Origin: Acidobacteriaceae bacterium
Lineage (GTDB): Bacteria > Acidobacteriota > Terriglobia > Terriglobales > Acidobacteriaceae
Length of the DNA: 64,000 nt
Assembly: GCA_003168355.1 (NCBI GenBank)
Contig: PMSQ01000201.1
Span: 1-64,000, forward strand
Direction of reading: 5' to 3'
A program made the translations under genes and the position numbers. Below the pieces are notes generated by a model that worked only from the letters and a program-made list of their open reading frames with translations, ran no database searches and was not told the origin of the DNA. Shown here piece by piece: positions 1 through 64,000 of this stretch. The first letter of the stretch is position 1; every line of letters begins with the position of its first letter.

Positions 1-245
1 GGCAAAGACGCGCAAACCGAAGGACATTTCAAAGAACGGAAAATAGTAGAGAGAGAAATCTACCGGGCGGGGTGGTGGGAAGTCAAATGGGGCAGTAAAG
101 TCAATTTCCGAGTGGCCGACCATCCGTACTCAAGGGTGTAGACTCCCCAATGTCGATCCACTTGGAACGGAGCAGTACATTCATTCCGAGCGCATCGTGA
201 TCGTGGCAGTGGACTACCAGGGCTAAATGTCTGTGGAGGTGCTTC
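1..245. other. Left-edge stretch without a recognised gene
   Basis: No open frame here has recognisable motifs. An antisense frame at 60-446 overlaps the well-supported gene that starts at 246 and has low-complexity composition typical of a shadow. The last bases hold a strong ribosome binding site (GGAGGT at about 235-240) for that gene. The stretch probably carries its promoter, but I cannot place a convincing -35/-10 pair. Confidence 0.5.
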
Positions 246-1427
246 GTGCGGAGGAGATCCTTCCTCAAAGGCGCAGGAGTGGTAACCGTCGCTGTCGCGG
301 GCGGGGGCGTCTGGCGAGCCTGGGATCAAGGAGTCTTCAGCGCCGGTGAAGGACCAGCATACGTGCCGTGGAAGGACTGGCGCGAGAGCGGAAACAATAA
401 TCCGCTGGCGCTGGTGCGCGCCGCGATTCTGGCCGCCAGCCCTCATAACACCCAGCCGTGGCTTTTCAAGATCACCAATTCTTCAATCGAGCTGCACATC
501 GACACCGAGAGGAACGTCGGCGCGCTCGACCCTTATCTGCGCGAAGAGCATATCGGCATGGGTTGCGCTTTGGAGAATCTGATGCTCGCCGCGCCTGCCA
601 ATGGATACGCAGCCACGGCAGCGCTCTTTCCGGGAAAACTTGGCCCGATTCCCGCCGAACCCAGACCACAACTCTTGGCCCGCGTGAATCTCGCACCTGG
701 AGAACGCGAAGAAAATGAGCTCTACGACGCCATCCCGCGGCGCCACACGAATCGTGGTCCTTATGATCCGCGCAAAGCGATCTCGCCTGATTTCGTAGAC
801 GCACTCAACCATCTGCCGGGCGACCACGCAGATGTAAAGCTATTCCTCTTCACGGCCGAAGCCGATCGAAAGAAGATCGCTGAAGTTAGTTCTGCCGCAA
901 ATACGGAAATCTATTCCGACCCAGATGTCCAGCATGGCAGCGAACGTTGGATCCGCACGAAATGGGGTTCGGTCCAGAAATTCCGCGATGGCCTCACGAT
1001 TGATGCCTTCGGCCTGCCTCCTATAGCTACTGCGATTGCCAAGATGATGTCTGTGCGGATGCTCCGCTGGGCTGCTTCCCACAGCACCGACAACGGGTAT
1101 TCGAACTTGATGCTCAGCGCGCCGCTGATCGGATTCATCGCGGTGCGCGACCGATATGCCCAAGAACAGTGTTTGCAGGCAGGCCGAATCTGGCAGCGCG
1201 CGCATCTCCTCGCGACTGCCCACGGACTTGCCGCGCGCCCCTGTAACGAGGCCGTGGAAATGGTGGACCATGAGCGGGCCCTGGGCAGACCGGCCTCTCG
1301 CGCCGCGTTGCTCAACGAGATCACCGCTGATCCCACCTGGCAGCCGACCTTTGTTTTCTATATGGGTTATCCTAAGCTGTCGGCCCACGCGAGCCCCCGC
1401 CGTCCGGTTCAAGCTGTAATCATCTGA
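246..1427 (+). CDS. Tat-exported nitroreductase-fold (Acg-like) protein
   Basis: This is a 393-residue protein whose N-terminus carries a twin-arginine signal (RRRSFLKGAG followed by a hydrophobic stretch), so it is probably exported folded with its flavin. The segment around residues 58-72 contains SPHNTQPW, the FMN-contacting motif of the Acg subgroup of nitroreductases. A second typical block, RRHTNRGPY, lies near residue 165. The GTG start is chosen because GGAGGT lies five bases upstream and the Tat motif follows at once. Acg-type proteins often lack normal nitroreductase activity and are thought to bind or sequester flavin; which applies here cannot be told from sequence. It stands alone, followed by a 180-bp spacer. 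Confidence 0.8.
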   Translation: MRRRSFLKGAGVVTVAVAGGGVWRAWDQGVFSAGEGPAYVPWKDWRESGNNNPLALVRAAILAASPHNTQPWLFKITNSSIELHIDTERNVGALDPYLREEHIGMGCALENLMLAAPANGYAATAALFPGKLGPIPAEPRPQLLARVNLAPGEREENELYDAIPRRHTNRGPYDPRKAISPDFVDALNHLPGDHADVKLFLFTAEADRKKIAEVSSAANTEIYSDPDVQHGSERWIRTKWGSVQKFRDGLTIDAFGLPPIATAIAKMMSVRMLRWAASHSTDNGYSNLMLSAPLIGFIAVRDRYAQEQCLQAGRIWQRAHLLATAHGLAARPCNEAVEMVDHERALGRPASRAALLNEITADPTWQPTFVFYMGYPKLSAHASPRRPVQAVII

Positions 1428-1605
1428 CGGCCCAGATCCCGCGCGCGCTTCTCAAACGGGGAGCATCGGGAACTTCGTCCGTCGAGGCTAGCACCTTGCC
1501 GCTGATCGAAAGCGGTTGACGGGCAATTGGGAAGTAATCCCAAGGTAAGGTTCGCCGACAATACACCCAGAATCGTCGCCTCCGAGTGCAACGTGTTGCA
1601 CAGGC

Positions 1606-1611
1606 TATAAT
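1606..1611 (+). promoter_or_regulatory. -10 hexamer of the kinase gene
   Basis: A perfect TATAAT ends 11 bases before the ATG at 1623, so the transcript would start only a few bases before the coding region. No good -35 is visible at the usual distance. The 183-bp spacer before the kinase (1428-1622) otherwise shows no gene. Confidence 0.5.
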
Positions 1612-1622
1612 TGCGCCCACGG

Positions 1623-4238
1623 ATGGCGCTTACCTCGGGCACCAAACTCGGGCCGTACGAGATCGTATCGCTCGCAGGAGCGGGCGGCATGGGCGAGGTG
1701 TACCGCGCACGCGACACTCGGCTCGGGCGTGATGTCGCGATCAAAGTGCTGCCAGAGGCGCTGGCTCATGATGCCGACCGACTGCGGCGTTTCGAACAGG
1801 AAGCGCGCACGATTGCGGCGCTGAACCATCCGAACATCCTGGGAATCCATGACATTGGCACGCACGACGGTGCGCCATTTCTAGTCAGCGAATTTCTTGA
1901 AGGACAAACACTTCGGGACAAGCTCGTATCAGGGCCGCTGCCGGTGCGGCGCGCGATCGAATGCGCGCTCGGCATCGCAGAGGGACTCGCGGCGGCACAC
2001 GAGAAAGGAATCGTGCACCGGGATCTGAAACCGGAAAACGTGTTTGTCACTCGTGACGGACGGATTAAAGTGCTGGATTTCGGGTTGGCGAAGCTGGTCA
2101 GGCCGGAGGAAAACCACGAAACCGCAGTGACGCTAGCGAGCGCGGCAACATTGCCGGGTACGGTAATGGGCACCGTAGGCTATATGTCGCCGGAGCAGGT
2201 GCGGGGTGAACCGATCGACTCGCGATCGGACATTTTCAGTTTCGGTGCGGTGTTGTACGAGATGCTCACTGGCAAACGCGCCTTCAAACACGAAACGTCC
2301 GCAGAAACAATGACCGCGATTTTGCGCGAAGAGCCACCGGCGCTTAACGATACCGGCTGGCAAGGCCCGCTGGAACTGCAACGGATTCTTGCACGATGCC
2401 TGGAAAAAAATGCCGCGCGACGATTCCAGTCGGCCAGCGATCTGGCATTTGCCATTGGATCGCTGAGCGGAACATTGACTGCGACGAGATCGACCGTGAA
2501 GAGAGTGTCGCAGCCGAGGTCAAGGCGACCGTGGCTCCCGTGGGTCATAGGCGCTGCACTGCTGATGGGAGTTGCGGTCTGGGAAATTGTTCGGCCGGCG
2601 GCTGCACCGGCCAACCCGCTGGAACAAGCACATTTCACGCGCGTGACCGACTTCGAGAGCGTGGAAGCGGCGATCTCGCCCGACGGCAGGTTCGTGGCGT
2701 TTATCTCCGATCATGACGGCCCCTTCGATGTATGGCTCACCCAGGTGGGTACTGGACGTCTGATTAATCTGACACAGGGGAAGGCGGGCCCGTTACCCGG
2801 ACCGTTACGAAGTGTAGGTTTTTCGGGCGATGGCTCGGAAATTTGGCTCGGCGGTGGTGATGTGGGTATGCGGCTGCGGCTGATGCCGCTGACGGGAGGT
2901 ACGCCGCGTAATTTCCTCGGCGAGGACACCGCCAACCTGGCCTGGTCGCCGGACGGCGAGCGGATTGTCTATCATACCTTCGGTAAGGGCGATCCCATGT
3001 TCGTGGCGGACCGCTCTGGCGCCAATGCGCAGCGGATATTCGTGGAACGTCCGGGAATTCACAACCATTTTCCAACTTGGTCGCCTGACGGCCGTTGGAT
3101 CTATTTCGCGCATGGGACACCGGCGACGAGGGAGATGGATTTATGGCGCATCGACCCGGCCGGCCAGAACCCAGAGCGCCTCACGCAAATTAATACAGAT
3201 GTCGCTTATCCAACGCCGGTCGGCAACCGGACGGTGTTCTACGTGGCGCGCGACGGGGACGGTTCAGGGCCTTGGCTGTGGGCGTTTGATCTGAAACGGA
3301 AGGAATCGCGGCGCGCCAGCGTCGGTCTCGAGCAATATACGTCCGTGCAGGCCAGCGCTGACGGCCGTAAGCTGGTGGCCACCATCAGCAATCCCGTCGC
3401 GGGGCTTTGGACTGTTCCGATTCTTGATCGCGTCGCCGAAGAACACGACGTAAAACCGTTTACAGTGCCGACCGAGCGCGCGCTGGCGCCCCGGTTTGGT
3501 GGCTCGTCGCTGTTTTACTTGTCTTCCCTCGGGGCGGGCGACGGACTGTGGCGCCTTCGGAATGGGCAGGCAACTGAAATCTGGAAGGGCGCCGATGGTG
3601 CGCTAAGGGAAACGCCCGCTGTGTCGCCGGATGGAGGTCGCGTGGCCATCGTGCTCCGGCGGAGCGGGAAACGCCAACTGCATGTCATATCTTCAGACGG
3701 CGCCGAACTAAAGCCGATCGCGGAGGGAATTGACGTCCAAGGTACGAGCTGCTGGTCGCCGGATGGCAGATGGATCGTCACTGGTGGCAGCGACGCTACC
3801 GGTCCCGGGCTTTTCAAGATCCCGTTGGAGGGCGGATCGCCAGTTCGCTTGGTCGCCGGGCAAGCACTCAATCCAGTGTGGTCGCCGGATGGAAGCCTGA
3901 TCTTATATGCGGGTACGAATGTGAGCAGCTTCGCTCCTCTCCTTGCCGTCCGTCCGGACGGAACCAGCGTCGAATTGCCCCATATTAGCTTGCGGCGCTT
4001 GGGCGAGCACGTGCGCTTCTCGCCAGATGGCAAGAGCCTGATCTACATGCAGGGACTGCTCGCATCACAGGACTTCTGGCTACTCGATCTCGCCTCCATG
4101 AAGTCGCGCGCGCTCACCAGGCTGCAAAACCGTGCCGCCATGCGGACCTTCGACGTCACAAGCGACGGGAAACAAATCGTCTTCGACCGCTTACGCGAAA
4201 ACTCGCAGGTCGTCATGATCGATCTTCCCAAGGAATAA
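1623..4238 (+). CDS. Membrane Ser/Thr protein kinase with TolB-like propeller
   Basis: An 871-residue protein with a complete Hanks-type kinase domain at the N-terminus: glycine loop GAGGMGEVY near 19-27, VAIK lysine near 41, HRDLKPEN near 131, DFG near 150 and GYMSPEQVRG near 185. A single membrane segment near 305-325 (WVIGAALLMGVAVW) separates it from an extracytoplasmic half with repeated SPDG units, the PD40/WD40-like blades of a TolB-type propeller. It is a one-protein sensor: the propeller presumably senses an envelope ligand and the kinase acts in the cytoplasm. Such kinases are expanded in acidobacteria. An in-frame TTG at 1611 overlaps the -10 hexamer, so the ATG at 1623 is preferred. 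No adjacent substrate gene is evident. Confidence 0.93.
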   Translation: MALTSGTKLGPYEIVSLAGAGGMGEVYRARDTRLGRDVAIKVLPEALAHDADRLRRFEQEARTIAALNHPNILGIHDIGTHDGAPFLVSEFLEGQTLRDKLVSGPLPVRRAIECALGIAEGLAAAHEKGIVHRDLKPENVFVTRDGRIKVLDFGLAKLVRPEENHETAVTLASAATLPGTVMGTVGYMSPEQVRGEPIDSRSDIFSFGAVLYEMLTGKRAFKHETSAETMTAILREEPPALNDTGWQGPLELQRILARCLEKNAARRFQSASDLAFAIGSLSGTLTATRSTVKRVSQPRSRRPWLPWVIGAALLMGVAVWEIVRPAAAPANPLEQAHFTRVTDFESVEAAISPDGRFVAFISDHDGPFDVWLTQVGTGRLINLTQGKAGPLPGPLRSVGFSGDGSEIWLGGGDVGMRLRLMPLTGGTPRNFLGEDTANLAWSPDGERIVYHTFGKGDPMFVADRSGANAQRIFVERPGIHNHFPTWSPDGRWIYFAHGTPATREMDLWRIDPAGQNPERLTQINTDVAYPTPVGNRTVFYVARDGDGSGPWLWAFDLKRKESRRASVGLEQYTSVQASADGRKLVATISNPVAGLWTVPILDRVAEEHDVKPFTVPTERALAPRFGGSSLFYLSSLGAGDGLWRLRNGQATEIWKGADGALRETPAVSPDGGRVAIVLRRSGKRQLHVISSDGAELKPIAEGIDVQGTSCWSPDGRWIVTGGSDATGPGLFKIPLEGGSPVRLVAGQALNPVWSPDGSLILYAGTNVSSFAPLLAVRPDGTSVELPHISLRRLGEHVRFSPDGKSLIYMQGLLASQDFWLLDLASMKSRALTRLQNRAAMRTFDVTSDGKQIVFDRLRENSQVVMIDLPKE

Positions 4239-4322
4239 GCCTAATCCATCAGTTCGTCGCGCCCCGAGCCGCGTGAGGTATCTTGAAACGCCCGAGTCAC
4301 GGGCAAACCGGAAGTTGTCGCC

Positions 4323-5075
4323 TCAGGCCCGGTTGTAGTACGGAAACTCCATTGTGCCGACCTTGGCTACGTTCTCCTCGGCGAATCCACAGATGCGGTC
4401 GAGCGAGTCCTGCAGCTCCTGTTGATAGCGCTCAACGTCTTCGTCGCTCGCATCGGCGGGAACCGGGATGAGCTTGCCGAAGCGTAGCAGGACGCGGGAA
4501 AAAGGTTTCGGGATGATGAGGCGGTCCCAGGTATTGAGCACCCAGGCACGCTCGACTGCGATGTGAAACGTGCTCAAGGGAACACCGGAAGAGCGCGCCA
4601 AGGCGACCGGGCCGGACTTGACTTTGTGGCGCGGGCCGCGGGGGCCGTCGATGCTGAAGGCGACCGCCCAACCTTCCTGCAAGGCACGGCGCAGGCCGAG
4701 CAGGGCGCGCACGGCGTTGCGGCTGCTGGAGCCTTTGACGGCGACGAAGCCGAATTTGTGGATGATGCGTCCCATGTATTCGCCGTCGTAGCTGTTGCTG
4801 CTCATCACGCGGATTCCGGCGTCGCGGAAGAGGTAGGTTGCGGGGATGATGCCGGCGTGCCAGAAATTGAGGACCAGCGGGCGCTGGCCGACGGTTTGCT
4901 GCGCGCCTTCTTCGCGCGAGACGCAGACGCGCAGGGTGGGGCCGATGAGGCGGATGAACCAATATCCGGCGGCGATGATGATGCGCAGGACGATGCGTTG
5001 GCGGAGGGTGAAGCGGGGTGGGGCGGGCGCGGGTTCGACTGCGGGGGGTGCTTCGCGGGTGCTGGCTTCGGTCAC
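4323..5075 (-). CDS. DUF374 lysophospholipid-acyltransferase-like protein
   Basis: About 250 residues, in the LPLAT superfamily branch called DUF374. Visible signatures are an N-terminal hydrophobic anchor (IIAAGYWFIRLIG), LNFWHAGI (the HX4-type catalytic region of this branch) and DGPRGPRHKVKSG, the most characteristic block. Members are thought to acylate a lipid A- or phospholipid-like acceptor at the inner membrane, but the substrate is not established. The GTG at 5075 is chosen over upstream starts because the frame beyond it runs through repeat DNA and because TACAAT sits six bases before it. It is transcribed alone, convergent with the kinase gene. Confidence 0.85.
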   Translation of the reverse strand: MTEASTREAPPAVEPAPAPPRFTLRQRIVLRIIIAAGYWFIRLIGPTLRVCVSREEGAQQTVGQRPLVLNFWHAGIIPATYLFRDAGIRVMSSNSYDGEYMGRIIHKFGFVAVKGSSSRNAVRALLGLRRALQEGWAVAFSIDGPRGPRHKVKSGPVALARSSGVPLSTFHIAVERAWVLNTWDRLIIPKPFSRVLLRFGKLIPVPADASDEDVERYQQELQDSLDRICGFAEENVAKVGTMEFPYYNRA

Positions 5076-5081
5076 GAGGGT

Positions 5082-5087
5082 ATTGTA
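5082..5087 (-). promoter_or_regulatory. -10 hexamer six bases before a GTG start
   Basis: Read on the minus strand, TACAAT is followed by ACCCTC and then GTG. A sigma-70 start about seven bases after the hexamer would fall on the start codon, predicting a leaderless mRNA for the DUF374 gene. There is no Shine-Dalgarno sequence. Confidence 0.5.
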
Positions 5088-5134
5088 GCGGGAAGATCGC
5101 GCTGGCGAGTTCCCAGTCGGGCGGCGGGCCGCAG

Positions 5135-5299
5135 GGGCTAAAGCCCTCATTTCGGGGAGGTGCTTATCGCAGCGCTGAAAGCGCTGCGCCACCCAAAATC
5201 ATGCACCACCAGATCTAGGGCGCGCCTCGCTGCGCTCGGCGGGACAGCCGAAGGCGGCTGTCCCCACATGGGGCGGCTGTCTCTACATGGACTGTGGTG
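5135..5299. repeat. Composite of three palindromic intergenic elements
   Basis: Three elements lie side by side. At 5135-5146 GGGCT/AGCCC frames two bases. At 5162-5201 an element with stem GCAGCGCT/AGCGCTGC ends in CCACCCAAAATCA; its near-identical copy is at 8044-8082. At 5230-5263 the string CTGCGCTCGGCGGGAC runs into the stem GGACAGCC/GGCTGTCC followed by CCACATG; related copies are at 32321, 36905 and 57906, and the lead-in string recurs inside selA at 14688. They fill the spacer between the PilZ and DUF374 genes. Confidence 0.8.
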
Positions 5300-5315
5300 G
5301 AGCTAAAATGTCGCT

Positions 5316-6023
5316 CTAGCTTTCCAGGTAGGCGTCGATCCACTCTTTGACTTTCTGGCGGCGGTCGTCGGCGTGATCGAAGCGGATTCCGAAGGATTTG
5401 CTTTTGCGCCAGGTCACGACAGCGCGGACATTCACGCGAGGCAGAGTGAGCAGAGAAAACGAAATCTCGACGTTGGTTCCAGCAGGCATATCCTCTGCGC
5501 TCTTCAACGACATGCCGCCTGAACTGATTTCAAGGCTGGAGGCGCTGAGGCGATGGTTGTCCGGGCTGACGACGGTGACCTCGGTCATGATCGGGATGCG
5601 GGCGTAGCGGCGGAATTCGTGGAGCACCAGCATGTGGGTGGCGCGGACCAGCTTGAGCGCGGCGGGCCGCTCCAGAGGCTCCTGGAACATGGCATTGATG
5701 CCGTACTTGGAGAAGCGCATGGCTTCATGTGCGCTGCCGCCCAGGCCGTAGAGCACAAGGCGGCTATTGGACGGCGAAGTGCGCGCAGCCTCCATGACCG
5801 CTTCAGCGCCGGGAGCAAGGTTGATGACGCAGGCTTCAAATTTTTCCTGGCGCAGGCGTTCAGCCGAGCCCGCAGAGGTAACGACGGTCTCGATGCCGTA
5901 CTGGCGGAAGCATTCGGTGAGCAGGGCTCGGGATGATTCTTTCAGGTCGACCAGGGCAGCGCGAGCAGCCACTTTTTTAGTGGAGGGAGTTGGTGCCAGA
6001 GCAGTACCGAAGGATTTTTCCAT
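5316..6023 (-). CDS. PilZ-domain protein with receiver-like N-terminus
   Basis: A 235-residue cytoplasmic protein. The C-terminal half is a PilZ domain, recognised by FRRYARIPIMTEV (the RxxxR-type c-di-GMP contact region) and SSGGMSLKS (the D/NxSxxG-type strand). The N-terminal half (about 20-130) resembles a response-regulator receiver fold in its alternation of short hydrophobic strands, but I do not see the canonical acidic pocket, so phosphorylation is doubtful. It probably reads c-di-GMP and passes the signal to an unknown partner. A GGDEF cyclase is encoded at 27325, but no functional link is shown. Confidence 0.8.
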   Translation of the reverse strand: MEKSFGTALAPTPSTKKVAARAALVDLKESSRALLTECFRQYGIETVVTSAGSAERLRQEKFEACVINLAPGAEAVMEAARTSPSNSRLVLYGLGGSAHEAMRFSKYGINAMFQEPLERPAALKLVRATHMLVLHEFRRYARIPIMTEVTVVSPDNHRLSASSLEISSGGMSLKSAEDMPAGTNVEISFSLLTLPRVNVRAVVTWRKSKSFGIRFDHADDRRQKVKEWIDAYLES

Positions 6024-6509
6024 GTTAGCGGGCTGATTCCAGTATGAAAGCCTATTGTGGCGTGGTTTGAAGGAGATGGAAAGACCCTAAGGGACAGGCT
6101 TGGGGGGTACAAAAGTGCCATTACCGGGGTTGGACTGGCGAGTGGGAAGGTGAGCTAAAGAGTGCCGGTGGGAGAGCGGGTGTAATGGTGTTAACGTCGA
6201 CGGCCCCGTCCGGCGCCTATAATACCGGTTTTCGCCCACGACGGACCGCTTCTGATTTGGCTCCTGATTTGGCGTTTCAAGGCCAACTTTGTGCCGGCAT
6301 TATGTTGTCTTCGCATTTATGTTGGGCCTGCGCGCGTCGTGGCATGGTTGCTAGATTTTTGAGTTTTGAACACAACCTAAGTGCTGTGGGCGTGTGAGCC
6401 GTCTGGTGTTCGTCATCGCCTTACATGGATACTTCCTATCAGTGATTACTGTGGACAAGAGAATTTACTGGTGCCCGAAGCGTTTTTCTTGCGATTATTT
6501 CACTAGCCT
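6024..6509. other. Long spacer without a convincing gene
   Basis: About 490 bp between divergent genes. A TATAAT-like hexamer lies near 6217 on the plus strand, but what follows has no frame with recognisable features; a 70-codon frame there is rich in chance residues and lacks a ribosome binding site. A small RNA is possible but unsupported. The promoter for the epimerase gene probably lies in the last 60 bp (GATTAT near 6493). Confidence 0.4.
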
Positions 6510-7541
6510 ATGCGCATTCTTCTAATTGGCGGGAATGGCTTCATCGGGCGGTTCGCCGTGAGCGCGCTAACGCAGCAAGGACACGCACTGGCGGTGTTTC
6601 ACCGCGGCACGGCGGCTGTGCCCGCGGGCGTGGAGGAGATTCGTGGCAACCACAACCAACTCAGCAGCAGCGCTCAGGAAATGAAGCGCTTTGTTCCGGA
6701 TGTGGTGATCGACCTTGTCATCAGTTCGGGTGCGCAGGCAGAAGAGCTGATGAACATCTTTCGTGGCGCGACCCAACGGGTGGTCATGCTCAGCAGCATC
6801 GACGTGTACCGTGGGGTGGGCATTTTTCACGGTACAGAAGGCGGACCGCTGCAGGATGTGCCCCTTACGGAAGAGTCGGAGCTGCGACGCTGTTTGCATC
6901 CCTACCCAGCCGACAGCTTGCAGTTCCTACGCAAGACTTTCGCTTGGGTGACGGACGATTATGACAAGATTCCGGCCGAGCGCGCTGTCATGAACGACCT
7001 TGAGCTTCCCGGCACGGTACTCCGACTGCCTATGGTGTATGGACCCGGCGATCCACTGCGTCGTTTTTATCCCGTAGTGAAGCGCATCGCCGACGGACGG
7101 CGCCACATCATCTTTCCCGAGACGCTGGCCGCCTGGCGCTCACCGCGGGGCTACGTGGAGAACGTGGCAGCAGCCATTGCGCTGGCTGCCACTGATGATC
7201 GCGCAGCGCGGCGTGTCTATAACGTGTGCGAGGAGCCATCGTTTAGCGAACTTGAATGGGCGCGACGGATCGCCGCGGCGATGCGGTGGGATGGGGAGTT
7301 CGTCGTCCTGCCCACTGAGCGCACGCCGCGCCACTTGCTAAAGCCCGGCAACGCCGCGCAGCATTGGACGGCAAGTTCGACACGGATACGCCAGGAACTA
7401 GGGTACGAGGAATCGGTGACGATTGAGGAGTCAATCCGGCGAACGATACGCTGGGAGCGGGAAAATCCGGCCGCCGCCGCGCTCCTGGCACAGTTCGATT
7501 ATGCGGCAGAGGATGCGGCGGTAGCAGGACACCCCATGTGA
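6510..7541 (+). CDS. NAD-dependent epimerase/dehydratase (extended SDR)
   Basis: A 343-residue protein opening with the Rossmann motif GGNGFIG at residues 8-14. The SDR family usually has a Ser and YxxxK at the active site; here LSSIDVYRG (serine region, about 95) is clear, but the YxxxK equivalent (YPADSLQFLRK, near 132) is imperfect, so catalysis is uncertain. The middle block (LRLPMVYGPGD) is typical of sugar-nucleotide epimerase-like members. The substrate cannot be named. It is a single gene, with no sugar-transferase genes beside it. Confidence 0.75.
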   Translation: MRILLIGGNGFIGRFAVSALTQQGHALAVFHRGTAAVPAGVEEIRGNHNQLSSSAQEMKRFVPDVVIDLVISSGAQAEELMNIFRGATQRVVMLSSIDVYRGVGIFHGTEGGPLQDVPLTEESELRRCLHPYPADSLQFLRKTFAWVTDDYDKIPAERAVMNDLELPGTVLRLPMVYGPGDPLRRFYPVVKRIADGRRHIIFPETLAAWRSPRGYVENVAAAIALAATDDRAARRVYNVCEEPSFSELEWARRIAAAMRWDGEFVVLPTERTPRHLLKPGNAAQHWTASSTRIRQELGYEESVTIEESIRRTIRWERENPAAAALLAQFDYAAEDAAVAGHPM

Positions 7542-8148
7542 GTTGATGACTGGGGCCTTCCTCCCACAAGTAAATCAAGAATCTGGGTTTTCAGCAGGTG
7601 GGCATTTGTGCGGGTGAGACAAGCCCCAGTCCGTTACCTTAGAATGCCGCGAATTCATGTTCCACAAAATGAATCGGCCCAGCCATCCTGTCGGCTTTTG
7701 GCATTGATTTACCCGTGTGCTTCTGCCGGTCACGCTTGGTCTCCTCCATTAGACAGTCTATGTTAGACGAGTCCCTCAGTCGGCGAGAACAGGCCTATCG
7801 TCTGGCGAAGAATTCCGTTGGCCCTTGGATCTTTCGGGTGGGTAGCGGGCAGTTTTCGGGGCAGCATTTACGGTCGGATAATTGGTCATATCCAACTGTT
7901 AAACGATCTAACGAGGCATATTCGATGGAGCTCGTCACGGTAAGAACAAACGACTTAAGGGCACGGCTGAAGTCGTGTCCTTCCCGTGCGTTTTCGGTAA
8001 TCGAGTTTTTCGGTAAACTGTAAGCCGGTTCCTAAGACGAGTCGCTTATCGCAGCGCTAAAGCGCTGCGCCACCCAAAATCAAGTGCAACATCAGAGTTT
8101 CGCAACCTTTGAAGCTCTGCCCTTCCCAAGACCACTTATGAGTTGGGT
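7542..8148. repeat. Repeat-bearing spacer with two palindromes
   Basis: No gene is supported in these 600 bp. At 7950-7976 ACGACTT and AAGTCGT form a 7-bp stem, and GCACGG inside its loop can instead pair with CCGTGC just beyond it, giving two mutually exclusive folds. At 8044-8082 there is a near-identical copy of the element at 5162-5201 (stem GCAGCGCT/AGCGCTGC), differing mainly by one loop base. A 102-codon frame across this stretch reads through the palindromes and is rejected as a gene. Confidence 0.65.
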
Positions 8149-9387
8149 CTACTCCGACCATCTCCGAAAAAGCAGCGCGCCGTTCGTTCCGCCGAAGCCG
8201 AAAGAGTTCGACATGGCGTATTCGAGCTTGGCTTTGCGGGCGTGATTGGGGACGAAATCCATGCCGGCGGTGTCGGGATCCTGGCTGACGAGGTTGATGG
8301 TGGGAGGCAGGATCTGATCGCGGAGGGCGAGGACGGTGATGCCGGCTTCGAGGCCGCCGGCGCCTCCGAGAAGATGGCCGGTCATGGACTTGGTGGAGCT
8401 GACGGGGATTTTGCGCTCGCCAAAGAAATTGCGGATGGCGTGCGCCTCGAGCGTGTCGCCGATGGGCGTGGAAGTGCCGTGAGCGTTGATGTAATCGACC
8501 TGATCGGGAGTGATGCCGCCGTCGCGCGCGGCATTGCGCATTACGCGAAAGCCGCCTTCGTGCTCGGGAGCAGGCTGGGTCATGTGATAGGCATCTCCGC
8601 TCATGCCATAGCCGGCAATCTCGGCGAGGATGAGTGCGCCGCGCCGTTGCGCATGTTCGAGTTCTTCGAGCACCAGGATGCCCGCGCCCTCGCCCATGAC
8701 AAAGCCGTCGCGATCTTTATCCCAGGGACGGCTGGCTTTTTCGGGATCGTCATTGCGGGTGGAGAGAGCGCGCATGGCGGCAAATCCGCCGATGCCCATT
8801 TGCGTAATTGCGGCCTCCGAGCCTCCGGCGATCATCACATCGGCATCGTTGTGCTGGATGATGCGGAAAGAATCTCCGATGGAGTGGGCACTGGTGGTGC
8901 AGGCGGTGGCCGTGGCTTCATTGGGACCCTTGGCCCCGAAGCGCATGGAAACATGGCCGGCGGCAAGATTGATAATGGCCGCCGGGATGAAGAAAGGTGA
9001 AATCTTGCGCGGACCGCCTTCTCTGAGGGCGGTGTGTTCGCGTTCGATGATGTCGAAACCGCCGATGCCGGACCCGATGTGCACACCCACACGCTCGGCA
9101 TTTTCGGGCGTGATCTGCAGGGCGGACATTTTGAACGCTTCATCCGCGGCGGCAATAGCGAGGTGGATGAAGCGTCCCATCTTTTTGACTTCTTTTTTTT
9201 CGATGAAGTTGAGGGGATCGAAGTTCTTGACCTCGGCGGCGATCTGGCAGGCGAAATTGCTGGAGTCGAACTGGGTGATGCGGGCCACGCCGCTCTTGCC
9301 GGCGAGGACGGCCTGCCACACTTCTCCAGTAGTATTTCCCACGGCGCAGATCAGGCCGATGCCGGTAACTACGACCCTGCGTCCCAA
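8149..9387 (-). CDS. fabF: Beta-ketoacyl-ACP synthase II
   Basis: A 412-residue condensing enzyme that elongates acyl-ACP with malonyl-ACP in cytoplasmic fatty-acid synthesis. The active-site cysteine is in TACTTSAHSIGD at about residue 163, as in Escherichia coli FabF. The two catalytic histidines lie in NAHGTSTPIGD and MTGHLLGGAGG. Length and motifs match the family. It starts two bases after the acpP stop, so the two genes form an operon and are probably translationally coupled. Confidence 0.97.
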   Translation of the reverse strand: MGRRVVVTGIGLICAVGNTTGEVWQAVLAGKSGVARITQFDSSNFACQIAAEVKNFDPLNFIEKKEVKKMGRFIHLAIAAADEAFKMSALQITPENAERVGVHIGSGIGGFDIIEREHTALREGGPRKISPFFIPAAIINLAAGHVSMRFGAKGPNEATATACTTSAHSIGDSFRIIQHNDADVMIAGGSEAAITQMGIGGFAAMRALSTRNDDPEKASRPWDKDRDGFVMGEGAGILVLEELEHAQRRGALILAEIAGYGMSGDAYHMTQPAPEHEGGFRVMRNAARDGGITPDQVDYINAHGTSTPIGDTLEAHAIRNFFGERKIPVSSTKSMTGHLLGGAGGLEAGITVLALRDQILPPTINLVSQDPDTAGMDFVPNHARKAKLEYAMSNSFGFGGTNGALLFRRWSE

Positions 9388-9388
9388 A

Positions 9389-9634
9389 CTACTTGCCGCC
9401 TTTCGAATGCTTGGAGATGTAGTCGATGGCGTCCTGCACGGTGCGGATTTTTTCCGCGTCCTCGTCGGGAATCTCGATGTCGAAGCCTTCTTCGAAGGCC
9501 ATCACCAGTTCGACCGTGTCCAGTGAATCCGCCCCCAGGTCGTCCACGAACGAAGCGCTGGAGGTGACTTCGCCCTCGTCCACGCCCAACTGCTCTACGA
9601 TGATCTGCTTAACTTTTTCGTCAACGGCTGCCAT
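9389..9634 (-). CDS. acpP: Acyl carrier protein
   Basis: An 81-residue acidic protein that carries acyl chains on a 4'-phosphopantetheine arm. The attachment serine is Ser37 in [13 protein letters not shown] good Shine-Dalgarno sequence (GAGGAGAATC before ATG) fixes the start. It is the first gene of the acpP-fabF operon. The AcpS that would add the phosphopantetheine group is encoded 7 kb away at 16692. Confidence 0.97.
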
Positions 9635-9747
9635 GATTCTCCTCGCTTGACTCGATTTGATTTGAAATTCGATGCCGGGATGCAGATCGCCGAATGCAAA
9701 ATCCCTAGCTCCTCAGATGCCACCGCAACGGAAAAAGGCGAACGTGT

Positions 9748-9777
9748 AGTGTAATGGTCCCGGTAAACGGCTGTAAA
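9748..9777 (-). promoter_or_regulatory. Probable sigma-70 promoter of acpP-fabF
   Basis: On the minus strand TTTACA (9777-9772) is followed after 18 bases by TACACT (9753-9748). Transcription would start near 9741, giving a leader of roughly 105 bases ahead of acpP. This leader contrasts with the very short leaders predicted for several single genes in the window. Confidence 0.5.
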
Positions 9778-9877
9778 GGATGCGCAGGCTTTGGGTAATG
9801 GCCAGTTTGACAAGGAAGCGAGCCAAACGCGCGATTATTGTGGCGCAAAGAACGCGCCACGTTGCACGGCTCGCCCA

Positions 9878-9914
9878 GATCCTTCGCTGCGCAAAGGCGC
9901 TTGCTCAGGATGAC
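9878..9914. repeat. Short intergenic palindrome of the AGATCC...GGATGACA type
   Basis: ATCCT (9879-9883) and AGGAT (9907-9911) bracket a G/C-rich loop, with flanks AG and GACA. A looser relative is seen near 27165-27215 (GAGATCCCTC...GGGATGAC). It lies in the 385-bp spacer between the divergent acpP and dtd genes, upstream of a possible dtd promoter around 9960. Confidence 0.45.
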
Positions 9915-10019
9915 AATCAAAACTGACCCACTACCCAGGTTCGTAAGGCCGACGCTGTGGTATACCTTCAGCATCCTAAACGTGGCCGCTCGTAACGGTC
10001 AAACCAACGGTCAAACCAC

Positions 10020-10469
10020 ATGCGTGCTGTAGTGCAGCGGGTGAGCCGCGCTCAAGTTACGGTGAACGGCGAGATGGCGGGTGAGATTGGCCTGGGGCTG
10101 CTGGTTTTGCTGGGCGTTGGGCGCGACGATACCGAGGACGATGCAACGTATCTGGCAGAAAAAATAGCGGGCTTGCGAGTTTTTGAAGATGCCCAGGGAA
10201 AAATGAACCGCAGCGTGCGGGATGCGGGCGGGAGCGTGCTCGCGGTTTCGCAGTTCACGCTGTACGGGGACGTGAGGCGGGGAAAGCGGCCTTCGTTCGA
10301 CGCCGCAGCGCCGCCGGAAAAGGCGCGATTGCTTTATGAATTCTTCGTGGAACAGATCCGGGCTGCAGGGCTGCGCTGCGAGACTGGACGCTTTCAGGAA
10401 ATGATGAAGGTGGAACTGGTGAACGAGGGGCCGGTGACTATTCTGTTGGATTCGGGGAAGAAGTTCTAG
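10020..10469 (+). CDS. dtd: D-aminoacyl-tRNA deacylase
   Basis: A 149-residue cytoplasmic proofreading enzyme that releases D-amino acids, and glycine mischarged on tRNA-Ala, from tRNA. The family signatures [17 protein letters not shown] (about 78-94) and [11 protein letters not shown] near the C-terminus (the cross-subunit Gly-cisPro-type loop) are both intact. The length is normal. The ATG gives [13 protein letters not shown], the standard N-terminus. It is monocistronic and divergent from acpP-fabF. Confidence 0.96.
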
Positions 10470-10651
10470 ATTCGGGTGTTCAATTACTACCTCGCATAAC
10501 GATCTCTCACCGACGTAACCTTGCCGCACTCCCAGATCGCCAGTAACGTGCCCAATGAAGACATATCCTCGAAACGGAGCGATCTGTGACTCACGATACA
10601 TGCCCCAATGCAATCCCGGGTTCCTCGGTCCACCATTGCGGGTCTTCGTCG

Positions 10652-12076
10652 ATGGCGGTCAGAAGTGCCGTTGTTTTGCTGCTGCTTTTCACAAGCGGCT
10701 TCGCCGTTGCTGCCGATCAAAAATCAAACCCCAACCAATGCAGCATAAGTGAAGACGAACGCGTTGGCCTGAACGGCGACCTCAGCACTGATGTCCACGC
10801 AGCGCACAACTACGTGGAAACCATCGCGCGGATGCTCCGAGCAAAAGAGTTCGGGAAACTCGATTGTCTGGCCGATCATGCGCGAGCGGGCAAAGAAAGA
10901 TTTCCCGGCGGTATGTGGAAACTCAAACAACTGTACGCAGGACTGTACGAGCCGGTCCAATATCCAATGCATGCCACGCAAGAGGACTGGAAGACGCTTT
11001 TGCGGAATCTTGAGCAATGGGTGACCATGCACCCGAAATCCATTACCGCGCGTGTCGCGCTTGCCTCCGCCTACCTCGCTTATGCTGCCGACGCTCGGGG
11101 CGACGGTGATGCCAGCACGGTCACCGAAAGCGGATGGAAGCTGTTCGGTGAGCGCATCGCTAAAGCCCGCCGAGTACTCCAAGAAGCTTCAACCCTTCCC
11201 ACCAAGTGCCCTGAGTGGTACGTCGCTATGCTGCTGGTAGCGGAGAATCAGGACTGGGACGCGATGAAGAAACGCGCGCTCTTTGAGGAGGCATTCAAGT
11301 TTGAGCCGGGCTATTACTACTATGCTCGTGTCCGTGCAAGCCGCCTGCTGCCCAAATGGGCCGGAAAGCCGGGGGACACTGAGAAGTTTACCGAAGAGGT
11401 TGCCGACCGCATAGGCGGGGAGCGGGGAGACATCCTGTATTTTCAGGTCGCAAGCGCGAACTATGTGATTTGCGGATGTGACAGCGATCCACATCTCTCA
11501 TGGCAAAGGATCGAGCGAGGGTTTGAGGAATCTGAGAAGCAGTTGGGTGCGTCTATGCTGAACTTGAACAGGATTGCGTTTTTGGCGTCTGACTATGGTG
11601 AGACGGACCCAATCGTCGCGGAAAAAGCCTTGACCCGCATCGGAGAGCAGTGGGACGAGGAGACATGGAAGACAAAAGAAGAGTTTGCGAATGCGAAGCA
11701 ACGGGCAGCGAATAATGCGCCTATCCTAGCCAAACGGCGGGCCATAGAAGCGGCCGCGGACGCCAACATGCAAACGCCCGAAGGCCTTCGTTACGAGACC
11801 TCTCTCGAAGGACCTTACAAAGAATTGGTGCAACAATGTGTACGGCCAGAAGGTGGCGATGTGGGTAAGTTCAAGACGCTGCTCAACGTGGGCGAAAAAG
11901 GCACGGTCGAGGACATCAGGATCTACTGGCACAGCGCCGCTTCCCATTGCGTGTACGAGAAGCTGCAGGCACTTAAGCAAGAAAAAGCGACGCCGTTTCC
12001 GCCTCCTCCACAGGCTCCGTATTGGGTGAGGATTGATCTGGACTGGGCGGCCCTGGCTCCAATCGCGGCCAAGTGA
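10652..12076 (+). CDS. Secreted DUF4034-like protein
   Basis: 474 residues, starting at ATG 10652, which gives a clean signal peptide (MAVRSAVVLLLLFTSGFAVAA). An in-frame ATG 22 codons upstream would bury it. The middle (about 60-290) resembles DUF4034: a GGMWKLKQLYAGL block, a long-helix block with SAYLAYAADARG, EWYVAMLLVAENQDWD, then EPGYYYYARVRASRLLPKWAG. The pattern looks like TPR-type helical pairs. The last ~100 residues (VRPEGGDVGKFKTLLNVG onward) resemble a TonB C-terminal-type beta fold. Function is unknown and it probably acts in the periplasm. No operon partner is seen. Confidence 0.6.
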   Translation: MAVRSAVVLLLLFTSGFAVAADQKSNPNQCSISEDERVGLNGDLSTDVHAAHNYVETIARMLRAKEFGKLDCLADHARAGKERFPGGMWKLKQLYAGLYEPVQYPMHATQEDWKTLLRNLEQWVTMHPKSITARVALASAYLAYAADARGDGDASTVTESGWKLFGERIAKARRVLQEASTLPTKCPEWYVAMLLVAENQDWDAMKKRALFEEAFKFEPGYYYYARVRASRLLPKWAGKPGDTEKFTEEVADRIGGERGDILYFQVASANYVICGCDSDPHLSWQRIERGFEESEKQLGASMLNLNRIAFLASDYGETDPIVAEKALTRIGEQWDEETWKTKEEFANAKQRAANNAPILAKRRAIEAAADANMQTPEGLRYETSLEGPYKELVQQCVRPEGGDVGKFKTLLNVGEKGTVEDIRIYWHSAASHCVYEKLQALKQEKATPFPPPPQAPYWVRIDLDWAALAPIAAK

Positions 12077-12251
12077 ATTTCAAAAACTACCCGCAGCTGC
12101 TCCCCTAAGCCCCGCTCGTTTCCAGCAACGGGTCGGCCTGTTCGCGCGCCGGATCGGCCAAACTCCAACTGAAGGTTGCCGGGATTGGCGGCGTATGCCA
12201 GGGCAGTATCAAGATTGAGAAATACGTGTTTGTTGTGGGCCGATAATGTCG

Positions 12252-13121
12252 TCAGTGAGCGGCGAGGATCGTGTCGGCCACGCGAGCGGCTTCTACGGCT
12301 GCCTTTACATCGTGCGTGCGCAAAATGTGCGCACCTTTGAAAATCAAGATGGTATGGGCGGCGAGGTTTCCGTAGAGCCGGTCTGGCAGGGCAGCGTCTT
12401 TTCCATCTTTCGCCAGCATGCGGCCAATGAATGATTTTCTCGACGTTCCCGCCAGCAGCGGGAAGCCGAGCGATTGCAACTCCTGAAAGCGGGCCAGCAA
12501 AGGATAGTTCTGTTCGAAGTTTTTTCCGAAGCCAAAGCCGGGATCGAGGGCGATCCTTTCGCGGCGCACGCCGGCCAATACCGCCGCTTCCACCCACTCC
12601 CTGAGTTCGCGCCTGACCAGCAGCACAACATCGCCGGGCGGCGGCAAGGAGCGCCACTCTTCGGGACGGCCGCGCATGTGCATCAGAACGGCTCCGCATT
12701 TTACTTCGGAAATTGTGCGGGCCATTAGTGGATCCCAGCGAAAGCCACTGACGTCGTTGACGATCTCGGCTCCTGCCGCAACAGCAGCGCGCGCGACGCC
12801 GGCCTTGTAGGTGTCAACGGAGATCACCGCATCCGGGCGGAGTTTCTTGAGCTCAGTGATCACGGGTAACGCACGCCGCAGCTCCTCTTCCGCGTTTACG
12901 GCGACGATCGAGCCGGGGCGGGTGGATTCTCCGCCTACGTCAATGATGTCAGCGCCTTCTTCGAGCAACTGGATCGCGTGGGTGACGGCCTGGGCGGGAT
13001 CGAGGTAGAGGCCGCCGTCAGAAAAAGAGTCGGGGGTCACGTTGACGATGCCCATGATCAACGTGCGCTTGCCCAGTTCCAACGTGCGCGTACCCAGGCT
13101 CCACTGGAAGACAGCTCTCAT
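12252..13121 (-). CDS. folP: Dihydropteroate synthase
   Basis: 289 residues. It joins 6-hydroxymethyl-7,8-dihydropterin diphosphate with p-aminobenzoate in cytoplasmic folate synthesis. TIM-barrel signatures are all present: MGIVNVTPDSFSDGG near residue 23, DVGGESTRPGS near 60, ALDPGFGFGKN near 200 and LLAGTSRKSFIG near 230. The open frame extends upstream to 13853, but those 244 codons are the antisense of the DUF488 gene and carry no folP homology, so ATG 13121 is the start. It lies 95 bp downstream of the DUF488 gene on the same strand. Confidence 0.95.
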   Translation of the reverse strand: MRAVFQWSLGTRTLELGKRTLIMGIVNVTPDSFSDGGLYLDPAQAVTHAIQLLEEGADIIDVGGESTRPGSIVAVNAEEELRRALPVITELKKLRPDAVISVDTYKAGVARAAVAAGAEIVNDVSGFRWDPLMARTISEVKCGAVLMHMRGRPEEWRSLPPPGDVVLLVRRELREWVEAAVLAGVRRERIALDPGFGFGKNFEQNYPLLARFQELQSLGFPLLAGTSRKSFIGRMLAKDGKDAALPDRLYGNLAAHTILIFKGAHILRTHDVKAAVEAARVADTILAAH

Positions 13122-13216
13122 GGGGCAAATTCTAAATGAAAGAAGAGAGGGAGCGAAGATTGGGGATTCGAGTCCGGTTCGGCGAGTGCTGGCTGCGCGG
13201 GATAGATGAACTACGG

Positions 13217-13648
13217 CTACCTGCGGCGGACGGCCGCTTCCCGCGTGCGCATGGTCCGAAGCGCGCCCGGGCCTGTGCCGGTCGGCGGTTTGCGCATTCC
13301 GTCGAGCAAGTCCTTGAGCACGATGGCGTTGTTTCTCTTCTCGTTCTTCGAGGCATACACGAGTGTGACTCGCTTCCTCTTGCGAGCCAGGGTGTAAAGC
13401 TTCTGCAAATCCCTTTCGGCTTCGGGGCGGGCCAATTCCTTCAGGTAACGCTTGCGAAACATGAGCCATTGTTCCGGCTGCGCGTGATACCACCTCCGAA
13501 GTTCGTTGGAGGGAGCGAGATCGCGGAGCCACTCCTGTACATCGATCTGAGATTTTCGCAGACCGCGCGGCCACAGACGGTCGACCAGAACCCGCGCTCC
13601 ATCGGAACGCGACACCGCCTCGTAAACCCGTTTCACGGCAACTGGCAT
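13217..13648 (-). CDS. DUF488 protein (YeaO-like branch)
   Basis: About 143 residues. Recognisable DUF488 blocks are VLVDRLWPRGLRK near residue 22, WLRDLAPSNELRRWY, and VTLVYASKNEKRNNAIVLKDLL. This is the branch without the CxxxCHR motif. Two starts are possible: ATG 13648, preferred because a purine-rich AGAGGA lies upstream and TACAAT (13671-13676) would place the transcript start between the two; and ATG 13672, which overlaps that hexamer. Function of the family is unknown. A second DUF488 protein of the other branch is at 16136. Confidence 0.8.
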   Translation of the reverse strand: MPVAVKRVYEAVSRSDGARVLVDRLWPRGLRKSQIDVQEWLRDLAPSNELRRWYHAQPEQWLMFRKRYLKELARPEAERDLQKLYTLARKRKRVTLVYASKNEKRNNAIVLKDLLDGMRKPPTGTGPGALRTMRTREAAVRRR

Positions 13649-13747
13649 GGCTTTGCAGCTTTCCTCTATCATTGTAAGTCGACTGGATTCCCGCGGCTGT
13701 GGGAAACTCGGCACGCATAAGCCGGATCGAGTGACCGAAAGTAAAGA

Positions 13748-14164
13748 ATGCGAGTGATTGGCGTGATCGAACGACAGTACAACCGGCGACTCCCGCTGGG
13801 CCCATGGCATTGGATTGGTGCGGCTCTGGCCGCATGGATTGTGCTCGCCGCACTCGCGGGTTGCGATGTCGAGCGTCGCAAATCAGACGCCGAACTCGGC
13901 CTGAATGCCCAGCAGGCGGCCGGCCGCAAGATTTATGACAACTACTGCGACCGCTGTCACCGGCCCGATTCCACCAAAGGGAAAAAAGGCCCGGGGTTGA
14001 AGGGCGTGTTCCGGCATCAATATCTTCCCCAGACCGGATTGCCCGCGAATGACGACCGCGTGAGCGATATTATTCGCAACGGCCGCCCCGATATGACGGG
14101 CTATGGCCAGGTGCTGAGCCCGCAAGATATGCAGGACTTGCTGGCCTACATGCACACACTGTAG
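13748..14164 (+). CDS. Lipoprotein monoheme cytochrome c
   Basis: 138 residues. A membrane segment ends in the lipobox LAALAGC, so the mature protein is probably a lipid-anchored periplasmic cytochrome. One heme site, CDRCH, lies near residue 67. A methionine in RPDMTGYG near 116 is a plausible sixth ligand, as in class I cytochromes c. It is divergent from the DUF488 gene with a 100-bp shared promoter region. It is 33 kb from the oxidase operon, so a role as its electron donor is only a possibility. Confidence 0.85.
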   Translation: MRVIGVIERQYNRRLPLGPWHWIGAALAAWIVLAALAGCDVERRKSDAELGLNAQQAAGRKIYDNYCDRCHRPDSTKGKKGPGLKGVFRHQYLPQTGLPANDDRVSDIIRNGRPDMTGYGQVLSPQDMQDLLAYMHTL

Positions 14165-14210
14165 CGGATAACCGGTTGAATCGTCCGTGCGTGGGGCTTT
14201 CTCTTCGTGG

Positions 14211-14216
14211 GATAAT
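14211..14216 (+). promoter_or_regulatory. -10 hexamer six bases before the selA GTG
   Basis: GATAAT is followed by CTTCGG and then the GTG at 14223, with no Shine-Dalgarno sequence. This is the same geometry as at 5082 and 26080, implying a leaderless selA mRNA. Confidence 0.5.
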
Positions 14217-14222
14217 CTTCGG

Positions 14223-15686
14223 GTGAAAACCACCGCACCATCGGAGCTTTTCCGCAAGCTTCCTTCCGTGGACGATGTGATGCGCGACCCCGCGGTTCGC
14301 TCACTGACGGAGAGTTACGGCCATGACCCCGTTGTGGATGCGACGCGGGTCGTGCTGGCCCGGCTACGGCAGGAAATTATGTCGGGGCTGTTGAACGAGG
14401 ATGCTCTGGAGCTTGCGCTCTCAGGACTGGCGGGCGCGGTTGAGAACGGGCTTCGGCAGGCGCTGGGGTACTCTCTGCGATCGGTGATCAACGCCACCGG
14501 CGTGATCCTGCATACCAACCTTGGCCGCGCTCCGCTGAGCGATGCCGCGATCGAGCATATCCGCGAGACAGTCGCGAGTTATTCCAATCTGGAGTTTGAC
14601 CTCGCCGCCGGGGCTCGCGGTAAGCGGGATGTACACGTGGACCGTCTGTTCCAGCGATTGTTGAATGCAGATATGGACAGCGCCGAGCTGCGCTCGGCGG
14701 GACGGGCAGGAGTGCCCGCCCCCACACAAACTGCAACCATTGTGGTCAATAACAATGCGGCCGCGGTGCTGCTGGCGCTGAATACACTGGCGGAGGGCGG
14801 GGAAGTCGTTGTCTCGCGAGGCGAACTGGTGGAGATCGGCGGCTCGTTCCGGATTCCCGATGTGATGGCGAAGTCCGGAGCGATCCTGCGCGAGGTGGGT
14901 ACGACGAACCGAACCCGTACCGCCGACTACGAGGCGGCGGTCACTGAAAGGACGCGGCTGTTGCTGCGCGTACACCGCTCGAACTTTGAGATCACGGGCT
15001 TCACCGAGCGAGCGCCTACTGTTGAACTGGTGGCGCTGGCGCGCAAGCGCGGCGTTCCGCTGATGGAAGACCTGGGCAGCGGCGCGCTGTTTGATCTGCG
15101 CTCGGTCGGAATCGGCGGCGAGCCGGGCGTGCTGGACAGCCTGCGCAGCGGCGTCGACATCGTTACTTATAGCGGAGACAAGCTGCTCGGCGGTCCGCAG
15201 GCGGGGTTGATCAGCGGAGGTTCGGAGTTGATCGCACGCCTGCGGTCGAATTCGCTGTTTCGGGCGTTGCGGGTGGACAAGCTGGTCTATGCCGCGCTGG
15301 AAGCGACTCTTCTCGCATACATCCGCCGGGATCACGATGCGATTCCAACGCTGCGCATGATGCGGCTTTCGAAAGAAGCGATCGGCGAGCGGGCGGAGGC
15401 ATTGGCGGCGCGAGTTGCCGGACCGAAATTGAAAGTTGAAATCGTGGATGGTGAATCGATTCTTGGCGGCGGCGCTGCGCCATCTTCTGTGCTGCCCACG
15501 CGGCTGCTGGCGCTGAGTTGCGAGGACCTGAGTGCCGACGAGCTGGCCGCACGCCTGCGTAGTTCGGAGCCTCCGATAATTGCCCGCGTCGAGGAAGGCC
15601 GCGTGCTGCTGGATTTGCGGACGGTGTTTCCGGAACAGGGTGCTGCGGTCGAAAGGGCTCTTGCCGCGCTCGGCCAGAATCGATAA
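14223..15686 (+). CDS. selA: L-seryl-tRNA(Sec) selenium transferase
   Basis: 487 residues, a PLP enzyme that converts Ser-tRNA(Sec) to Sec-tRNA(Sec) using selenophosphate. The family core is intact: INATGVILHTNLGRAPLS near 90, VVNNNAAAVLLAL near 177, and TYSGDKLLGGPQAG near 315-330 with the PLP lysine at about 320. The GTG at 14223 is preferred because it gives the usual FRKLPSVDDVMRD start and sits six bases after GATAAT. Residues about 155-170 are encoded by an inserted palindromic element. selB, selD and tRNA-Sec are not in the window, so whether the pathway is complete is unknown. Confidence 0.93.
   Translation: MKTTAPSELFRKLPSVDDVMRDPAVRSLTESYGHDPVVDATRVVLARLRQEIMSGLLNEDALELALSGLAGAVENGLRQALGYSLRSVINATGVILHTNLGRAPLSDAAIEHIRETVASYSNLEFDLAAGARGKRDVHVDRLFQRLLNADMDSAELRSAGRAGVPAPTQTATIVVNNNAAAVLLALNTLAEGGEVVVSRGELVEIGGSFRIPDVMAKSGAILREVGTTNRTRTADYEAAVTERTRLLLRVHRSNFEITGFTERAPTVELVALARKRGVPLMEDLGSGALFDLRSVGIGGEPGVLDSLRSGVDIVTYSGDKLLGGPQAGLISGGSELIARLRSNSLFRALRVDKLVYAALEATLLAYIRRDHDAIPTLRMMRLSKEAIGERAEALAARVAGPKLKVEIVDGESILGGGAAPSSVLPTRLLALSCEDLSADELAARLRSSEPPIIARVEEGRVLLDLRTVFPEQGAAVERALAALGQNR
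14688..14727. repeat. Palindromic element inside the selA reading frame
   Basis: CTGCGCTCGGCGGGAC (14688-14703) is identical to the lead-in of the intergenic element at 5230-5245. It is followed by CGGGCA/TGCCCG around GGAG and then GCCCCCACAC, resembling the stems at 41325 and 62103. It adds about 13 codons (read RSAGRAGVPAPTQ) without breaking the frame, just before the conserved VVNNNAAAV block, where the family normally has a short turn. Confidence 0.8.
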
Positions 15687-15708
15687 CTTTTGCAGAGAGG
15701 AGTTTCTT

Positions 15709-16092
15709 ATGCGGAAACTTGCTTGGACACTACTGGCTGTGCTGGTAATGACCGTCGCGGGTGTTCCGGCTCAGGAAACCGTCATCGATGCCCGAGGTCG
15801 GGGGCCGATTGATCAGGAGCACACGAACTGGATTGATCACGTAATGCGTTCCATCTCAACCATCAAGCCAGGAATGAAACGAAGGGATCTTTTCACCGTG
15901 TTTACTGAGGAGGGCGGAATCTCCACACGCACGCGTAAAGGTTACGTCTACAAGCACTGCCCTTACATCAAAGTGGACGTGGAATTCTCTCCAGCCGACG
16001 CCGATACAAATCCGGATGCACTGACCGAGAACCCTGAGGACACAATCGTCAAGATTTCCCGGCCGTATCTGGAGTACGCGCACGTGGACTAG
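15709..16092 (+). CDS. Small secreted protein of unknown function
   Basis: 127 residues with a good ribosome binding site (GAGAGGAG seven bases before the ATG) and a clear signal peptide ending near VPAQE. The mature part has no motif I recognise. It contains a SISTIKPGMKRRDLFTVF segment reminiscent of small lipoprotein-like folds that open with a 'pGms..dV' helix, but this is weak. It follows selA by 22 bp and may be co-transcribed with it. Confidence 0.6.
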   Translation: MRKLAWTLLAVLVMTVAGVPAQETVIDARGRGPIDQEHTNWIDHVMRSISTIKPGMKRRDLFTVFTEEGGISTRTRKGYVYKHCPYIKVDVEFSPADADTNPDALTENPEDTIVKISRPYLEYAHVD

Positions 16093-16135
16093 CCTTGTCT
16101 GAGCAACGGGTTTGGAAAGGCTGACCAATCATGCT

Positions 16136-16666
16136 GTGGCTACGCTCTACACAATCGGACACTCAACGCGGCCGTTCAACGACCTAGTCGAAACGCTTCG
16201 GGCCCACGCGATTGAAACGCTGGTAGATATCCGCGCATTCCCCATGTCGCGGCGGCTGCCGCAATTCGATCGAGAATCCTTGGAAAAGAGTTTGCCCGTA
16301 GCCGGAATCAGGTATGTTTGGATGAAAGCCCTGGGAGGCTATCGCAAGAAAAGTCGCGAAGATTCCCCGCACATTGCACTCCGCAACGAAAGCTTTCGCA
16401 ACTACGCCGACTATATGCTGACTGCGGAATTCGAAAATGCAATGGCAGAACTGGTTGCACTGGCCGAAGGTTCCCGCATCGCCTACATGTGTGCTGAGCG
16501 TGTGTACTTCCACTGTCATCGGATGCTGGTCTCCGACTGGCTGGTCGCGCATGGACATGAGGTGATGCATATCGACGGGCCGGGCCCGGCAAAGCGTCAC
16601 AGCTTAACCGCAGAAGCGCGTATGGTGAATGGCGCACTGATTTACCGCGGTGACCGTCTGCTGTAG
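16136..16666 (+). CDS. DUF488 protein with CxxxCHR-type motif
   Basis: 176 residues opening LYTIGHSTRPF, the standard N-terminus of this branch. It continues with VDIRAFPMSRRLPQFD and ends with MCAERVYFHCHRMLVSDWL, the Cys/CHR block. The cysteine and CHR are conserved in the branch and may bind metal or nucleic acid, but no function is proven. GTG 16136 is preferred because family homology begins there; an in-frame TTG at 16112 is the alternative. It is only distantly related to the DUF488 protein at 13217. Confidence 0.85.
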   Translation: MATLYTIGHSTRPFNDLVETLRAHAIETLVDIRAFPMSRRLPQFDRESLEKSLPVAGIRYVWMKALGGYRKKSREDSPHIALRNESFRNYADYMLTAEFENAMAELVALAEGSRIAYMCAERVYFHCHRMLVSDWLVAHGHEVMHIDGPGPAKRHSLTAEARMVNGALIYRGDRLL

Positions 16667-16691
16667 TGTAGCGAGAAAGTGTAGCGAGAAT

Positions 16692-17069
16692 ATGATCGTC
16701 GGCACAGGCATTGACATCGCGGAGGTTCCACGAATCCGGCAATCGATTGAACGCTTTGGCGACCGCTTTCTGCAGCGCATCTATACCGCGGGCGAAATCC
16801 GCTACTGCGACTCCAAGGCCAACCGGGTGGAGCGTTACGCCGCACGCTTCGCTGCCAAAGAAGCGGCCATGAAGGCCTTGGGCACGGGCTGGAGCCACGG
16901 CGTGCGCTGGCGCGATTGCGAAGTCGCGCGGCTGCCGGGCGGACGTCCGACCATTGCGTTTCACGGAAAAGCCGGCGAGATTGCCGCCAGGCTTGGCGTG
17001 AAGAATACCGCTCTGTCGCTTTCGCACACTGCCGAGCAGGCCATCGCGCAAGTGATTTTGGAGAGCTAG
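16692..17069 (+). CDS. acpS: Holo-[acyl-carrier-protein] synthase
   Basis: 125 residues. It transfers 4'-phosphopantetheine from CoA to the ACP serine. Both signatures of the AcpS branch are present: GTGIDIAEVPRI at the N-terminus (Mg-binding Asp) and RYAARFAAKEAAMKALG near 52-68. The start is ATG 16692; immediately upstream GTGTAGCGAGAA occurs twice in tandem (with one base between), which includes the stop of the DUF488 gene. No Shine-Dalgarno sequence is obvious. Confidence 0.95.
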   Translation: MIVGTGIDIAEVPRIRQSIERFGDRFLQRIYTAGEIRYCDSKANRVERYAARFAAKEAAMKALGTGWSHGVRWRDCEVARLPGGRPTIAFHGKAGEIAARLGVKNTALSLSHTAEQAIAQVILES

Positions 17070-17087
17070 AGCCGGTCCCTCGGTGGC

Positions 17088-17169
17088 TGAAGCCCGCATT
17101 GATTGTGGACACTTTGCGCGGCCCGTTCGGCTTCGCTCAGGGCAGGCTGCTGAAGCGCCGCTCTTCCAC
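17088..17169. repeat. Composite palindromic element with a 26-bp insert
   Basis: From GGCTGAAGCCCGCA to GCGCCGCTCTTCCAC this stretch matches, in reverse orientation, the element at 60561-60620. The only major difference is an extra 26 bp at 17123-17148 (CCGTTCGG...GGCAGGCT), which the other copy lacks; removing it restores GCGCGGC joined to GCTGAAG. The inserted piece is of the same type as those at 24594, 41203 and 57920. Confidence 0.85.
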
Positions 17170-17276
17170 ATTCCTGTCTGCATTTTTAAGTTTTTCGACA
17201 CGAGGCTCAACGCCACGCCCTTTCGGGGCTCCGCGCTCTACCTAGCTTCTGCTAGACTGGCGCATTCCATTTCATC

Positions 17277-19670
17277 ATGTCCGCTACTATTCAGGCTGCC
17301 GTGCCGGTTACATCGTCCAGCGAGATTCCCGAACGAACGCTTCTTGTCGGCTTGGGACTCACCAGTTTTGCGGCATTGTTGCTGGAGCTGGCTCTCACGC
17401 GATTGTTCTCGGTGGTGCTCTTCTATCATTTTGCTTTTCTCGCGATTTCGATTGCGTTGCTGGGGCTGGGCGCCGGCGGCGTGTTCGCCTATCTGCTGAA
17501 AAAGCGCCTGGCGCGTTTTTCTACGCGCACGCTGGCGGCGCGGCTATGCATGGTCAACTCGGTGCTGGTGCTGCTGGTGCTGGAGGTGGTGCTGCACGTG
17601 CCGGTCACACTCACGGTGACGGGAGAGAATTTTCTGCGCCTGAGCGTTCTCTACGTCGACTCGTCCGTGCCTTTCTTCCTGACTGGATTGCTGTTCTCGG
17701 TGGTGTTTGCGCGCGAAACCTGGCGCGTGCCCCGGCTTTACGGAGCGGACCTGAGCGGCGGAGCGCTGGCGTGTCTGGCGGTGGTACCGCTGCTCAACTG
17801 GGTGGGAGGACCGAACACGATTCTGGCAGCGGCCGTGGCGATGGCGGCGGCCGCCATGGTCTGGGCGTCATCCTCAACCGCACGTAAGGTGGCAGGATGC
17901 CTGGCCGTTTTTTTCGTCTTGCTCATCGCGGCGAACCACTCCGGCCGGCTGATTGACGTGGTCTACGCCAAGGGCAGGTTTCGCAACCCGCGTTGGGTGG
18001 AATTTGCGCGCTGGAATGCGCTCGCGCGCGTGGAAGTGGATCGCCAGGGCCAGGGCAAGGCCATCGTCATCGACGCCGACGCTCAAACCTCCATCATGAA
18101 TTGCGACCTCGCACAGTGGCGCGGTTCTGCGTGCGAGCAGGAACAGATGTCGGCTCCGCCGGCGTTGGCCAACGTTCTGCGTCCGCACGGGGAGTTTGCC
18201 ATTATCGGGCCGGGGGGCGGTGTGGACGTGCTGCGCGCGGTGGCGAATGGCAGCCCCAGCGTGACGGGCATTGAGATCAATCCCATCATTGCGGATACGA
18301 TCATGCGCGGGCGTTACGCCGACTATGCCCAGCATCTTTACGAACGTCCTGAGGTCCACATTCACGTGACCGACGGCCGTTCTTACCTGCGCTCCACGCC
18401 GCAACAATTCGACGTCGTGCAAATGACGCTGGTGGATACCTGGGCCTCGACCGCAGCGGGCGCTTTCGCGCTGAGTGAAAACAATCTTTACACGGTGGAA
18501 GCTTTCCGTGAATATTTCGAGCATCTCAAACCGGATGGTATGGTGGCGATCACCCGCTGGGAGTTCCGCGAACCGCGGGAGGCGCTGCGCGTGGTAGCAG
18601 TCGCGATGCAGGCGTTGCACAGCCTGGGCGTGGCTAACCCGGCGGGCAACTTTATCGTGGCCTCGCAGGGCGCGCTCGATGAAGACGGAATTCCAGTGGT
18701 GGTGCTGGCCAAGAAAACTGCTTTTACAGTGGCAGAAGAATCCGCCGTGCGGGCTCATTTCGCTGAATATGACGAACTCGATCCTCTTTATCTGCCTTCG
18801 CAGCCGGGACATGATCCGTTTTCCGATCTGATCGCGAGCAACGATCCCTACCGATTCGCGCAGAGCTATGCCTACAACGTGTCGCCGGTCACCGACAACG
18901 CGCCGTTTTTCTTTTTCACGCTCAAAGCAGGGCAAATCCTCGGCCAGAGTGGAGTGCCGCATGGAATCGACTGGAAGGTGAATTTGGGAGTTCTGGTTCT
19001 GATTCTTGTGCTGGTCATTTCTCTGGTAGCCGTTTTGGGCTTCCTGATTCTGCCGCTCGCGCTGCAGGGAAGCCGGCACTCGCCGCTTCCGCTGCTTTAT
19101 TTCGTGGCGGTTGGTCTGGGCTACATTCTGGTGGAGATTGCGTTTATCCAGCGCTTTGTGCTTTTTCTGGGGCACCCAACCTATGCGCTGACGGTGGTGA
19201 TCTTTTTGCTGATGCTGTCGAGCGGGGCCGGAAGCCTGTTTTCGCGCCGCTGGCTTCCCCGCACCGAAATGGCCTGGATGCCGCTTGTACTGGTGATTGT
19301 GGCGTTGATTGCCGAGGTATTTCTTCTGCCCCGCGGGCTGGCGGCGTGGGTGGGGTTAGCGTTCGGTTTTCGGCTGGTGGTGAGCGGCCTGTTGCTGATA
19401 CCCCTCGGTTTCGTAATGGGGATGCCGTTCCCAACGGGCTTGCGGGCGCTGGGTGCCCGCTCTGGCCTTGATGTCCCCAGCGGGGCGACCAGCGCGGACA
19501 ATGCCGTGGAGTGGGCCTGGGCGATGAATGCCGCTGCCAGCGTTCTGGGTTCCGTGCTGGCCATGGTGATCGCGATCCAGTTTGGTTTGACCGTGACTCT
19601 GGCCTGCGGAATCGCGGCCTACCTGCTCGCCCTCTTGCTGCTGCCAGCCCTTCGCCCGCAACGCGCTTAG
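17277..19670 (+). CDS. Polytopic membrane protein with spermidine-synthase-like domain
   Basis: 797 residues. About six membrane helices precede residue 225, and another set follows 570. Between them (about 240-540) lies a SAM-dependent methyltransferase-fold domain of the spermidine synthase type: FAIIGPGGGVDVLRA (motif I), EINPIIADTI, HVTDGRSYLRS and QFDVVQMTLVDTW. Large fusions of this kind are common in acidobacteria, but their substrate is unknown, and an aminopropyltransferase function should not be assumed. It is preceded by a repeat-filled spacer and followed 104 bp later by an MlaD-type gene on the same strand. Confidence 0.85.
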   Translation: MSATIQAAVPVTSSSEIPERTLLVGLGLTSFAALLLELALTRLFSVVLFYHFAFLAISIALLGLGAGGVFAYLLKKRLARFSTRTLAARLCMVNSVLVLLVLEVVLHVPVTLTVTGENFLRLSVLYVDSSVPFFLTGLLFSVVFARETWRVPRLYGADLSGGALACLAVVPLLNWVGGPNTILAAAVAMAAAAMVWASSSTARKVAGCLAVFFVLLIAANHSGRLIDVVYAKGRFRNPRWVEFARWNALARVEVDRQGQGKAIVIDADAQTSIMNCDLAQWRGSACEQEQMSAPPALANVLRPHGEFAIIGPGGGVDVLRAVANGSPSVTGIEINPIIADTIMRGRYADYAQHLYERPEVHIHVTDGRSYLRSTPQQFDVVQMTLVDTWASTAAGAFALSENNLYTVEAFREYFEHLKPDGMVAITRWEFREPREALRVVAVAMQALHSLGVANPAGNFIVASQGALDEDGIPVVVLAKKTAFTVAEESAVRAHFAEYDELDPLYLPSQPGHDPFSDLIASNDPYRFAQSYAYNVSPVTDNAPFFFFTLKAGQILGQSGVPHGIDWKVNLGVLVLILVLVISLVAVLGFLILPLALQGSRHSPLPLLYFVAVGLGYILVEIAFIQRFVLFLGHPTYALTVVIFLLMLSSGAGSLFSRRWLPRTEMAWMPLVLVIVALIAEVFLLPRGLAAWVGLAFGFRLVVSGLLLIPLGFVMGMPFPTGLRALGARSGLDVPSGATSADNAVEWAWAMNAAASVLGSVLAMVIAIQFGLTVTLACGIAAYLLALLLLPALRPQRA

Positions 19671-19774
19671 GAAGCCGCCGCGGTTTTGTTATGATGCTGC
19701 GAGGGACGGCGGTGGTGTGAAAGCCGTTCCATGCATTGCCCAAGATGCCGCAGATCGCGGTCTGAGGAAATCAC

Positions 19775-20854
19775 TTGCCGAGCCAGAAGCAGCTCAAATG
19801 GTCGCAACTTCGCGTAGGCCTCACGGTGATCATCGCCAGCCTGGTGTTGGCAGTGCTCTTGTTCCTGATGTCGGGAACCAGCGGCTTGTTCTCGCATCGC
19901 ATCACCGTGGTTTCGTACTTTGACAACGCGGAAGGTTTGCGGCCGGGCGCACCGGTGCGGCTCAGCGGCGTAGATATCGGCAATGTTTCGGCCATTCGCA
20001 TTGTTCCCGACAAAGACAAGCGGATCACTCCCGTGGAAGTGATCATGAAGGTGAGCACGAAGTACGGCTTCAACCTCCGCCGTGATTCCGTAACGTCGCT
20101 CGATACCGCCGGAGTGCTGGGAGAAACCTACCTGGATATCGACAGCTCGCAGGCCATCGGTCCGCTGGTTCTGGATGGCGACACGCTCGCCACACAGGTC
20201 CATCCTGACTTTAACGAAGTGGTGCGCTCCAGCCAGAGCACGCTGCAGAACATGGACGCGCTGCTCAAGCGCGCCGACCGCATCCTCGCCTTCGCGGAAA
20301 GTGGCAAAGGTTCAATCGGCAAGTTGATTTACGATCCTACCCTCTATAACCGTTTCTCGGAGACGGTCGCGGATTTCCAGGGAATTGTCGATCAGATCGC
20401 CAAAGGAAAAGGCAGCCTGGGCCAGCTAGTCAATAGCAACGACGCCTACAACAAGTTCGTCGCAACGCTCGACAAGATGAATGGAGTGATCGACGACCTG
20501 CAAGCGGGCAAAGGGACCGCGGGGAAATTCCTGAAGGATCCGTCTCTCTACAACAATGCCAACGACACGATCGCGAACTTCAAGAAGGTGAGCGAAGACC
20601 TGAATGCAGGCAAGGGAACTGCTGGAAGATTGCTCAACGACGAGGAACTGGCAAAGAAGATCGACACCACGATGACCAAGCTTGCCGCACTGACCAGCGA
20701 CCTTGAGGCGGGCAAGGGGACGGTGGGAAAGCTGTTCCAGGATGAGACACTCTACAACAACGCCAATAAGATGCTGGAGGAGACTCAGGGCCTGATAAAG
20801 GCGATCCGGGAGAACCCCAAGAAATATCTCAGCATCAAGCTGCACGTCTTTTAA
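19775..20854 (+). CDS. MlaD/MCE-domain protein with five GKG repeats
   Basis: 359 residues. One N-terminal membrane anchor (VGLTVIIASLVLAVLLFLMSG) is followed by an MCE domain (YFDNAEGLRPGAPVRLSGVDIG), which forms lipid-conducting hexamers in the periplasm in known systems. The tail holds five units at roughly 30-45-residue spacing, each with GKGxxG followed by a D...LYN-type end (GKGSIGKL, GKGSLGQL, GKGTAGKF, GKGTAGRL, GKGTVGKL). The start is TTG 19775, supported by TGAGGA eight bases upstream; no ATG or GTG lies before the anchor. No MlaE or MlaF gene is adjacent, so it is an orphan. Confidence 0.88.
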   Translation: MPSQKQLKWSQLRVGLTVIIASLVLAVLLFLMSGTSGLFSHRITVVSYFDNAEGLRPGAPVRLSGVDIGNVSAIRIVPDKDKRITPVEVIMKVSTKYGFNLRRDSVTSLDTAGVLGETYLDIDSSQAIGPLVLDGDTLATQVHPDFNEVVRSSQSTLQNMDALLKRADRILAFAESGKGSIGKLIYDPTLYNRFSETVADFQGIVDQIAKGKGSLGQLVNSNDAYNKFVATLDKMNGVIDDLQAGKGTAGKFLKDPSLYNNANDTIANFKKVSEDLNAGKGTAGRLLNDEELAKKIDTTMTKLAALTSDLEAGKGTVGKLFQDETLYNNANKMLEETQGLIKAIRENPKKYLSIKLHVF

Positions 20855-20892
20855 GAACGATCTGCGCCGGAGTGGCAGAACTTCCGAACATC

Positions 20893-21678
20893 TCAGATCT
20901 CCACCTCGCCTTCCAGATAGAAGACGCAACTGCCTTCCAACTCGACGCGATCACCGACCAACCGGCAAACGATCTCTCCGCCGCGCCGCGAGGCCTGGTA
21001 CGCGTGAAACTCAGTCTTGCCTAGCCGTTTAGCCCAATAGGGCGTCAGCATGCAATGTGCTGCGCCAGTCACGGGATCTTCGGGAATGCCTTTGGCTGGG
21101 GCGAAGTAGCGGCTGATGAAGTCGTAGATTCCCTCGCCTGGAGCGGTCACGATCACACCGGGGCGGTCCCTGCGGGCGAGCGCGGCCATATCGGGAGCAA
21201 TCTGGCGCAAGACCTCCACGCTTTCCAGCGCAGCCATGTAGTTGAACGCGTTGCCGAAAACTTCGACTGGGACGACGCCCAGCGCTTCGGCTAGCCCCGG
21301 CGGCGCCGCAATTGCCTCGGACGGCCGGGCCGGGAAGTTCATGACATATCCCGCATCTGTACGCTTCACGGTGAGCGGACCGCTCGCTGAGTGGAACACT
21401 ACGCTGTTGCGTCCAGGCTCGAGCCGCTCCATTACCACTGCGGCACTGGCCAAAGTAGCGTGGCCGCAGAGCGGCACTTCGACCATAGGCGTGAACCAAC
21501 GCAAGCGATAGTCGCCGCCTTCGGCGACCAGGAAAGCCGTCTCCGCCAGGTTGTTCTCGTCGGCAATCGACTGCATCACCGCATCAGGGAGAAAGCCATT
21601 CATCGGCATCACCGCTGCGGGATTCCCTGAGAACCGGCGGGTGGTGAAGGCGTCAATCTGGAATATCGGCGTTCGCAT
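20893..21678 (-). CDS. PhzF-family isomerase
   Basis: 261 residues of the PhzF/diaminopimelate-epimerase fold. Signatures are QIDAFTTRRFSGNPAAV at the N-terminus, the catalytic-glutamate region DENNLAETAFLV near 40-51, RWFTPMVEVPLCGHAT near 60-75, and EDPVTGAAHCMLTPYW in the second half. Family members isomerise small metabolites, including the phenazine precursor; no phenazine genes are nearby, so the substrate is unknown. It begins four bases before the stop of the DUF1634 gene (21683) on the same strand and is probably the last gene of the lipA-tauE-DUF1634 run. Confidence 0.92.
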   Translation of the reverse strand: MRTPIFQIDAFTTRRFSGNPAAVMPMNGFLPDAVMQSIADENNLAETAFLVAEGGDYRLRWFTPMVEVPLCGHATLASAAVVMERLEPGRNSVVFHSASGPLTVKRTDAGYVMNFPARPSEAIAAPPGLAEALGVVPVEVFGNAFNYMAALESVEVLRQIAPDMAALARRDRPGVIVTAPGEGIYDFISRYFAPAKGIPEDPVTGAAHCMLTPYWAKRLGKTEFHAYQASRRGGEIVCRLVGDRVELEGSCVFYLEGEVEI

Positions 21679-21682
21679 AATC

Positions 21683-21982
21683 TTAGTGCTCGCCGATGCC
21701 GAAAACCGCGCTCAGCAGCAGAATCGCAAGCACTCCCAAAGAGATTGCCCCGTACTTCCAATCCTTTTCGCGCAGAAAAAGAACGCCTGCGACCAGGACG
21801 CGCACGACCGGTGTAGCCAGCATAAGCAGGACGCCCGCGCGTTCGATCCCTGCCGGAATGCGGCCATGGACGAAGAGCCCAACCAGCAATCCTGCCAGCA
21901 TGACGAAGAAACAACTGAACGCGCCCACGCGCAGCACGAAAGCAACCACGCGGTCCAGGGCAGGTTCGCGCACTTGGCTCAT
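21683..21982 (-). CDS. DUF1634 membrane protein
   Basis: 99 residues with three predicted membrane helices (VLRVGAFSCFFVMLAGLLVGL, GVLLMLATPVVRVLVAG, YGAISLGVLAILLLSAVFG). The family is usually encoded beside TauE/SafE transporters, as here: its ATG overlaps the transporter stop by four bases (ATGA at 21979-21982), so translation is coupled. It is probably an accessory subunit of that exporter. Confidence 0.85.
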   Translation of the reverse strand: MSQVREPALDRVVAFVLRVGAFSCFFVMLAGLLVGLFVHGRIPAGIERAGVLLMLATPVVRVLVAGVLFLREKDWKYGAISLGVLAILLLSAVFGIGEH

Positions 21983-22779
21983 GGCGCGCCTTCCGTAAAC
22001 AGGTGCACGATCAGATGACCCGCGAGATAGAGCATGATCGCGACCAGCAGGTAAACGACATATTTCGTTCGGATGCGGGGCGCCAGGCGCGCGCCCAGCA
22101 GCGAGCCAACAAAGACGCCGACCGCCAGCGGAGCGGCGATCTCGACAAGGATATCTCCGCGCCGGTAATACACGATGGCGCTGGCGGCCGCGGTAACCCC
22201 GATCATGAAATTCGAGGTGGCAGTGGCCACTATGAGCGGAACATTCATGAAGATGAACATCACTGGAACTTTGATGGGACCGCCGCCGATGCCGAGCAGA
22301 CCAGAGAGTCCGCCTGCAACCAGAGACGCCCCCAGGCCGAGCGGATAGCGCCGCGGCTCATAGGGTGGAATCACGATCTCGCCGTCGCTTTTAGCGGCAG
22401 GCACTTCTTGATCTTTCACCTTGCCGCCGCTCAGCAGAATCGTGGTGGAACTGTACAACAGAAAGCCGGCGAACAGTCCCTCAAGTACATTGCGATTGAA
22501 GTAGCCCACCAGATAGGCGGTAACCGCCGCGCCAAAAGATGTTGCCAATTCGAGCGTCATGCCGAGACGAATGTCGGTGGTGTGGCGCTGGAGGTGCACG
22601 GAAGAACTCGCCGCCGAAGTAGTAATGACGGCCACAAGACTGGTGCCAATGGCCTGCCGGATGGGAATTCCAAAATGCAGGGCGAGAATGGGCGTAAGCA
22701 AAACACCGCCGCCGATGCCGGTCAACGCTCCCAGTAAGCCTGCGAAGAAGCCCAGCAGCGCCAGGAGTGCGCTCAGCAT
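21979..22779 (-). CDS. TauE/SafE-family anion exporter
   Basis: 266 residues with about eight hydrophobic segments. The two inverted family repeats are visible as GFFAGLLGALTGIGGGVLLTP near the N-terminus and AGGLSGLLGIGGGPIKVPVM in the second half. The family exports sulfite, sulfoacetate or other organosulfur anions; the substrate is not determinable here. ATG 22779 is chosen because the open frame beyond it is antisense to lipA. It starts seven bases after the lipA stop and overlaps DUF1634, so all three are likely one transcript. Confidence 0.9.
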   Translation of the reverse strand: MLSALLALLGFFAGLLGALTGIGGGVLLTPILALHFGIPIRQAIGTSLVAVITTSAASSSVHLQRHTTDIRLGMTLELATSFGAAVTAYLVGYFNRNVLEGLFAGFLLYSSTTILLSGGKVKDQEVPAAKSDGEIVIPPYEPRRYPLGLGASLVAGGLSGLLGIGGGPIKVPVMFIFMNVPLIVATATSNFMIGVTAAASAIVYYRRGDILVEIAAPLAVGVFVGSLLGARLAPRIRTKYVVYLLVAIMLYLAGHLIVHLFTEGAP

Positions 22780-22786
22780 GCCGCGT

Positions 22787-23707
22787 CTAGGACACCACCC
22801 GCGGGGCGGATGTGGACTCGGCCTGCTCGTGCGCGTGATAGCTGGAGCGCACCATGGGACCGGATTCGACGTGGCGGAAACCGAAGCGCAACGCTTCACT
22901 GCGCAACTCGCGGAATTCCTCGGGCGTGTAGAACCGCGAGATGGGCAGGTGATCGCGCGAGGGACGGAGGTACTGGCCCACGGTAAGAATGTCAACGCCC
23001 CGCCCGCCGAGATCGCGGAATACCTCGATCAGCTCTTCTGTCGATTCGCCGAGCCCGACCATCACGCCACTCTTCGTCACCATGCCCGGGGAAAATTTCT
23101 TGGCGTTCTCGAGCAGCGTGAGGGTGCGTTCGTAACGCGCGCCGGAACGTACCACGCGATAAAGCCGGGGCACGGTTTCGGTATTGTGGTTGAGAACATC
23201 AGGCTGCGCGCCGAGCACGATCTTTAATGGTTCTTCCAGACCTTGAAAATCCGGGATCAGCACTTCGATGCGGCAGTCTGGAATGAGCTCACGAATTTCG
23301 CGAATGGTCTCGGCGAAAACCTTGGCGCCGCCAACGTTGTCATCGTCGCGATTCACGCTGGTCACAACCGTGTGCTTCAATCCCAACGTGGCTACAGCCT
23401 CAGCCACGCGCCGCGGTTCGTCCCAGTCGATAGGCTCCGGGCGGCCCTTGGGGACGGCGCAGAATCCGCAGCGGCGGGTGCAGATATTGCCCAGCAGCAT
23501 GAAGGTTGCGGTCTTGTGATTCCAGCACTCGCCGATGTTCGGACACTGCGCCGATTCGCAGACCGTATGCAATCCCAAGCCGCGCGCCAGCTTCTTGAGC
23601 TCATGAAAGTTCTCGCCGACGGGCGCTTTGGCTCGCAGCCAGTCCGGTTTGGGCATCCGGACCGGCGGCCCCAGGTCGATCTGAATCAGTTGGGATGTTC
23701 CCGCCAT
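22787..23707 (-). CDS. lipA: Lipoyl synthase
   Basis: 306 residues. It is a radical-SAM enzyme that inserts two sulfurs into protein-bound octanoyl chains. Both cluster motifs are intact: CESAQCPNIGEC near 50-61 (auxiliary cluster) and CTRRCGFCAV near 76-85 (radical-SAM cluster). The C-terminal RSSYHAHE gives the conserved RSSY serine ligand. The start at ATG 23707 is seven bases after TAGAAT. lipB is not in the window. The downstream TauE/DUF1634/PhzF genes are close enough to be co-transcribed. Confidence 0.96.
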   Translation of the reverse strand: MAGTSQLIQIDLGPPVRMPKPDWLRAKAPVGENFHELKKLARGLGLHTVCESAQCPNIGECWNHKTATFMLLGNICTRRCGFCAVPKGRPEPIDWDEPRRVAEAVATLGLKHTVVTSVNRDDDNVGGAKVFAETIREIRELIPDCRIEVLIPDFQGLEEPLKIVLGAQPDVLNHNTETVPRLYRVVRSGARYERTLTLLENAKKFSPGMVTKSGVMVGLGESTEELIEVFRDLGGRGVDILTVGQYLRPSRDHLPISRFYTPEEFRELRSEALRFGFRHVESGPMVRSSYHAHEQAESTSAPRVVS

Positions 23708-23714
23708 CGCTTCG

Positions 23715-23720
23715 ATTCTA
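23715..23720 (-). promoter_or_regulatory. -10 hexamer seven bases before the lipA ATG
   Basis: On the minus strand TAGAAT is followed by CGAAGCG and then ATG. With this spacing the mRNA would begin at or within a base or two of the start codon. The site lies in the 18-bp gap after recG, so lipA may have its own leaderless promoter as well as readthrough from recG. Confidence 0.45.
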
Positions 23721-23725
23721 CCAGT

Positions 23726-25906
23726 TCAGCCCACCTCAACCAGACCGTAGGTATGCTGCCAGCGCGTGCGCAGGGCAACGAGGGCTCGACTGATTTCCAC
23801 CTGCGTGACTTCTGAGTTAGGTCCGGCCATCACCGTCGCGGCCTCGCGCTTGGCTAGCTCCAGCAACTGGCGGTCGCGAATCAGGTTGGCGACGCGGAAG
23901 TTCGGCATCCCGGCCTGCCGTGTGCCGAAAAACTCTCCCGGCCCGCGCAGTTCGAGATCGAGTTCGGCGATCTGGAAGCCGTCGTTGGTGCGCACCATGG
24001 CATCAAGGCGGCGCTCGCCCTCTTCCGTTACTTTGCCGCCGGTCATCAATATGCAGTAGGACTTGGCCGCTCCGCGCCCAATACGCCCGCGCAACTGATG
24101 AAGCTGCGCCAAGCCAAAGCGTTCGGCGTGCTCGATCACCATTACGGTTGCGTTCGGCACGTCCACGCCAACTTCAATCACCGTGGTCGCAACCAGAATC
24201 TGCAACTCACCTTTCTGGAACATGCGCATGACCTGATCTTTCAACTCGGAATCCAGGCGGCCGTGCAGCAAGCCGACCTTTAGATCGGCGAATACCTTTC
24301 CACTCAACTCGCGATACATCTTGATCGCGGCCTTCAGTTCGGTCTCCTCATTTTCCGCGATGACGGGATAGACAACGTAGGCCTGATGTCCCTTTGCGAC
24401 CTGCTTGCGCAAAAAATCCCAAACCTCGGAGGAGCGGTCGTCGGCGATTCTTCGCGTGACGATCGGCGTGCGGCCCGGCGGAAGTTCATCGAGCACACTG
24501 AGATCGAGATCGCCATAAAGAGTAAGCGCCAGCGTGCGCGGGATGGGCGTTGCGGTCATGACCAGAACGTCGGGCTCGGCAGGATTAGTGAGAGCCTGTC
24601 CTGAGCTTGCCGAAGGGTCGGCGCTCTCGCCCGATTTCTTCATCAACTTCAGGCGCTGCAAAACGCCGAAGCGGTGCTGCTCATCGACGATTACTAAGCC
24701 GGGTCTCGCGAACTCGACTTTTTCTTCCAGAAGAGCATGAGTGCCGATGACGAGCTGCGCGTTTCCCTGCGCGATGTGGCGGCGGATTTCGCGCTTGCGG
24801 TCGGCTTCCAGCGAGCCGGTCAGCAGAACGATGCGGTATCCGGCATTCTCCAGAATTTGCCGCGCGGAAAAATAATGCTGTTGCGCGAGAATCTCCGTGG
24901 GCGCCATCAACGCCACCTGATAACCGTTCTCGATCGCAATGATCGCCGCCTGAAAGCCGATGATGGTTTTACCCGAGCCCACATCTCCCTGCAGCAAACG
25001 CCGCATGGGATAAGGCTGTTGCATGTCATCGGCGATCTCTTTCAACACCCGCTTCTGCGCCGCCGTGGGATGAAAGGGCAGAATCTTCTTGATCGCCTGG
25101 CGCGCGTGGTCATCCAGGCGAAAGGCGATGCCGGTTTGCGTTTTTTGCTGTCGGCGTTTGAGTTCCAGCCCCAGCTCGATGAAGAACAATTCTTCAAAGA
25201 TCAGCCGAATGTGCGCGGGCGTGCGCGATGACTGCAAATCCTCGAAGCTTTCGCCAGCCTCGGGCCAATGAACCTTCCACAACGCCTCGCGCGGGGAAAC
25301 CAGCGCCAGCCGCCCGCGCACCACTGCCGGGATAGCTTCGGCGAGGTCGGGCGTGAGATCGTCGAGCGCTGTGCGGATGACGCGGCGAAACCAGCGTGCG
25401 GTCACGCGTCCCTGCCCGGCCGATTCGTAGATGGGCACGATGCGCCCCACTTCCAGCGATGTTGCCGCCTTGTCATCAGCGCCGTCTCCGGAGGAATCGC
25501 CCAGCATTTCAAACTGCGGCTGGATAATCTGCAGCTCTCCGCTGCGCGAGTCTTGCTCCACCTTGCCATAGAGCGCGATCAACTGGCCGGGCTTGAACTT
25601 ATCTTGCAGATAGGTGGCATTGAACCAGAGGCATTTCAGGCGCGATCGTCCCTGGCCCACGGTGAGTTGGAAGATGGGCATGCGGCGGGTGCGAAACAGC
25701 CCCGAGTTGCGAACTTCGCCGATCACGGTGGCCATTTCGCCGGCACGCAATTCGGCAATGCCGCGGGGATTCATCCGGTCTTCATAGCGAAAGGGCAGAT
25801 AATTCAACAGATCGCCCACCGTGACAATGCCCTTGGTGGCAAGAATTTCCGCCAGCCGCGGACCAATCCCCTTGACGTACTGCACGGGCGTGGTGAGTTC
25901 GAGCAT
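23726..25906 (-). CDS. recG: ATP-dependent DNA helicase RecG
   Basis: 726 residues. It remodels stalled forks and Holliday junctions. An N-terminal wedge/OB domain precedes the helicase motifs: LLQGDVGSGKT near 290 (Walker A), DEQHRFG (motif II), TATPIPRTLALTLYGDLDLS (motif III region) and QLRGRIGRG (motif VI). Between the DEQHRFG and TATPIP blocks about 12 extra residues (around DPSASSGQALTN) are encoded by a mini-element at 24594-24617; the family normally has only a short linker there. Start ATG 25906 gives MLELTTPVQYVKGIGP. Helicase motifs are complete, so the protein is probably functional. Confidence 0.95.
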   Translation of the reverse strand: MLELTTPVQYVKGIGPRLAEILATKGIVTVGDLLNYLPFRYEDRMNPRGIAELRAGEMATVIGEVRNSGLFRTRRMPIFQLTVGQGRSRLKCLWFNATYLQDKFKPGQLIALYGKVEQDSRSGELQIIQPQFEMLGDSSGDGADDKAATSLEVGRIVPIYESAGQGRVTARWFRRVIRTALDDLTPDLAEAIPAVVRGRLALVSPREALWKVHWPEAGESFEDLQSSRTPAHIRLIFEELFFIELGLELKRRQQKTQTGIAFRLDDHARQAIKKILPFHPTAAQKRVLKEIADDMQQPYPMRRLLQGDVGSGKTIIGFQAAIIAIENGYQVALMAPTEILAQQHYFSARQILENAGYRIVLLTGSLEADRKREIRRHIAQGNAQLVIGTHALLEEKVEFARPGLVIVDEQHRFGVLQRLKLMKKSGESADPSASSGQALTNPAEPDVLVMTATPIPRTLALTLYGDLDLSVLDELPPGRTPIVTRRIADDRSSEVWDFLRKQVAKGHQAYVVYPVIAENEETELKAAIKMYRELSGKVFADLKVGLLHGRLDSELKDQVMRMFQKGELQILVATTVIEVGVDVPNATVMVIEHAERFGLAQLHQLRGRIGRGAAKSYCILMTGGKVTEEGERRLDAMVRTNDGFQIAELDLELRGPGEFFGTRQAGMPNFRVANLIRDRQLLELAKREAATVMAGPNSEVTQVEISRALVALRTRWQHTYGLVEVG
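24594..24617. repeat. Mini-element in frame inside recG
   Basis: The 24 bp GCCTGTCCTGAG...CGAAGGG belong to the same short family as the inserts at 17123-17148 and 57920-57945 and the copy at 41203-41226 (core CTTCG.CTCAGG reversed). On the recG strand it reads through as Ser/Gly/Ala-rich codons without a stop, lengthening the linker before helicase motif III. Confidence 0.8.
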
Positions 25907-25934
25907 GCGGAGCTTCCCAAAGAATGTTAGCAGC

Positions 25935-25969
25935 AAGTCAGTCCGTACAAGTCAGTTCATACAAGTCAG
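25935..25969. repeat. Heptad array upstream of recG
   Basis: AAGTCAG occurs three times at exact 14-bp spacing, separated by TCCGTAC and TTCATAC: five consecutive heptads. It lies between the recG start and the divergent DUF4184 gene and shares its 7-bp period with the arrays at 35171, 35651, 38736 and 38916, though with a different unit. Confidence 0.7.
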
Positions 25970-26079
25970 CCCAGGAGCGTTTTGCCAGCGGTTGTTGTCC
26001 GGACTCGTGCGGAAGGGCGACGGCGTGAGTTCTACGGACGGTTCGAAGCGCGTGCGAGCCCGATTCCGGCAGGTTGGGC

Positions 26080-26085
26080 GATAAT
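26080..26085 (+). promoter_or_regulatory. -10 hexamer six bases before a GTG start
   Basis: GATAAT, then GTGAGA, then the GTG at 26092. The geometry and sequence are almost the same as at selA (14211). No Shine-Dalgarno sequence is present. Confidence 0.5.
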
Positions 26086-26091
26086 GTGAGA

Positions 26092-26886
26092 GTGCCCTTC
26101 ACCCTCGCCCACGGTGCCGCAGCTCTCCCCTTTCGACGCTTCCGCCTTGTATTTTCGGGATTGTTGGTTGGCACCTTCGCGCCGGACTTCGAATATTTTC
26201 TTCGCCTCAATCCCCATAGCAGGTTCGGGCACACTCTGCCCGGCGTCTTTGTTCTGACTCTTCCCCTCGCGCTGCTTGTGCTTTGGCTCTTCCACGCTTT
26301 CGTAAAGGCGCCTCTGGTGAGGCTTTTGCCGGAAGCGATCCAGCGCAGGCTGATCAATCATCTGCATGAATTCCGCTTTGGAGGAGGCGCAAGGTTTGCA
26401 CTGATAGTGAGCTCGATTCTGCTGGGAATCATGACTCACCTGGTATGGGACGCGTTCACGCATCCAGACACATGGCCTTGCCGATACTGGCGCCTCGGCC
26501 GACCGCTCCATGTGCCGATCCTGGGAGTGATTCCCATCTACAAGGCGTTACAGCATGGCAGCACGATCATTGGAATTGGAATCGTTTCGATGTGGTTGGT
26601 GCTTCGCTATCGCGCCAGCAAACCGTCCGGCCAGAGGTTGAGCAGTGCGGCCTCACCCACGCAGAAACTGGCGATTTGTGCCGTTGTGACCATGGTCGCC
26701 GTGGCAGGCGCCATCGTCCGGGCCGTTGCGGTTGTCGGGGTGCCCAGTGACCACCGTTCGAAAACGCGATTTCTCGGGGTGCTGGTTGTCTCTGCAATAG
26801 CGCTAGTCTGGTGGCAACTGGTGGCATACGGAGTTTTCTCATCGGGAAAGAAGATGTTCGGTCAGCGCCCGGAACCCGACCGTTAG
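26092..26886 (+). CDS. DUF4184 integral membrane protein
   Basis: 264 residues starting PFTLAHGAAALPF, the standard N-terminus of DUF4184, with FSGLLVGTFAPDFEYFL directly after. Several membrane helices follow, with conserved histidines and acids in GIMTHLVWDAFTHP. The HxxxD-type residues resemble membrane-bound metal hydrolases (YdjM-like), so a metalloenzyme role is plausible but unproven. GTG 26092 is preferred over TTG 26074 because homology begins there and the -10 hexamer overlaps the longer version. It is divergent from recG. Confidence 0.85.
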   Translation: MPFTLAHGAAALPFRRFRLVFSGLLVGTFAPDFEYFLRLNPHSRFGHTLPGVFVLTLPLALLVLWLFHAFVKAPLVRLLPEAIQRRLINHLHEFRFGGGARFALIVSSILLGIMTHLVWDAFTHPDTWPCRYWRLGRPLHVPILGVIPIYKALQHGSTIIGIGIVSMWLVLRYRASKPSGQRLSSAASPTQKLAICAVVTMVAVAGAIVRAVAVVGVPSDHRSKTRFLGVLVVSAIALVWWQLVAYGVFSSGKKMFGQRPEPDR

Positions 26887-26900
26887 CCAGCCCACCCATA

Positions 26901-27110
26901 ATGAAGCCGGTGTCTAAACCCTCAGTGTTAGTCAACCTCGTTCAAGCTCTGTGCGCCATTGTCCTGGGCAATGTGGCGTACTTCTTTCTTGCGTCCGCCT
27001 TTCCCCTGCCTGCCCACCGGCCGTTCCAGCTCGATTGGGGCCTGGTCGTGGACTTCTGGTTCTGCGCGGTTGCTTATGGGCTGATCCGCATCGCCAGGAA
27101 ATGGAAGTAA
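26901..27110 (+). CDS. Small two-helix membrane protein
   Basis: 69 residues from ATG 26901, 15 bp after the DUF4184 stop. Two hydrophobic segments (LVQALCAIVLGNVAYFFLAS and VVDFWFCAVAYGLIRIA) and a basic tail (RIARKWK) suggest a small inner-membrane protein. I do not recognise a family. Its position suggests co-transcription with the DUF4184 gene. No strong ribosome binding site is visible. Confidence 0.5.
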   Translation: MKPVSKPSVLVNLVQALCAIVLGNVAYFFLASAFPLPAHRPFQLDWGLVVDFWFCAVAYGLIRIARKWK

Positions 27111-27246
27111 GGTCCGACCGGGCAGAGCTGCTTTTCGGGTAGTGGCGAAGACCGCAGCGTCCGTGCGCTCGGAGATCCCTCACCCGGCTGAAGTACGCCG
27201 GGTTTCGGGATGACGCCTCTCGGGTCGAAGTAGAGCCGTCATGACT

Positions 27247-27263
27247 GCCGGCGGGACGCCGGC
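27247..27263. repeat. Short perfect palindrome in spacer
   Basis: GCCGGCG and CGCCGGC flank GGA, a perfect 7-bp stem typical of the short palindromes scattered here. The 214-bp spacer (27111-27324) also has an AGATCCCTC...GGGATGAC palindrome near 27172-27213. No gene is seen in the spacer. Confidence 0.6.
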
Positions 27264-27324
27264 GCTACGTTACTTTAGGAACCTCGGGGAATTGCCTTGG
27301 TCACGTTACGATATGCCCTGACGT

Positions 27325-28818
27325 ATGAACAAAATTGCAGTCCTGTACGATGCCGGCCAGGCCGTGCTTTCCACCTTTGATCTGGACGAGGTGTTGCAAC
27401 GCATCCTGGCCATCGCCCGCGATTATTTTCATCTGCGGAATGTGGCGATTGTGCTGCTCGACAAGGAGTCGCAGGAGCTGTACGTTCGCTCGCAGATTGG
27501 CTGGGACCAAGGTCAAGACAAGGCCCGGTTGGCTTTAGGTCAAGGGATCACGGGAGCGGCGGCGCTCAAGAAACAGCCGGTTTATGCGCCCGACGTCACC
27601 CAGGACGCGCGCTATTTCTGCTCCGCCAAATCCACCCGTTCCGAACTGGCTATCCCTTTGATGGTGCAGGATGAGGTGGTGGGCGTGCTCGATTGCCAGA
27701 GCGACCGCGTCGACCATTTTGACTCTGAGACGATCGATCTACTGACGCTTTTTTCCACCCAGGCATCCATGGCTTTGCAGAACGCCCGCCTGTACTCTCT
27801 GGAACAACAACGGGCGCGGCAACTGCAGGCGATCAACGCCATCGCCCAACAAACCACGGCGGTGCTGGACCTGGAAGAGTTGCTGCGTAGAGTTTGCCAG
27901 CTCATTCAGGAGGCGTTCCGGGTATCGCATGTCTCGCTTTTCCTGCGGGAAGATCACGACCTGGTGCTGCGGGCTCATCACGGAACGCTCACGCCTCGTA
28001 TTCCGCAGGGCGGCCGGTTCGCGGCGACTCAGAAACCCTGGTCCAGCATCCTGGCCGACAGTTGTACGTCGATGGAGCTGGAAAGGGATCTTAACGATGC
28101 GCCGGGAACCAAGTTCTTTGCGGAATCGGCCTCGCGTATGTGCATTCCGCTGATTTCGTTCGGACAGACGCTGGGAGTGCTCGCGCTCGACAGCGCCAAG
28201 ACAGATGCGTTTCGCGACGGCGACCAGCAGTCGCTGGAATCGGTGGCCGATATCTGCGCCACGGCCATCCAGAATGCCCACTATGTGGACCGAGTGAAAC
28301 AGCTTGCCTACCTTGACGGTCTGACCGGCATCTTCAATCGCCGCTTTTTCGAACTGCGGATCATGGAAGAGATTGAGCGCGCCCGGCGCGGCTGCTTGGG
28401 TATGGCCGTGATCATGGCTGATATCGATCAGTTCAAGCGACTGAATGACGAGTTCGGACACGTGCTGGGCGATGAAGTGCTCCGGCAGGTTTCCTCTCTA
28501 TTTCACCAGCAGCTACGCAAGATTGACGTGGTATGCCGCTACGGCGGCGAGGAATTCGGGATTCTGGTGACTCAGGTCAACGCCGAGCAAGCGCTGGGCG
28601 TGGCGGACAAACTGCGGAAGATGGTGGAGGAGTGGCCGTTCCCGGGCGTGCCCCGGACCGTGACCATCAGTGCTGGAGCCGCCGCCTTTCCCGAACACGG
28701 GACAACTCGCGACGAACTGGTGAGGGCAGCGGACTCGGCTCTCTACGCGGCCAAACAGGCGGGGCGAAACCGCGTCTGCCTCGGGCCTCTGGCGCGCCGG
28801 CAAGCGGCGAGTTCTTAG
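27325..28818 (+). CDS. GAF-GAF-GGDEF diguanylate cyclase
   Basis: 497 residues, cytoplasmic. Two GAF sensor domains (about 10-160 and 175-325) are followed by a GGDEF domain (about 335-485) that should make c-di-GMP from GTP. The active-site loop reads YGGEEFGIL, a permitted variant of GGDEF, and DGLTGIFNRRFF marks its start. There is no RxxD inhibitory site at the expected spot before GGEEF (the residues there are RKIDVVCRY, so the RxxD pattern is not matched). No membrane segment is seen. The PilZ proteins at 5316 and 42663 are candidate readers. Confidence 0.93.
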   Translation: MNKIAVLYDAGQAVLSTFDLDEVLQRILAIARDYFHLRNVAIVLLDKESQELYVRSQIGWDQGQDKARLALGQGITGAAALKKQPVYAPDVTQDARYFCSAKSTRSELAIPLMVQDEVVGVLDCQSDRVDHFDSETIDLLTLFSTQASMALQNARLYSLEQQRARQLQAINAIAQQTTAVLDLEELLRRVCQLIQEAFRVSHVSLFLREDHDLVLRAHHGTLTPRIPQGGRFAATQKPWSSILADSCTSMELERDLNDAPGTKFFAESASRMCIPLISFGQTLGVLALDSAKTDAFRDGDQQSLESVADICATAIQNAHYVDRVKQLAYLDGLTGIFNRRFFELRIMEEIERARRGCLGMAVIMADIDQFKRLNDEFGHVLGDEVLRQVSSLFHQQLRKIDVVCRYGGEEFGILVTQVNAEQALGVADKLRKMVEEWPFPGVPRTVTISAGAAAFPEHGTTRDELVRAADSALYAAKQAGRNRVCLGPLARRQAASS

Positions 28819-28860
28819 CTCACGTCCACTCAGGCTTGCGTCGAGCCGTCATTCTGCGGG

Positions 28861-30048
28861 CTAGATATCCAGCCAGTCTCCCTGCATCTGGTGACGAAGT
28901 TTCTCCATCTCTTGCTGTAGTTTCTCGCGGCTTTTCTGGAGCTCTTGCTGAAGCTGGGGTCCAAGTTCCTGCCTTAGCTTTTCTGCTTGTTCCTTCATTT
29001 GTTTCTGCTGATGGCAGAGAGACTTGCGCGCTTCCGCCGAGGCTTTGCGGGTCTGTTCGGTGATCAGTTCCATCTGAGGCCGAAGCTTCGCAATTTCGTT
29101 TTGCACTGCACCTAGCTCGGCCTGCGTCTCTGCATCCAGTTCGGGCGCTTCCAGACTTTCCTCCATCATCTCGCCGGAATCCTTGCGCTCGGGCAGAGTG
29201 AGCGTAAGAGTCTGCTCTTTTTTGTCGCGAAGCACTCCCACGCGTACCGATCCCGCACTGTGCGTATGCAAGGCGTGGGTGAAGTCGCTGGTGTCGTGGA
29301 CCGGCTGGTCGCCAACGCGAGTGATAACGTCCCCGGCGCGCAGGCCGGCCTTTTCCGCGCGGCTTCCCTTTTCCACCGAGCGCACCAGCACTCCATTTCC
29401 GTTCTTCGCGCCAAAGAAGTCGCCCAGTTGCGGAGTGAGATTCTCCACCATCAAGCCGCTGCGCATGGACGAATGCACCACCACGATGCCGATGTTCGGG
29501 ATATCGAAATCCGGCATATTCGGGATCGGCGGAATCTCGACATGGAGGTTGAAGTCTTTGTCCCGGTCGTTCTCTCTTTCCTTTTCCCTATCCCTGTCTC
29601 TCGTAGACATGTGGGTAAACTCGCTGCGGCGGTCGGCCAGTTGCACTTTGATGGTCATCGCCTGCCCATCGCGGCTTAGCCCCAGCGTGACCACGCGTCC
29701 CGGCGGAGTTTCGCGGATCATGCGCTGCAACTGGGGCCTGCTTTCGATCGAGGTTCCATTCATGGTCAGAATTACGTCGTGTTCCTTGATGCCGGCTTTG
29801 CCCGCAGGAGCATCCTGATCGACCATCGTCACTTCGACCCCTTGCTCTTCTTTCAGCTTCAGGGCGCCGAGCCGGTCGGACGTAATATCCATGATGTCCA
29901 CGCCCAGGTAGGAGCTGGTACCCGAATCTTCGCTGGGAATACCGAAGGGCTGTGAGGGATCCACCGTCCATCTTTGTGCCGCTTGCGAGCAGTTGAGCAG
30001 CAAAGGCAGCAAAGCGATCGTCGTCAAAATCTGTTTGCGCACGGCCAA
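28861..30048 (-). CDS. Periplasmic two-PDZ protein with coiled-coil tail
   Basis: 395 residues. A signal peptide (LTTIALLPLLLNCSQAAQ) is followed by two PDZ domains (about 55-140, with SYLGVDI and KAGIKEHDVILTMNGT; and about 195-285, with GSRAEKAGLRAGDVITRVGD). A Glu/Gln/Lys-rich coiled coil occupies roughly 310-390. No protease domain is present. An excellent ribosome binding site (AGGAGG) precedes the GTG start at 30048. It is the last gene of the sigma/anti-sigma/DUF4097 run, 39 bp after DUF4097, so it probably works as an envelope-stress adaptor. Confidence 0.85.
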   Translation of the reverse strand: MAVRKQILTTIALLPLLLNCSQAAQRWTVDPSQPFGIPSEDSGTSSYLGVDIMDITSDRLGALKLKEEQGVEVTMVDQDAPAGKAGIKEHDVILTMNGTSIESRPQLQRMIRETPPGRVVTLGLSRDGQAMTIKVQLADRRSEFTHMSTRDRDREKERENDRDKDFNLHVEIPPIPNMPDFDIPNIGIVVVHSSMRSGLMVENLTPQLGDFFGAKNGNGVLVRSVEKGSRAEKAGLRAGDVITRVGDQPVHDTSDFTHALHTHSAGSVRVGVLRDKKEQTLTLTLPERKDSGEMMEESLEAPELDAETQAELGAVQNEIAKLRPQMELITEQTRKASAEARKSLCHQQKQMKEQAEKLRQELGPQLQQELQKSREKLQQEMEKLRHQMQGDWLDI

Positions 30049-30087
30049 CCTCCTGAATATCGTTCCCTTGTTAAATCGCGTCGCTAC

Positions 30088-31329
30088 CTACTGATTCGCA
30101 CGCCTGAAGCAAATATCGCCGGTCGTCGTCCGCACCTTCAGAACTGGACCGCCTCCGTTCAGCTTACCTTCCGCAGTGAGCGTTTTCGGACCCCATTGGT
30201 TGCCCTCGCTGGCGATGTGGATGTCGGAGAAGTCGGAGGAAATGTGGTGCCCATTGCCCAAATCCACGCTGGCGCGCACTGAGATGGCCACATCGGGTGC
30301 AATGTAGACCGTAATGTCGCCCGCGCTGGTCTCGAGCACCGAGTCGTTCCGTTCGCCACCGGTCTTTACCAGCTTCACCGTAATCCCGCCCGCGCCGGTT
30401 TCCACCCGGGCCGAGGGCACTCCGAAGAGATCAATGCTGCCTCCGCCGGTTTGCGCTCGTACCAGACCCTTCGCCGAAGTCAGCCGGATGCTTCCACCGC
30501 CCGTATTGATCTCGACCGCGCCTCCTACGTCACCCAAATCAATGTTGCCGCCGCCGGTCGATGCCTTCACCTTCCCCGTGCAACGCTTGACGTCTACGTT
30601 GCCGCCGCCAGCCTCGATGACCGCGCCTTGTTCCCCGGAAAGCACCGTCACATTGCCGCCGCCGGTCTCAGCGCTGATTTTCCCTTTCACCGAGCGGATC
30701 GTGATGTTGCCACCTCCGGTCTCCAGCTTCAGGTCGCCGCCTACACTTCCCACATCGATGGAATCGCCGCCGGTTTCGATGTTCACCGAACCGCCAATGT
30801 CATCCACGCGCATGTTGCCGCCGCCGCTCTGAACGTCCACCCGCCCGGAAACTCCCGTAGCCTCAACCCCTCCGCCGCCGGTCTCAATCTTTACCGAATC
30901 TGTATCGCGCGGAATGTTAATCACAAACTCGCCGGAGAAGCTGCGCTCCGAACCCGTCTGAATCGTCACCCGCGCCGAACCCATATGAATGCTGTGCGTG
31001 CCCTGCCATTCGCCCACTACCCACGCCGTGTCCCCCTTAACGTACGTTGTGACTTTGTAGGCCTGGAACTGGCGCCGCGCACCTTCCTCCGACGAGCCGT
31101 GAGCGTGCATGTGAAAGGTGTAATCGATGCCCGACCGTTGCGCACCATGCACCGCCACCGAGCCCGCATCTAATCTGACTCTCAGGTTCTTGACACCGGC
31201 CAGCGACCCGGTCATCATCTGGCTCCATTCGCCGCCCTCGTGGGATACGTGTGTTTCCTGCGCCAAGGCCAGGGGCGCGAGAATGGCCAGCACGCCGATC
31301 AGGCCTACGAATTGTGGCGAACGCTTCAA
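30088..31329 (-). CDS. Exported DUF4097 beta-solenoid protein
   Basis: 413 residues with a signal peptide (FVGLIGVLAILAPLALAQ). From about 150 to 360 it consists of around ten 19-20-residue units carrying GGG or GGN turns (VQSGGGNMRV, IETGGDSIDV, LETGGGNITI, AETGGGNVTV and so on), the DUF4097 putative-adhesin fold of stacked beta strands. The corresponding DNA is a degenerate ~60-bp tandem repeat. The TTG start at 31329 is supported by GAGGTGG eight bases upstream. Position in a sigma/anti-sigma operon suggests an envelope role; the real ligand is unknown. Confidence 0.88.
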   Translation of the reverse strand: MKRSPQFVGLIGVLAILAPLALAQETHVSHEGGEWSQMMTGSLAGVKNLRVRLDAGSVAVHGAQRSGIDYTFHMHAHGSSEEGARRQFQAYKVTTYVKGDTAWVVGEWQGTHSIHMGSARVTIQTGSERSFSGEFVINIPRDTDSVKIETGGGGVEATGVSGRVDVQSGGGNMRVDDIGGSVNIETGGDSIDVGSVGGDLKLETGGGNITIRSVKGKISAETGGGNVTVLSGEQGAVIEAGGGNVDVKRCTGKVKASTGGGNIDLGDVGGAVEINTGGGSIRLTSAKGLVRAQTGGGSIDLFGVPSARVETGAGGITVKLVKTGGERNDSVLETSAGDITVYIAPDVAISVRASVDLGNGHHISSDFSDIHIASEGNQWGPKTLTAEGKLNGGGPVLKVRTTTGDICFRRANQ

Positions 31330-31378
31330 AATGAACCACCTCAGTTTCTAGTCTTGCTGTTTTCCGTGTTATTCCACT

Positions 31379-32305
31379 TCAATCAATTTCCGGCAACTGC
31401 GCCAGCATGGTACGGGCTTGCGATTTGATGTACTGGCTTTGATCCTTGGCCGCCAGAGTCATTAACACGCCGCGCACACTACCATCCGCCTTCACCGGCT
31501 CGATCAAGCGCAACGCCTCGGTGCGCACGCCGGGATTCGAATCGTTCACCAAAGCTTCCAACACCACGTCGCGGACCCGCACATCATCCTTTACAAAGCC
31601 ACCCAGACCGTCGAGAGCCTTCAGCCGCACTCCCGGATTCGTGTCGTAGCGCAGCGCATAGACGAGAGCTTCGCGCACCTGCGAAACATCGGGCTTCTGC
31701 GTCAGCAGATCCACGGAATCCATGCGCACGCCCGAATTGTAATTATTCCGGGCCGCAAATAGCAGCAGTTGCTGGATGCGCTGGTCATTCATCGATCCCT
31801 GGGTCTCCAGCGTGGAAACCGTGTTGTACTTGATGTCGATCTGATTAGTCCCCGGCTGCTGGGTAATGGACTGGATGCCAGTGATCGAAGCTTCGGCGGG
31901 AGTGGGAGTCGTGCCGGTCGGCGGAGGGGGATGAACAAAGACTCTGTAGGAGGTTCCCACGCCACCGGCGAAGCCGAGGATCAAAATCGCCGACGCCAGC
32001 GCGGGCGAGAAGCGCACCTGCCGCAGCCAGTTCGCCGGATCGAACGCCAGACGATGCCAGAAGCGGCCTTGCTCAGCCGTCTCCAGTGCTTCCTGCAACT
32101 TCATGCGCGAAGCCGCCAGCAGGTTGGGCGTCGGCTCCGCCTCCCGCTCCTGCGACAGCAGAGCGTGGAACTCCTGCTCCGCCTTCAGTTCGGCGGCGCA
32201 GTCGGCACAGCGCGCTACGTGCTGCTCCAGTTCATGACGAGCGTCATCGGCCAGTTCGCCATAAACGTGCAGCGTGATGTTTTCTCGAACCCATTCGCAC
32301 TTCAT
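31379..32305 (-). CDS. Zinc-finger anti-sigma factor with HEAT repeats
   Basis: 308 residues. The N-terminus is a zf-HC2 anti-sigma domain (HELEQHVARCADC, the HxxxCxxC zinc site near 26-38). One membrane helix lies near 120-140 (LASAILILGFAGGVGTSY). The C-terminal half is built of HEAT-type helical repeats (ALRYDTNPGVRLKALDGL, ALVNDSNPGVRTEALRLI), placed outside the membrane by this topology. It should hold the ECF sigma factor encoded just upstream until an envelope signal is sensed. A clear AGGGGAG ribosome site precedes the ATG. Confidence 0.87.
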   Translation of the reverse strand: MKCEWVRENITLHVYGELADDARHELEQHVARCADCAAELKAEQEFHALLSQEREAEPTPNLLAASRMKLQEALETAEQGRFWHRLAFDPANWLRQVRFSPALASAILILGFAGGVGTSYRVFVHPPPPTGTTPTPAEASITGIQSITQQPGTNQIDIKYNTVSTLETQGSMNDQRIQQLLLFAARNNYNSGVRMDSVDLLTQKPDVSQVREALVYALRYDTNPGVRLKALDGLGGFVKDDVRVRDVVLEALVNDSNPGVRTEALRLIEPVKADGSVRGVLMTLAAKDQSQYIKSQARTMLAQLPEID

Positions 32306-32320
32306 AATTCGCTCCCCTAA

Positions 32321-32375
32321 CGCCGGGCTTTGCCCGACGGAAAGCCGAGGGCGGCTGTCCCCACATGGACTGTGG
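32321..32375. repeat. Palindromic element between sigma and anti-sigma genes
   Basis: CGCCGGGC/GCCCGACGG-type stem followed by AGCC...GGCT and GTCCCCACATGGAC fills the entire gap between the sigma stop (32376) and the anti-sigma start. Its closest relatives are at 5242-5290 and 36888-36932. In the mRNA it would fold between the two cistrons. Confidence 0.75.
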
Positions 32376-32969
32376 TCATCTCATATCCGCCAACTGCCCG
32401 CGCAACTTCTGCGTAGCCCGAAACAAAGTATTCTTCGCGGTCTCTTCCGTGGTATGCAAAATCTCGCCCACAGTGCGCAGCTTCAATCCGTGGTAATGCT
32501 TCAGCTCAAACACCATGCGCTCGCGCGGCGTTAATTTTTCCAGCGCTCCGGAGATTCGCGCCCCCAACTGCCGCCGCATTAAATCGCGCTCCGGATTTGC
32601 CCCCGCGCGCCCATCCGGCACCTGATCGAGCAAGCTATACTCGCCGCCCGAAGCGTCTGTCGCCACCGGCGCATCTTCCTTGCGCACGTTCTTCTTGCGC
32701 AGGTGATCCAGGCAAAGATTGGTCACGATGCGGTAAATCCAGGTATAGAAAGAGCACTCGAAGCGGAAGCTTCCGATGTTCTTATACGCCTTGAGGAAGG
32801 CATCCTGATATACGTCCTGGGCGTCGTGCTCGGTTCCGGTGAGATGCAGAGCCAGCCGCAAGACGGCCTGATCGTAGTGACGCACCAGTTCCTCGAAGGC
32901 GGCGCGGTTCCCGCGTTGCGCCTCACGGATGAGGATCGTATCGTCGATGCGGCGTTCTTGCCCAGCCAT
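32376..32969 (-). CDS. ECF RNA polymerase sigma factor
   Basis: 197 residues with only regions 2 and 4, as expected of an ECF (RpoE-like) sigma. Region 2 is visible as YQDAFLKAYKNIGSFRFECSF and WIYRIVTNLCLDHLRKK; region 4 as LTPRERMVFELKHYHGLKLRTVGEIL. The start is taken as ATG 32969, nine residues before homology begins; an upstream in-frame start at 33083 would add 38 residues without known motifs. It is the first gene of a four-gene run (sigma, anti-sigma, DUF4097, PDZ) that it probably autoregulates, although no typical ECF promoter was identified. Confidence 0.92.
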   Translation of the reverse strand: MAGQERRIDDTILIREAQRGNRAAFEELVRHYDQAVLRLALHLTGTEHDAQDVYQDAFLKAYKNIGSFRFECSFYTWIYRIVTNLCLDHLRKKNVRKEDAPVATDASGGEYSLLDQVPDGRAGANPERDLMRRQLGARISGALEKLTPRERMVFELKHYHGLKLRTVGEILHTTEETAKNTLFRATQKLRGQLADMR

Positions 32970-33410
32970 GCGGCCCCGCAGGGGGTCTTGGATACCGCTG
33001 ACTTTCTCCACTCTCCCGGATTTTGTGTTCGAGTGGGCCCGTGTACCAACCGCAATTGTTACTGCCCAAACATCGGCCGGCATGTTCTTGTCATGTCCTA
33101 TGCTGCCCGGTGTCGATGCCGTACCCGGGCTTGCACAGGAATAGACGGTCTGTCAGTGGAACCGTGAGCAGGAATTATAGGCTGGCGGGAGGATTTTATG
33201 GAGCCTAGGTGATTCTTTCGTAATGAGTTAGCGGGAAACAAAACAGTCGAACACCATCAACGAACGGTCGTTCTCGCTGCTAAGATCGGTGGAAGTCCCA
33301 CCACGCGACATTCCGGAGATTTTCGTGTTCCTATGCAATGTGGATTGAGACACCCTGACAGGTCACCTTCCTGCCCCTCTGATCGAGCGAATTCAAATTC
33401 GAGGATACCC
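32970..33410. promoter_or_regulatory. Divergent control region of the sigma operon
   Basis: This 440-bp region lies between the sigma gene and a secreted-protein gene. On the minus strand a perfect TATAAT (33174-33179) lies about 200 bp before the chosen sigma start, with no good -35 at 17 bp. No gene is apparent here. The promoter of the plus-strand gene was not identified. Confidence 0.4.
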
Positions 33411-34625
33411 ATGCTCTTCCGCTCACCTCTCGCCCTCGGTGCCTTACTAGCCAGCTTCTTTCAGCTCTCGTCTGGAATCGGTGACGCGCAGACTCCCTCT
33501 CGGCTCTGCAGTCCTTTGCTAACGCAACCGACCGTCGTCGCCTCTCCGGCGCAGCGACTGGCGGCGGGTGCCAAGGCTGAGCCGCCGCTCACTGACACTT
33601 TCGACTGGCCCGACACGCCCCTCGGCATCATCAAGACAGCTAACGGTTACGAGTTCTTCGGCAGCGATGGGGGTGCGCACTACCGGCAGATGTGGCAAGG
33701 CCATTGGGTCGGCAACAACAAGTCCGGGTCGTTTACGACCACGACGGGCACGCTCGATGACCCGCTTGGTTCGGGCACTCCTGAAGACGTTAGCGTTTCT
33801 CCGAATCCCAATCGTTCTGTAAATCCAATTTATCCCAGCTACGGCTACATGGGCGGAGGCCCGGTCTATCAGGTTCCTGCCGGGATGACCGGTGCGGGCA
33901 ACCTGCTGGCTACCTATCACGCAGAACTGCCTAACGACGCCCTCTATGCGGCTCTGGGCCTGGCTGCGTCCTCGGATAACGGACTGCACTGGACCGACCT
34001 CGGCGAAATTATTCGTCTGAACCAAGCCTACGAAGTCGGACTCGACGGTTTTGAAATCGGCGACGGACCGCTTGTGCTCTCACCCGACGGCAAGTATCTC
34101 TATTTGTATTTTCCCGACTGGATCGCCAACGGTTCAGTCCACACCACGAACCCTCAGGGAGTTTCGACCACTACCAACGTCTCCGTTGCGCGGGCGTTGG
34201 CTGCCGACGTACTGGAGGCCGCATTCGGATCGTCCCCCCAACACTCCATCGCCTTCCAAAAGTTTTACCAGGGTAGCTGGATTCTGCAGCCGGCGATCGG
34301 TGGAGCATCCACCGACCTGAATCCGCGCACCCCATTTTCAGGCTATCTCGATATTCACTACAACAGCTGGTTGCAGCGCTATGGGATGATCATTTCTGAC
34401 GATACGAATTTCGCTTACGCGGAATCCACCGATGGGCTTAACTGGACAGTGCCCATCTCGCTAGGCACCTTCGGCCCGATTGCGGCGTATCCCACGGCCG
34501 TCGGCTTGGGCGAGGACCCACACACGCTGGGCAAAAGTTTTTACGTTTACTTCACTCATTTGCCGGCTGATGGCAGCGGATGGACCAATGGTTCACTGCG
34601 CAGGTTTACGTTTACGTGCCAGTGA
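33411..34625 (+). CDS. Secreted propeller-like protein of unknown function
   Basis: 404 residues from ATG 33411, which follows GAGG at seven bases and gives a signal peptide (LALGALLASFFQLSSGIGDAQ). Repeated motifs such as ASSDNGLHWTDLG, LSPDGKYLYLYFPDW and AESTDGLNWTVPI resemble the strands of five-bladed propellers found in glycoside hydrolase families 43/62-like and sialidase-type proteins. No catalytic triad can be assigned. It is single, convergent with rplI. Confidence 0.65.
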   Translation: MLFRSPLALGALLASFFQLSSGIGDAQTPSRLCSPLLTQPTVVASPAQRLAAGAKAEPPLTDTFDWPDTPLGIIKTANGYEFFGSDGGAHYRQMWQGHWVGNNKSGSFTTTTGTLDDPLGSGTPEDVSVSPNPNRSVNPIYPSYGYMGGGPVYQVPAGMTGAGNLLATYHAELPNDALYAALGLAASSDNGLHWTDLGEIIRLNQAYEVGLDGFEIGDGPLVLSPDGKYLYLYFPDWIANGSVHTTNPQGVSTTTNVSVARALAADVLEAAFGSSPQHSIAFQKFYQGSWILQPAIGGASTDLNPRTPFSGYLDIHYNSWLQRYGMIISDDTNFAYAESTDGLNWTVPISLGTFGPIAAYPTAVGLGEDPHTLGKSFYVYFTHLPADGSGWTNGSLRRFTFTCQ

Positions 34626-34663
34626 TCAAGGCAAACGCAGAGATTTAACATGCAGAGCGGAAG

Positions 34664-34682
34664 CCCAGGCAGAGTGCCTAGG
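34664..34682 (-). terminator. Possible 3' hairpin of the rplI transcript
   Basis: On the minus strand CCTAGGCA/TGCCTGGG can pair (one G-U) around CTC, 16 bases after the rplI stop. There is no following T tract, so this is at best a weak terminator or RNA-stabilising hairpin. Confidence 0.3.
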
Positions 34683-34697
34683 CCGGACTTTCGCGAT

Positions 34698-35153
34698 CTA
34701 CTCCGCCACCGCTTCCTTCTCGATCACAACCTTCAAATGGGCCGTCACTTCCTTGTGCAGCTTCACCGGCACAGTGAACTCGCCCAGGGTTTTCAGCGAC
34801 TCGTGGAGCTGGATCTTGCGCCGGTCCAGGTTGATTCCCTTTTTCGCGATGGCGTCGGCAATGTCGCCGGAAGTGACCGAGCCGAATAGATGATCATGTT
34901 CGCCCGAACGCCGCTGGAACGACACGGATACGCCTTCAAACTGCTTGGCCAGCTCTTCGGCCTGTGTCTTCTCCTTGGCCGAGCGACGCACCGAGGCGGC
35001 CTTCATCTGCACGATGACAGCCTTGTTGCCCGCAGTGGCTTCAATGGCCAGCTTGCGCGGCAGAAGAAAATTACGCCCATATCCTTCGGCAACCTTCACC
35101 ACGTCGCCGCGCGATCCCAGCTTGGTTACATCTTCTTTGAGAATGACTTCCAT
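34698..35153 (-). CDS. rplI: 50S ribosomal protein L9
   Basis: 151 residues. The N-terminal domain opens MEVILKEDVTKLGSRGDVV and contains the signature GYGRNFLLPRKLA, which binds 23S rRNA. A long central helix (NKAVIVQMKAASVRRSAKEK) and the C-terminal domain follow, matching the family length. It is the last gene of the rpsF-rpsR-rplI order common to bacteria, but here separated from rpsR by a 7-bp-periodic array. Confidence 0.97.
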   Translation of the reverse strand: MEVILKEDVTKLGSRGDVVKVAEGYGRNFLLPRKLAIEATAGNKAVIVQMKAASVRRSAKEKTQAEELAKQFEGVSVSFQRRSGEHDHLFGSVTSGDIADAIAKKGINLDRRKIQLHESLKTLGEFTVPVKLHKEVTAHLKVVIEKEAVAE

Positions 35154-35170
35154 GATATGACTCCGGATTA

Positions 35171-35261
35171 AGCTGTTAGCTGTTGGCTCTTAGCCTCTAG
35201 CTAGGCCCTCAACTCCCGGCTCGATTGAGCTAAGAGCTAAAGGCTAATAGCTAGAAACTGC
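35171..35261. repeat. 13-heptad inverted array between rpsR and rplI
   Basis: Exactly 91 bp divisible into 13 heptads. The first five (AGCTGTT, AGCTGTT, GGCTCTT, AGCCTCT, AGCTAGG) are variants of one unit; the last five (GAGCTAA, GAGCTAA, AGGCTAA, TAGCTAG, AAACTGC) are largely its reverse complement, with three unrelated heptads between. The transcript can fold into a long imperfect hairpin. The same unit family makes the array at 38736-38826. Confidence 0.8.
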
Positions 35262-35265
35262 TTTT

Positions 35266-35634
35266 CTACGATGCCCGCCCGGCAAATGGCAGCAGGGCGA
35301 TGTTGCGGGCCTGCTTGATGGCCGATGCCAGCCGGTGTTGATGCGGCGAGCAAACTCCCGTCAAGCGCCGGGGAACGATTTTGCCGCTCTCGGCCACGAA
35401 TTGGCCGAGCAGCCGGTAATCTTTGTAATTGATGTCAGCGATCTTTTCCGTGCAGAACTTGCAAACTTTCTTGCGCCGGAAAAACTTGCGTCCACCTTCG
35501 CGCGGAGGACCGCCGGGCCCGGAACGCCCGCCGCCTCCGCCGCCAAATCGCGGACGATCCCCTCCGCCGGAACGCTCTCCGAAAGGCCGCGAGGGCCGTT
35601 CCGATGGCGCTGGTGCTTTCGTCTCTTCAGTCAT
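35266..35634 (-). CDS. rpsR: 30S ribosomal protein S18 with long N-terminal tail
   Basis: 122 residues; typical S18 proteins are about 75-80. The core from [12 protein letters not shown] onward is canonical ([40 protein letters not shown]). The extra ~48 residues at the N-terminus are rich in Gly, Pro and Arg ([19 protein letters not shown]) and look disordered. The upstream ATG is kept because no internal start with a ribosome site is visible before the core. Confidence 0.95.
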
Positions 35635-35650
35635 AACGCTCCTTATAAAT

Positions 35651-35752
35651 CAGTGGGCAGTGATCGGTTGTCTGTGGCCAGTCAAAACTGTTTCGTTTTA
35701 TGAACTGGCCACTGATCCATGATTAACGATCAAGGACCACTGGCCACTTTTC
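35651..35752. repeat. Heptad inverted array between rpsF and rpsR
   Basis: Five heptads (CAGTGGG, CAGTGAT, CGGTTGT, CTGTGGC, CAGTCAA), a 19-bp centre, then seven (CTGGCCA, CTGATCC, ATGATTA, ACGATCA, AGGACCA, CTGGCCA, CTTTTCC). The right arm is approximately the reverse complement of the left (CAGTGGC/CTGGCCA themes). It abuts the rpsF stop codon. Confidence 0.75.
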
Positions 35753-36175
35753 CTATGCCGTCGCCGGCACGTCCGCCGCGGGCGCTTCGCTAGCTGCAGG
35801 CGCTTCTTCCGCCACGGCCGCAGGCTGCGCGCTTACCTTCTTCTTCGCGTCGCGCAGCTTCTTGATCTTATCCAGGCGCTTCTGCTCCTCGTCGATGCGC
35901 ACGGTGAGGAACTTGATCACCTGCTCGGTGACGCGCAGGCGGCGCTCCAGTTCATGGATGACCGTGCCCGCGCCCTCGATCGTCATCAGCACGTAGATGC
36001 CTTCGCGGAACTTGCGCACGGTGTAGGCCAGACGGCGCTTGCCCATGCGGTCCACGCTCTTCACCGTTCCCGCGGCCGACGTCACCGTCGACTCCAGGTG
36101 CGCAACCAGCTTCTCCAGGTCTTCGTCCACCATATCCGGCCGGACAATAAACATCAGCTCATAAGTACGATTCAT
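35753..36175 (-). CDS. rpsF: 30S ribosomal protein S6
   Basis: 140 residues. It starts MNRTYELMFIVRPD with GGAG eight bases upstream; an in-frame ATG at 36208 is within the spacer repeat and is not used. The S6 fold runs to about residue 100 (GTVKSVDRMGKRRLAYTV, EGIYVLMTI). The last ~35 residues are an Ala/Lys/Glu-rich tail ending in alternating Ala-Pro-Glu, longer than in many bacteria. It heads rpsF-rpsR-rplI. Confidence 0.96.
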   Translation of the reverse strand: MNRTYELMFIVRPDMVDEDLEKLVAHLESTVTSAAGTVKSVDRMGKRRLAYTVRKFREGIYVLMTIEGAGTVIHELERRLRVTEQVIKFLTVRIDEEQKRLDKIKKLRDAKKKVSAQPAAVAEEAPAASEAPAADVPATA

Positions 36176-36193
36176 TGCTGTCTCCAAATCTTT

Positions 36194-36274
36194 GCCACGG
36201 ATCTTCACGGGTTATCACGGATAAACCACAAGGCTCTCTAAGATTCGATCCGTGAGAATCCGTGAAATCCGTGG
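36194..36274. repeat. CACGGAT inverted array between pth and rpsF
   Basis: Three CACGG-containing units at 10-bp spacing (CACGGATCTT, CACGGGTTAT, CACGGATAAA) are mirrored by three ATCCGTG units at 9-11-bp spacing ending at the pth stop codon. It is the same architecture as the neighbouring arrays, but the period is about 10 rather than 7. Confidence 0.7.
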
Positions 36275-36859
36275 CTAATCTTTCTCTTCTGTTTCTTTCC
36301 GGTTGAAGCGGTTCATCGCCGCCGCCGGACCTTCCATCAAAATCGCTTTTACAGCCTCTACGGCGCTGTCGAGCATCCCGTCCACTACTGCCAGCTCTGC
36401 CTTGCGAAGCGGCGCCAGCAAATATCGCTCGCCGTTTTCCACTTTGTGTTCCGGGGCCACGCCAATCCGGATGCGCAAGAAATCCTGCGTGCCCAACGCT
36501 CCGATGATCGACTCGATCCCGTTATGTCCCGCCGAACTGCGCCGCGTGTGGATGCGCAAAGTGCCCAGCGGAAAATCCAGCTCATCCTGAATCACGATCA
36601 GATCCGATTCCGGCTTCGCTTCATATTCCGCGACCAGTTCCCGCACCGCCACGCCGCTCAGGTTCATGTAGGTTTCGGGCTTGGCCAACAGCACCGTCTC
36701 GTCCCCAACCTGTATCCGCGCAGTCAGCGCCCGGCATTGCCGGTTCCTGATCTCGACCCCACGCTCGCCGGCGATCCGATCTACCGCCAGAAAGCCCAGG
36801 TTATGCGGCGTGAACTGGTACTCGATACCAGGATTGCCGAGACCGACGATCAGTTTCAC
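36275..36859 (-). CDS. pth: Peptidyl-tRNA hydrolase
   Basis: 194 residues. It recycles peptidyl-tRNA released from stalled ribosomes. Signatures are GLGNPGIEY at 6-14, TPHNLGF near 17-23 with the catalytic histidine, KPETYMNLSG near 60, VIQDELDFPLG near 89, and RRSSAGHNGIESI near 103. The GTG start at 36859 follows AGGATG. The C-terminal ~10 residues (KETEEKD) are charged and dispensable in the family. It lies between rplY and rpsF. Confidence 0.96.
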   Translation of the reverse strand: MKLIVGLGNPGIEYQFTPHNLGFLAVDRIAGERGVEIRNRQCRALTARIQVGDETVLLAKPETYMNLSGVAVRELVAEYEAKPESDLIVIQDELDFPLGTLRIHTRRSSAGHNGIESIIGALGTQDFLRIRIGVAPEHKVENGERYLLAPLRKAELAVVDGMLDSAVEAVKAILMEGPAAAMNRFNRKETEEKD

Positions 36860-36887
36860 GCCGCCATCCTGAACTCATGCTGTGATA

Positions 36888-36932
36888 GCCGGGCTTCGCC
36901 CGGCGGACAGCCGAGGGCGGCTGTCCCCACAC
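36888..36932. repeat. Palindromic element between rplY and pth
   Basis: Two adjacent perfect stems: GCCGGGC/GCCCGGC (36888-36904) and GGACAGCC/GGCTGTCC (36905-36926), then CCACAC. This is the uninterrupted ('empty') form of the second stem; the copy at 57906-57957 has a mini-element in its loop. Confidence 0.8.
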
Positions 36933-36937
36933 AAGCA

Positions 36938-37666
36938 TTACTTCTTCTCCTTTTTCTCGGCCTTCTTCTCCGGCTTCTCGGCAACCGCCTCGCCCTCTTC
37001 GTCGGTCTCCGTCTTGCCCTTCTTGATGACTTCGGGCTCGGCCGGTGTAGCTCCAGCTTCCGCCGCTACAGCTTCCGGCGTGGCCACCACTTCTTCCTTC
37101 ACTGAGGTCACGTGAGCTACGGGCTGGTTTGCGTCCGTAAGGAACTTCAGCTTCTCGTTGTGGGGCAAATCCGAAACGCGCAGCACCTTGCCGAACGTCA
37201 GTTCGCTTACGTCGACATCGATGTGGCTGGGAATATCACCCGGCAAGCACTCGATCTCCACTTCGCGCAGCATCTGCTCGAGAATGCCGCCTTCGGTTTT
37301 CACTCCTGCGGGAACGCCCTGCAGCATCACCGGCACACTCACCCGCAACGCCTTATCCATGGCGATGCGCTTCAGGTCGATGTGCAGCAGGTGGCCTTTG
37401 ATCGGTTCATATTGCCAATCCACGATCATGGCCTTGGTGCGCTCGCCGCCATTCAGCGCGAGATCGAAAATCGTGTTGTGGCCGCTTTCCGAGTGCAGGA
37501 TGCGCAGCACGTGCCGCGGGTCCAGGCTCACTGACAACGCGCCCTTGCCCGCGCCGTAAACCACGCCCGGGATCTTGCCTTCGCGCCGCACCCGGCGGGC
37601 ATGATTCTTGGTGCCGGCCTCCCGCGGTTGCGCTTCCAGAGTGTTTTGTTCCAATGTAGTTGCCAT
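36938..37666 (-). CDS. rplY: 50S ribosomal protein L25, CTC-type
   Basis: 242 residues. The N-terminal half is the 5S rRNA-binding L25 domain (REAGTKNHARRVRREGKIPGV, shortened; VYGAGKGALSVSLDP). The second half is the general-stress CTC extension (VPVMLQGVPAGVKTEGGIL, CLPGDIPSHIDVDVS). A ~50-residue Ala/Glu/Lys-rich tail ends in repeated Lys-Lys, probably disordered. It starts 16 bp after the prs stop, consistent with the widespread prs-rplY-pth operon. Confidence 0.95.
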   Translation of the reverse strand: MATTLEQNTLEAQPREAGTKNHARRVRREGKIPGVVYGAGKGALSVSLDPRHVLRILHSESGHNTIFDLALNGGERTKAMIVDWQYEPIKGHLLHIDLKRIAMDKALRVSVPVMLQGVPAGVKTEGGILEQMLREVEIECLPGDIPSHIDVDVSELTFGKVLRVSDLPHNEKLKFLTDANQPVAHVTSVKEEVVATPEAVAAEAGATPAEPEVIKKGKTETDEEGEAVAEKPEKKAEKKEKK

Positions 37667-37682
37667 AATTTCGATTCCCGCC

Positions 37683-38726
37683 TTACATGAATAATTTGCT
37701 GACTGAAGTCTCTTCGTGAATGGACTGAATCGCCCGTCCGATCAATCCCGCGATCGAAAGCACCATAATCTTGGACTCGCCGGCCGCTTCCGTAGTCAGC
37801 GGGATCGTGTTCGTCACCACCACGTGCTCGATGGCGGAGTTGTGAATATTTTCCACCGCCGGATCGGAGAGCACCGCATGCGAAGCGCAGGCATAAACCG
37901 AGGTCGCTCCATTTTGCAGCAGCGCCGCCGCCGTCTTCACCGTGGTTCCGGCAGTATCGATCAGATCGTCGATGATCAGGCAGGAGCGCCCCTTGACGTC
38001 GCCGATCACGTTCATCACTTCGGCCACATTCATCTCCACCCGGCGTTTGTCTACAATCGCCAGCGCCGCGTCGACCTTCTTGGCGAAAAAGCGCGCCCGT
38101 TCCACGCCGCCAGCGTCCGGTGAAACTACTGTAAGGTTCGGCAGACTCAACTTCTTGAAGTGATCCACCAGCACCGGCGAAGCGAACAGGTGGTCCACCG
38201 GGATGTTGAAAAATCCCTGTATCTGCGGCGTGTGCGGATCAACGATGAGGGCCCGGTGAGCGCCCGCCGTGGTAAGCAAATCCGCCACCAGCTTTGCGGA
38301 GATCGGCACCCGCGGCTTATCCTTGCGATCCTGGCGCGCATAGCCGAAGTAAGGCATCACCGCCGTGATGCGCCTCGCCGAGGCCCGCTTGAACGCGTCG
38401 ATCATCAACAACAGCTCCATCAGGTTTTCATCCACAGGGCGACAGGTCGGCTGCATCACAAATACATCGCAGCCGCGTACGTTCTCCTGGATCTGGACGT
38501 ACACTTCGCCATCGGCAAAACGCTTCACCATGGCCTGGCCACGGGGCATGCCGAGAAAGTTGCAAACCTCATCGGCGAGAGGCTCGTTTGCCGTGCCGCT
38601 GAAAATCTTGAACTTCTCGTCCACCCGCGCGCGCGGCTTGCGTTCCGGCTTCTCCTCGGGCATGGGGGGCTGGGCCTGCTTCTCGGCTTTCTCGGTTTTT
38701 TCCGTCGGCGTGACTAAAGTGGCCAT
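37683..38726 (-). CDS. prs: Ribose-phosphate pyrophosphokinase
   Basis: 347 residues. It makes PRPP from ribose 5-phosphate and ATP for nucleotide synthesis. Class I signatures: KIFSGTANEPLADEV, the flexible loop PYFGYARQDRK, the TVVSPDAGGVERA block, and the PRPP loop IIDDLIDTAGTT. An N-terminal extension of about 36 residues rich in Lys, Glu and Pro precedes the core; typical enzymes start at the KIFSG-type strand. It is downstream of tRNA-Gln with a 13-heptad array between. Confidence 0.96.
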   Translation of the reverse strand: MATLVTPTEKTEKAEKQAQPPMPEEKPERKPRARVDEKFKIFSGTANEPLADEVCNFLGMPRGQAMVKRFADGEVYVQIQENVRGCDVFVMQPTCRPVDENLMELLLMIDAFKRASARRITAVMPYFGYARQDRKDKPRVPISAKLVADLLTTAGAHRALIVDPHTPQIQGFFNIPVDHLFASPVLVDHFKKLSLPNLTVVSPDAGGVERARFFAKKVDAALAIVDKRRVEMNVAEVMNVIGDVKGRSCLIIDDLIDTAGTTVKTAAALLQNGATSVYACASHAVLSDPAVENIHNSAIEHVVVTNTIPLTTEAAGESKIMVLSIAGLIGRAIQSIHEETSVSKLFM

Positions 38727-38735
38727 AGTTTTCGC

Positions 38736-38826
38736 AGCTCTTAAGCCTTTAGCTCTTAGCCCTTAGCGAAACCCTCAACCCTTAAGCGTCAGGCTAAGAG
38801 CTAAAGGCTAACAGCTAAAAGCCAAT
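38736..38826. repeat. 13-heptad inverted array between tRNA-Gln and prs
   Basis: Again exactly 91 bp, 13 heptads: AGCTCTT, AAGCCTT, TAGCTCT, TAGCCCT, TAGCGAA, then three spacer heptads, then GGCTAAG, AGCTAAA, GGCTAAC, AGCTAAA, AGCCAAT. The second arm is roughly the reverse complement of the first. It shares its unit with the array at 35171-35261, 3.5 kb away, although the arrays are not simple copies. Confidence 0.8.
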
Positions 38827-38830
38827 TTTC

Positions 38831-38904
38831 TGGCTGGGCCGCTAGGATTCGAACCTAGACAAAGTGCTCCAAAGGCACTTGACCTACCATTAGTCGACGG
38901 CCCA
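38831..38904 (-). tRNA. tRNA-Gln (UUG anticodon), CCA encoded
   Basis: A full cloverleaf can be drawn on the minus strand. The acceptor stem is TGGGCCG/CGGCCCA, the D arm runs GACTAATGGTAGGTC, the anticodon stem is AGTGC/GCACT with loop CTTTGGA (anticodon TTG), and the T arm contains GGTTCGAATCC. The discriminator is G and CCA is genomically encoded. It lies between ispE and prs and is probably processed from their common transcript. Confidence 0.95.
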
Positions 38905-38915
38905 GTACCGTTTCA

Positions 38916-39018
38916 AGTTTCCGGTTTCCAGTTTCCTGAAAAACTGGGAGCCGGGCATCGGGTGAAGAATGATACCCCTATTAAACAACCAGAAACTAGA
39001 AACTGGAAACAAGAAACT
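38916..39018. repeat. Heptad inverted array overlapping the ispE 3' end
   Basis: Left arm AGTTTCC, GGTTTCC, AGTTTCC (38916-38936); right arm AGAAACT, AGAAACT, GGAAACA, AGAAACT (38991-39018), the reverse complement theme. The right arm extends 20 bp into ispE and encodes its last residues (KKFLVSSF) and stop codon. The centre (about 54 bp) is unrelated. Confidence 0.75.
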
Positions 39019-39970
39019 TTTTCCAGTACTCCCGTCGGGTCAGCGTCACCGTCGCCTGCGCCGACCAACCCTGTCTCCGGAGCTTCGCCGCCGCAGCCCA
39101 CGCCGCTTCCTTCGAAGCGAAGAGCCCGTACAAGGTTGAGCCGGAGCCCGACAGCGACGCATACTTCGCGCCCGCGCGCTCCAGCGCACACTTTCCTTCA
39201 CTCAGCTCGGGATACTCAGGAAAGACGACTTGTTCAAAGTCGTTCTTGATCCCGGCCCGGACAAGCTCGAGAAGCGGATTCTCGGCCCGGCCCCTCCTGG
39301 GTTTAACAACTTTACTGCTACGAGGAGCACCGGAGTAACTCTCGCTCAGCCACGCCGACAACCCTGGGCCAAGCTCAATCATTCTATCGGATGCTCCCAC
39401 CATCGTCAATTTCCGATCCCACTCCGCGAATGCTTTCGGCGTCGAAACCCCAACCTCCGGGGTCACCACCACGCACGCCGTCGCGGGCAAGTCCTCCAGC
39501 GGATACACTTGTTCCCCACGACCCACGCCCAGCACCGTCCCGCCCACCAGAAACAGCGGCAGGTCCGACCCCACTTCCGCCGCGATTCGCAGCCGCTGCA
39601 CCGGAAGCAAGGATTTTTTCAATACCCTCTCCAGCCCCAGCAGCGCAGCCACCGCATTCGCCGAAGCTCCACCCAGGCCGCCTTGAACCGGCAAGCGCTT
39701 TTCAATGTCGATTACCACCCGCCCTTTGGCTCGCAGAGCCTGCATGGCTTTCTCGACGATGCGATGGCAGGTATTTGACTCATCGTTTGGAACTCTCGGG
39801 TCGTTACACCGAATCTCAATCCCGTGCCCGCGCTCCAAGCTCACCCGCAAAACATCGTGCAGCCCAATCGTCTGGTAGACGGTCAGCAGTTCATGAAATC
39901 CATCCGGTCGCCCGGCGCCAATGCACAGCCCAAGATTGATTTTCGCGAAGGATCTCACCACTACCGTCAT
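38996..39970 (-). CDS. ispE: 4-diphosphocytidyl-2-C-methyl-D-erythritol kinase
   Basis: 324 residues. It is the GHMP-fold kinase of the MEP isoprenoid pathway. Signatures: SFAKINLGLCIGAGRPDGFHEL at the N-terminus (first 18 shown by family as AKINL..RPDGFHE), the ATP loop GLGGASANAVA near 100-110, VGSDLPLFLVGGT near 140, and YASLSGSGSTLYGLF near the C-terminus. ATG 39970 is preferred: homology starts there and TACAAT precedes it by nine bases. The final residues come from a heptad array. It heads the run to tRNA-Gln and prs. Confidence 0.95.
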   Translation of the reverse strand: MTVVVRSFAKINLGLCIGAGRPDGFHELLTVYQTIGLHDVLRVSLERGHGIEIRCNDPRVPNDESNTCHRIVEKAMQALRAKGRVVIDIEKRLPVQGGLGGASANAVAALLGLERVLKKSLLPVQRLRIAAEVGSDLPLFLVGGTVLGVGRGEQVYPLEDLPATACVVVTPEVGVSTPKAFAEWDRKLTMVGASDRMIELGPGLSAWLSESYSGAPRSSKVVKPRRGRAENPLLELVRAGIKNDFEQVVFPEYPELSEGKCALERAGAKYASLSGSGSTLYGLFASKEAAWAAAAKLRRQGWSAQATVTLTRREYWKKFLVSSF

Positions 39971-39979
39971 GGCAGCAAG

Positions 39980-39985
39980 ATTGTA
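39980..39985 (-). promoter_or_regulatory. -10 hexamer nine bases before the ispE ATG
   Basis: TACAAT, then CTTGCTGCC, then ATG on the minus strand, with no ribosome binding site. The mRNA would have at most two or three leader bases. Confidence 0.45.
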
Positions 39986-40354
39986 AGCCATCCCGATCGA
40001 GAGGTGAGTAGGCAGCCTCCAACATCCTGCATCCGGGCTCTTGCTGCGGAACAGCAAACCCCTCCCCCACCCGATACACCACCTTGGTAATCTCGACCCA
40101 CGCCAAGGATTAGCGCACTCTAATTGTGTGATTCCAACACACGAGCCGGTGACGGTCCTCCCGGTTGGAACCAGCAAAGACCGCAAACACGAGTGCTGCC
40201 CGTCCCAGCGGGATCCTGTCAGCACAGTCCCGCAAGTTGGGTGTAAGGCGTTGCCTGCGGAATAGCAAGATCGAGCTAAAAATTCAGCCCGCGTTCCACG
40301 ACGGCCGCGAATCGGTCGCGTGCAACGGGCGGTGGGCGATCAGGGGCTTTTTGC
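39986..40354. other. Spacer between divergent ispE and plastocyanin-like genes
   Basis: No gene is supported in this ~370 bp. Two imperfect copies of a TTGC.TGCGGAA.AGCAA motif lie near 40042-40060 and 40251-40268. The last bases carry an AGGGG ribosome site for the next gene. The ispE frame stays open far upstream here but has no homology. Confidence 0.4.
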
Positions 40355-41167
40355 ATGCGCAATTTGATTACTCGATGTTTTTTGCTGGCTGTCCCCTTTT
40401 TAATTACAACCTTGGCCGCGGCCCAGGGTAATTACAACGTAATTTCCGTCAACAACGGTGGAACCATCTCCGGCACGGTCAAATGGTCGGGACCGGTGCC
40501 CCACGAACTCGATTTTCCCATCACCAAGGATCCTCAGGTCTGCGAACAGGATGGCAAGAAAACCGCCAGCCTCGATCGCCTGATCGTGGGGCAGGATGGC
40601 GGGGTCGCTAACACCATCGTCTATCTCAAGAACATATCCGCGGGAAAGTCGATGGACCTGCCTGAGCAGCGCCGGCACCTGGACCAGAAGCATTGCCGTT
40701 ACATTCCGCACATTCTTCTGGTGCCCCAGAACTCGGCTCTTCAGATGCAGAGCTCCGATGCCACCCTGCACACCATCCACATGGATGGCGCGGCCAGCTT
40801 CAACTTGCCTTTTCCTTTCCCCAATCAGATCACGGCGCGCACCATGGCGACGCCCGGCTTGGTCAATCTTCGCTGCAACGGCGGCCATGTCTGGATGAAC
40901 GCGGAGATGATGGTGGTCCCGCACCCTTACTACGCCGTCACCGACGAAAGCGGCCGCTTCGAATTCACCAGCGTGCCCGCCGGCACCTATCAGATTGTCG
41001 CCTGGCATGAAGGCTGGGGACTCGCCGGCAAGGAACAGGCCTATGACGTCCTCACCGAACACACCGTGCAGCGGCCTATTTTTACCGAGGCGAAAACATG
41101 GGAGAAGGCGGTCACGGTGAACGCAAACCAGCCCAGTACGGTCAGCTTTGTGATCGGAAATAAGTAG
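40355..41167 (+). CDS. Periplasmic plastocyanin/carboxypeptidase-regulatory-like protein
   Basis: 270 residues with a signal peptide (CFLLAVPFLITTLAAAQ). It has a region GGTISGTVKWSGPVP, a cupredoxin-like middle (IPHILLVPQNSALQMQSSDATLHTIH split over residues 118-145), and a C-terminal carboxypeptidase-regulatory-type domain (DESGRFEFTSVPAGTYQIVAWH). It is a paralog of the protein at 49625. Here the copper-site region reads NLRCNGGHVWMNAEMMVV, keeping Cys, His and Met in altered spacing, so metal binding is uncertain. No close operon partner. Confidence 0.75.
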   Translation: MRNLITRCFLLAVPFLITTLAAAQGNYNVISVNNGGTISGTVKWSGPVPHELDFPITKDPQVCEQDGKKTASLDRLIVGQDGGVANTIVYLKNISAGKSMDLPEQRRHLDQKHCRYIPHILLVPQNSALQMQSSDATLHTIHMDGAASFNLPFPFPNQITARTMATPGLVNLRCNGGHVWMNAEMMVVPHPYYAVTDESGRFEFTSVPAGTYQIVAWHEGWGLAGKEQAYDVLTEHTVQRPIFTEAKTWEKAVTVNANQPSTVSFVIGNK

Positions 41168-41202
41168 GGGCTAGGCAGGAACACACGTGTGGGTGGGACG
41201 CT

Positions 41203-41226
41203 CCCTTCGACTTCGCTCAGGGCCGG
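41203..41226. repeat. Mini-element copy in spacer
   Basis: CCCTTCGACTTCGCTCAGGG plus CCGGC is a member of the mini-element family found at 17123, 24594 and 57920. This copy stands in intergenic DNA without an obvious host palindrome. Confidence 0.7.
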
Positions 41227-41324
41227 CTTTGTTCGACAACTGCAGGGCGGCATTCGTATGGCTAAGCTAATAGCCCCTTGGTGGGTGAGTTTGGAACTTA
41301 AGCAATTTGGTCGTGGTTAGATTT

Positions 41325-41350
41325 CGCGGGCAAGAGTGCCCGCGCCACAC
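41325..41350. repeat. Perfect 8-bp palindrome CGCGGGCA/TGCCCGCG with CCACAC tail
   Basis: Stem around AGAG followed by CCACAC. An inverted copy with the same stem and tail is at 62097-62122, and the in-frame element of selA (14703-14727) has a shorter version with a CCCACAC tail. It abuts the stop codon of the gene at 41353. Confidence 0.8.
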
Positions 41351-41352
41351 AA

Positions 41353-42090
41353 TCACCCGCGCCGCTTATACAGCACCGCAAACTCAAACCCCGCATTCGC
41401 TGGGAACATCTCCGCCACTTTCCTCAATCGCTCGGCCAGCGCCGAAGGCGCCAGCAGCGGATAGTCACGCTCCCGCAGATCGTAATAGTCCACATCCAGG
41501 TACAGCGAAAGCAGATAAATCGAGATGGTGTCGGAAAACGTGGCCTCGAAGTATTCGTTCTTGAAGCGCTCCCCGTCAGCCCCGCCGGCTAAGGCGAGCT
41601 TGCGGGCTTCCCAGGCGTCGAGCGAAGTTTCTCCGCGCGTTCCGGCTTCCACTTGTTTCCAGGCCAGTGCGCTGAACTCCTCAGAAACTCCCGCGGACTC
41701 CACCAGCGCATGTCCCACGTTGATATAGAACTCAAACGCCACGGAAAACTTGTCGTCCATCAACCGCGTGGAGATGAACACGCACTGCGAATCGCCCAGA
41801 TTCAGGTTGCGATGGCACACCGCATTGTCGCTGAGCGCCACGTCATAGCGGTCCGCGATCAGGATCTCTTCTCCCTGGGTCACCGCCAGCGGCACAAAGT
41901 AATAGGCCTTGCGTTTGAGAGCCGCGGCAATTTTGGTCGGCACCGCCGCGATCATGCGCTCCAGGTCAAACGAGCTGATCGAGGCCTCGCCCGCCACGGC
42001 ATAGCACACCCCGTTCGCCGCCTGTGAAACCGGCGTCGTCCGGACCACATCCGCGGGATTCCGCGTAATAGCTGGCGCTGCCTGCGACAT
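41353..42090 (-). CDS. Cytoplasmic protein of unknown function
   Basis: 245 residues, no signal peptide or membrane segment. Conserved-looking blocks such as GEEILIADRYDVALSDNAVC, CVFISTRLMDDKFSVAFEFY and YLLSLYLDVDYYDLRERDYP give it the appearance of a real, structured protein, but I do not recognise a family. ATG 42090 is preferred over 42108 because a -10 hexamer (TAAGAT at 42098-42103, or TATAAG) lies seven to nine bases upstream and overlaps the longer version. It is divergent from the cupin gene. Confidence 0.7.
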   Translation of the reverse strand: MSQAAPAITRNPADVVRTTPVSQAANGVCYAVAGEASISSFDLERMIAAVPTKIAAALKRKAYYFVPLAVTQGEEILIADRYDVALSDNAVCHRNLNLGDSQCVFISTRLMDDKFSVAFEFYINVGHALVESAGVSEEFSALAWKQVEAGTRGETSLDAWEARKLALAGGADGERFKNEYFEATFSDTISIYLLSLYLDVDYYDLRERDYPLLAPSALAERLRKVAEMFPANAGFEFAVLYKRRG

Positions 42091-42097
42091 TCTTACT

Positions 42098-42103
42098 ATC
42101 TTA
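42098..42103 (-). promoter_or_regulatory. -10 hexamer seven bases before an ATG
   Basis: On the minus strand TATAAGAT is followed by AGTAAGA and ATG. Either TAAGAT or TATAAG could serve; both imply a transcript beginning at or next to the start codon. Confidence 0.4.
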
Positions 42104-42182
42104 TACACTAGCTCGAATTAGCTTTCGCGCCCGGGCGAAGCGCACGCAAGAGATTGCCAAAAGGAGTAGGCACTTGGACGCT

Positions 42183-42554
42183 ATGAATGAATTCCCGGAG
42201 TTCATGAAGCATTCGGCAAATAGAATCGCTACCAGCGGCCAAGCAACCCCCGGAGTGGAAGGTTACGTCTTCGATGGCACCGAAGGCAGCCAGATGGCAT
42301 TCTGGTCCTGCCGCGAAACCGCCTCGTCCGCGCCCCACGTCCATGATTACGACGAATACATGCTGGTTGTGCAAGGCTGTTACACCCTGATCATCGATGC
42401 GAAGAGGATTCCAGTGAGCGCGGGCGAGGAGTACTTCATCCCTCGCGGCGTATTACACGGCGGTGAAGTTATTGCTGGAACCCGGACGATCCACGCCTTC
42501 GGCGGCCACCGCGCAGATCGGATCGGGACTTCGCCCCCTGCGCAGAACTCTTGA
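42183..42554 (+). CDS. Small cupin-domain protein
   Basis: About 123 residues forming a single cupin barrel. Motif 1 is HVHDYDEYMLVVQGCYTLII (two His and one Glu), motif 2 is GEEYFIPRGVLHGG with the last His. A metal-dependent small-molecule binding or dioxygenase-like role is possible; no substrate can be assigned. TTG 42174 is an alternative start three codons upstream. Confidence 0.8.
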   Translation: MNEFPEFMKHSANRIATSGQATPGVEGYVFDGTEGSQMAFWSCRETASSAPHVHDYDEYMLVVQGCYTLIIDAKRIPVSAGEEYFIPRGVLHGGEVIAGTRTIHAFGGHRADRIGTSPPAQNS

Positions 42555-42662
42555 AGAGGAAGTGCGGTAGAAGCAAAATCTCCAACCAGTTACCTTTGTG
42601 CCTCACACATCGGGGCCATTCCACTTTGCTTCCGCTTGCGTCACACTATTTCTGTGCCCTCA

Positions 42663-43043
42663 ATGCGATCAATCAGAGTGGAAGTAAACCGGCGCCGGCA
42701 ATCTCGCACGCAAGCAGTGCTGCCCGTTCGAGTGCGCGGAACGAACGCCTCCGGCGTTCTGTTTGAAGGACTGGCACACACGCTCGACCTCACCTCGACG
42801 GGAGCAAGGCTAGGCGCCATTCGCCACAAGCTGCAAGTACTGGATACGTTGGTTGTTCTTTATCGGCAGCGCAGAATCGAATTCACCATCGTTTGGTCGA
42901 AGCTGCTGGATGGGCAGCACGAATACCAGGTGGGCCTGCAAACGGTTGCGCAGCAAAGCGATCCCTGGGGTTTGAGTCTGTCAAATAACAGTGCGCAGCC
43001 GGCAATGGAAGCTTCGGCAGTTTCAGTCTCGGGGGCTGCCTGA
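42663..43043 (+). CDS. PilZ-domain protein
   Basis: 126 residues. The PilZ motifs are NRRRQSRTQAVLPVRV near 8-23 (RxxxR) and TLDLTSTGARLG near 42-53 (DxSxxG-like; here DLTSTG). It should bind c-di-GMP. ATG 42663 is preferred over 42636 because homology begins close after it. It ends 13 bp before the Flp-type pilin gene, so the two are likely co-transcribed and the PilZ protein may act on surface structures. Confidence 0.8.
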   Translation: MRSIRVEVNRRRQSRTQAVLPVRVRGTNASGVLFEGLAHTLDLTSTGARLGAIRHKLQVLDTLVVLYRQRRIEFTIVWSKLLDGQHEYQVGLQTVAQQSDPWGLSLSNNSAQPAMEASAVSVSGAA

Positions 43044-43056
43044 TCAAGGAGGAATC

Positions 43057-43221
43057 ATGGACCACTTTTTAAGCAAGCTCTGGTCAGACGAGGAAGGGCA
43101 GGACATCGCGGAGTATTCCGTGATGCTGGCCGTCGTTCTCGTCATCGTGGTGGGCACAGTCCGGCTGATCGGATCGAATGCCGGCAATGTGTACTCGCAG
43201 GTCGGCAGCTCGATTCAGTAG
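43057..43221 (+). CDS. Flp/Fap-type pilin
   Basis: 54 residues with a strong ribosome site (AAGGAGGAATC before ATG). The segment EGQDIAEYSVMLAVVLVIVV is the Flp pilin hallmark: a Gly processing site, a Glu-Tyr pair and a hydrophobic stem. Prepilin peptidase would cut after EGQ or nearby. No Tad assembly genes are in the window, so the pilin is either served by a distant locus or is an orphan. Confidence 0.85.
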   Translation: MDHFLSKLWSDEEGQDIAEYSVMLAVVLVIVVGTVRLIGSNAGNVYSQVGSSIQ

Positions 43222-43332
43222 CCGCAGCCTTCCAACCCAGCTCTCCTGAGTTGGGTTTCTCACAATAACTTCCAGTAAACGCATCCTGCGGAATTCGCGG
43301 GGAAGCAGTCCGCCCAAGACTCTCTGAAGTTT

Positions 43333-44268
43333 TCAGGGCTTAGCCGAGTTGCTCATCATCAGCGCAAACAGGACGGGAAGATAGATAACCGTGGCTTGCA
43401 ATACGTGGCGGGCAAACATTTTGGATCGGGGACTGTTAATCGGCAGCTTAAGAAACGCAAGGCGAGCGCCGAACCAGAAAAGCGCGATTCCAAGCACCAC
43501 CGCGCCCACCAGATAAATCTTGCCCGCCATACCGAAAACACTGGGCAAAGTGCTCAGGGGAATCAAAATCAGCGAGTAGATCAGGATGCGCCGCGCCGTG
43601 GATCTTCCATCCTGCTCGACCACGGGCAACATGCGAATTCCGCCCGCCGCGTAATCTTCCCGGTAGAGCCAGGCGATGGAAAAGAAATGCGGGAACTGCC
43701 ACACAAATAAGATGGCAAACAATATCAACGTGCCCCACTCCAGATGGCCGCGCGCCGCCGTCCAACCCAAAACTCCCGGCATAGCTCCAGGAAAAGCTCC
43801 CACGAAAGTGCAGATCGGCGAGACCCGCTTCAAAGGCGTGTAAGCGGCCAGGTACACCACCGAAGTCAGCAGGGTCAACAGCCAGGTCAGTGGATTGGTG
43901 AAAACCGCCAGGTAAATCGATCCCCCCAAGGTAGCGAGCAGGCCGGCGGTGGTGGCGTGAAACAAGCTCATGCGGCCAGCGGGCAGCGGGCGATGCGCGG
44001 TCCGCCGCATGCGTGCGTCCGCCTCGTGTTCCATCACTTCATTTAGCGCGGCAGTTCCACCGGAGACCAGGGCGATCCCCAGCAAGGCGTGAAAAAGCCC
44101 CCACGACAACGATGAGACACCGGCTTTCTGCGCGCCAAAGTAGTAGCCGCACCATGCGGTCATCACGATGAGGCTGGTCACGCGCAACTTCATCAATTCG
44201 GCATAATCGCGCAGGAGCGAAGTTGCCTGCCTGCGAAGTAGAACCATGGGTTGGGTCATCGCGCTCAT
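43333..44268 (-). CDS. ctaB: Protoheme IX farnesyltransferase (heme O synthase)
   Basis: About 311 residues, a UbiA-family enzyme with eight to nine membrane helices that adds farnesyl to heme b, giving heme O for A-type oxidases. Signatures: NEVMEHEADARMRRTAHRPL near 80-99 (the Asp-rich prenyl-binding region), AAYTPLKRVSPICTFVGAFP near 150, and WQFPHFFSIAWLYREDYAAG near 200. Start codons at 44268 and 44259 are both plausible. The heme A synthase gene ctaA was not found in the window. It lies 3 kb from the oxidase operon that needs its product. Confidence 0.94.
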   Translation of the reverse strand: MSAMTQPMVLLRRQATSLLRDYAELMKLRVTSLIVMTAWCGYYFGAQKAGVSSLSWGLFHALLGIALVSGGTAALNEVMEHEADARMRRTAHRPLPAGRMSLFHATTAGLLATLGGSIYLAVFTNPLTWLLTLLTSVVYLAAYTPLKRVSPICTFVGAFPGAMPGVLGWTAARGHLEWGTLILFAILFVWQFPHFFSIAWLYREDYAAGGIRMLPVVEQDGRSTARRILIYSLILIPLSTLPSVFGMAGKIYLVGAVVLGIALFWFGARLAFLKLPINSPRSKMFARHVLQATVIYLPVLFALMMSNSAKP

Positions 44269-44326
44269 AGACAATTTGTGATCTGATACTTGTACCGCGT
44301 GGCTTGACACTCCCAGCTTTCAGTCG

Positions 44327-44352
44327 CCAGGATTGCATAGGTACTATCCTGG
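44327..44352. promoter_or_regulatory. Palindrome upstream of ctaB
   Basis: CCAGGAT and ATCCTGG, an exact 7-bp inverted repeat around 12 bases, lie about 60 bp before the ctaB start in the spacer to the SH3-protein gene. It could be an operator or a hairpin. TTGACT repeats just beside it (44363 region, minus strand) are possible -35 elements. Confidence 0.35.
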
Positions 44353-44429
44353 CTTTCGAAAGTCAAGTCAAAACTCCAGACTGCCCATACCACCATGATC
44401 CAGTTTTCCCAGGAAAGTGCACGATTCCA

Positions 44430-45806
44430 CTACTGGCTCGCCGCAGAACCTGACCCGCTGAAAATTTCCGGCGGATCAAAAAAACACTGGTGCCACAGTG
44501 CGGCGTCCGATAGTTTACCAGCCTTCCATTGCTGGAGCACCGGGAACGTTGCCGCAATCATTCCCCCATCGATGGAATCAAAGATCAGCACGATTCCCGC
44601 CAACTCCTGCGTCTTTTGTGCCAGCTCTGCATAACTGCTATCCAGGACGGATTTTGCGAATTCCAGTCTCACCTGGGGACCTGCGTCCTTACCGCTGTCG
44701 TCTATCTTTTCCACCGAGACAATCTTCACCCGCTTTCCGCGGAGTGGTCCCCAATCTCCAGGGAAGGGCGCTTGTTCTTCCCGAGCCACATGGAAGATCT
44801 CGGCAGCAGTGGGAACCGCAGCGGCGGGGATGGGCGCATCGTTATACGGAACGCTGTCAGGCATTTCCAGGTTATTGCGCCAGATCCAGCCACGGGACAG
44901 GCCGGAAATATGCACATGAACCCAATCCCGATTGAAGTCCAGCATCTCGAACTCATCGTGAGCGGTGGCCAGGAATAGAGTCTTCGCGGTCAAGCTCGCC
45001 GACCCGACCACCGGGGTCCCGGATTTCTTCACCGCTACCAGGTTCTTGGGATGCGACTGGCTCTTCAGAACCTCCTCCAAGCTCTGCGCTTCCGCGCGCA
45101 GAGAGTTTGAATTTTTGTCCGCAAGGCTGTTCTGCGCACCCTGGGCACCGGATTTTTCTTGCTGGGCCAGACCTTGGGCTAAGGACGAAGAAAATCCGCC
45201 GCCGGTTTCCGGAATTCTGGGCACCGGTGCCGAAATGGTGGATTCTTCTGCATCCGCCGTCTTCACGGTTTGGCCGGGAGTGGTTTGGCCCGAGGCGCTT
45301 TGCCCTGGAGAAGCTCGCCCCGAAGAAGATGGGCCCATGCTGGCGTTTGTCGAAGAACCCGCACCAACTGCAGGCGCTTTCGCAGCGAGTTGGTCCGACA
45401 GTTGATCAAGCAGGTCCGTTTCCAGGCGGCCATTCGAGGTTAACAATTGATACCCGGAGCGAGCAGCAACCGGATCCGCGTACCAGGCCGTAACCTGCGC
45501 GCTTACTCGCACAACCGATCCACCCGACGGAGCCGCGCTGACCTGGATCTTGGACTGATAGTAGCCACGCTGATAGCGATCCAGGGGATAATCCACTGAA
45601 GTAGCAAATCCCTCTAACACTGGAAGGCGTCCCGACGAAGCCATTGGAGTTTCTTTCAGGAGTCTTTCCACCGCGGCCTTCGACTGCGGGAAAGCGCGCT
45701 CGTATCCGCCGCCTTGCGCGAGGCTCGATGGCACACAGTAAACGACCGCGACCGCCAATAGCGCGCACATGAATTCTTGACCAAATCCTGCCCTACGCGT
45801 CTTCAT
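44430..45806 (-). CDS. Exported SH3-domain protein, coupled to upstream gene
   Basis: 458 residues from ATG 45806, with a signal peptide (EFMCALLAVAVVYCVPSSLAQ). The central part (about 150-240) is low-complexity Ser/Gly/Ala/Pro. A bacterial SH3-like domain lies near 275-335 (AKTLFLATAHDEFEMLDFNR, VHVHISGLSRGWIWRNNLEM). Its ATG overlaps the TGA of the upstream SH3 gene (45803-45806, ATGA), so translation is coupled. Bacterial SH3 domains often bind peptidoglycan; function is otherwise unknown. Confidence 0.7.
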   Translation of the reverse strand: MKTRRAGFGQEFMCALLAVAVVYCVPSSLAQGGGYERAFPQSKAAVERLLKETPMASSGRLPVLEGFATSVDYPLDRYQRGYYQSKIQVSAAPSGGSVVRVSAQVTAWYADPVAARSGYQLLTSNGRLETDLLDQLSDQLAAKAPAVGAGSSTNASMGPSSSGRASPGQSASGQTTPGQTVKTADAEESTISAPVPRIPETGGGFSSSLAQGLAQQEKSGAQGAQNSLADKNSNSLRAEAQSLEEVLKSQSHPKNLVAVKKSGTPVVGSASLTAKTLFLATAHDEFEMLDFNRDWVHVHISGLSRGWIWRNNLEMPDSVPYNDAPIPAAAVPTAAEIFHVAREEQAPFPGDWGPLRGKRVKIVSVEKIDDSGKDAGPQVRLEFAKSVLDSSYAELAQKTQELAGIVLIFDSIDGGMIAATFPVLQQWKAGKLSDAALWHQCFFDPPEIFSGSGSAASQ

Positions 45807-46876
45807 GGCAGCTCCAATTGCTCGCGCATCATCCATCCGTGCTGTCCATCGTGAGTCTCCACTCCGTACCAGTAGGGCGTGGAGATCACAATCAGAACCT
45901 CCGCGCCCGTCGACAACAACTGCAGCGTGCTCGCGGTGTGGAACGGCGCCGACTTGAGAGGCGCGCCCGGCGATTTCACCAGCCGCTCCACCTGTTTGCG
46001 GAGCTCCTTAACGTGATCTTCCAGCGTCTGCCCCGGCGTCGTCGCCACCGGCTGTTCAGCGGGCTGCGTCGCCTCCGCCGGCGGAGGTGGATCAGCGGGG
46101 CTCTCCAGATTCTGTGGAACAGGCTGGGAGGACGATGTTGAAGGCGGTTTCGCCGCAGGGGAATCATTGTTGGTGCGCGCCACGAGTTCCTGTTTTTTCG
46201 CGAGTATCTCGGCGCGCTCCTCCGCTGCCTCTACGTTCTGTCTCTTCATCAGTTCGATCGCGTCCAGGTGTTCCCGGATGTCCTTGTACTCGTTGCTTTC
46301 GACCGATCCGTCCGATTGATGCAGGGTGTGGCGGAACGCTTCCTCAAAAAGCGCATCGATGCGCAAGAGCGTGTTCTTACCCTGGGCGATGACCACATAT
46401 CGAACCACAAGCGTGCCCACATCGCCGCTGTCCTTGAAGTTCCGCGGATCGATTGCTTGCTCGCGAACTTTGTAAAAGACCTTCCCGCCCTCTTTCCACG
46501 GCGGAAACACCGGCGAGGTAGTGGCCGGTTTCGCGCCCGAGACAAATTCGTCTTTGTTGTATTCCTTGGTTCCCCTGATGATGCCGTTCTCCGTCACATC
46601 TTGCACAACTTGCTCAACTTCGCTCTCCCGCATAGCGATGTTGACGACCAGCCCCTCGCCGTAAGTCAACTTGTCTTTTGTACGGCCGGCGAGGGGAAGC
46701 GCCATCGCGAAGAGCAGGCAGAGCAGCAGAATCCGGCCGGCTGCGCGTGGCCCCTCCCAGTGCGTAACACGCCAATCACGGCGCGTAGAGCCAATACCAG
46801 TCGTCCCGCGGCTCTTTTCCAAGAAGCTCAACCCCCGGCTTCGAAAACCCATCGGCCGATTCACCCTCGTCTCCAT
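45803..46876 (-). CDS. Membrane-anchored SH3-domain protein
   Basis: 357 residues. A hydrophobic segment near 48-64 (GRILLLCLLFAMALPLAG) is an anchor or late signal peptide. The middle has a Pro/Thr/Ala-rich stretch, then a coiled-coil piece (LEDHVKELRKQVERLVK) and a C-terminal SH3-like domain (STGAEVLIVISTPYWYGVET, DGQHGWMMREQLELP). A GGGAGG ribosome site precedes the ATG. It forms a two-gene unit with the gene at 44430, divergent from the respiratory operon; no known system is recognised. Confidence 0.7.
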   Translation of the reverse strand: METRVNRPMGFRSRGLSFLEKSRGTTGIGSTRRDWRVTHWEGPRAAGRILLLCLLFAMALPLAGRTKDKLTYGEGLVVNIAMRESEVEQVVQDVTENGIIRGTKEYNKDEFVSGAKPATTSPVFPPWKEGGKVFYKVREQAIDPRNFKDSGDVGTLVVRYVVIAQGKNTLLRIDALFEEAFRHTLHQSDGSVESNEYKDIREHLDAIELMKRQNVEAAEERAEILAKKQELVARTNNDSPAAKPPSTSSSQPVPQNLESPADPPPPAEATQPAEQPVATTPGQTLEDHVKELRKQVERLVKSPGAPLKSAPFHTASTLQLLSTGAEVLIVISTPYWYGVETHDGQHGWMMREQLELP

Positions 46877-46998
46877 GTGACCTCCCCAGAGTCTCGTACT
46901 CCGGACGCGAAGCTGTCAACCCTTGCGGGAGATTTGCCATCAAAGGCCGGGAGAAAAATATTCTCCGGACCGACCTTGTAAAAAATTTGTAAAACTTC

Positions 46999-47028
46999 TT
47001 GCACTTCGTGTTTCGACCGTAGTAGGAT
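46999..47028 (+). promoter_or_regulatory. Probable promoter of the respiratory operon
   Basis: TTGCAC (46999-47004) and TAGGAT (47023-47028) are separated by 18 bases. Transcription would begin near 47035, leaving a 160-base leader before the first gene. Confidence 0.45.
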
Positions 47029-47044
47029 TCCGCCCCGGTACGGT

Positions 47045-47112
47045 GGTAGGACCGAATCGATGTTCTACCCTCAAGGCGGAACGAGAAAGGGGTTTCTCGT
47101 TCGGCGCTTTTT
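47045..47112 (+). promoter_or_regulatory. Two leader hairpins ahead of the respiratory operon
   Basis: Hairpin A pairs GGTAGGAC (47045-47052) with GTTCTACC (47062-47069), with one G-U. Hairpin B is a perfect 10-bp stem, GAACGAGAAA/TTTCTCGTTC (47079-47102), around GGGG, followed by GGCGC and five T (47108-47112). B resembles an intrinsic terminator with a five-base offset. This arrangement in a long leader suggests attenuation, but no ligand-binding consensus is recognised. Confidence 0.4.
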
Positions 47113-47197
47113 ATTGGTAATATCTGCGCCTTGTCGCTTTTGTGGTATGCGGTTTTGAACAACAACAGATCTTGATTTGCTGCCGAGGAGACCGGAC

Positions 47198-48703
47198 ATG
47201 CGCGTTTTTAAGTGTTCCCGTCGTAGCCAGGTATTTCGCTCTGCGACGTCACTATTGTCCCTGGCTCTGTTTCTCGTTCCCGTGGTCCTGACCTGCAGCC
47301 AGCCCGCGAATGCCTTGCCGGCTTTCGCCCGCAAGTATGGCCTGCGATGCTCAGCCTGCCACGAGTCCTGGCCGATGCTGAATTATTTCGGCCAGAAATT
47401 CAAAGACAACGGCTACCAGATCATGAACGATCGCGATGCCCCGATCTGGCAGAATCCGGGGTACTGGCCGGTGGTCTTCCGCATCACGCCAATCTGGCAC
47501 CGCGTGAGCACCGGCAAGGTCGAGGTGGACACGTACTCTTCGGTGGGCGGGGTCCCCACACCAACTGGTTCTGCGGTCCAGCGCATCTCAAGTTCCGGCT
47601 TTGACTTGAGCGGGCTCGACTTCCACACCGCTGGAACTTTGGAGAAGAACATCTCCTTCTATCTGCTTCCGTCCTCCGATCCTACCGGCGCTTTTCACTT
47701 TGAGCAGGTTTTTGTGCGCTTTGACAACATTGCTCGCAGTCCCTGGCTCAATTTCAAGCTGGGCCGGTTCGAACTCGACAACCTGCTTTCTGAAAAGCGC
47801 ATTTTGACGCTGACCGGGAACGGCGGCGTTTACCAGACTTATCACTTCATCCCTCAGGGTGACGGGAACATCTTTGGGCAGATCGGCGATAACCAACTCG
47901 GCATCGAGTACCTGGGGCACTCGGTGAACGATCGCTCGCGCATTTCCGCTTCCCTGGTTAGCTCGAGCGATGGGAACGTCAACCTGAGTACTGGAGCCAA
48001 CTCCTACTCGGGCTTCTTTGCCGGGAGCCAGGCTTTTGATACAGGCAGACTTGGGGTGCAACGCATCGGGTTTTACGCCATGGCCGGAGAAGCGGCAACC
48101 TACTACCTAACTACTGGAGGCGGGATTCCCATTGCTGGTTCGGGAATTGGCAACAAGAGTTACAGCCGCGAGGGCTTCGTCGGACAATTCTATTTCGGCC
48201 AGCATCTCGATCTTACGGTTGTGACGCAGCATGGTTCGGATAACGTATGGTTCGGGCAGGGTTATGGCAATGCCATCGCCACCGACGGCAATGGAGGCAC
48301 AACCTGCACCGCTCCCATTCCCAACGGCTGCCCTCCGAACAATGTGCCGGGAACAGTTCTTCCGGTGGGAGCGCAGGCGCCCAGCTGGAACGGCGTTACC
48401 TTCGAGGGCCACTACGTATACAGTCCGCAGTTGATCTTCATCGGCCGGTATGAAGCGGAAAAGATGTCGCAACAAGCCAACAACGGTCCAGGATCACTCG
48501 ATCCTGTTGCTTCGAACTTTGGCAATATCTCGACCTACACCATCGGCTTCCGCTACAACCCGTTCATGACAAGCCGTGCCGGGTTAGCCTGGCACAACGA
48601 GTACAACTGGCTGCACCAGGATGGTACGGGGCCAAGTCTCGGCTTAGCCTCCGCCAACGTCAACACCGGCGAAATACTGATCGGACTTGACTTCGATTTC
48701 TAG
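47198..48703 (+). CDS. Cyc2-like outer-membrane cytochrome-porin
   Basis: 501 residues with a signal peptide ending around PANA. The mature N-terminus reads LPAFARKYGLRCSACHESWP, then LNYFGQKFKDNGYQI. A single CxxCH followed by an FG..FK.NGY block is the pattern of Cyc2-type monoheme cytochromes fused to a porin. The remainder (about 90-500) is rich in alternating aromatic/polar strands and ends in LIGLDFDF, a C-terminal phenylalanine typical of outer-membrane barrels. ATG 47198 follows GAGGAG. It is the first gene of the operon leading to the oxidase. The link to iron oxidation or electron uptake is an inference; related fusions exist without known substrate. Confidence 0.75.
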   Translation: MRVFKCSRRSQVFRSATSLLSLALFLVPVVLTCSQPANALPAFARKYGLRCSACHESWPMLNYFGQKFKDNGYQIMNDRDAPIWQNPGYWPVVFRITPIWHRVSTGKVEVDTYSSVGGVPTPTGSAVQRISSSGFDLSGLDFHTAGTLEKNISFYLLPSSDPTGAFHFEQVFVRFDNIARSPWLNFKLGRFELDNLLSEKRILTLTGNGGVYQTYHFIPQGDGNIFGQIGDNQLGIEYLGHSVNDRSRISASLVSSSDGNVNLSTGANSYSGFFAGSQAFDTGRLGVQRIGFYAMAGEAATYYLTTGGGIPIAGSGIGNKSYSREGFVGQFYFGQHLDLTVVTQHGSDNVWFGQGYGNAIATDGNGGTTCTAPIPNGCPPNNVPGTVLPVGAQAPSWNGVTFEGHYVYSPQLIFIGRYEAEKMSQQANNGPGSLDPVASNFGNISTYTIGFRYNPFMTSRAGLAWHNEYNWLHQDGTGPSLGLASANVNTGEILIGLDFDF

Positions 48704-48715
48704 AGAGGGATAGAC

Positions 48716-49582
48716 ATGCGAACAAGATTGCGGAAGTGGTCGCTTCTCCTGGGCGCAGCTGCGGTTTTGGCGCTGCCTCTGACTTCGTGGGCGCAGCTCA
48801 CGCAGTACGATTTGGAAACGCGCATAGGCATGGAAAGCCATGTCGGAAACATTACTGGTCATGCCAAAGATGCGAAGGGCGACTATCGCCGTTATTGCGT
48901 CGTTTGCCATGGCACGCTCGGGGACGGAAATGGCGAAAGCTTCCCCTGGGTCGACCCCAAGCCCCGCGATTTCCAATTGGGCATATTCAAGTGTCGATCT
49001 ACTCCGACGGGCACCCTGCCGGTCGACCAGGATCTTTTCGACACCATCGCTCGTGGCATGGACCGTTCGAACATGCCACAGTGGAGTACCTTTACCAAGC
49101 AGGAGCGCGCAGACCTGGTGGCCTGGGTTAAGCACTTCTCTCCGCGCTGGACAGGCGAAAAACCAGGAACGCCAATCACGATTCCTCCCGAACCGGAAGT
49201 CACCCCGGAGCGCATCAAGGCCGGACGCGACGTGTTTGCCCGAGTGCAGTGCTGGAAGTGCCACGGCGTCCAAGGTATGGCCAACGGGCCGTCGGCTGCG
49301 ACCCTCACCGACGATCTGGGCCGCACCATCCAGCCTTTCAACTTCACCGACGGTTCCCGGCCGAAGTGCGGCGATACGGATCGCGATATTTACCGGATTT
49401 TCATGACCGGTTTGGACGGCACTCCCATGCCGTCGTTCGCCGATAACATCAAGCCCGACGAGGCGTGGGACCTGGTTTTCTATCTGCGAACCTTCATGTC
49501 GCAACCCAGTAAGGAAAAAGCGATGGCGAAGCAGCTCGCACTCAAACCGGTTGATCCCAATGCCCCGGTGGCGCAACAATAG
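48716..49582 (+). CDS. Periplasmic diheme cytochrome c
   Basis: 288 residues with a signal peptide (SLLLGAAAVLALPLTSWAQ). Two cytochrome c domains are visible: CVVCHGTLGDGNGES near 61-75, with SNMPQWSTF as the likely Met-ligand loop, and CWKCHGVQGMANGPS near 180-194, with GTPMPSFADNI as the second Met loop. It starts 12 bp after the cytochrome-porin gene. It is a natural candidate to carry electrons from the outer membrane toward the CuA site of the oxidase. Confidence 0.92.
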   Translation: MRTRLRKWSLLLGAAAVLALPLTSWAQLTQYDLETRIGMESHVGNITGHAKDAKGDYRRYCVVCHGTLGDGNGESFPWVDPKPRDFQLGIFKCRSTPTGTLPVDQDLFDTIARGMDRSNMPQWSTFTKQERADLVAWVKHFSPRWTGEKPGTPITIPPEPEVTPERIKAGRDVFARVQCWKCHGVQGMANGPSAATLTDDLGRTIQPFNFTDGSRPKCGDTDRDIYRIFMTGLDGTPMPSFADNIKPDEAWDLVFYLRTFMSQPSKEKAMAKQLALKPVDPNAPVAQQ

Positions 49583-49624
49583 TAGAGGGTATGCACGCGT
49601 AAGGTTCACCAAGGAGAACTTTTC

Positions 49625-50359
49625 ATGAGGAATCGACAGAATTGGGCGGTTGCACTATCGGCGATAGTATTGGTCTGCTGTGGAGCCTTGCTCTTGAGCC
49701 AGAAGGTAAACGCGGCCGGAGAAGGCAAGATTACCGGGACGGTCAAGCTGGATGGCACAGCTCCTCACATGAAGGGCATCGATATGTCGAAGGATCCCTA
49801 CTGCGCGAAGGCCCACGCGACCGATCCAGCGCACCTGGAACAAGTCGTGGCCGGAGCCAACGGAGGCTTGGAGAATGTGGTCCTCTACATCTCTAACTGG
49901 AGCGGCAGCGCCCAGGCATCCACCGCAGTCCCGGTGTTCGATCAAAAGAACTGTGTCTATACGCCACACGTGCTGGCGATGGACGCGGGCCAGACATTCA
50001 AGGTAATAACCAGCGATCAGACCACCCACAATATTCACCCGCTGCCCAACCCCATGACCGGTAATATCCCGTGGAACCAGTCTCAGCCGCCGGGAGCGGC
50101 GCCGGTCGAGAAGAGCTGGAAAGCTGCAGAGGTGATCCCAGTCCAGTGCAACATCCATCCCTGGATGCACGGTTGGTTTGTTGTGGTCAAAGGGCCTTAC
50201 GCAACCACCGACGATAAAGGCAGCTATACCATCGACAACGTGCCGCCCGGAAACTACACGGTGACTGCGTGGCAGGAAACCTACAACACCATGACGCAGA
50301 AAGTCACAGTGGCCGCTGGCGCGTCGGCGACGGCCGATTTCACCTTCAAGGCGAAGTAG
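49625..50359 (+). CDS. Periplasmic cupredoxin-like protein
   Basis: 244 residues with a signal peptide (VALSAIVLVCCGALLLSQKVNAA) and AAGGAG ribosome site. It has a GKITGTVKLDG domain, a cupredoxin-like middle with TTHNIHPLP (His ligand) and VQCNIHPWMHGWFVVV (Cys, His and Met in the type-1 copper spacing C-x2-H-x2-M, slightly compressed), and a C-terminal carboxypeptidase-regulatory domain (DDKGSYTIDNVPPGNYTVTA). It is a paralog of the protein at 40355 and probably shuttles electrons in this operon. Copper binding is inferred. Confidence 0.8.
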   Translation: MRNRQNWAVALSAIVLVCCGALLLSQKVNAAGEGKITGTVKLDGTAPHMKGIDMSKDPYCAKAHATDPAHLEQVVAGANGGLENVVLYISNWSGSAQASTAVPVFDQKNCVYTPHVLAMDAGQTFKVITSDQTTHNIHPLPNPMTGNIPWNQSQPPGAAPVEKSWKAAEVIPVQCNIHPWMHGWFVVVKGPYATTDDKGSYTIDNVPPGNYTVTAWQETYNTMTQKVTVAAGASATADFTFKAK

Positions 50360-50397
50360 CGAACCGAAGTAGCGAACCAACGAAATCCGGTTAGACC

Positions 50398-51141
50398 ATG
50401 GCGACTCTCACCCCTCCAGTAACGGTGCACATGCCCCCGACTAATAAGGACGGGGGCAGCTCTCTTCCGCCCATTTATGGTGGCGGCGACGGTGGGCGCA
50501 GGGACGGCGCTCCCGGCTATGGTTCGCGACTGCGGCGCGCCCGCCTTGGACTGGCCGTAGCTATCGCTCCCATCGTAATGCTGTTTGTTGCCTTTACCAG
50601 CGCCTATGTCGTGCGACAGGGCCTGCCCACGCTGGACGAAAAAACCAACACCTACGTCCGTGATTGGATTCCGGTCAGCTTGCCGATCGCTCTGCTCCTG
50701 GTAAATACCGGATTACTCTTGTTCAGCAGCATTGCAGCAGAATTGGCCCGGCGGCAGATCACCCGGCAGGCCGCGTTAGCACCAGTTCACTCCATTCCTG
50801 GCGTTTCTCTCGGTGCAGGAAAAGGCCTTCCCTGGCTCGGGATCACCGTTCTGCTCGGTGGCGGCTTTCTGGCCGGCCAATGGATGGCCTGGCGAGTGCT
50901 GGCCGACCGCGGTTTTTACCTGGCCACCAGCGCCAGCAGTTCGTTCGTGTATTTGCTCACAGCTACCCATGCCGTCCACCTCATAGGCGGCATGCTGGTT
51001 CTGCTTTACGCCGCAGTTGTTTCCCTGCTCGATAAGCCGGTTGAATCGCGGCGCATCGTCGTGGACGTGACGGCTTGGTATTGGCATTTCATGTTTCTGT
51101 TGTGGATTTATATTTTTGCTCTTATGTGGTTTGCCCGGTAG
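50398..51141 (+). CDS. Heme-copper oxidase subunit III (first copy)
   Basis: 247 residues. A Gly/Asp-rich N-terminal tail of about 45 residues precedes five membrane helices (LAVAIAPIVMLFVAFTSAYV, PVSLPIALLLVNTGLLLFS, LGITVLLGGGFLAGQWMAW, SFVYLLTATHAVHLIGGMLV, YWHFMFLLWIYIFALMWF). The ATHAVHLIGG and VTAWYWHFMFLLW blocks are typical of CoxC/CtaE. It lies before subunit II, unusual because a second subunit III gene follows subunit I. No strong ribosome binding site precedes ATG 50398. Confidence 0.9.
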   Translation: MATLTPPVTVHMPPTNKDGGSSLPPIYGGGDGGRRDGAPGYGSRLRRARLGLAVAIAPIVMLFVAFTSAYVVRQGLPTLDEKTNTYVRDWIPVSLPIALLLVNTGLLLFSSIAAELARRQITRQAALAPVHSIPGVSLGAGKGLPWLGITVLLGGGFLAGQWMAWRVLADRGFYLATSASSSFVYLLTATHAVHLIGGMLVLLYAAVVSLLDKPVESRRIVVDVTAWYWHFMFLLWIYIFALMWFAR

Positions 51142-51239
51142 TCGAATAAGGTCGACGGGGGCGGTGGGCGCTTACGAGCTGCCCCCGTACGGCGCGTTTT
51201 CACAGAAGAAGCCAAGTCTGTTCCGCGGGGGATCGTACC

Positions 51240-52043
51240 ATGGGCAAAGCGTTCGGCGTAGTGCTGACGATTATCACAACTATCTCGGTCGCAATCTTTG
51301 TCTCACGCCACTGGTGGTTTCCCGAGGTTGCTTCGGCTCATGGTGGCGCCATGGACCACCAGTTCGTGGAGACCTTCGTCGGCGCAGCCATTGGATTCAT
51401 CCTCGCCCAGTTGGCCCTGGCTGTCTTTGCCTGGAAATACGGAGAGCAGAAGGGCGACAACCGTCCGATTCGCATTTTCCCGGGCGGGGTTAAGTGGCTG
51501 CTCGTGCTCGCCTTCGTTTATGTCGGGTCAGAGATTATCTTGCTGGAGTTTGTAGGGCAGAAAGTCTGGGCGGCCATGTACTTCACTCCGCCGGCAACCG
51601 ATTCTCTTCAGGTTCAAGTGCTCGCCGGGCAGTTTGCATTCTACTTTCGCTATCCCGGACCCGATGGTAAGTTCGGCCCTATCCATGCCGATAAGATTGA
51701 TGAGGCCAGCGCGAACTTCTTCGGCATCGATCCCTCCGACCCCGCATCCAAAGACGACATTGTGACCGCGGAATTAGCTGTTCCGGTGAACAAGCCTGTG
51801 GAATTGCTGCTGAACTCCAAAGATATGGACCACGGGTTCTATCTCCGGGAGATGCGCGTCCAGCAGGACATGCTTCCGGGGATGCAGATTCCCATACACT
51901 TCACCCCGACCAAGATCGGCAAGTACGATATCGCCTGCAATCAGCTTTGTGGTCTCGGCCACTACAACATGCGGGCTTTCCTCGAAGTGATGTCGGAGGA
52001 GGACTATCAGAAGTGGATTGTCCAGCAGGCCAGCTTGCAATGA
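51240..52043 (+). CDS. coxB: Cytochrome c oxidase subunit II (CuA)
   Basis: 267 residues. Three hydrophobic segments precede the CuA domain. CuA ligands are complete: His near 197 (KDMDHGFYL), then CNQLCGLGHYNM near 232-243 supplying two Cys, His and Met. No heme motif is present, so it is not a caa3-type fusion. The aromatic patch that in most subunits II reads QW.W..YP reads QFAFYFRYP here, with Phe in place of the Trp where cytochrome c electrons usually enter. It sits between subunit III and subunit I genes. Confidence 0.94.
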   Translation: MGKAFGVVLTIITTISVAIFVSRHWWFPEVASAHGGAMDHQFVETFVGAAIGFILAQLALAVFAWKYGEQKGDNRPIRIFPGGVKWLLVLAFVYVGSEIILLEFVGQKVWAAMYFTPPATDSLQVQVLAGQFAFYFRYPGPDGKFGPIHADKIDEASANFFGIDPSDPASKDDIVTAELAVPVNKPVELLLNSKDMDHGFYLREMRVQQDMLPGMQIPIHFTPTKIGKYDIACNQLCGLGHYNMRAFLEVMSEEDYQKWIVQQASLQ

Positions 52044-52099
52044 TGATTTCTGGCGACGGCGGCCACCATGGCGCTCTGGCGCAGGGAAGGTAACTCACA

Positions 52100-53875
52100 A
52101 TGGAAAGCATGCCCATGGAAGTACAGCACCACCACACGGCACCGACCAGTTTCATCCGCAAGTACGTCTTCAGCGTCGACCACAAAGTGATCGGCAAGCA
52201 GTATTACTTCCTCGCGATTTTTTCGGTGTTCGTGGGGATGGTCCTTTCATGGCTGGTGCGGATCCACTTGGTGTGGCCGAACATTCATATTTGGGGATTG
52301 GGCGTGCTTTCGCCTACCGGCGCGCCGGGGGGCGTAATGTCCCCGGATTATTACCTCTCGCTGCTGACGGTCCATGGCACGCTGATGGTCTTCTTTGTGC
52401 TGACCACGGCGCCGCAGGCCGGATTCGGCAACTATGCGCTGCCCATTCAGATTGGCGCCGAAGATATGGCGTTCCCCGTCCTGAACATGCTTTCATTCTG
52501 GGTGACGTTCTTAGCGCTGTGCGCCTTGGTCGCCACCCTGTTCGTCAAGGACGGTCCTCCGATCTCGGGCTGGACGGCATATCCTCCGCTCAGCGCCGTC
52601 GGTAGCGATGCCGGTCCTGGGCTCGGCATGGGTCAGAATCTCTGGGCTGTTTCGATCGCACTTTTTTGTGTGGGTTCTTTGCTCGGCGCCTTGAATTTTA
52701 TCGTCACTACCGTGGATCTGCGTTGCAAGGGCATGACGCTTATGCGCATGCCGCTGACTTGTTGGGCCTGGCTGATTACCGCCATCCTTAGTCTGCTGAG
52801 CTTCGCGGTTCTGTTTGCCGCGTGCGTTCTGCTCTTCCTTGATCGCAATGCGGGAACCAGCTTCTTCCTCCCGGCCGGCCTGCTGGTCAATGGAAAGCTC
52901 CAGAACCATTCCGGAGGCTCTCCGTTGCTATGGCAACATCTGTTCTGGTTCTTCGGGCATCCCGAGGTGTACATCGCGATCGTTCCCGGCTTCGGAGTTA
53001 TCTCGCATGTGCTCTCGGTTTTCTCCCGCAAACCCGTTCTCGGCTACAAGGTAATTGTCGGTTGCCTTCTGTCGATTGGCTTCCTGAGCTTCACCGTCTG
53101 GGGACATCACATGTTCCTCAGCGGGATGAGCCCTTATTCCGGCTTCCTGTTCTCGATTCCGACTTTGATCATCACGATACCCGCCACCATCGTCTCACTG
53201 CTCTGGCTGGGAACCGTTTATGGCGGCAGGCTGCGCTTCACCACTTCCATGATGTTTGGCCTGGGCTTCATCTCGGTATTTGTAACCGGCGGCTTGGGTG
53301 GCATGTTCCTGGCGCAGCCCTCGCTCGACATTTTTCTCCACGGAACCTACTTCGTAGTAGGACATTTCCACATGGTAATGGGAGTGGCGGCCATCTTCGG
53401 CATGTTCGCCGGTACCTACTTCTGGTTCCCCAAGATGTTTGGCCGGATGCTGAATGAAAAATTGGGTAAAGTCCATTTCTGGATCACCTTCGTTGGCGTC
53501 TACTGCATCTTCATGCCGATGCACTTCATTGGCCTTGAAGGCATGCCTCGCCGGTATTCGAGTTTCGTCAACGATGCGATGCAACCGCTCATGCCCGTGC
53601 ACACATTCATGACCATCGCCGCCCTGACCACCGGAGCAGCTCAGTTCATCTTCTTCTTCAATCTCTTCTGGAGCATGTACAAGGGGGCCAAGGCGCCTGA
53701 TAACCCTTGGGAGTCCACGACTTTGGAGTGGACCGTGCCATCTCCACCGCCTTTTGATAACTTCGGGGGCAAACATCCCGTGGTTTCTTACGATGCTTAT
53801 GAATACGGAGTTACAAGGAACGGCAAGGACTACATCATGCAGACTGACCCTCCTGGGCAGCCGGCAAGCAGTTAG
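52100..53875 (+). CDS. ctaD: Cytochrome c oxidase subunit I, A-type without K-channel lysine
   Basis: 591 residues, twelve membrane helices. Heme and copper ligands are intact: His92 (VHGTLMVF), His287/Glu289/Tyr291 (GHPEVY, including the CuB-linked Tyr), His336-337 (WGHHMF), His422 and His424 (VGHFHMV). D-channel residues Asp122 and Asn129 (EDMAFPVLN) and Glu289 are present. An ungapped alignment of the HHM-to-W segment with Paracoccus subunit I puts Val365 at the K-channel lysine and Ala362 at its threonine. The enzyme should reduce oxygen and pump protons, but its K path is altered. Confidence 0.95.
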   Translation: MESMPMEVQHHHTAPTSFIRKYVFSVDHKVIGKQYYFLAIFSVFVGMVLSWLVRIHLVWPNIHIWGLGVLSPTGAPGGVMSPDYYLSLLTVHGTLMVFFVLTTAPQAGFGNYALPIQIGAEDMAFPVLNMLSFWVTFLALCALVATLFVKDGPPISGWTAYPPLSAVGSDAGPGLGMGQNLWAVSIALFCVGSLLGALNFIVTTVDLRCKGMTLMRMPLTCWAWLITAILSLLSFAVLFAACVLLFLDRNAGTSFFLPAGLLVNGKLQNHSGGSPLLWQHLFWFFGHPEVYIAIVPGFGVISHVLSVFSRKPVLGYKVIVGCLLSIGFLSFTVWGHHMFLSGMSPYSGFLFSIPTLIITIPATIVSLLWLGTVYGGRLRFTTSMMFGLGFISVFVTGGLGGMFLAQPSLDIFLHGTYFVVGHFHMVMGVAAIFGMFAGTYFWFPKMFGRMLNEKLGKVHFWITFVGVYCIFMPMHFIGLEGMPRRYSSFVNDAMQPLMPVHTFMTIAALTTGAAQFIFFFNLFWSMYKGAKAPDNPWESTTLEWTVPSPPPFDNFGGKHPVVSYDAYEYGVTRNGKDYIMQTDPPGQPASS

Positions 53876-53930
53876 TGGAGCCTGTTGCAGTACTTTGAAA
53901 AAGTAAATTCAGGACGGGGCGAGCGAGAAC

Positions 53931-54584
53931 ATGTCTCATTCAAGCGGTCCACTCTCGGCAACAGCAGTTCATGATGGTCGCGATCTCCCGGTCTGGGGTG
54001 GCGGAGCGCTGCCTTACGCCGTTCCCTCGAAGAAACTGGGAATGTGGTTGTTTATTGTTTCTGATGCGATCACTTTCTCGGCCGTAATTTTTGCTTATGG
54101 GTATTTGCGGCTCGCGGCCCCGGCTTGGCCGCGACCGTTCGAGACGGCAAGTATCGTCAACGCAACCGTCATGACTTTTGTGTTGCTCTCCAGCAGCGTG
54201 GCCATGGTTCTGGCCGTCAGAGCCTCAAGCTTGGGCAAGGTGAGTGGCGCGGTAGGATGGCTGGTAGCCACCGCGCTGGGCGGGGTGATTTTTGACATTC
54301 TGCATATTCGCGAGTGGCTGGGCCTTATCGCGGAGGGTGTCCGTCCGTTTAGCAATCCCTGGGGCACACCGATGTTCGGAGCCGCGTTCTTTACCATGAC
54401 CGGGCTTCACATGATTCACGTAACCATTGGGGTTGTGTATCTGCTGATCATCGCCGTCGGCTTTGGACGGAGAAAGCTCTCAGCCGTGGATGTGGAGGTG
54501 AGCGGCCTTTACTGGCACTTCGTCGATTTGGTATGGATGTTCATCTTTCCCCTGGTTTACTTGCTGTCAGCGAAAATGGCCTAG
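53931..54584 (+). CDS. Heme-copper oxidase subunit III (second copy)
   Basis: 217 residues with five membrane segments. The family blocks are KLGMWLFIVSDAITFSAVIF, FGAAFFTMTGLHMIHVTIGV and YWHFVDLVWMFIFPLVYL. The acidic residue in helix 3 of classical subunit III is Asp here (VSDAITF). It differs clearly from the copy at 50398. It is part of the same run and is 27 bp before the subunit IV gene. Confidence 0.93.
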   Translation: MSHSSGPLSATAVHDGRDLPVWGGGALPYAVPSKKLGMWLFIVSDAITFSAVIFAYGYLRLAAPAWPRPFETASIVNATVMTFVLLSSSVAMVLAVRASSLGKVSGAVGWLVATALGGVIFDILHIREWLGLIAEGVRPFSNPWGTPMFGAAFFTMTGLHMIHVTIGVVYLLIIAVGFGRRKLSAVDVEVSGLYWHFVDLVWMFIFPLVYLLSAKMA

Positions 54585-54611
54585 GATAGAAGATTAGGAA
54601 AGGATCGGGAC

Positions 54612-54917
54612 ATGGAGCACGCGGAAACTGCTGGAAACAAAATCATCTTCTCGGTGTGGTTTGGCTTGCTCGGCTTGACGGTGTTGGAACTGGTACTTGC
54701 CTATCGGGATTTACCCCTGGAGACCATGCTCAGCATCCTAATGGTATTGTCCGTTATCAAGGCGGCAATGATTATTGCCTACTTCATGCACCTGCGGTAT
54801 GAGCGGGCAAGCCTGTTTGTGACGCTGATTCCGTCACTGGTCTTCGTACTGATTATGATGACAGTTATCTTCGCAGACAGTTCGCGGCTCGCGCATATGC
54901 GATCGCTGATTCAATAA
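54612..54917 (+). CDS. Cytochrome c oxidase subunit IV
   Basis: 101 residues with three membrane helices (VWFGLLGLTVLELVLAY, METMLSILMVLSVIKAAMII-like, LFVTLIPSLVFVLIMMTVIF). AAMIIAYFMHLRYERA is the characteristic block of the prokaryotic COX4 family. An AGGAAAGGA ribosome site precedes the ATG. It is the last recognised oxidase subunit of the operon. Confidence 0.88.
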   Translation: MEHAETAGNKIIFSVWFGLLGLTVLELVLAYRDLPLETMLSILMVLSVIKAAMIIAYFMHLRYERASLFVTLIPSLVFVLIMMTVIFADSSRLAHMRSLIQ

Positions 54918-54990
54918 GCTGGTTGAATAACGTGTGCAACTGTTGCGCTGGCTTCTGAGCGGCGCAACGCCTCAAAAGAAAGCGTGCATT

Positions 54991-55281
54991 ATGGACGGCC
55001 AGGCAGACTCTGGAAAGCTCAAAACGCCATCAATCCGAGGCGGAGTGGTTCGGTTTATCGGCGCAAGCCTGGTGGTATTGGGCGCAGGACATGCGCTCTA
55101 CGGCCAAAGTTGCGCCATGTGCTACACCACCGTCGCCGGCGGCGGCAAGTCCGTCATCCATGCTTTGCAGGGAGGAGTCATCGTTTTGCTGATTCCCCCG
55201 GTGCTGCTATTCTCAGGGCTCACTATTTTGCTATTCCGGTGGAGAACATCCGCTTCGAACCGGGCGTGGTTGCAGGACTAG
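54991..55281 (+). CDS. Small membrane protein with CxxC near its signal/anchor
   Basis: 96 residues from ATG 54991 (a TTG at 54934 is also in frame). Two hydrophobic segments (FIGASLVVLGAGHALYG and HALQGGVIVLLIPPVLLFSG) flank QSCAMCYTTVAGGG. The CAMC pair lies just outside the membrane in either orientation. It is not a heme site, since no His follows. Position at the end of the oxidase operon suggests a role in copper insertion or assembly, or an extra small subunit; no family name can be given with confidence. Confidence 0.6.
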   Translation: MDGQADSGKLKTPSIRGGVVRFIGASLVVLGAGHALYGQSCAMCYTTVAGGGKSVIHALQGGVIVLLIPPVLLFSGLTILLFRWRTSASNRAWLQD

Positions 55282-55346
55282 AACGTCACAGCTCACAACC
55301 CCATTGAAGCCCGAAGTCTTTACGAAGGGCTGCCGAAAGCTCCCCC

Positions 55347-56642
55347 TCACTTCCGGTAAACCACTCCGCCCTTCATCACGAACGAAACATTTTGCACCGC
55401 ACTGATGTCCTGCAGCGGATCGCCGGAAACCGCGATGACATCGGCCAGATAGCCCGGCTCCAACGCGCCGATCCGACCCTCCCAACCCAGCAGCTTCGCC
55501 CCATTCAGCAAATCAGCCTGCAGTACCGCCAGCGGCGTCATGCCGAACTTCACCATCAGCACAAATTCACACGCCTGCGTCCCGTGAGGAAACGGTCCAA
55601 CGTCTGAGCCGACTGCCATCGGAACTCCCGCCGCCACTTGCTTGCCGAAGTCCTGCACCTTCAAATCGAGCATCTGCCGCTCGTGAGCCGTCTGCGCCGG
55701 TGTAGCCGCATGATCCGCAAAATACTCAAAAATGGTAAAGGTCGGCACGGCAAAGATCTGTTTCTCCCGCATCAGCCGCATCGTCTCGTCGCCAAGCTGG
55801 TTGGCATGGTCAATGGAAGCGACCCCGGCCTGCGCCGCGAACAGCGTGCCCGGCTCACCGGTGGCATGCACCGCCACGCGCTTGCCTACACGCGCCGCTT
55901 CCGCAACTGCCGCACTCAGCTCAGCCAGGGTGTATTGATAAATCGTGGAAAACTTGCCATCGCGCACCGTATCCGGCCCCGTCTCATAAATCTTGATGAA
56001 GTCCGCGCCTTCTTTGAACTGCTGGCGCATCACCGCGACCAACTCATCCTTGTTATTCGCGTAATCGGCGTTCGACAGCACATGTTGCGCCGGATTGTAG
56101 CCAATCGCGTCTTCGTGTCCGCCGAGGATGTTGATGGCGTTCCCACTGATGCGCAACCGCGGTCCCGGAACCAGCCCATCGTCAATCGCATTGCGGACGG
56201 CCGTATCAGCCGACCCCGCACCTTCGGTCCCCATGTCGCGCTCGGCGGTAAAGCCCGCCATCAAATCGTCTCGCGCCGCCAGCAGAGCCATGATCGTGCG
56301 TTGCGGCACGGATTCCTGCACTGTCTGCAAGTCCTCCGCCCCGGGATGCAGAAACAGGTGCACGTGCGCATCGATCAGCCCCGGCATCAGCGTGCGCTCT
56401 CCCAGATCAATCACTTCCGCGCCCGCCGGATGCTTCACGGAGGCGCCCACTTCCACGATTTGATCGCCCTGTACCAGCACCTCGCCCGGCTTCACCACGC
56501 GACCGCTCTTCACGTCCAGCAGTCGAGCCGCGTGCAGCACAATCGTATGTTGCGTCGTGGGTTGTGTCTGCGCTGAGCAGATCGCAGCACACAAAGTCAG
56601 CAAGAACACCAGGGAGGATAGGAACCGACTGAGCTTGGTCAT
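55347..56642 (-). CDS. Exported amidohydrolase (imidazolonepropionase-like)
   Basis: 431 residues with a signal peptide (FLSSLVFLLTLCAAICSAQ). The amidohydrolase core shows LMPGLIDAHVHLFLH (first metal HxH), DFIKIY (candidate carboxylated-Lys strand), VAVHATGEPG (third His), ASIDHANQLG (fourth His) and GSDVGPF (catalytic Asp). The C-terminal LEPGYLADVIAVSGDPLQD is typical. Such exported members are usually Xaa-Pro or related dipeptidases in acidobacteria. Start ATG 56642 rather than 56666, since the signal peptide begins there. Convergent with the oxidase operon. Confidence 0.88.
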   Translation of the reverse strand: MTKLSRFLSSLVFLLTLCAAICSAQTQPTTQHTIVLHAARLLDVKSGRVVKPGEVLVQGDQIVEVGASVKHPAGAEVIDLGERTLMPGLIDAHVHLFLHPGAEDLQTVQESVPQRTIMALLAARDDLMAGFTAERDMGTEGAGSADTAVRNAIDDGLVPGPRLRISGNAINILGGHEDAIGYNPAQHVLSNADYANNKDELVAVMRQQFKEGADFIKIYETGPDTVRDGKFSTIYQYTLAELSAAVAEAARVGKRVAVHATGEPGTLFAAQAGVASIDHANQLGDETMRLMREKQIFAVPTFTIFEYFADHAATPAQTAHERQMLDLKVQDFGKQVAAGVPMAVGSDVGPFPHGTQACEFVLMVKFGMTPLAVLQADLLNGAKLLGWEGRIGALEPGYLADVIAVSGDPLQDISAVQNVSFVMKGGVVYRK

Positions 56643-56765
56643 ATTGTCAGTACGGGATGGTACCACCTCAGATTTGGAGGAGGCCAGCGGTTTGAAAGTG
56701 CACGGCTCTCAGCCGCGGAGTGGCGTGAGAATCACCAACGCAATCATCGCTCCCGTGCAACCCGC

Positions 56766-57992
56766 TCACTTTGCCGTGCCTTTGTTCTCTTCCGACGGCG
56801 CCGCCGGCTTGGCAAATTTCGCGTCATCCACGGGAACGTTCTGCTTCACTTCGCTCACCTGAATCGTGAACCGCCCGCTCGGCCGCGCCAGCGTCCAACG
56901 AAAGGGAATCTTCACCCCGCCCGTTTCCCGGTAGTCGGCATAGTCAATCTGCGTCGGCAACCTTCCCAGCGGAGTCTCTCCGTACCGCACCAGCCGCACC
57001 AGCAGCCCGGATTTCTCGTCAAAATAGAGTCGCAGCGGCGTCTTCCCCTCGCGTTGCCCCACCACCAGATACGTGTCGTGGTCCCCGATCCTCTCCACGC
57101 CTCGCACCTTCGTCTCGGTGAACATTGCCTTCAGGTGCGCCGCAAATTGAAGGTCCGCATCCATCGATGCCGCGTCGATGTCCGGCCCGTGCATCTCGCG
57201 TACCGGATGTCCCGGAACTCCCAACCATCCTTCCTGTCCGTCGAAAGCCGTAATGCTATCGCCGTCGGGCGTGTGCGTGAATGACACCCTCTTGTCCGGG
57301 TCCTTCGAGAAAATCTCGATCGGAACATTCCGGTCGCCGAACGTGATCGTGCCCTTCATCACCCGGCTCGTAATCTTATCGATCGCCGCCGCTCCACCCG
57401 CCGCTTGTAGATACTTGTCGATCAGTTGATCCGCGCCCGGCCCGCTGGGCGCCTGCTCCTCCCCGCCTTCGGAGTTCTTTGCCTCCGCCATGCTCGGCTT
57501 CGGCTCTTCCGCCATCACCAGCGGTGTCCCCACCGGATCGACGCTCCCCCGGTGGCACGAATAGCAGGTCACTTCGCGATGTCCCTCGAAGTTGTCCTTA
57601 TTAATGGCAAACATCATCTCCATCATCTTCCGCGCCGTTTGCTTCGGCTTCTTATCATCTTTCTCGAACGCGCCCTGCACGTGGCAAAACTCGCACTCCA
57701 CGCCCAACGACGCTGTGATGAACTGCATCGCCGGAATCAACTGATCAGCCGGAATCCCCTTCAGAGTCTGGATATTCTTGAATTGTTCCTCCGCCTTCTT
57801 TGGCCCGGCAGCGTTTGCAGTCGGCGGAACCGAGCCCGACTGCGCCTTCGCTCCGCTAATCACGACCGCACAAACCACAAAGATCGCCGCAATCCCAACA
57901 ATAAATGTGGGGACAGTCGCCCCTTCGGCAGGCTCAGGGCAGGCTCTCGGCTGTCCAATCGAGCGAAGCTCGATCCCTTTCTTTCCGTTCAT
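56766..57992 (-). CDS. CytoC_RC-type diheme cytochrome with a C-terminal lipoprotein-carrier-like domain
   Basis: 408 residues. A membrane/signal segment (FIVGIAAIFVVCAVVISGAKA) follows an unusual 28-residue leader part of which (ACPEPAEGATVP) is encoded by a repeat. Two heme sites, CEFCHVQGAFEKDDK near 100 and CYSCHRG near 143, match the photosynthetic-reaction-centre cytochrome c family (CytoC_RC), which in acidobacteria occurs without photosynthesis. The C-terminal half (about 195-395) resembles an outer-membrane lipoprotein-sorting (LolA-like) fold. GAGG upstream supports the ATG at 57992. It is downstream of the PHM-like gene on the same strand. Confidence 0.85.
   Translation of the reverse strand: MNGKKGIELRSIGQPRACPEPAEGATVPTFIVGIAAIFVVCAVVISGAKAQSGSVPPTANAAGPKKAEEQFKNIQTLKGIPADQLIPAMQFITASLGVECEFCHVQGAFEKDDKKPKQTARKMMEMMFAINKDNFEGHREVTCYSCHRGSVDPVGTPLVMAEEPKPSMAEAKNSEGGEEQAPSGPGADQLIDKYLQAAGGAAAIDKITSRVMKGTITFGDRNVPIEIFSKDPDKRVSFTHTPDGDSITAFDGQEGWLGVPGHPVREMHGPDIDAASMDADLQFAAHLKAMFTETKVRGVERIGDHDTYLVVGQREGKTPLRLYFDEKSGLLVRLVRYGETPLGRLPTQIDYADYRETGGVKIPFRWTLARPSGRFTIQVSEVKQNVPVDDAKFAKPAAPSEENKGTAK
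57906..57957. repeat. Palindromic element with nested mini-element, inside a CDS leader
   Basis: On the minus strand GGACAGCCGAG and GGCGACTGTCCCCACA are the two halves of the palindrome seen uninterrupted at 36905-36932. Between them sit about 24 extra bases of the mini-element family (CTGCCCTGAGCCTGCCGAAG core). The whole is translated in frame as residues about 13-30 of the CytoC_RC protein. Confidence 0.82.
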
Positions 57993-58102
57993 TCGTTTCG
58001 CCTCAGTCTGGAATCACGGAGTCTATCAAAAGTTCGTAGCCGGCACTCAGCGCTGGCTGTCCAGAGTTTTTCAATCGCACGATCACGCGATCACGCAATC
58101 GC

Positions 58103-59446
58103 TCAATTCTCCCTGCGCCGGATAAAATACTGCCACTTGTCCATCCCCGCCGGCACCGCCACGTCAAAAAATCCCACCATCATTTCCTGCGACGTTTGGT
58201 CCCCCCACGTCACCGTCTTCTCCGGATCGGGATTGTGCGGATTATTCTTCGAATTGTCATACCACGCCACCGCCCTCAGCTTGGTCCCCGCCTTCAACTC
58301 TCGCGGCTCCGCCAGCTTGTAACTCAGTTGCCAGTGAAAGTGATAATTCACCCGCAGCAAAGTTTCCACGTTTCCGTCATCATGCACAATGTCGTATTCA
58401 AACCGCTTTCCACGCAGATGCATGTGCGGAAACAGACTCAGCAACGTTGCATCGTTGGGCAACGTTCCCTGCACTTCCACGCGAAAATCCTCCGCGCCCG
58501 GCGGAATTACCAGCGCATGATTATTCAATTGCAGCGTGATTACCCTCTGCTTTGGCGGCTTCTTCGCGAACACCAGCCCAGCGCTGGTTTCGTCGCTCGC
58601 CGCTTCGCCGTTCGTGGTGTAGTGCATCTGAAACACCAGGTCCGATCCCGCCGGCACAAACTTCGCCATTCCATCTGCCCACCGGTCCGGCGCACTTCCC
58701 GGCGCGTACACCAGCAGCAGATCGCTGGTAGTCTCGTGCGCCCGCCGCCGTTCTTCGGGATCGTTCAACATCGATGCCGTAAACGGTTCGCCCACCGGCG
58801 CATGCCGCAGCCACGCCGAGTCCGGAGGCCGGATATACACCACCGCATGATGCACATGCGCCGCGCTCGAAGGCCGCACCTCCGCCATCTGCACCCATTT
58901 GTCCTCGGTAAAATGCGTGGCCACAATCTCGTAGGTATATTCCACTTCACCTCGCGCCGGAATTTGCACCGGCTTCGGCATCTTCACGACGGCATCCGGC
59001 TGAGGAATGTTCCACCCCTCACTCCACTCCGGCGGCGCGGGCGCATCGCGCGCATCTCCCGCCGGCGCTCCAGCATCCGCCCACGCTGCAATCGTCGCAA
59101 TCTGTTCCTCACTCAACGACGGGTCATTAGCAAAATGTCCGTAGCGCGGATCGGCAAACCACGGCGGCATCATCTTCATCTCAACCGCAGCGGCAATTTT
59201 TCCTGCCCAAGGCCGCTCTTGCTCATAAGTCACCAGCGGCATCGGCGCAGCTTCTCCGCTCCGGTGGCAGCTCTGGCATTTACTCTGCAGTATCGGGAGA
59301 ACATCCCTATAAAAGGTAGGTGACGCGGCGGGCGGGGAAACTTTTTCGTCTCGCGCCGATGCCGATCCCGCAATCTGCGATGCCATCCCCAGGACAGAGA
59401 TCGCCAACGCGAACACTACGTGAAGGCTCTTCACGGGCGCGGACAC
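58103..59446 (-). CDS. Cytochrome c-fused copper type II monooxygenase-like protein
   Basis: 447 residues with a signal peptide (VVFALAISVLGMASQIAGSA). A cytochrome c-type domain lies near 45-130 (LQSKCQSCHRSGEAAPMPL). The rest resembles the two copper-binding halves of peptidylglycine/dopamine monooxygenases: AHVHHAVVYI near 190 (CuA-type His pair), VFQMHYTTNG near 275, FPHMHLRGK near 345, and EMMVGFFD near the end with the Met ligand candidate. Such fusions recur in acidobacteria and planctomycetes; substrate unknown. GTG 59446 is used, with GTG 59434 an alternative. Divergent from hemE. Confidence 0.85.
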   Translation of the reverse strand: MSAPVKSLHVVFALAISVLGMASQIAGSASARDEKVSPPAASPTFYRDVLPILQSKCQSCHRSGEAAPMPLVTYEQERPWAGKIAAAVEMKMMPPWFADPRYGHFANDPSLSEEQIATIAAWADAGAPAGDARDAPAPPEWSEGWNIPQPDAVVKMPKPVQIPARGEVEYTYEIVATHFTEDKWVQMAEVRPSSAAHVHHAVVYIRPPDSAWLRHAPVGEPFTASMLNDPEERRRAHETTSDLLLVYAPGSAPDRWADGMAKFVPAGSDLVFQMHYTTNGEAASDETSAGLVFAKKPPKQRVITLQLNNHALVIPPGAEDFRVEVQGTLPNDATLLSLFPHMHLRGKRFEYDIVHDDGNVETLLRVNYHFHWQLSYKLAEPRELKAGTKLRAVAWYDNSKNNPHNPDPEKTVTWGDQTSQEMMVGFFDVAVPAGMDKWQYFIRRREN

Positions 59447-59494
59447 CCAGAGTCAGCGCCCACGCCTGCCATGCCGAGGCTCATCCAAGAATGC

Positions 59495-59500
59495 TACAGT
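59495..59500 (+). promoter_or_regulatory. -10 hexamer nine bases before the hemE ATG
   Basis: TACAGT, then AGTTCGTTC, then ATG at 59510. No Shine-Dalgarno sequence is present. A start point seven bases after the hexamer would leave two or three leader bases. Confidence 0.4.
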
Positions 59501-59509
59501 AGTTCGTTC

Positions 59510-60559
59510 ATGTCCGCCCCCGACTCCCTCTTCGTTCGTGCCTGCAAGTCGCAACCAGTCGACCGCACCCCCGTCTGGTTCATGCGCCAGGCAGGACGCT
59601 ACATGCCCGAGTACCGCGCTGTTCGCAAGCAGCACTCGCTGCTCGAAATCTGCAAGAAGCCGGCGCTCGCCGCCGAAGTCACCATCACCGCCGCTGAAAT
59701 TCTCCAAGTCGACGCCGCCATCATCTTCGCCGACCTCTTGCTTCCGCTCGAAGTCATGGGCCTGCCCTTTCATTTCTCCGCCGGAGAAGGCCCGGTCATC
59801 GAGAAACCTGTGCGCACCACCGAAGATGTTGCCCAACTCCGCACCGACCGCGCCTCCGATCTGGGCTATGTCTCCGAGGCCGTCGGCATAGTCGCGAAGC
59901 ATTTCGCCGGAAACCTTCCCGTCATCGGTTTCTGCGGAGCGCCCTTCACCCTCGCCAGTTACATGATCGAAGGCAGCGGCTCCCGCCACTATCTCCACGC
60001 CAAGAAGATGATGTACAACTCTTCCGCCGACTGGGACGCACTGATGCGCAAGCTGGTTGACGTTACGGCCGAGTACTCTGCTGCCCAGGTGCGTGCCGGC
60101 GCCGATGTCATCCAGATTTTCGACAGTTGGGTCGGCTGCCTCAGCGTGGAAGATTACCGCCGCTACGTCCTGCCGCATGTGAAAAGGTTAGTGATGCGTT
60201 TGCAGAAGGCTGGCGCGCCCATCATTTATTTTGGCACGGACAGCGCCACGCTGCTTCCTGCGATGAATGAAACTGGAGCCGAAGTCATCGGCCTCGACTG
60301 GCGCATCCCGCTCGACAAAGGCTGGAGCGATCTCGAACATCGCTGCGCCGTGCAGGGCAATCTCGATCCCGTCCTGCTCTTCGCCGATTGGGAAGAATTA
60401 AAATCTCGCGCCGAACACATTCTCCACCTCGCCGCCGGACGCCCCGGCCACATCTTTAACCTAGGCCACGGCATCCTACCCGAAACGCCGGTTGAAAACG
60501 TGAAGAACCTGGCTCGCCTGGTGCAAGAATATTCGGCTGCTAGGAAAGGTGTGCGGTAA
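59510..60559 (+). CDS. hemE: Uroporphyrinogen decarboxylase
   Basis: 349 residues. It removes four carboxyls from uroporphyrinogen III in cytoplasmic heme synthesis. Signatures: PVWFMRQAGRYMPEYR near 21-36 (substrate-binding Arg), GFCGAPFTLASYMIEG near 140, QIFDSWVGCLS near 203 and IGLDWRIPLD near 262. ATG 59510 gives the usual length; a frame extending to 59420 has no homology. It precedes hemG by a repeat-bearing 130-bp spacer. Confidence 0.96.
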   Translation: MSAPDSLFVRACKSQPVDRTPVWFMRQAGRYMPEYRAVRKQHSLLEICKKPALAAEVTITAAEILQVDAAIIFADLLLPLEVMGLPFHFSAGEGPVIEKPVRTTEDVAQLRTDRASDLGYVSEAVGIVAKHFAGNLPVIGFCGAPFTLASYMIEGSGSRHYLHAKKMMYNSSADWDALMRKLVDVTAEYSAAQVRAGADVIQIFDSWVGCLSVEDYRRYVLPHVKRLVMRLQKAGAPIIYFGTDSATLLPAMNETGAEVIGLDWRIPLDKGWSDLEHRCAVQGNLDPVLLFADWEELKSRAEHILHLAAGRPGHIFNLGHGILPETPVENVKNLARLVQEYSAARKGVR

Positions 60560-60560
60560 C

Positions 60561-60620
60561 GTGGAAGAGCGGCGCTTCAGCGCCGCGTAAAGTGTCAAAG
60601 ATAACTGCGGGCTTTAGCCC
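60561..60620. repeat. Composite palindromic element, uninterrupted form
   Basis: Contains GCGGCGC/GCGCCGC around TTCA (60569-60586) and GGGCT/AGCCC around TT (60609-60620), joined by GTAAAGTGTCAAAGATAACT. Read in reverse it matches 17088-17169 over both ends, without the 26-bp insert present there. It fills most of the hemE-hemG spacer. Confidence 0.85.
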
Positions 60621-60692
60621 TGGTGGTCGCATGTTCGCGTTTAACCCAGTTAGCCGCAGAGCAGAGAAGAGATAAGAGCCCAACCATTATTC

Positions 60693-62081
60693 ATGACCCG
60701 AATCGCGATCATCGGCGGCGGCATCTCCGGACTCGCCGCCGCATTCACCCTCGAAGAGCATCGCCGCGCCGGAACCATTGACTACGCACTCTATGAATCC
60801 TCGCCCCGTCTCGGCGGCGTTCTCCGCACCGAACACATTCAGGGCTGCGTCGTCGAAGCCGGCCCCGATTCCTTCCTCACCGAAAAGCCCTGGGCCGCCG
60901 ATCTCTGCCGCGCCGTCGGTCTCGGCGATCAACTCATCGGCTCCAACGACGCTGATCGCAAAACGTACATCCTTGTCCGTGGCCGTTTAATCCCCATGCC
61001 CGACGGTCTGATGTTCATGGTCCCGACAAAAATCCTGCCCACGGGATTCTCGCCGCTCTTTTCCTGGAGCACCAAGCTCCGCATGGCGCAGGAATTATTC
61101 CATCCGCCGCGCACCGCTGAAGCCGACGAAAGCGTCGCCTCTCTCGTCAAGCGCCACTACGGAGCGGAAATGGTCGACTGCCTCGCCGATCCGCTGCTCT
61201 CTGGCGTTTACGGCGGCGAGGCCGCCAGCCTAAGCGTGCGTGCTGTCCTTCCCCGTTTTGCCGAGATGGAGCGCGCTCACGGCAGTCTCGGCCGCGCCAT
61301 GCTTGCCGCTCGCAGGAAAATTCCGCGTTCCGCAAACCAGGCCGCCCCGCCGCTTTTCACTTCGCTCAAAAACGGCATGCAGCAACTCGTCGCAAGCCTT
61401 ATCCCTCGCCTGAATCAGCCCTCGTTAATCACCAACGCTCGCGTGGAATCGATTCAGCACGACACCGGAGGCTGGAGCGTTTCAGCCGGATCGAAATCCG
61501 GTCACTTCGACGCCGTGATTCTCGCTCTGCCCACCTACGCCGCCGCGCAGCTGCTATCGATCGCCAGTCCCGAGCTCTCCGCCGAGCTCGGTGCCATCGT
61601 TTACAGTTCTTCCATCACAGTCGGCCTCGGATACAATCGCGACGTCCGCCAGTCACTTCCACCCGGCTTCGGATTTCTCGTGCCTCGCAGTGAAGGGAAA
61701 CGCCTGCTGGCCGCGACTTTCGTCCACAACAAATTCCCTCACCGCGCCCCCGAGGATCGCGCCGCGCTGCGCTGCTTCTTCGCTGGATCGACCGCGGAAA
61801 ATATCTGGCAGCTCTCCGACGACGCCATCATCGCCATCGTCCGCAACGAATTGCGACAGATCCTCGGCCTGCGCGCCAGGCCGCTTTTCGCCCGCGTTTA
61901 TAAATGGAAGTCTGCAATGGCCCAGTACGGCGTCGGCCACCTCGAACGCCTCGACCGCATCGAGCGCATGCGACAGCAGTTGCCCAAACTCGCGCTCGCC
62001 GGCAACGGCTACCGTGGCATCGGCGTGCCAGATTGCGTCCGCTCCGGCCAGGATGCTGTCAAGCAGGTCCTAAATGTCTGA
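60693..62081 (+). CDS. hemG: Protoporphyrinogen oxidase (oxygen-dependent, HemY-type)
   Basis: 462 residues. An FAD enzyme that oxidises protoporphyrinogen IX to protoporphyrin IX. The dinucleotide motif IGGGISGLAAAFTLEE is at 7-22, followed by the family block ESSPRLGGVLRTEHI and VVEAGPDSFLTEKPWA. The C-terminal ALAGNGYRGIGVPDCVRSG matches the family end. This is the gene often called hemY. Same strand and next to hemE; together with ctaB they serve the oxidase region. Confidence 0.94.
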   Translation: MTRIAIIGGGISGLAAAFTLEEHRRAGTIDYALYESSPRLGGVLRTEHIQGCVVEAGPDSFLTEKPWAADLCRAVGLGDQLIGSNDADRKTYILVRGRLIPMPDGLMFMVPTKILPTGFSPLFSWSTKLRMAQELFHPPRTAEADESVASLVKRHYGAEMVDCLADPLLSGVYGGEAASLSVRAVLPRFAEMERAHGSLGRAMLAARRKIPRSANQAAPPLFTSLKNGMQQLVASLIPRLNQPSLITNARVESIQHDTGGWSVSAGSKSGHFDAVILALPTYAAAQLLSIASPELSAELGAIVYSSSITVGLGYNRDVRQSLPPGFGFLVPRSEGKRLLAATFVHNKFPHRAPEDRAALRCFFAGSTAENIWQLSDDAIIAIVRNELRQILGLRARPLFARVYKWKSAMAQYGVGHLERLDRIERMRQQLPKLALAGNGYRGIGVPDCVRSGQDAVKQVLNV

Positions 62082-62096
62082 AGGTTGGCAATGCTT

Positions 62097-62122
62097 GTGT
62101 GGCGCGGGCACTCTTGCCCGCG
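62097..62122. repeat. Inverted copy of the CGCGGGCA/TGCCCGCG palindrome
   Basis: GTGTGG precedes CGCGGGCA, CTCT, TGCCCGCG. It is the reverse complement of 41325-41350 over the stem and the six-base tail. It lies in the 90-bp convergent gap between hemG and recQ, where it might also act as a bidirectional transcript end. Confidence 0.8.
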
Positions 62123-62171
62123 AAATGCATGCGGTGTCACAAGTCTTGCAGGAGCAGCCCCATTCCAAACG

Positions 62172-64000
62172 CTACGCCGGAACATCAATCTTCCTCAAAA
62201 TCTCCTCCCGCCGCATTTTCCCCACTACCAGCTTGATCTCGTCATAAGTAATCTCCGGCGGCACAATATCCTTCAACGGCTTCAACCGTTCCATCCCAAC
62301 CTGCGCGCATGCCGCTTCAATCACCGATTGCTTTTCCTTGCTCACCCATCCAGATTGAAACTCGACTTGTCCCGTCTCCAGCAGATTCGCGACCGCGCTC
62401 GCAATAGTTGATACCTGCCGTCCTCGCATCAGCGCAATCTCTTCCAGCGTCCGGCCTTCGCCCAACAATCGCAGCGTCTCATCCGCCGGCTTGATTTTGC
62501 TCTCAGCGCCGGCCGCCCGGGCCCCTTGTCGGTACTTTTCCAATGCCTCCAGAATCGGCTGTCCATAAACCTCCGCCTTGCGCTCGCCGATTCCCGGAAT
62601 CTCCAGGAGCTCCGCAAAAAACTTAGGCTTCCGCCGGCAAATTTCTTCCAGAGAAGAATCGTGCAACACAATGTAGGCAGGTACGTTCTTCTCTTTCGCC
62701 ATGGCGCGCCGCCACTCTCGCAGATACTCCCGCAGCTCTTCCGCCTCGGATCCCGCAGCCGGCGCTGCAGGCGGCTGCAGCGGCACGCGTCTTCTTCCGG
62801 CCGTTGCGGTCTTTCCCGCCGCCCCGGACTTCACCATCCACTCCGCCGCACTCCCGCAAACATCGCAAGCGTCGCAAGACTCCCACTTCGGAGCTTCTCC
62901 AAAGTGCCCGCAAATCTGCCGGTGCCGGCAGCGCCGCGACTCCACGAACTCGCGGATTACCCTGTACCGCTCCCACGCCCGCTCGCGCTCCGCGGCGTCC
63001 GTAATCTGGTTGGCAAAAAATCCCAGCAGACCAGCATCTTTCTTCTGCCACAGCAAAACGCAATCCGCACTCGCGCCGTCGCGCCCCGCTCGTCCCGCCT
63101 CCTGGTAATACTGTTCGATCGACTTCGGCAGCGATAAGTGAATCACCGCCCGCACCGCCGCCTTGTTGATGCCCAACCCAAAAGCGATCGTCCCCACCAG
63201 CACTCGCACCTCGTCCGACATCCACCGTTCCTGGTTGCGCCTCCGGTCGTCGGCTCCCATCTTGCCGTGATATCCCACGGCGGCAATGTCGTTGTCCTCT
63301 AGAAAATCCACCGTCTCCTCGACCCGGTTGATCGTCGGCGAATAAATAATCACATTGCTGCCGGAGTAGCTGCGCAGCGCGCTCACCAGCATCTCCATCT
63401 GCTCCAGCCCCGCGCATTCGCGCACCAGGTAGCGCAAGTTCGGCCGGTAAAAGCTGGCAATGTACTTATCGGGATTGCGCAATTGTAGCTGCGCCAGAAT
63501 GTCGTGCCGAACATGCCGCGTGGCGCTCGCCGTAAAAGCCGCAATGGGACGATCCGGAAACTTCGTACGCAACTTACTTAATTGCCGGTATTCCGGACGG
63601 AACTCATGCCCCCACTCAGAGATGCAGTGCGCCTCGTCGATCGCGAAAAATGCGATCTGAATATGCTGCAGCCAGCCCATCGTATCGCCCCTCGCTACTC
63701 GTTCTGGCGACACGTAAAGCAGCCGGTAAGCGCCTTCTCGCGCCCGGCTCATCACCTTTGCCTGCTCCGCTTCGCTCAGGGTGCTGTTCAGCACCGCCGC
63801 CGGAATCCCCATCTGCGCGAGCTGCGTTGCCTGATCCTGCATCAGCGCGATCAGCGGAGAAATCACCACCGCCGTCCCCTCCGACACCACCGCCGGCAAC
63901 TGGTAGCACAGAGACTTTCCCCCGCCCGTCGGCATCACTACGCAGGTATCGTGCCCGGCCAGCAGAGTGCGCACAATCCGCTCCTGCAGCGGACGAAACG
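62172..64000 (-). CDS. recQ: ATP-dependent DNA helicase RecQ (5' end outside window)
   Basis: About 609 residues are visible; the frame is open to the right edge, where FRPLQERIVRTLLAG, the start of helicase motif 0/I, is read, so the true start lies beyond base 64000. Motifs: VVMPTGGGKSLCYQLPA (Walker A), FAIDEAHCISEWGHEFRPEY (DEAH), and YYQEAGRAGRDG (motif VI). A zinc-binding cysteine set (CRHRQICGHFGE, CDACDVCG) follows. An HRDC domain (PAYIVLHDSSLEEICRRKP) and a C-terminal helix-turn-helix-like segment complete it. The frame shows no damage. Confidence 0.95.
   Translation of the reverse strand, partial: FRPLQERIVRTLLAGHDTCVVMPTGGGKSLCYQLPAVVSEGTAVVISPLIALMQDQATQLAQMGIPAAVLNSTLSEAEQAKVMSRAREGAYRLLYVSPERVARGDTMGWLQHIQIAFFAIDEAHCISEWGHEFRPEYRQLSKLRTKFPDRPIAAFTASATRHVRHDILAQLQLRNPDKYIASFYRPNLRYLVRECAGLEQMEMLVSALRSYSGSNVIIYSPTINRVEETVDFLEDNDIAAVGYHGKMGADDRRRNQERWMSDEVRVLVGTIAFGLGINKAAVRAVIHLSLPKSIEQYYQEAGRAGRDGASADCVLLWQKKDAGLLGFFANQITDAAERERAWERYRVIREFVESRRCRHRQICGHFGEAPKWESCDACDVCGSAAEWMVKSGAAGKTATAGRRRVPLQPPAAPAAGSEAEELREYLREWRRAMAKEKNVPAYIVLHDSSLEEICRRKPKFFAELLEIPGIGERKAEVYGQPILEALEKYRQGARAAGAESKIKPADETLRLLGEGRTLEEIALMRGRQVSTIASAVANLLETGQVEFQSGWVSKEKQSVIEAACAQVGMERLKPLKDIVPPEITYDEIKLVVGKMRREEILRKIDVPA

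Follow-up and report, generated by a model that had tools for sequence, protein, structure and literature searches.

Filled and empty copies in the window

Two copies of a short palindromic repeat lie in the window (the whole stretch of 64,000 nucleotides that was analysed), and one of them is interrupted by 26 bp that the other lacks. The question raised by this locus is whether such a short sequence is an insertable unit of DNA and, if so, how it is moved. The window belongs to contig C187 of a 5.30-Mb Acidobacteriota genome in 213 contigs (G000), referred to below as the source genome. The 26 bp in question, CCGTTCGGCTTCGCTCAGGGCAGGCT, occupy positions 17123..17148 (+ strand) between GCGCGGC and GCTGAAG. 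The interrupted host repeat consists of a left part at 17084..17122 (+; GGCTGAAGCC ... GCGCGGC) and a right part at 17149..17172 (+; GCTGAAGCGCCGCTCTTCCACATT), in which CCAC at 17166-17169 corresponds, on the minus strand, to the GTGG tag of a RAYT-type REP. The site is flanked by a gene for a holo-ACP synthase-like protein (16650..17069, +) and by one for a membrane protein with a spermidine-synthase-like part (17277..19670, +), both assigned from a reading of the translation alone. The empty host repeat is located at 60558..60620 on the minus strand, where the join ACGCGGC|GCTGAAG has nothing between its halves and the hairpin GCGGCGC-TGAA-GCGCCGC is found at 60569-60586.

The interrupted copy can be written ...GGACACTTTGCGCGGC|CCGTTCGGCTTCGCTCAGGGCAGGCT|GCTGAAGCGCCGCTCTTCCACATT and the empty one, read on the minus strand, ...GACACTTTACGCGGC|GCTGAAGCGCCGCTCTTCCACGTT. 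The indel is exactly 26 bp and the placement of the gap is unique, with zero microhomology, which confirms the observation of an earlier note on this DNA that the extra bases interrupt a join left intact in the other copy. The description of the two palindromes in that note as equal except for the 26 bp is nevertheless too strong since the left arms differ at 8 of 39 positions, the right arms being identical at 23 of 24. A second copy of the unit (CCCTTCGACTTCGCTCAGGGCCGGCT) is present at 41203..41228 (+), apparently in a degenerate GTGTGGGT-GGAC-CTC palindrome; this host assignment is weak, the best empty match displaying 6 mismatches in 28 bases. Other repeats were noticed in the window. A GTGG-type palindrome (GTGGCGCGGGCACTCTTGCCCGCG), an empty member of one host family, is present as two inverted, almost identical copies at 41321-41355 and 62092-62126. 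An exact 24-nt repeat, AAAGCGCTGCGCCACCCAAAATCA, is found at 5178-5201 and 8059-8082, and the same motif stands in place of the GGGCTGAAGCCC half of the host composite at loci L044 and L053.

Copy numbers and host repeats in the source genome

The unit, searched as CTTCGRCTTCGCTCAGGGCNGGCT with up to 3 mismatches, was retrieved at 55 places in the source genome and the host end GCTGAAGCGCCGCTCTTCCAC at 66, the reversed-pattern controls returning 0 in both cases. A genome-wide tabulation of filled and empty copies, proposed in the earlier note, came out in favour of insertion: the host copies are mostly empty (about 60) and all of these display one fixed GCGGC|GCTGAAG join, and members of at least eight further repeat families of this genome are split by the unit. 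Two further host copies are filled at approximately the same point: that on contig C69 contains an insert of 27 bp, and that on C80 is degenerate.

On the minus strand the host reads GTGG-AAGA-GCGGCGC-TTCA-GCGCCGC. A GCTGAAG REP of this family directly adjoins a Y1 transposase gene (L065, contig C107), and a second host family, GGACAGCCG-AGGG-CGGCTGTCCCCAC (the GGACAGCC REPs), is found on both sides of another Y1 gene (L070, contig C122). The same layout has been described as a REPtron for TnpA-REP (PMC6006769). None of the 11 Y1_Tnp genes of the source genome is located within the window; the assertion that the window holds no transposase is therefore supported for Y1 transposases, the only kind for which it was checked. 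The empty host folds better than its shuffled versions, with z of about -2 to -3; no such advantage is seen for the filled host, so that the hairpin is lost on insertion. This applies to the window copy, whose host is a GTGG-tagged REP.

Junctions and ends of the unit

The flanks of 56 distinct copies were joined and sought in about 0.66 Mb of sampled DNA of the same genome, with some overlap in the sampling. An empty counterpart (at most 4 mismatches in 28 bases) was obtained for 25 of the 56 filled sites, as compared to 4/54 with swapped flanks, 1/56 at random sites and 2/56 at shifted sites. The hosts of the filled sites include GCGGGCACTC|CTGCCCGC, GGACAGCC|GAGGGCGGCTGTCC and its other orientation GCCGCC|CTCGGC, as well as GAGATCC|CTCGC...GGGATGACG, CAGATTC|CTCACGG and a CACAGAG repeat. 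In confident pairs, defined by at least 36 of 40 flank matches, the insert measures 24-26 bp and most commonly 25 bp (CCTTCGRCTTCGCTCAGGGCAGGCT); it is exactly 25 bp in all 16 confident pairs of an alphaproteobacterium (G044). The length of 26 bp proposed initially is consequently valid at the window site, the genome-wide unit being 25 bp long. A few of the pairs listed for named genomes are tandem copies of the unit and were left out as independent evidence. Three head-to-tail copies with a 25-bp period are found at G030:C52:80492-80562, with comparable tandems at L251, L273 and L294.

The base to the left of the insert is C in nearly all copies, mostly as YC, and the left neighbours are variable (NNYC) and derived from the host. 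Junctions often share 1-2 nt (C or CT), and unambiguous ones are available as well: GCC^GAGG and CTCC^ACTCC, each with 40/40 flank matches, and CGTC^ATTTC. No target duplication is present at these three junctions, and the ends of the 25-mer contain no inverted repeats. Insertion often occurs near the loop of a palindrome: the flanks form stems of at least 7 bp across the insert in 15.2% of the cases in named genomes and 18.5% in the source genome, versus 0.8% and 2.6%, respectively, for swapped controls. The central claim of the earlier note, namely that the sequence behaves as an insertable unit, is upheld by the many unrelated hosts, the constant junctions and the many empty counterparts, and further by an orthologous site where two relatives possess the host without the unit.

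Orthologous sites and origin of the window copy

This orthologous site is C93:8118 (L025), filled in the source genome and in G033, where the unit stands between TTTCACCA and the CACAGAG repeat. The host repeat is present without the unit in G036 and G025. The comparison is not base-exact, as the filled allele contains about 7 further host-like bases. It is also the only orthologous pair, nearly all the filled/empty pairs being paralogous repeats; at L086 no such pair was obtained, the relatives lacking the whole composite of host and unit, as they do in the orthologous intergenic region at the window locus.

The filled form GCGGCC(C)(A/G)TTCGRC...GGCAGGC(C/T)GCTGAAGCGCCGC is itself repeated in G025, G033, G040 and other genomes. 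In other species of the genus, sixteen composite copies have the same join as the window copy and, like it, an extra A or G before TTCG. The window copy could therefore belong to a REP subfamily made up of host plus unit and have reached this locus whole. The absence of the whole composite from the orthologous region of the relatives points the same way, but in its left arm the window copy best matches empty copies of the source genome (32/37 and 30/37 matches, versus at most 27/37 for the composites). We regard arrival as a composite as a serious possibility, while leaning slightly against it. The general claim of an insertable unit does not rest on the window pair.

Spread across phyla

The exact 26-mer CCCTTCGRCTTCGCTCAGGGCAGGCT occurs in at least 119 stretches of named genomes from ten or more phyla. 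Among the matches listed are Acidobacteriota, Chloroflexota, Kiritimatiellae, Alpha-, Beta- and Gammaproteobacteria, Nitrospirae, Nitrospinae, Rokubacteria, Verrucomicrobia, Fibrobacter, Oligoflexales and Bacteroidetes. Counts of the core in whole genomes reach 47 in G044, an alphaproteobacterial MAG (87 when 2 mismatches are allowed). An Acidobacteriales MAG has 37 copies, genomes of Chloroflexi and Nitrospirae have 25-27, a Kiritimatiellae MAG has 24, and the isolate Edaphobacter aggregans has 13. Single hits in unusual phyla may correspond to contaminant contigs in MAGs; contamination is an unlikely source of the high whole-genome counts.

The exact copies in other phyla are located inside lineage-specific hosts. 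Filled and empty forms were found on the same contig at L219, L260 and L267, the empty forms being CAACCC|CTCTCCC in Nitrospirae, GGGACTGAC|GTCCC in Acidobacteriales and a CTTCCAA minisatellite in Chloroflexi. In Methylococcaceae the unit occupies the loop of a 12-bp stem. In G044, a 14-bp tandem repeat (CTCGATACGGCCCC) and a 25-bp insert add up to the 39-bp period of the array, which is also the spacing of neighbouring copies, and CGTC repeats are split by the unit exactly between CGTC and AT. Pairs of + and - units about 63 bp apart were also observed in this genome (L310-L359), and a recurrent host repeat, CCCCCAGACCCCC...GGGGCTTCGCCCC, was observed in Dehalococcoidia and other Chloroflexi (L193, L218, L232, L246, L284 and L289). 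The occurrence of an identical 25-mer in lineage-specific repeats of at least ten phyla implies that transfer has been wide or else that an unknown enzyme imposes a strong constraint.

Strand bias and folding

The orientation of 46 copies of the source genome was compared to the GC skew of up to 10 kb of flanking DNA on each side, the skew serving as a proxy for the direction of replication as the origin is unmapped. The TTCG strand coincides with the G-rich strand in 38 of the 46 copies (p=1e-5), or 28 of 32 when counted per region; the 8-mers of the unit found elsewhere, used as control, gave 50.7% (n=968). This bias is independent of gene direction: in co-directional contexts with a C-rich coding strand, orientation follows the skew in 14 cases and the coding strand in 3. 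Two RAYT-REP families, examined on sampled contigs of the source genome, place their GTGG strand on the C-rich strand in 29/34 and 27/33 copies, again independently of the coding strand, and this bias could itself serve to test single-strand models of REP spread. The bias of the unit is not significant in G044 taken alone (18/26, p=0.08; weak skew) and is weak in pooled short contigs (71/116). With the reservation attached to the proxy, the strand bias suggests insertion of, or into, single strands at the replication fork.

As single-stranded DNA the unit folds no better than its shuffled versions, in a model that leaves out non-canonical pairs, so a substrate hairpin of the IS200 or REP kind has no support from folding energy and a hairpin in the unit was not retained. 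An outer stem around the conserved core could not be supported by covariation either, because the core is almost always accompanied by CCCT/AGGG in the sequences compared. The core of the minus strand reads GCGNAGY with a variable middle base. The d(GCGNAGC) sequences are known as very stable DNA mini-hairpins; the resemblance is put forward as an idea only, standard folding energies being against a hairpin.

Proposed mechanism and rival explanations

The unit is probably a non-autonomous, REP-sized mobile DNA of 25 bp (24-26 bp), of a single-strand type and moved in trans. Found or cleanly missing at matching positions in dozens of unrelated repeats, it behaves as one of the smallest mobile sequences known. 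This mobility is deduced from the comparison of filled and empty sites, as no transposition event was seen. We infer that the unit would move as single-stranded DNA and enter DNA exposed at the replication fork, cleavage and strand transfer taking place at YC^ on one strand, as in IS200/IS605. The enzyme would act in trans, not being encoded by the unit, and the nearest chemistry would be that of a Y1 (HUH) enzyme of the RAYT kind. The IS200/IS605 elements insert 3' of their target tetranucleotide, and by analogy a target 3' of YC without duplication would fit this chemistry. Y1 cannot be the sole answer since some unit-rich genomes show no Y1 gene.

Movement by the resident RAYTs (TnpA-REP, Y1), the unit being a stray substrate beside their own GTGG REPs, has the 11 Y1_Tnp genes of the source genome and the host REPs adjoining two of them to commend it. 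TnpA-REP cuts at CT and, where GTGG serves as the guide, at CC (PMC8266576), which may be considered near, not identical, to the YC target of the unit. The counts of unit and Y1 genes are correlated over 41 genomes (rho 0.47), but the coefficient drops to 0.27 (not significant) in genomes at least 90% complete, and G037, which is 99% complete, contains 9 Y1 genes and zero exact copies of the unit. G044 (87 copies) and G047 (15 copies) yielded no Y1_Tnp or NF047646 match; both are MAGs of unstated completeness, and this absence is no proof. Furthermore, the unit carries no GT[AG]G tag and was found beside none of 10 Y1 loci inspected with 1.5-kb flanks and up to 4 mismatches. A RAYT as sole mover was rejected on account of the vanishing correlation in near-complete genomes and of the many copies in Y1-free ones, and we consider the stray-substrate explanation unlikely. 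Spread without any dedicated enzyme, through replication slippage, template switching or gene conversion among repeats, would agree with the facts that all hosts are repeats, that the copies follow the replication strand, that junctions often share C or CT and that tandem units exist (L251, L294, G030:C52). It has to contend with constant 25-bp ends in unrelated hosts without flanking homology, with zero-microhomology junctions bordered by 40/40 flank matches and with an exact sequence kept across phyla, and it appears improbable. The remaining alternative, in which the host palindromes contained the 25-26 bp from the start and the 'empty' copies have lost them by deletion, is scarcely credible. 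It can draw on the composite form, which is itself repeated in relatives, but some 60 empty host copies of the genome share one join and the unit resides in many unrelated repeats, including minisatellites and the repeats of other phyla. Deletions with variable ends, named in the earlier note as the outcome that would refute insertion, fail as an account of the host palindromes, and constant junctions in many unrelated hosts led us to reject the deletion model, which would call for independent deletions ending at identical points in each family.

A more far-reaching version of the preferred reading, that of a mobile DNA moved in trans, is offered only tentatively and remains somewhat doubtful: the 25-bp sequence alone would be a complete substrate for single-strand-type transposition in at least ten phyla, served by an enzyme other than the known Y1/RAYT proteins. 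If this is true, no other mobile DNA unit with base-exact filled and empty sites would be as small or as widely distributed among taxa, and the enzyme involved would be undescribed. The mobility of single short palindromic repeats without a cognate transposase, and the identity of the mover, were left open by previous work (PMC3733652). Base-exact filled and empty sites, the YC^ rule, the replication-strand bias and Y1-free genomes make these points testable. No paper containing the motif letters or its relatives was found in the literature, and a broader search gave no description of this repeat.

Comparison with known systems

The unit shares with the GTAG/GTGG REPs and their RAYTs a size of 20-40 bp, an intergenic location, a high copy number, the absence of coding capacity and a strand bias like that of the RAYT-REPs of its own genome, and its hosts here are such REPs. 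It differs from them by sharp 25-bp ends as single copies and by the absence of a GT[AG]G tag at a hairpin foot, its minus strand displaying AGCCTG before CCCTGAGCG... and no GTRG. A flanking tnpA-REP gene, a feature displayed by the host REPs, is also lacking for the unit (0/10 loci). In Pseudomonas fluorescens SBW25 mobility was attributed to the doublets (REPINs), singlets being regarded as remnants (PMC3116915); unlike these REPs, single 25-bp insertions suggest that the present unit is mobile as a singlet.

Two types of REP, GTAG and CGTC, were distinguished by Di Nocera et al. (2013), the CGTC type being without a transposase (PMC3733652). The CGTC REPs resemble the unit as short palindrome-like repeats found in many phyla. 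The unit may share their lack of a dedicated transposase: none was found linked to it, and the two many-copy MAGs devoid of a Y1 match are those of unstated completeness mentioned above. In G044 they are themselves hosts, the unit being inserted between their CGTC tag and AT stem. The unit lacks a CGTC, TGTC or CCTC tag of its own, an AT-initiated stem of 8-9 bp (its stem would be CCCT/AGGG) and a CCA tail. The closest precedent is provided by the GTAG-23 REPs of Thermomicrobium roseum, which are inserted in small palindromes, hundreds of unfilled targets being available (PMC3733652). Their sequence is different and GTAG-tagged, and our unit enters many unrelated targets across phyla. REP palindromes are likewise the insertion targets of ISPsy8, ISPpu9, ISPpu10 and ISRm22 (PMC1525189), which are complete IS elements with transposase genes as opposed to a 25-bp unit.

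The IS200/IS605 elements (IS608, ISDra2) are matched in the insertion 3' of a short fixed sequence without duplication and in the replication-tied strand orientation, the latter through the GC-skew proxy (38/46 copies on the G-rich strand). They are not matched in their long subterminal hairpins, the folding of the unit being no better than that of shuffles, nor in tnpA, and the target of the unit is only YC. The terminal inverted repeats and target site duplication that define MITEs are missing. Since it lacks both tags, an AT stem, inverted repeats and target duplication, the unit belongs to none of the GTAG-REP, CGTC-REP and MITE families. The earlier note is right that no autonomous element known is so short, but REPs, which are non-autonomous and measure 20-40 bp, are a known class of this size. 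The best reading, by analogy, is that this insertable, REP-sized unit of 25 bp would work like a single-strand element of the REP/IS200 type.
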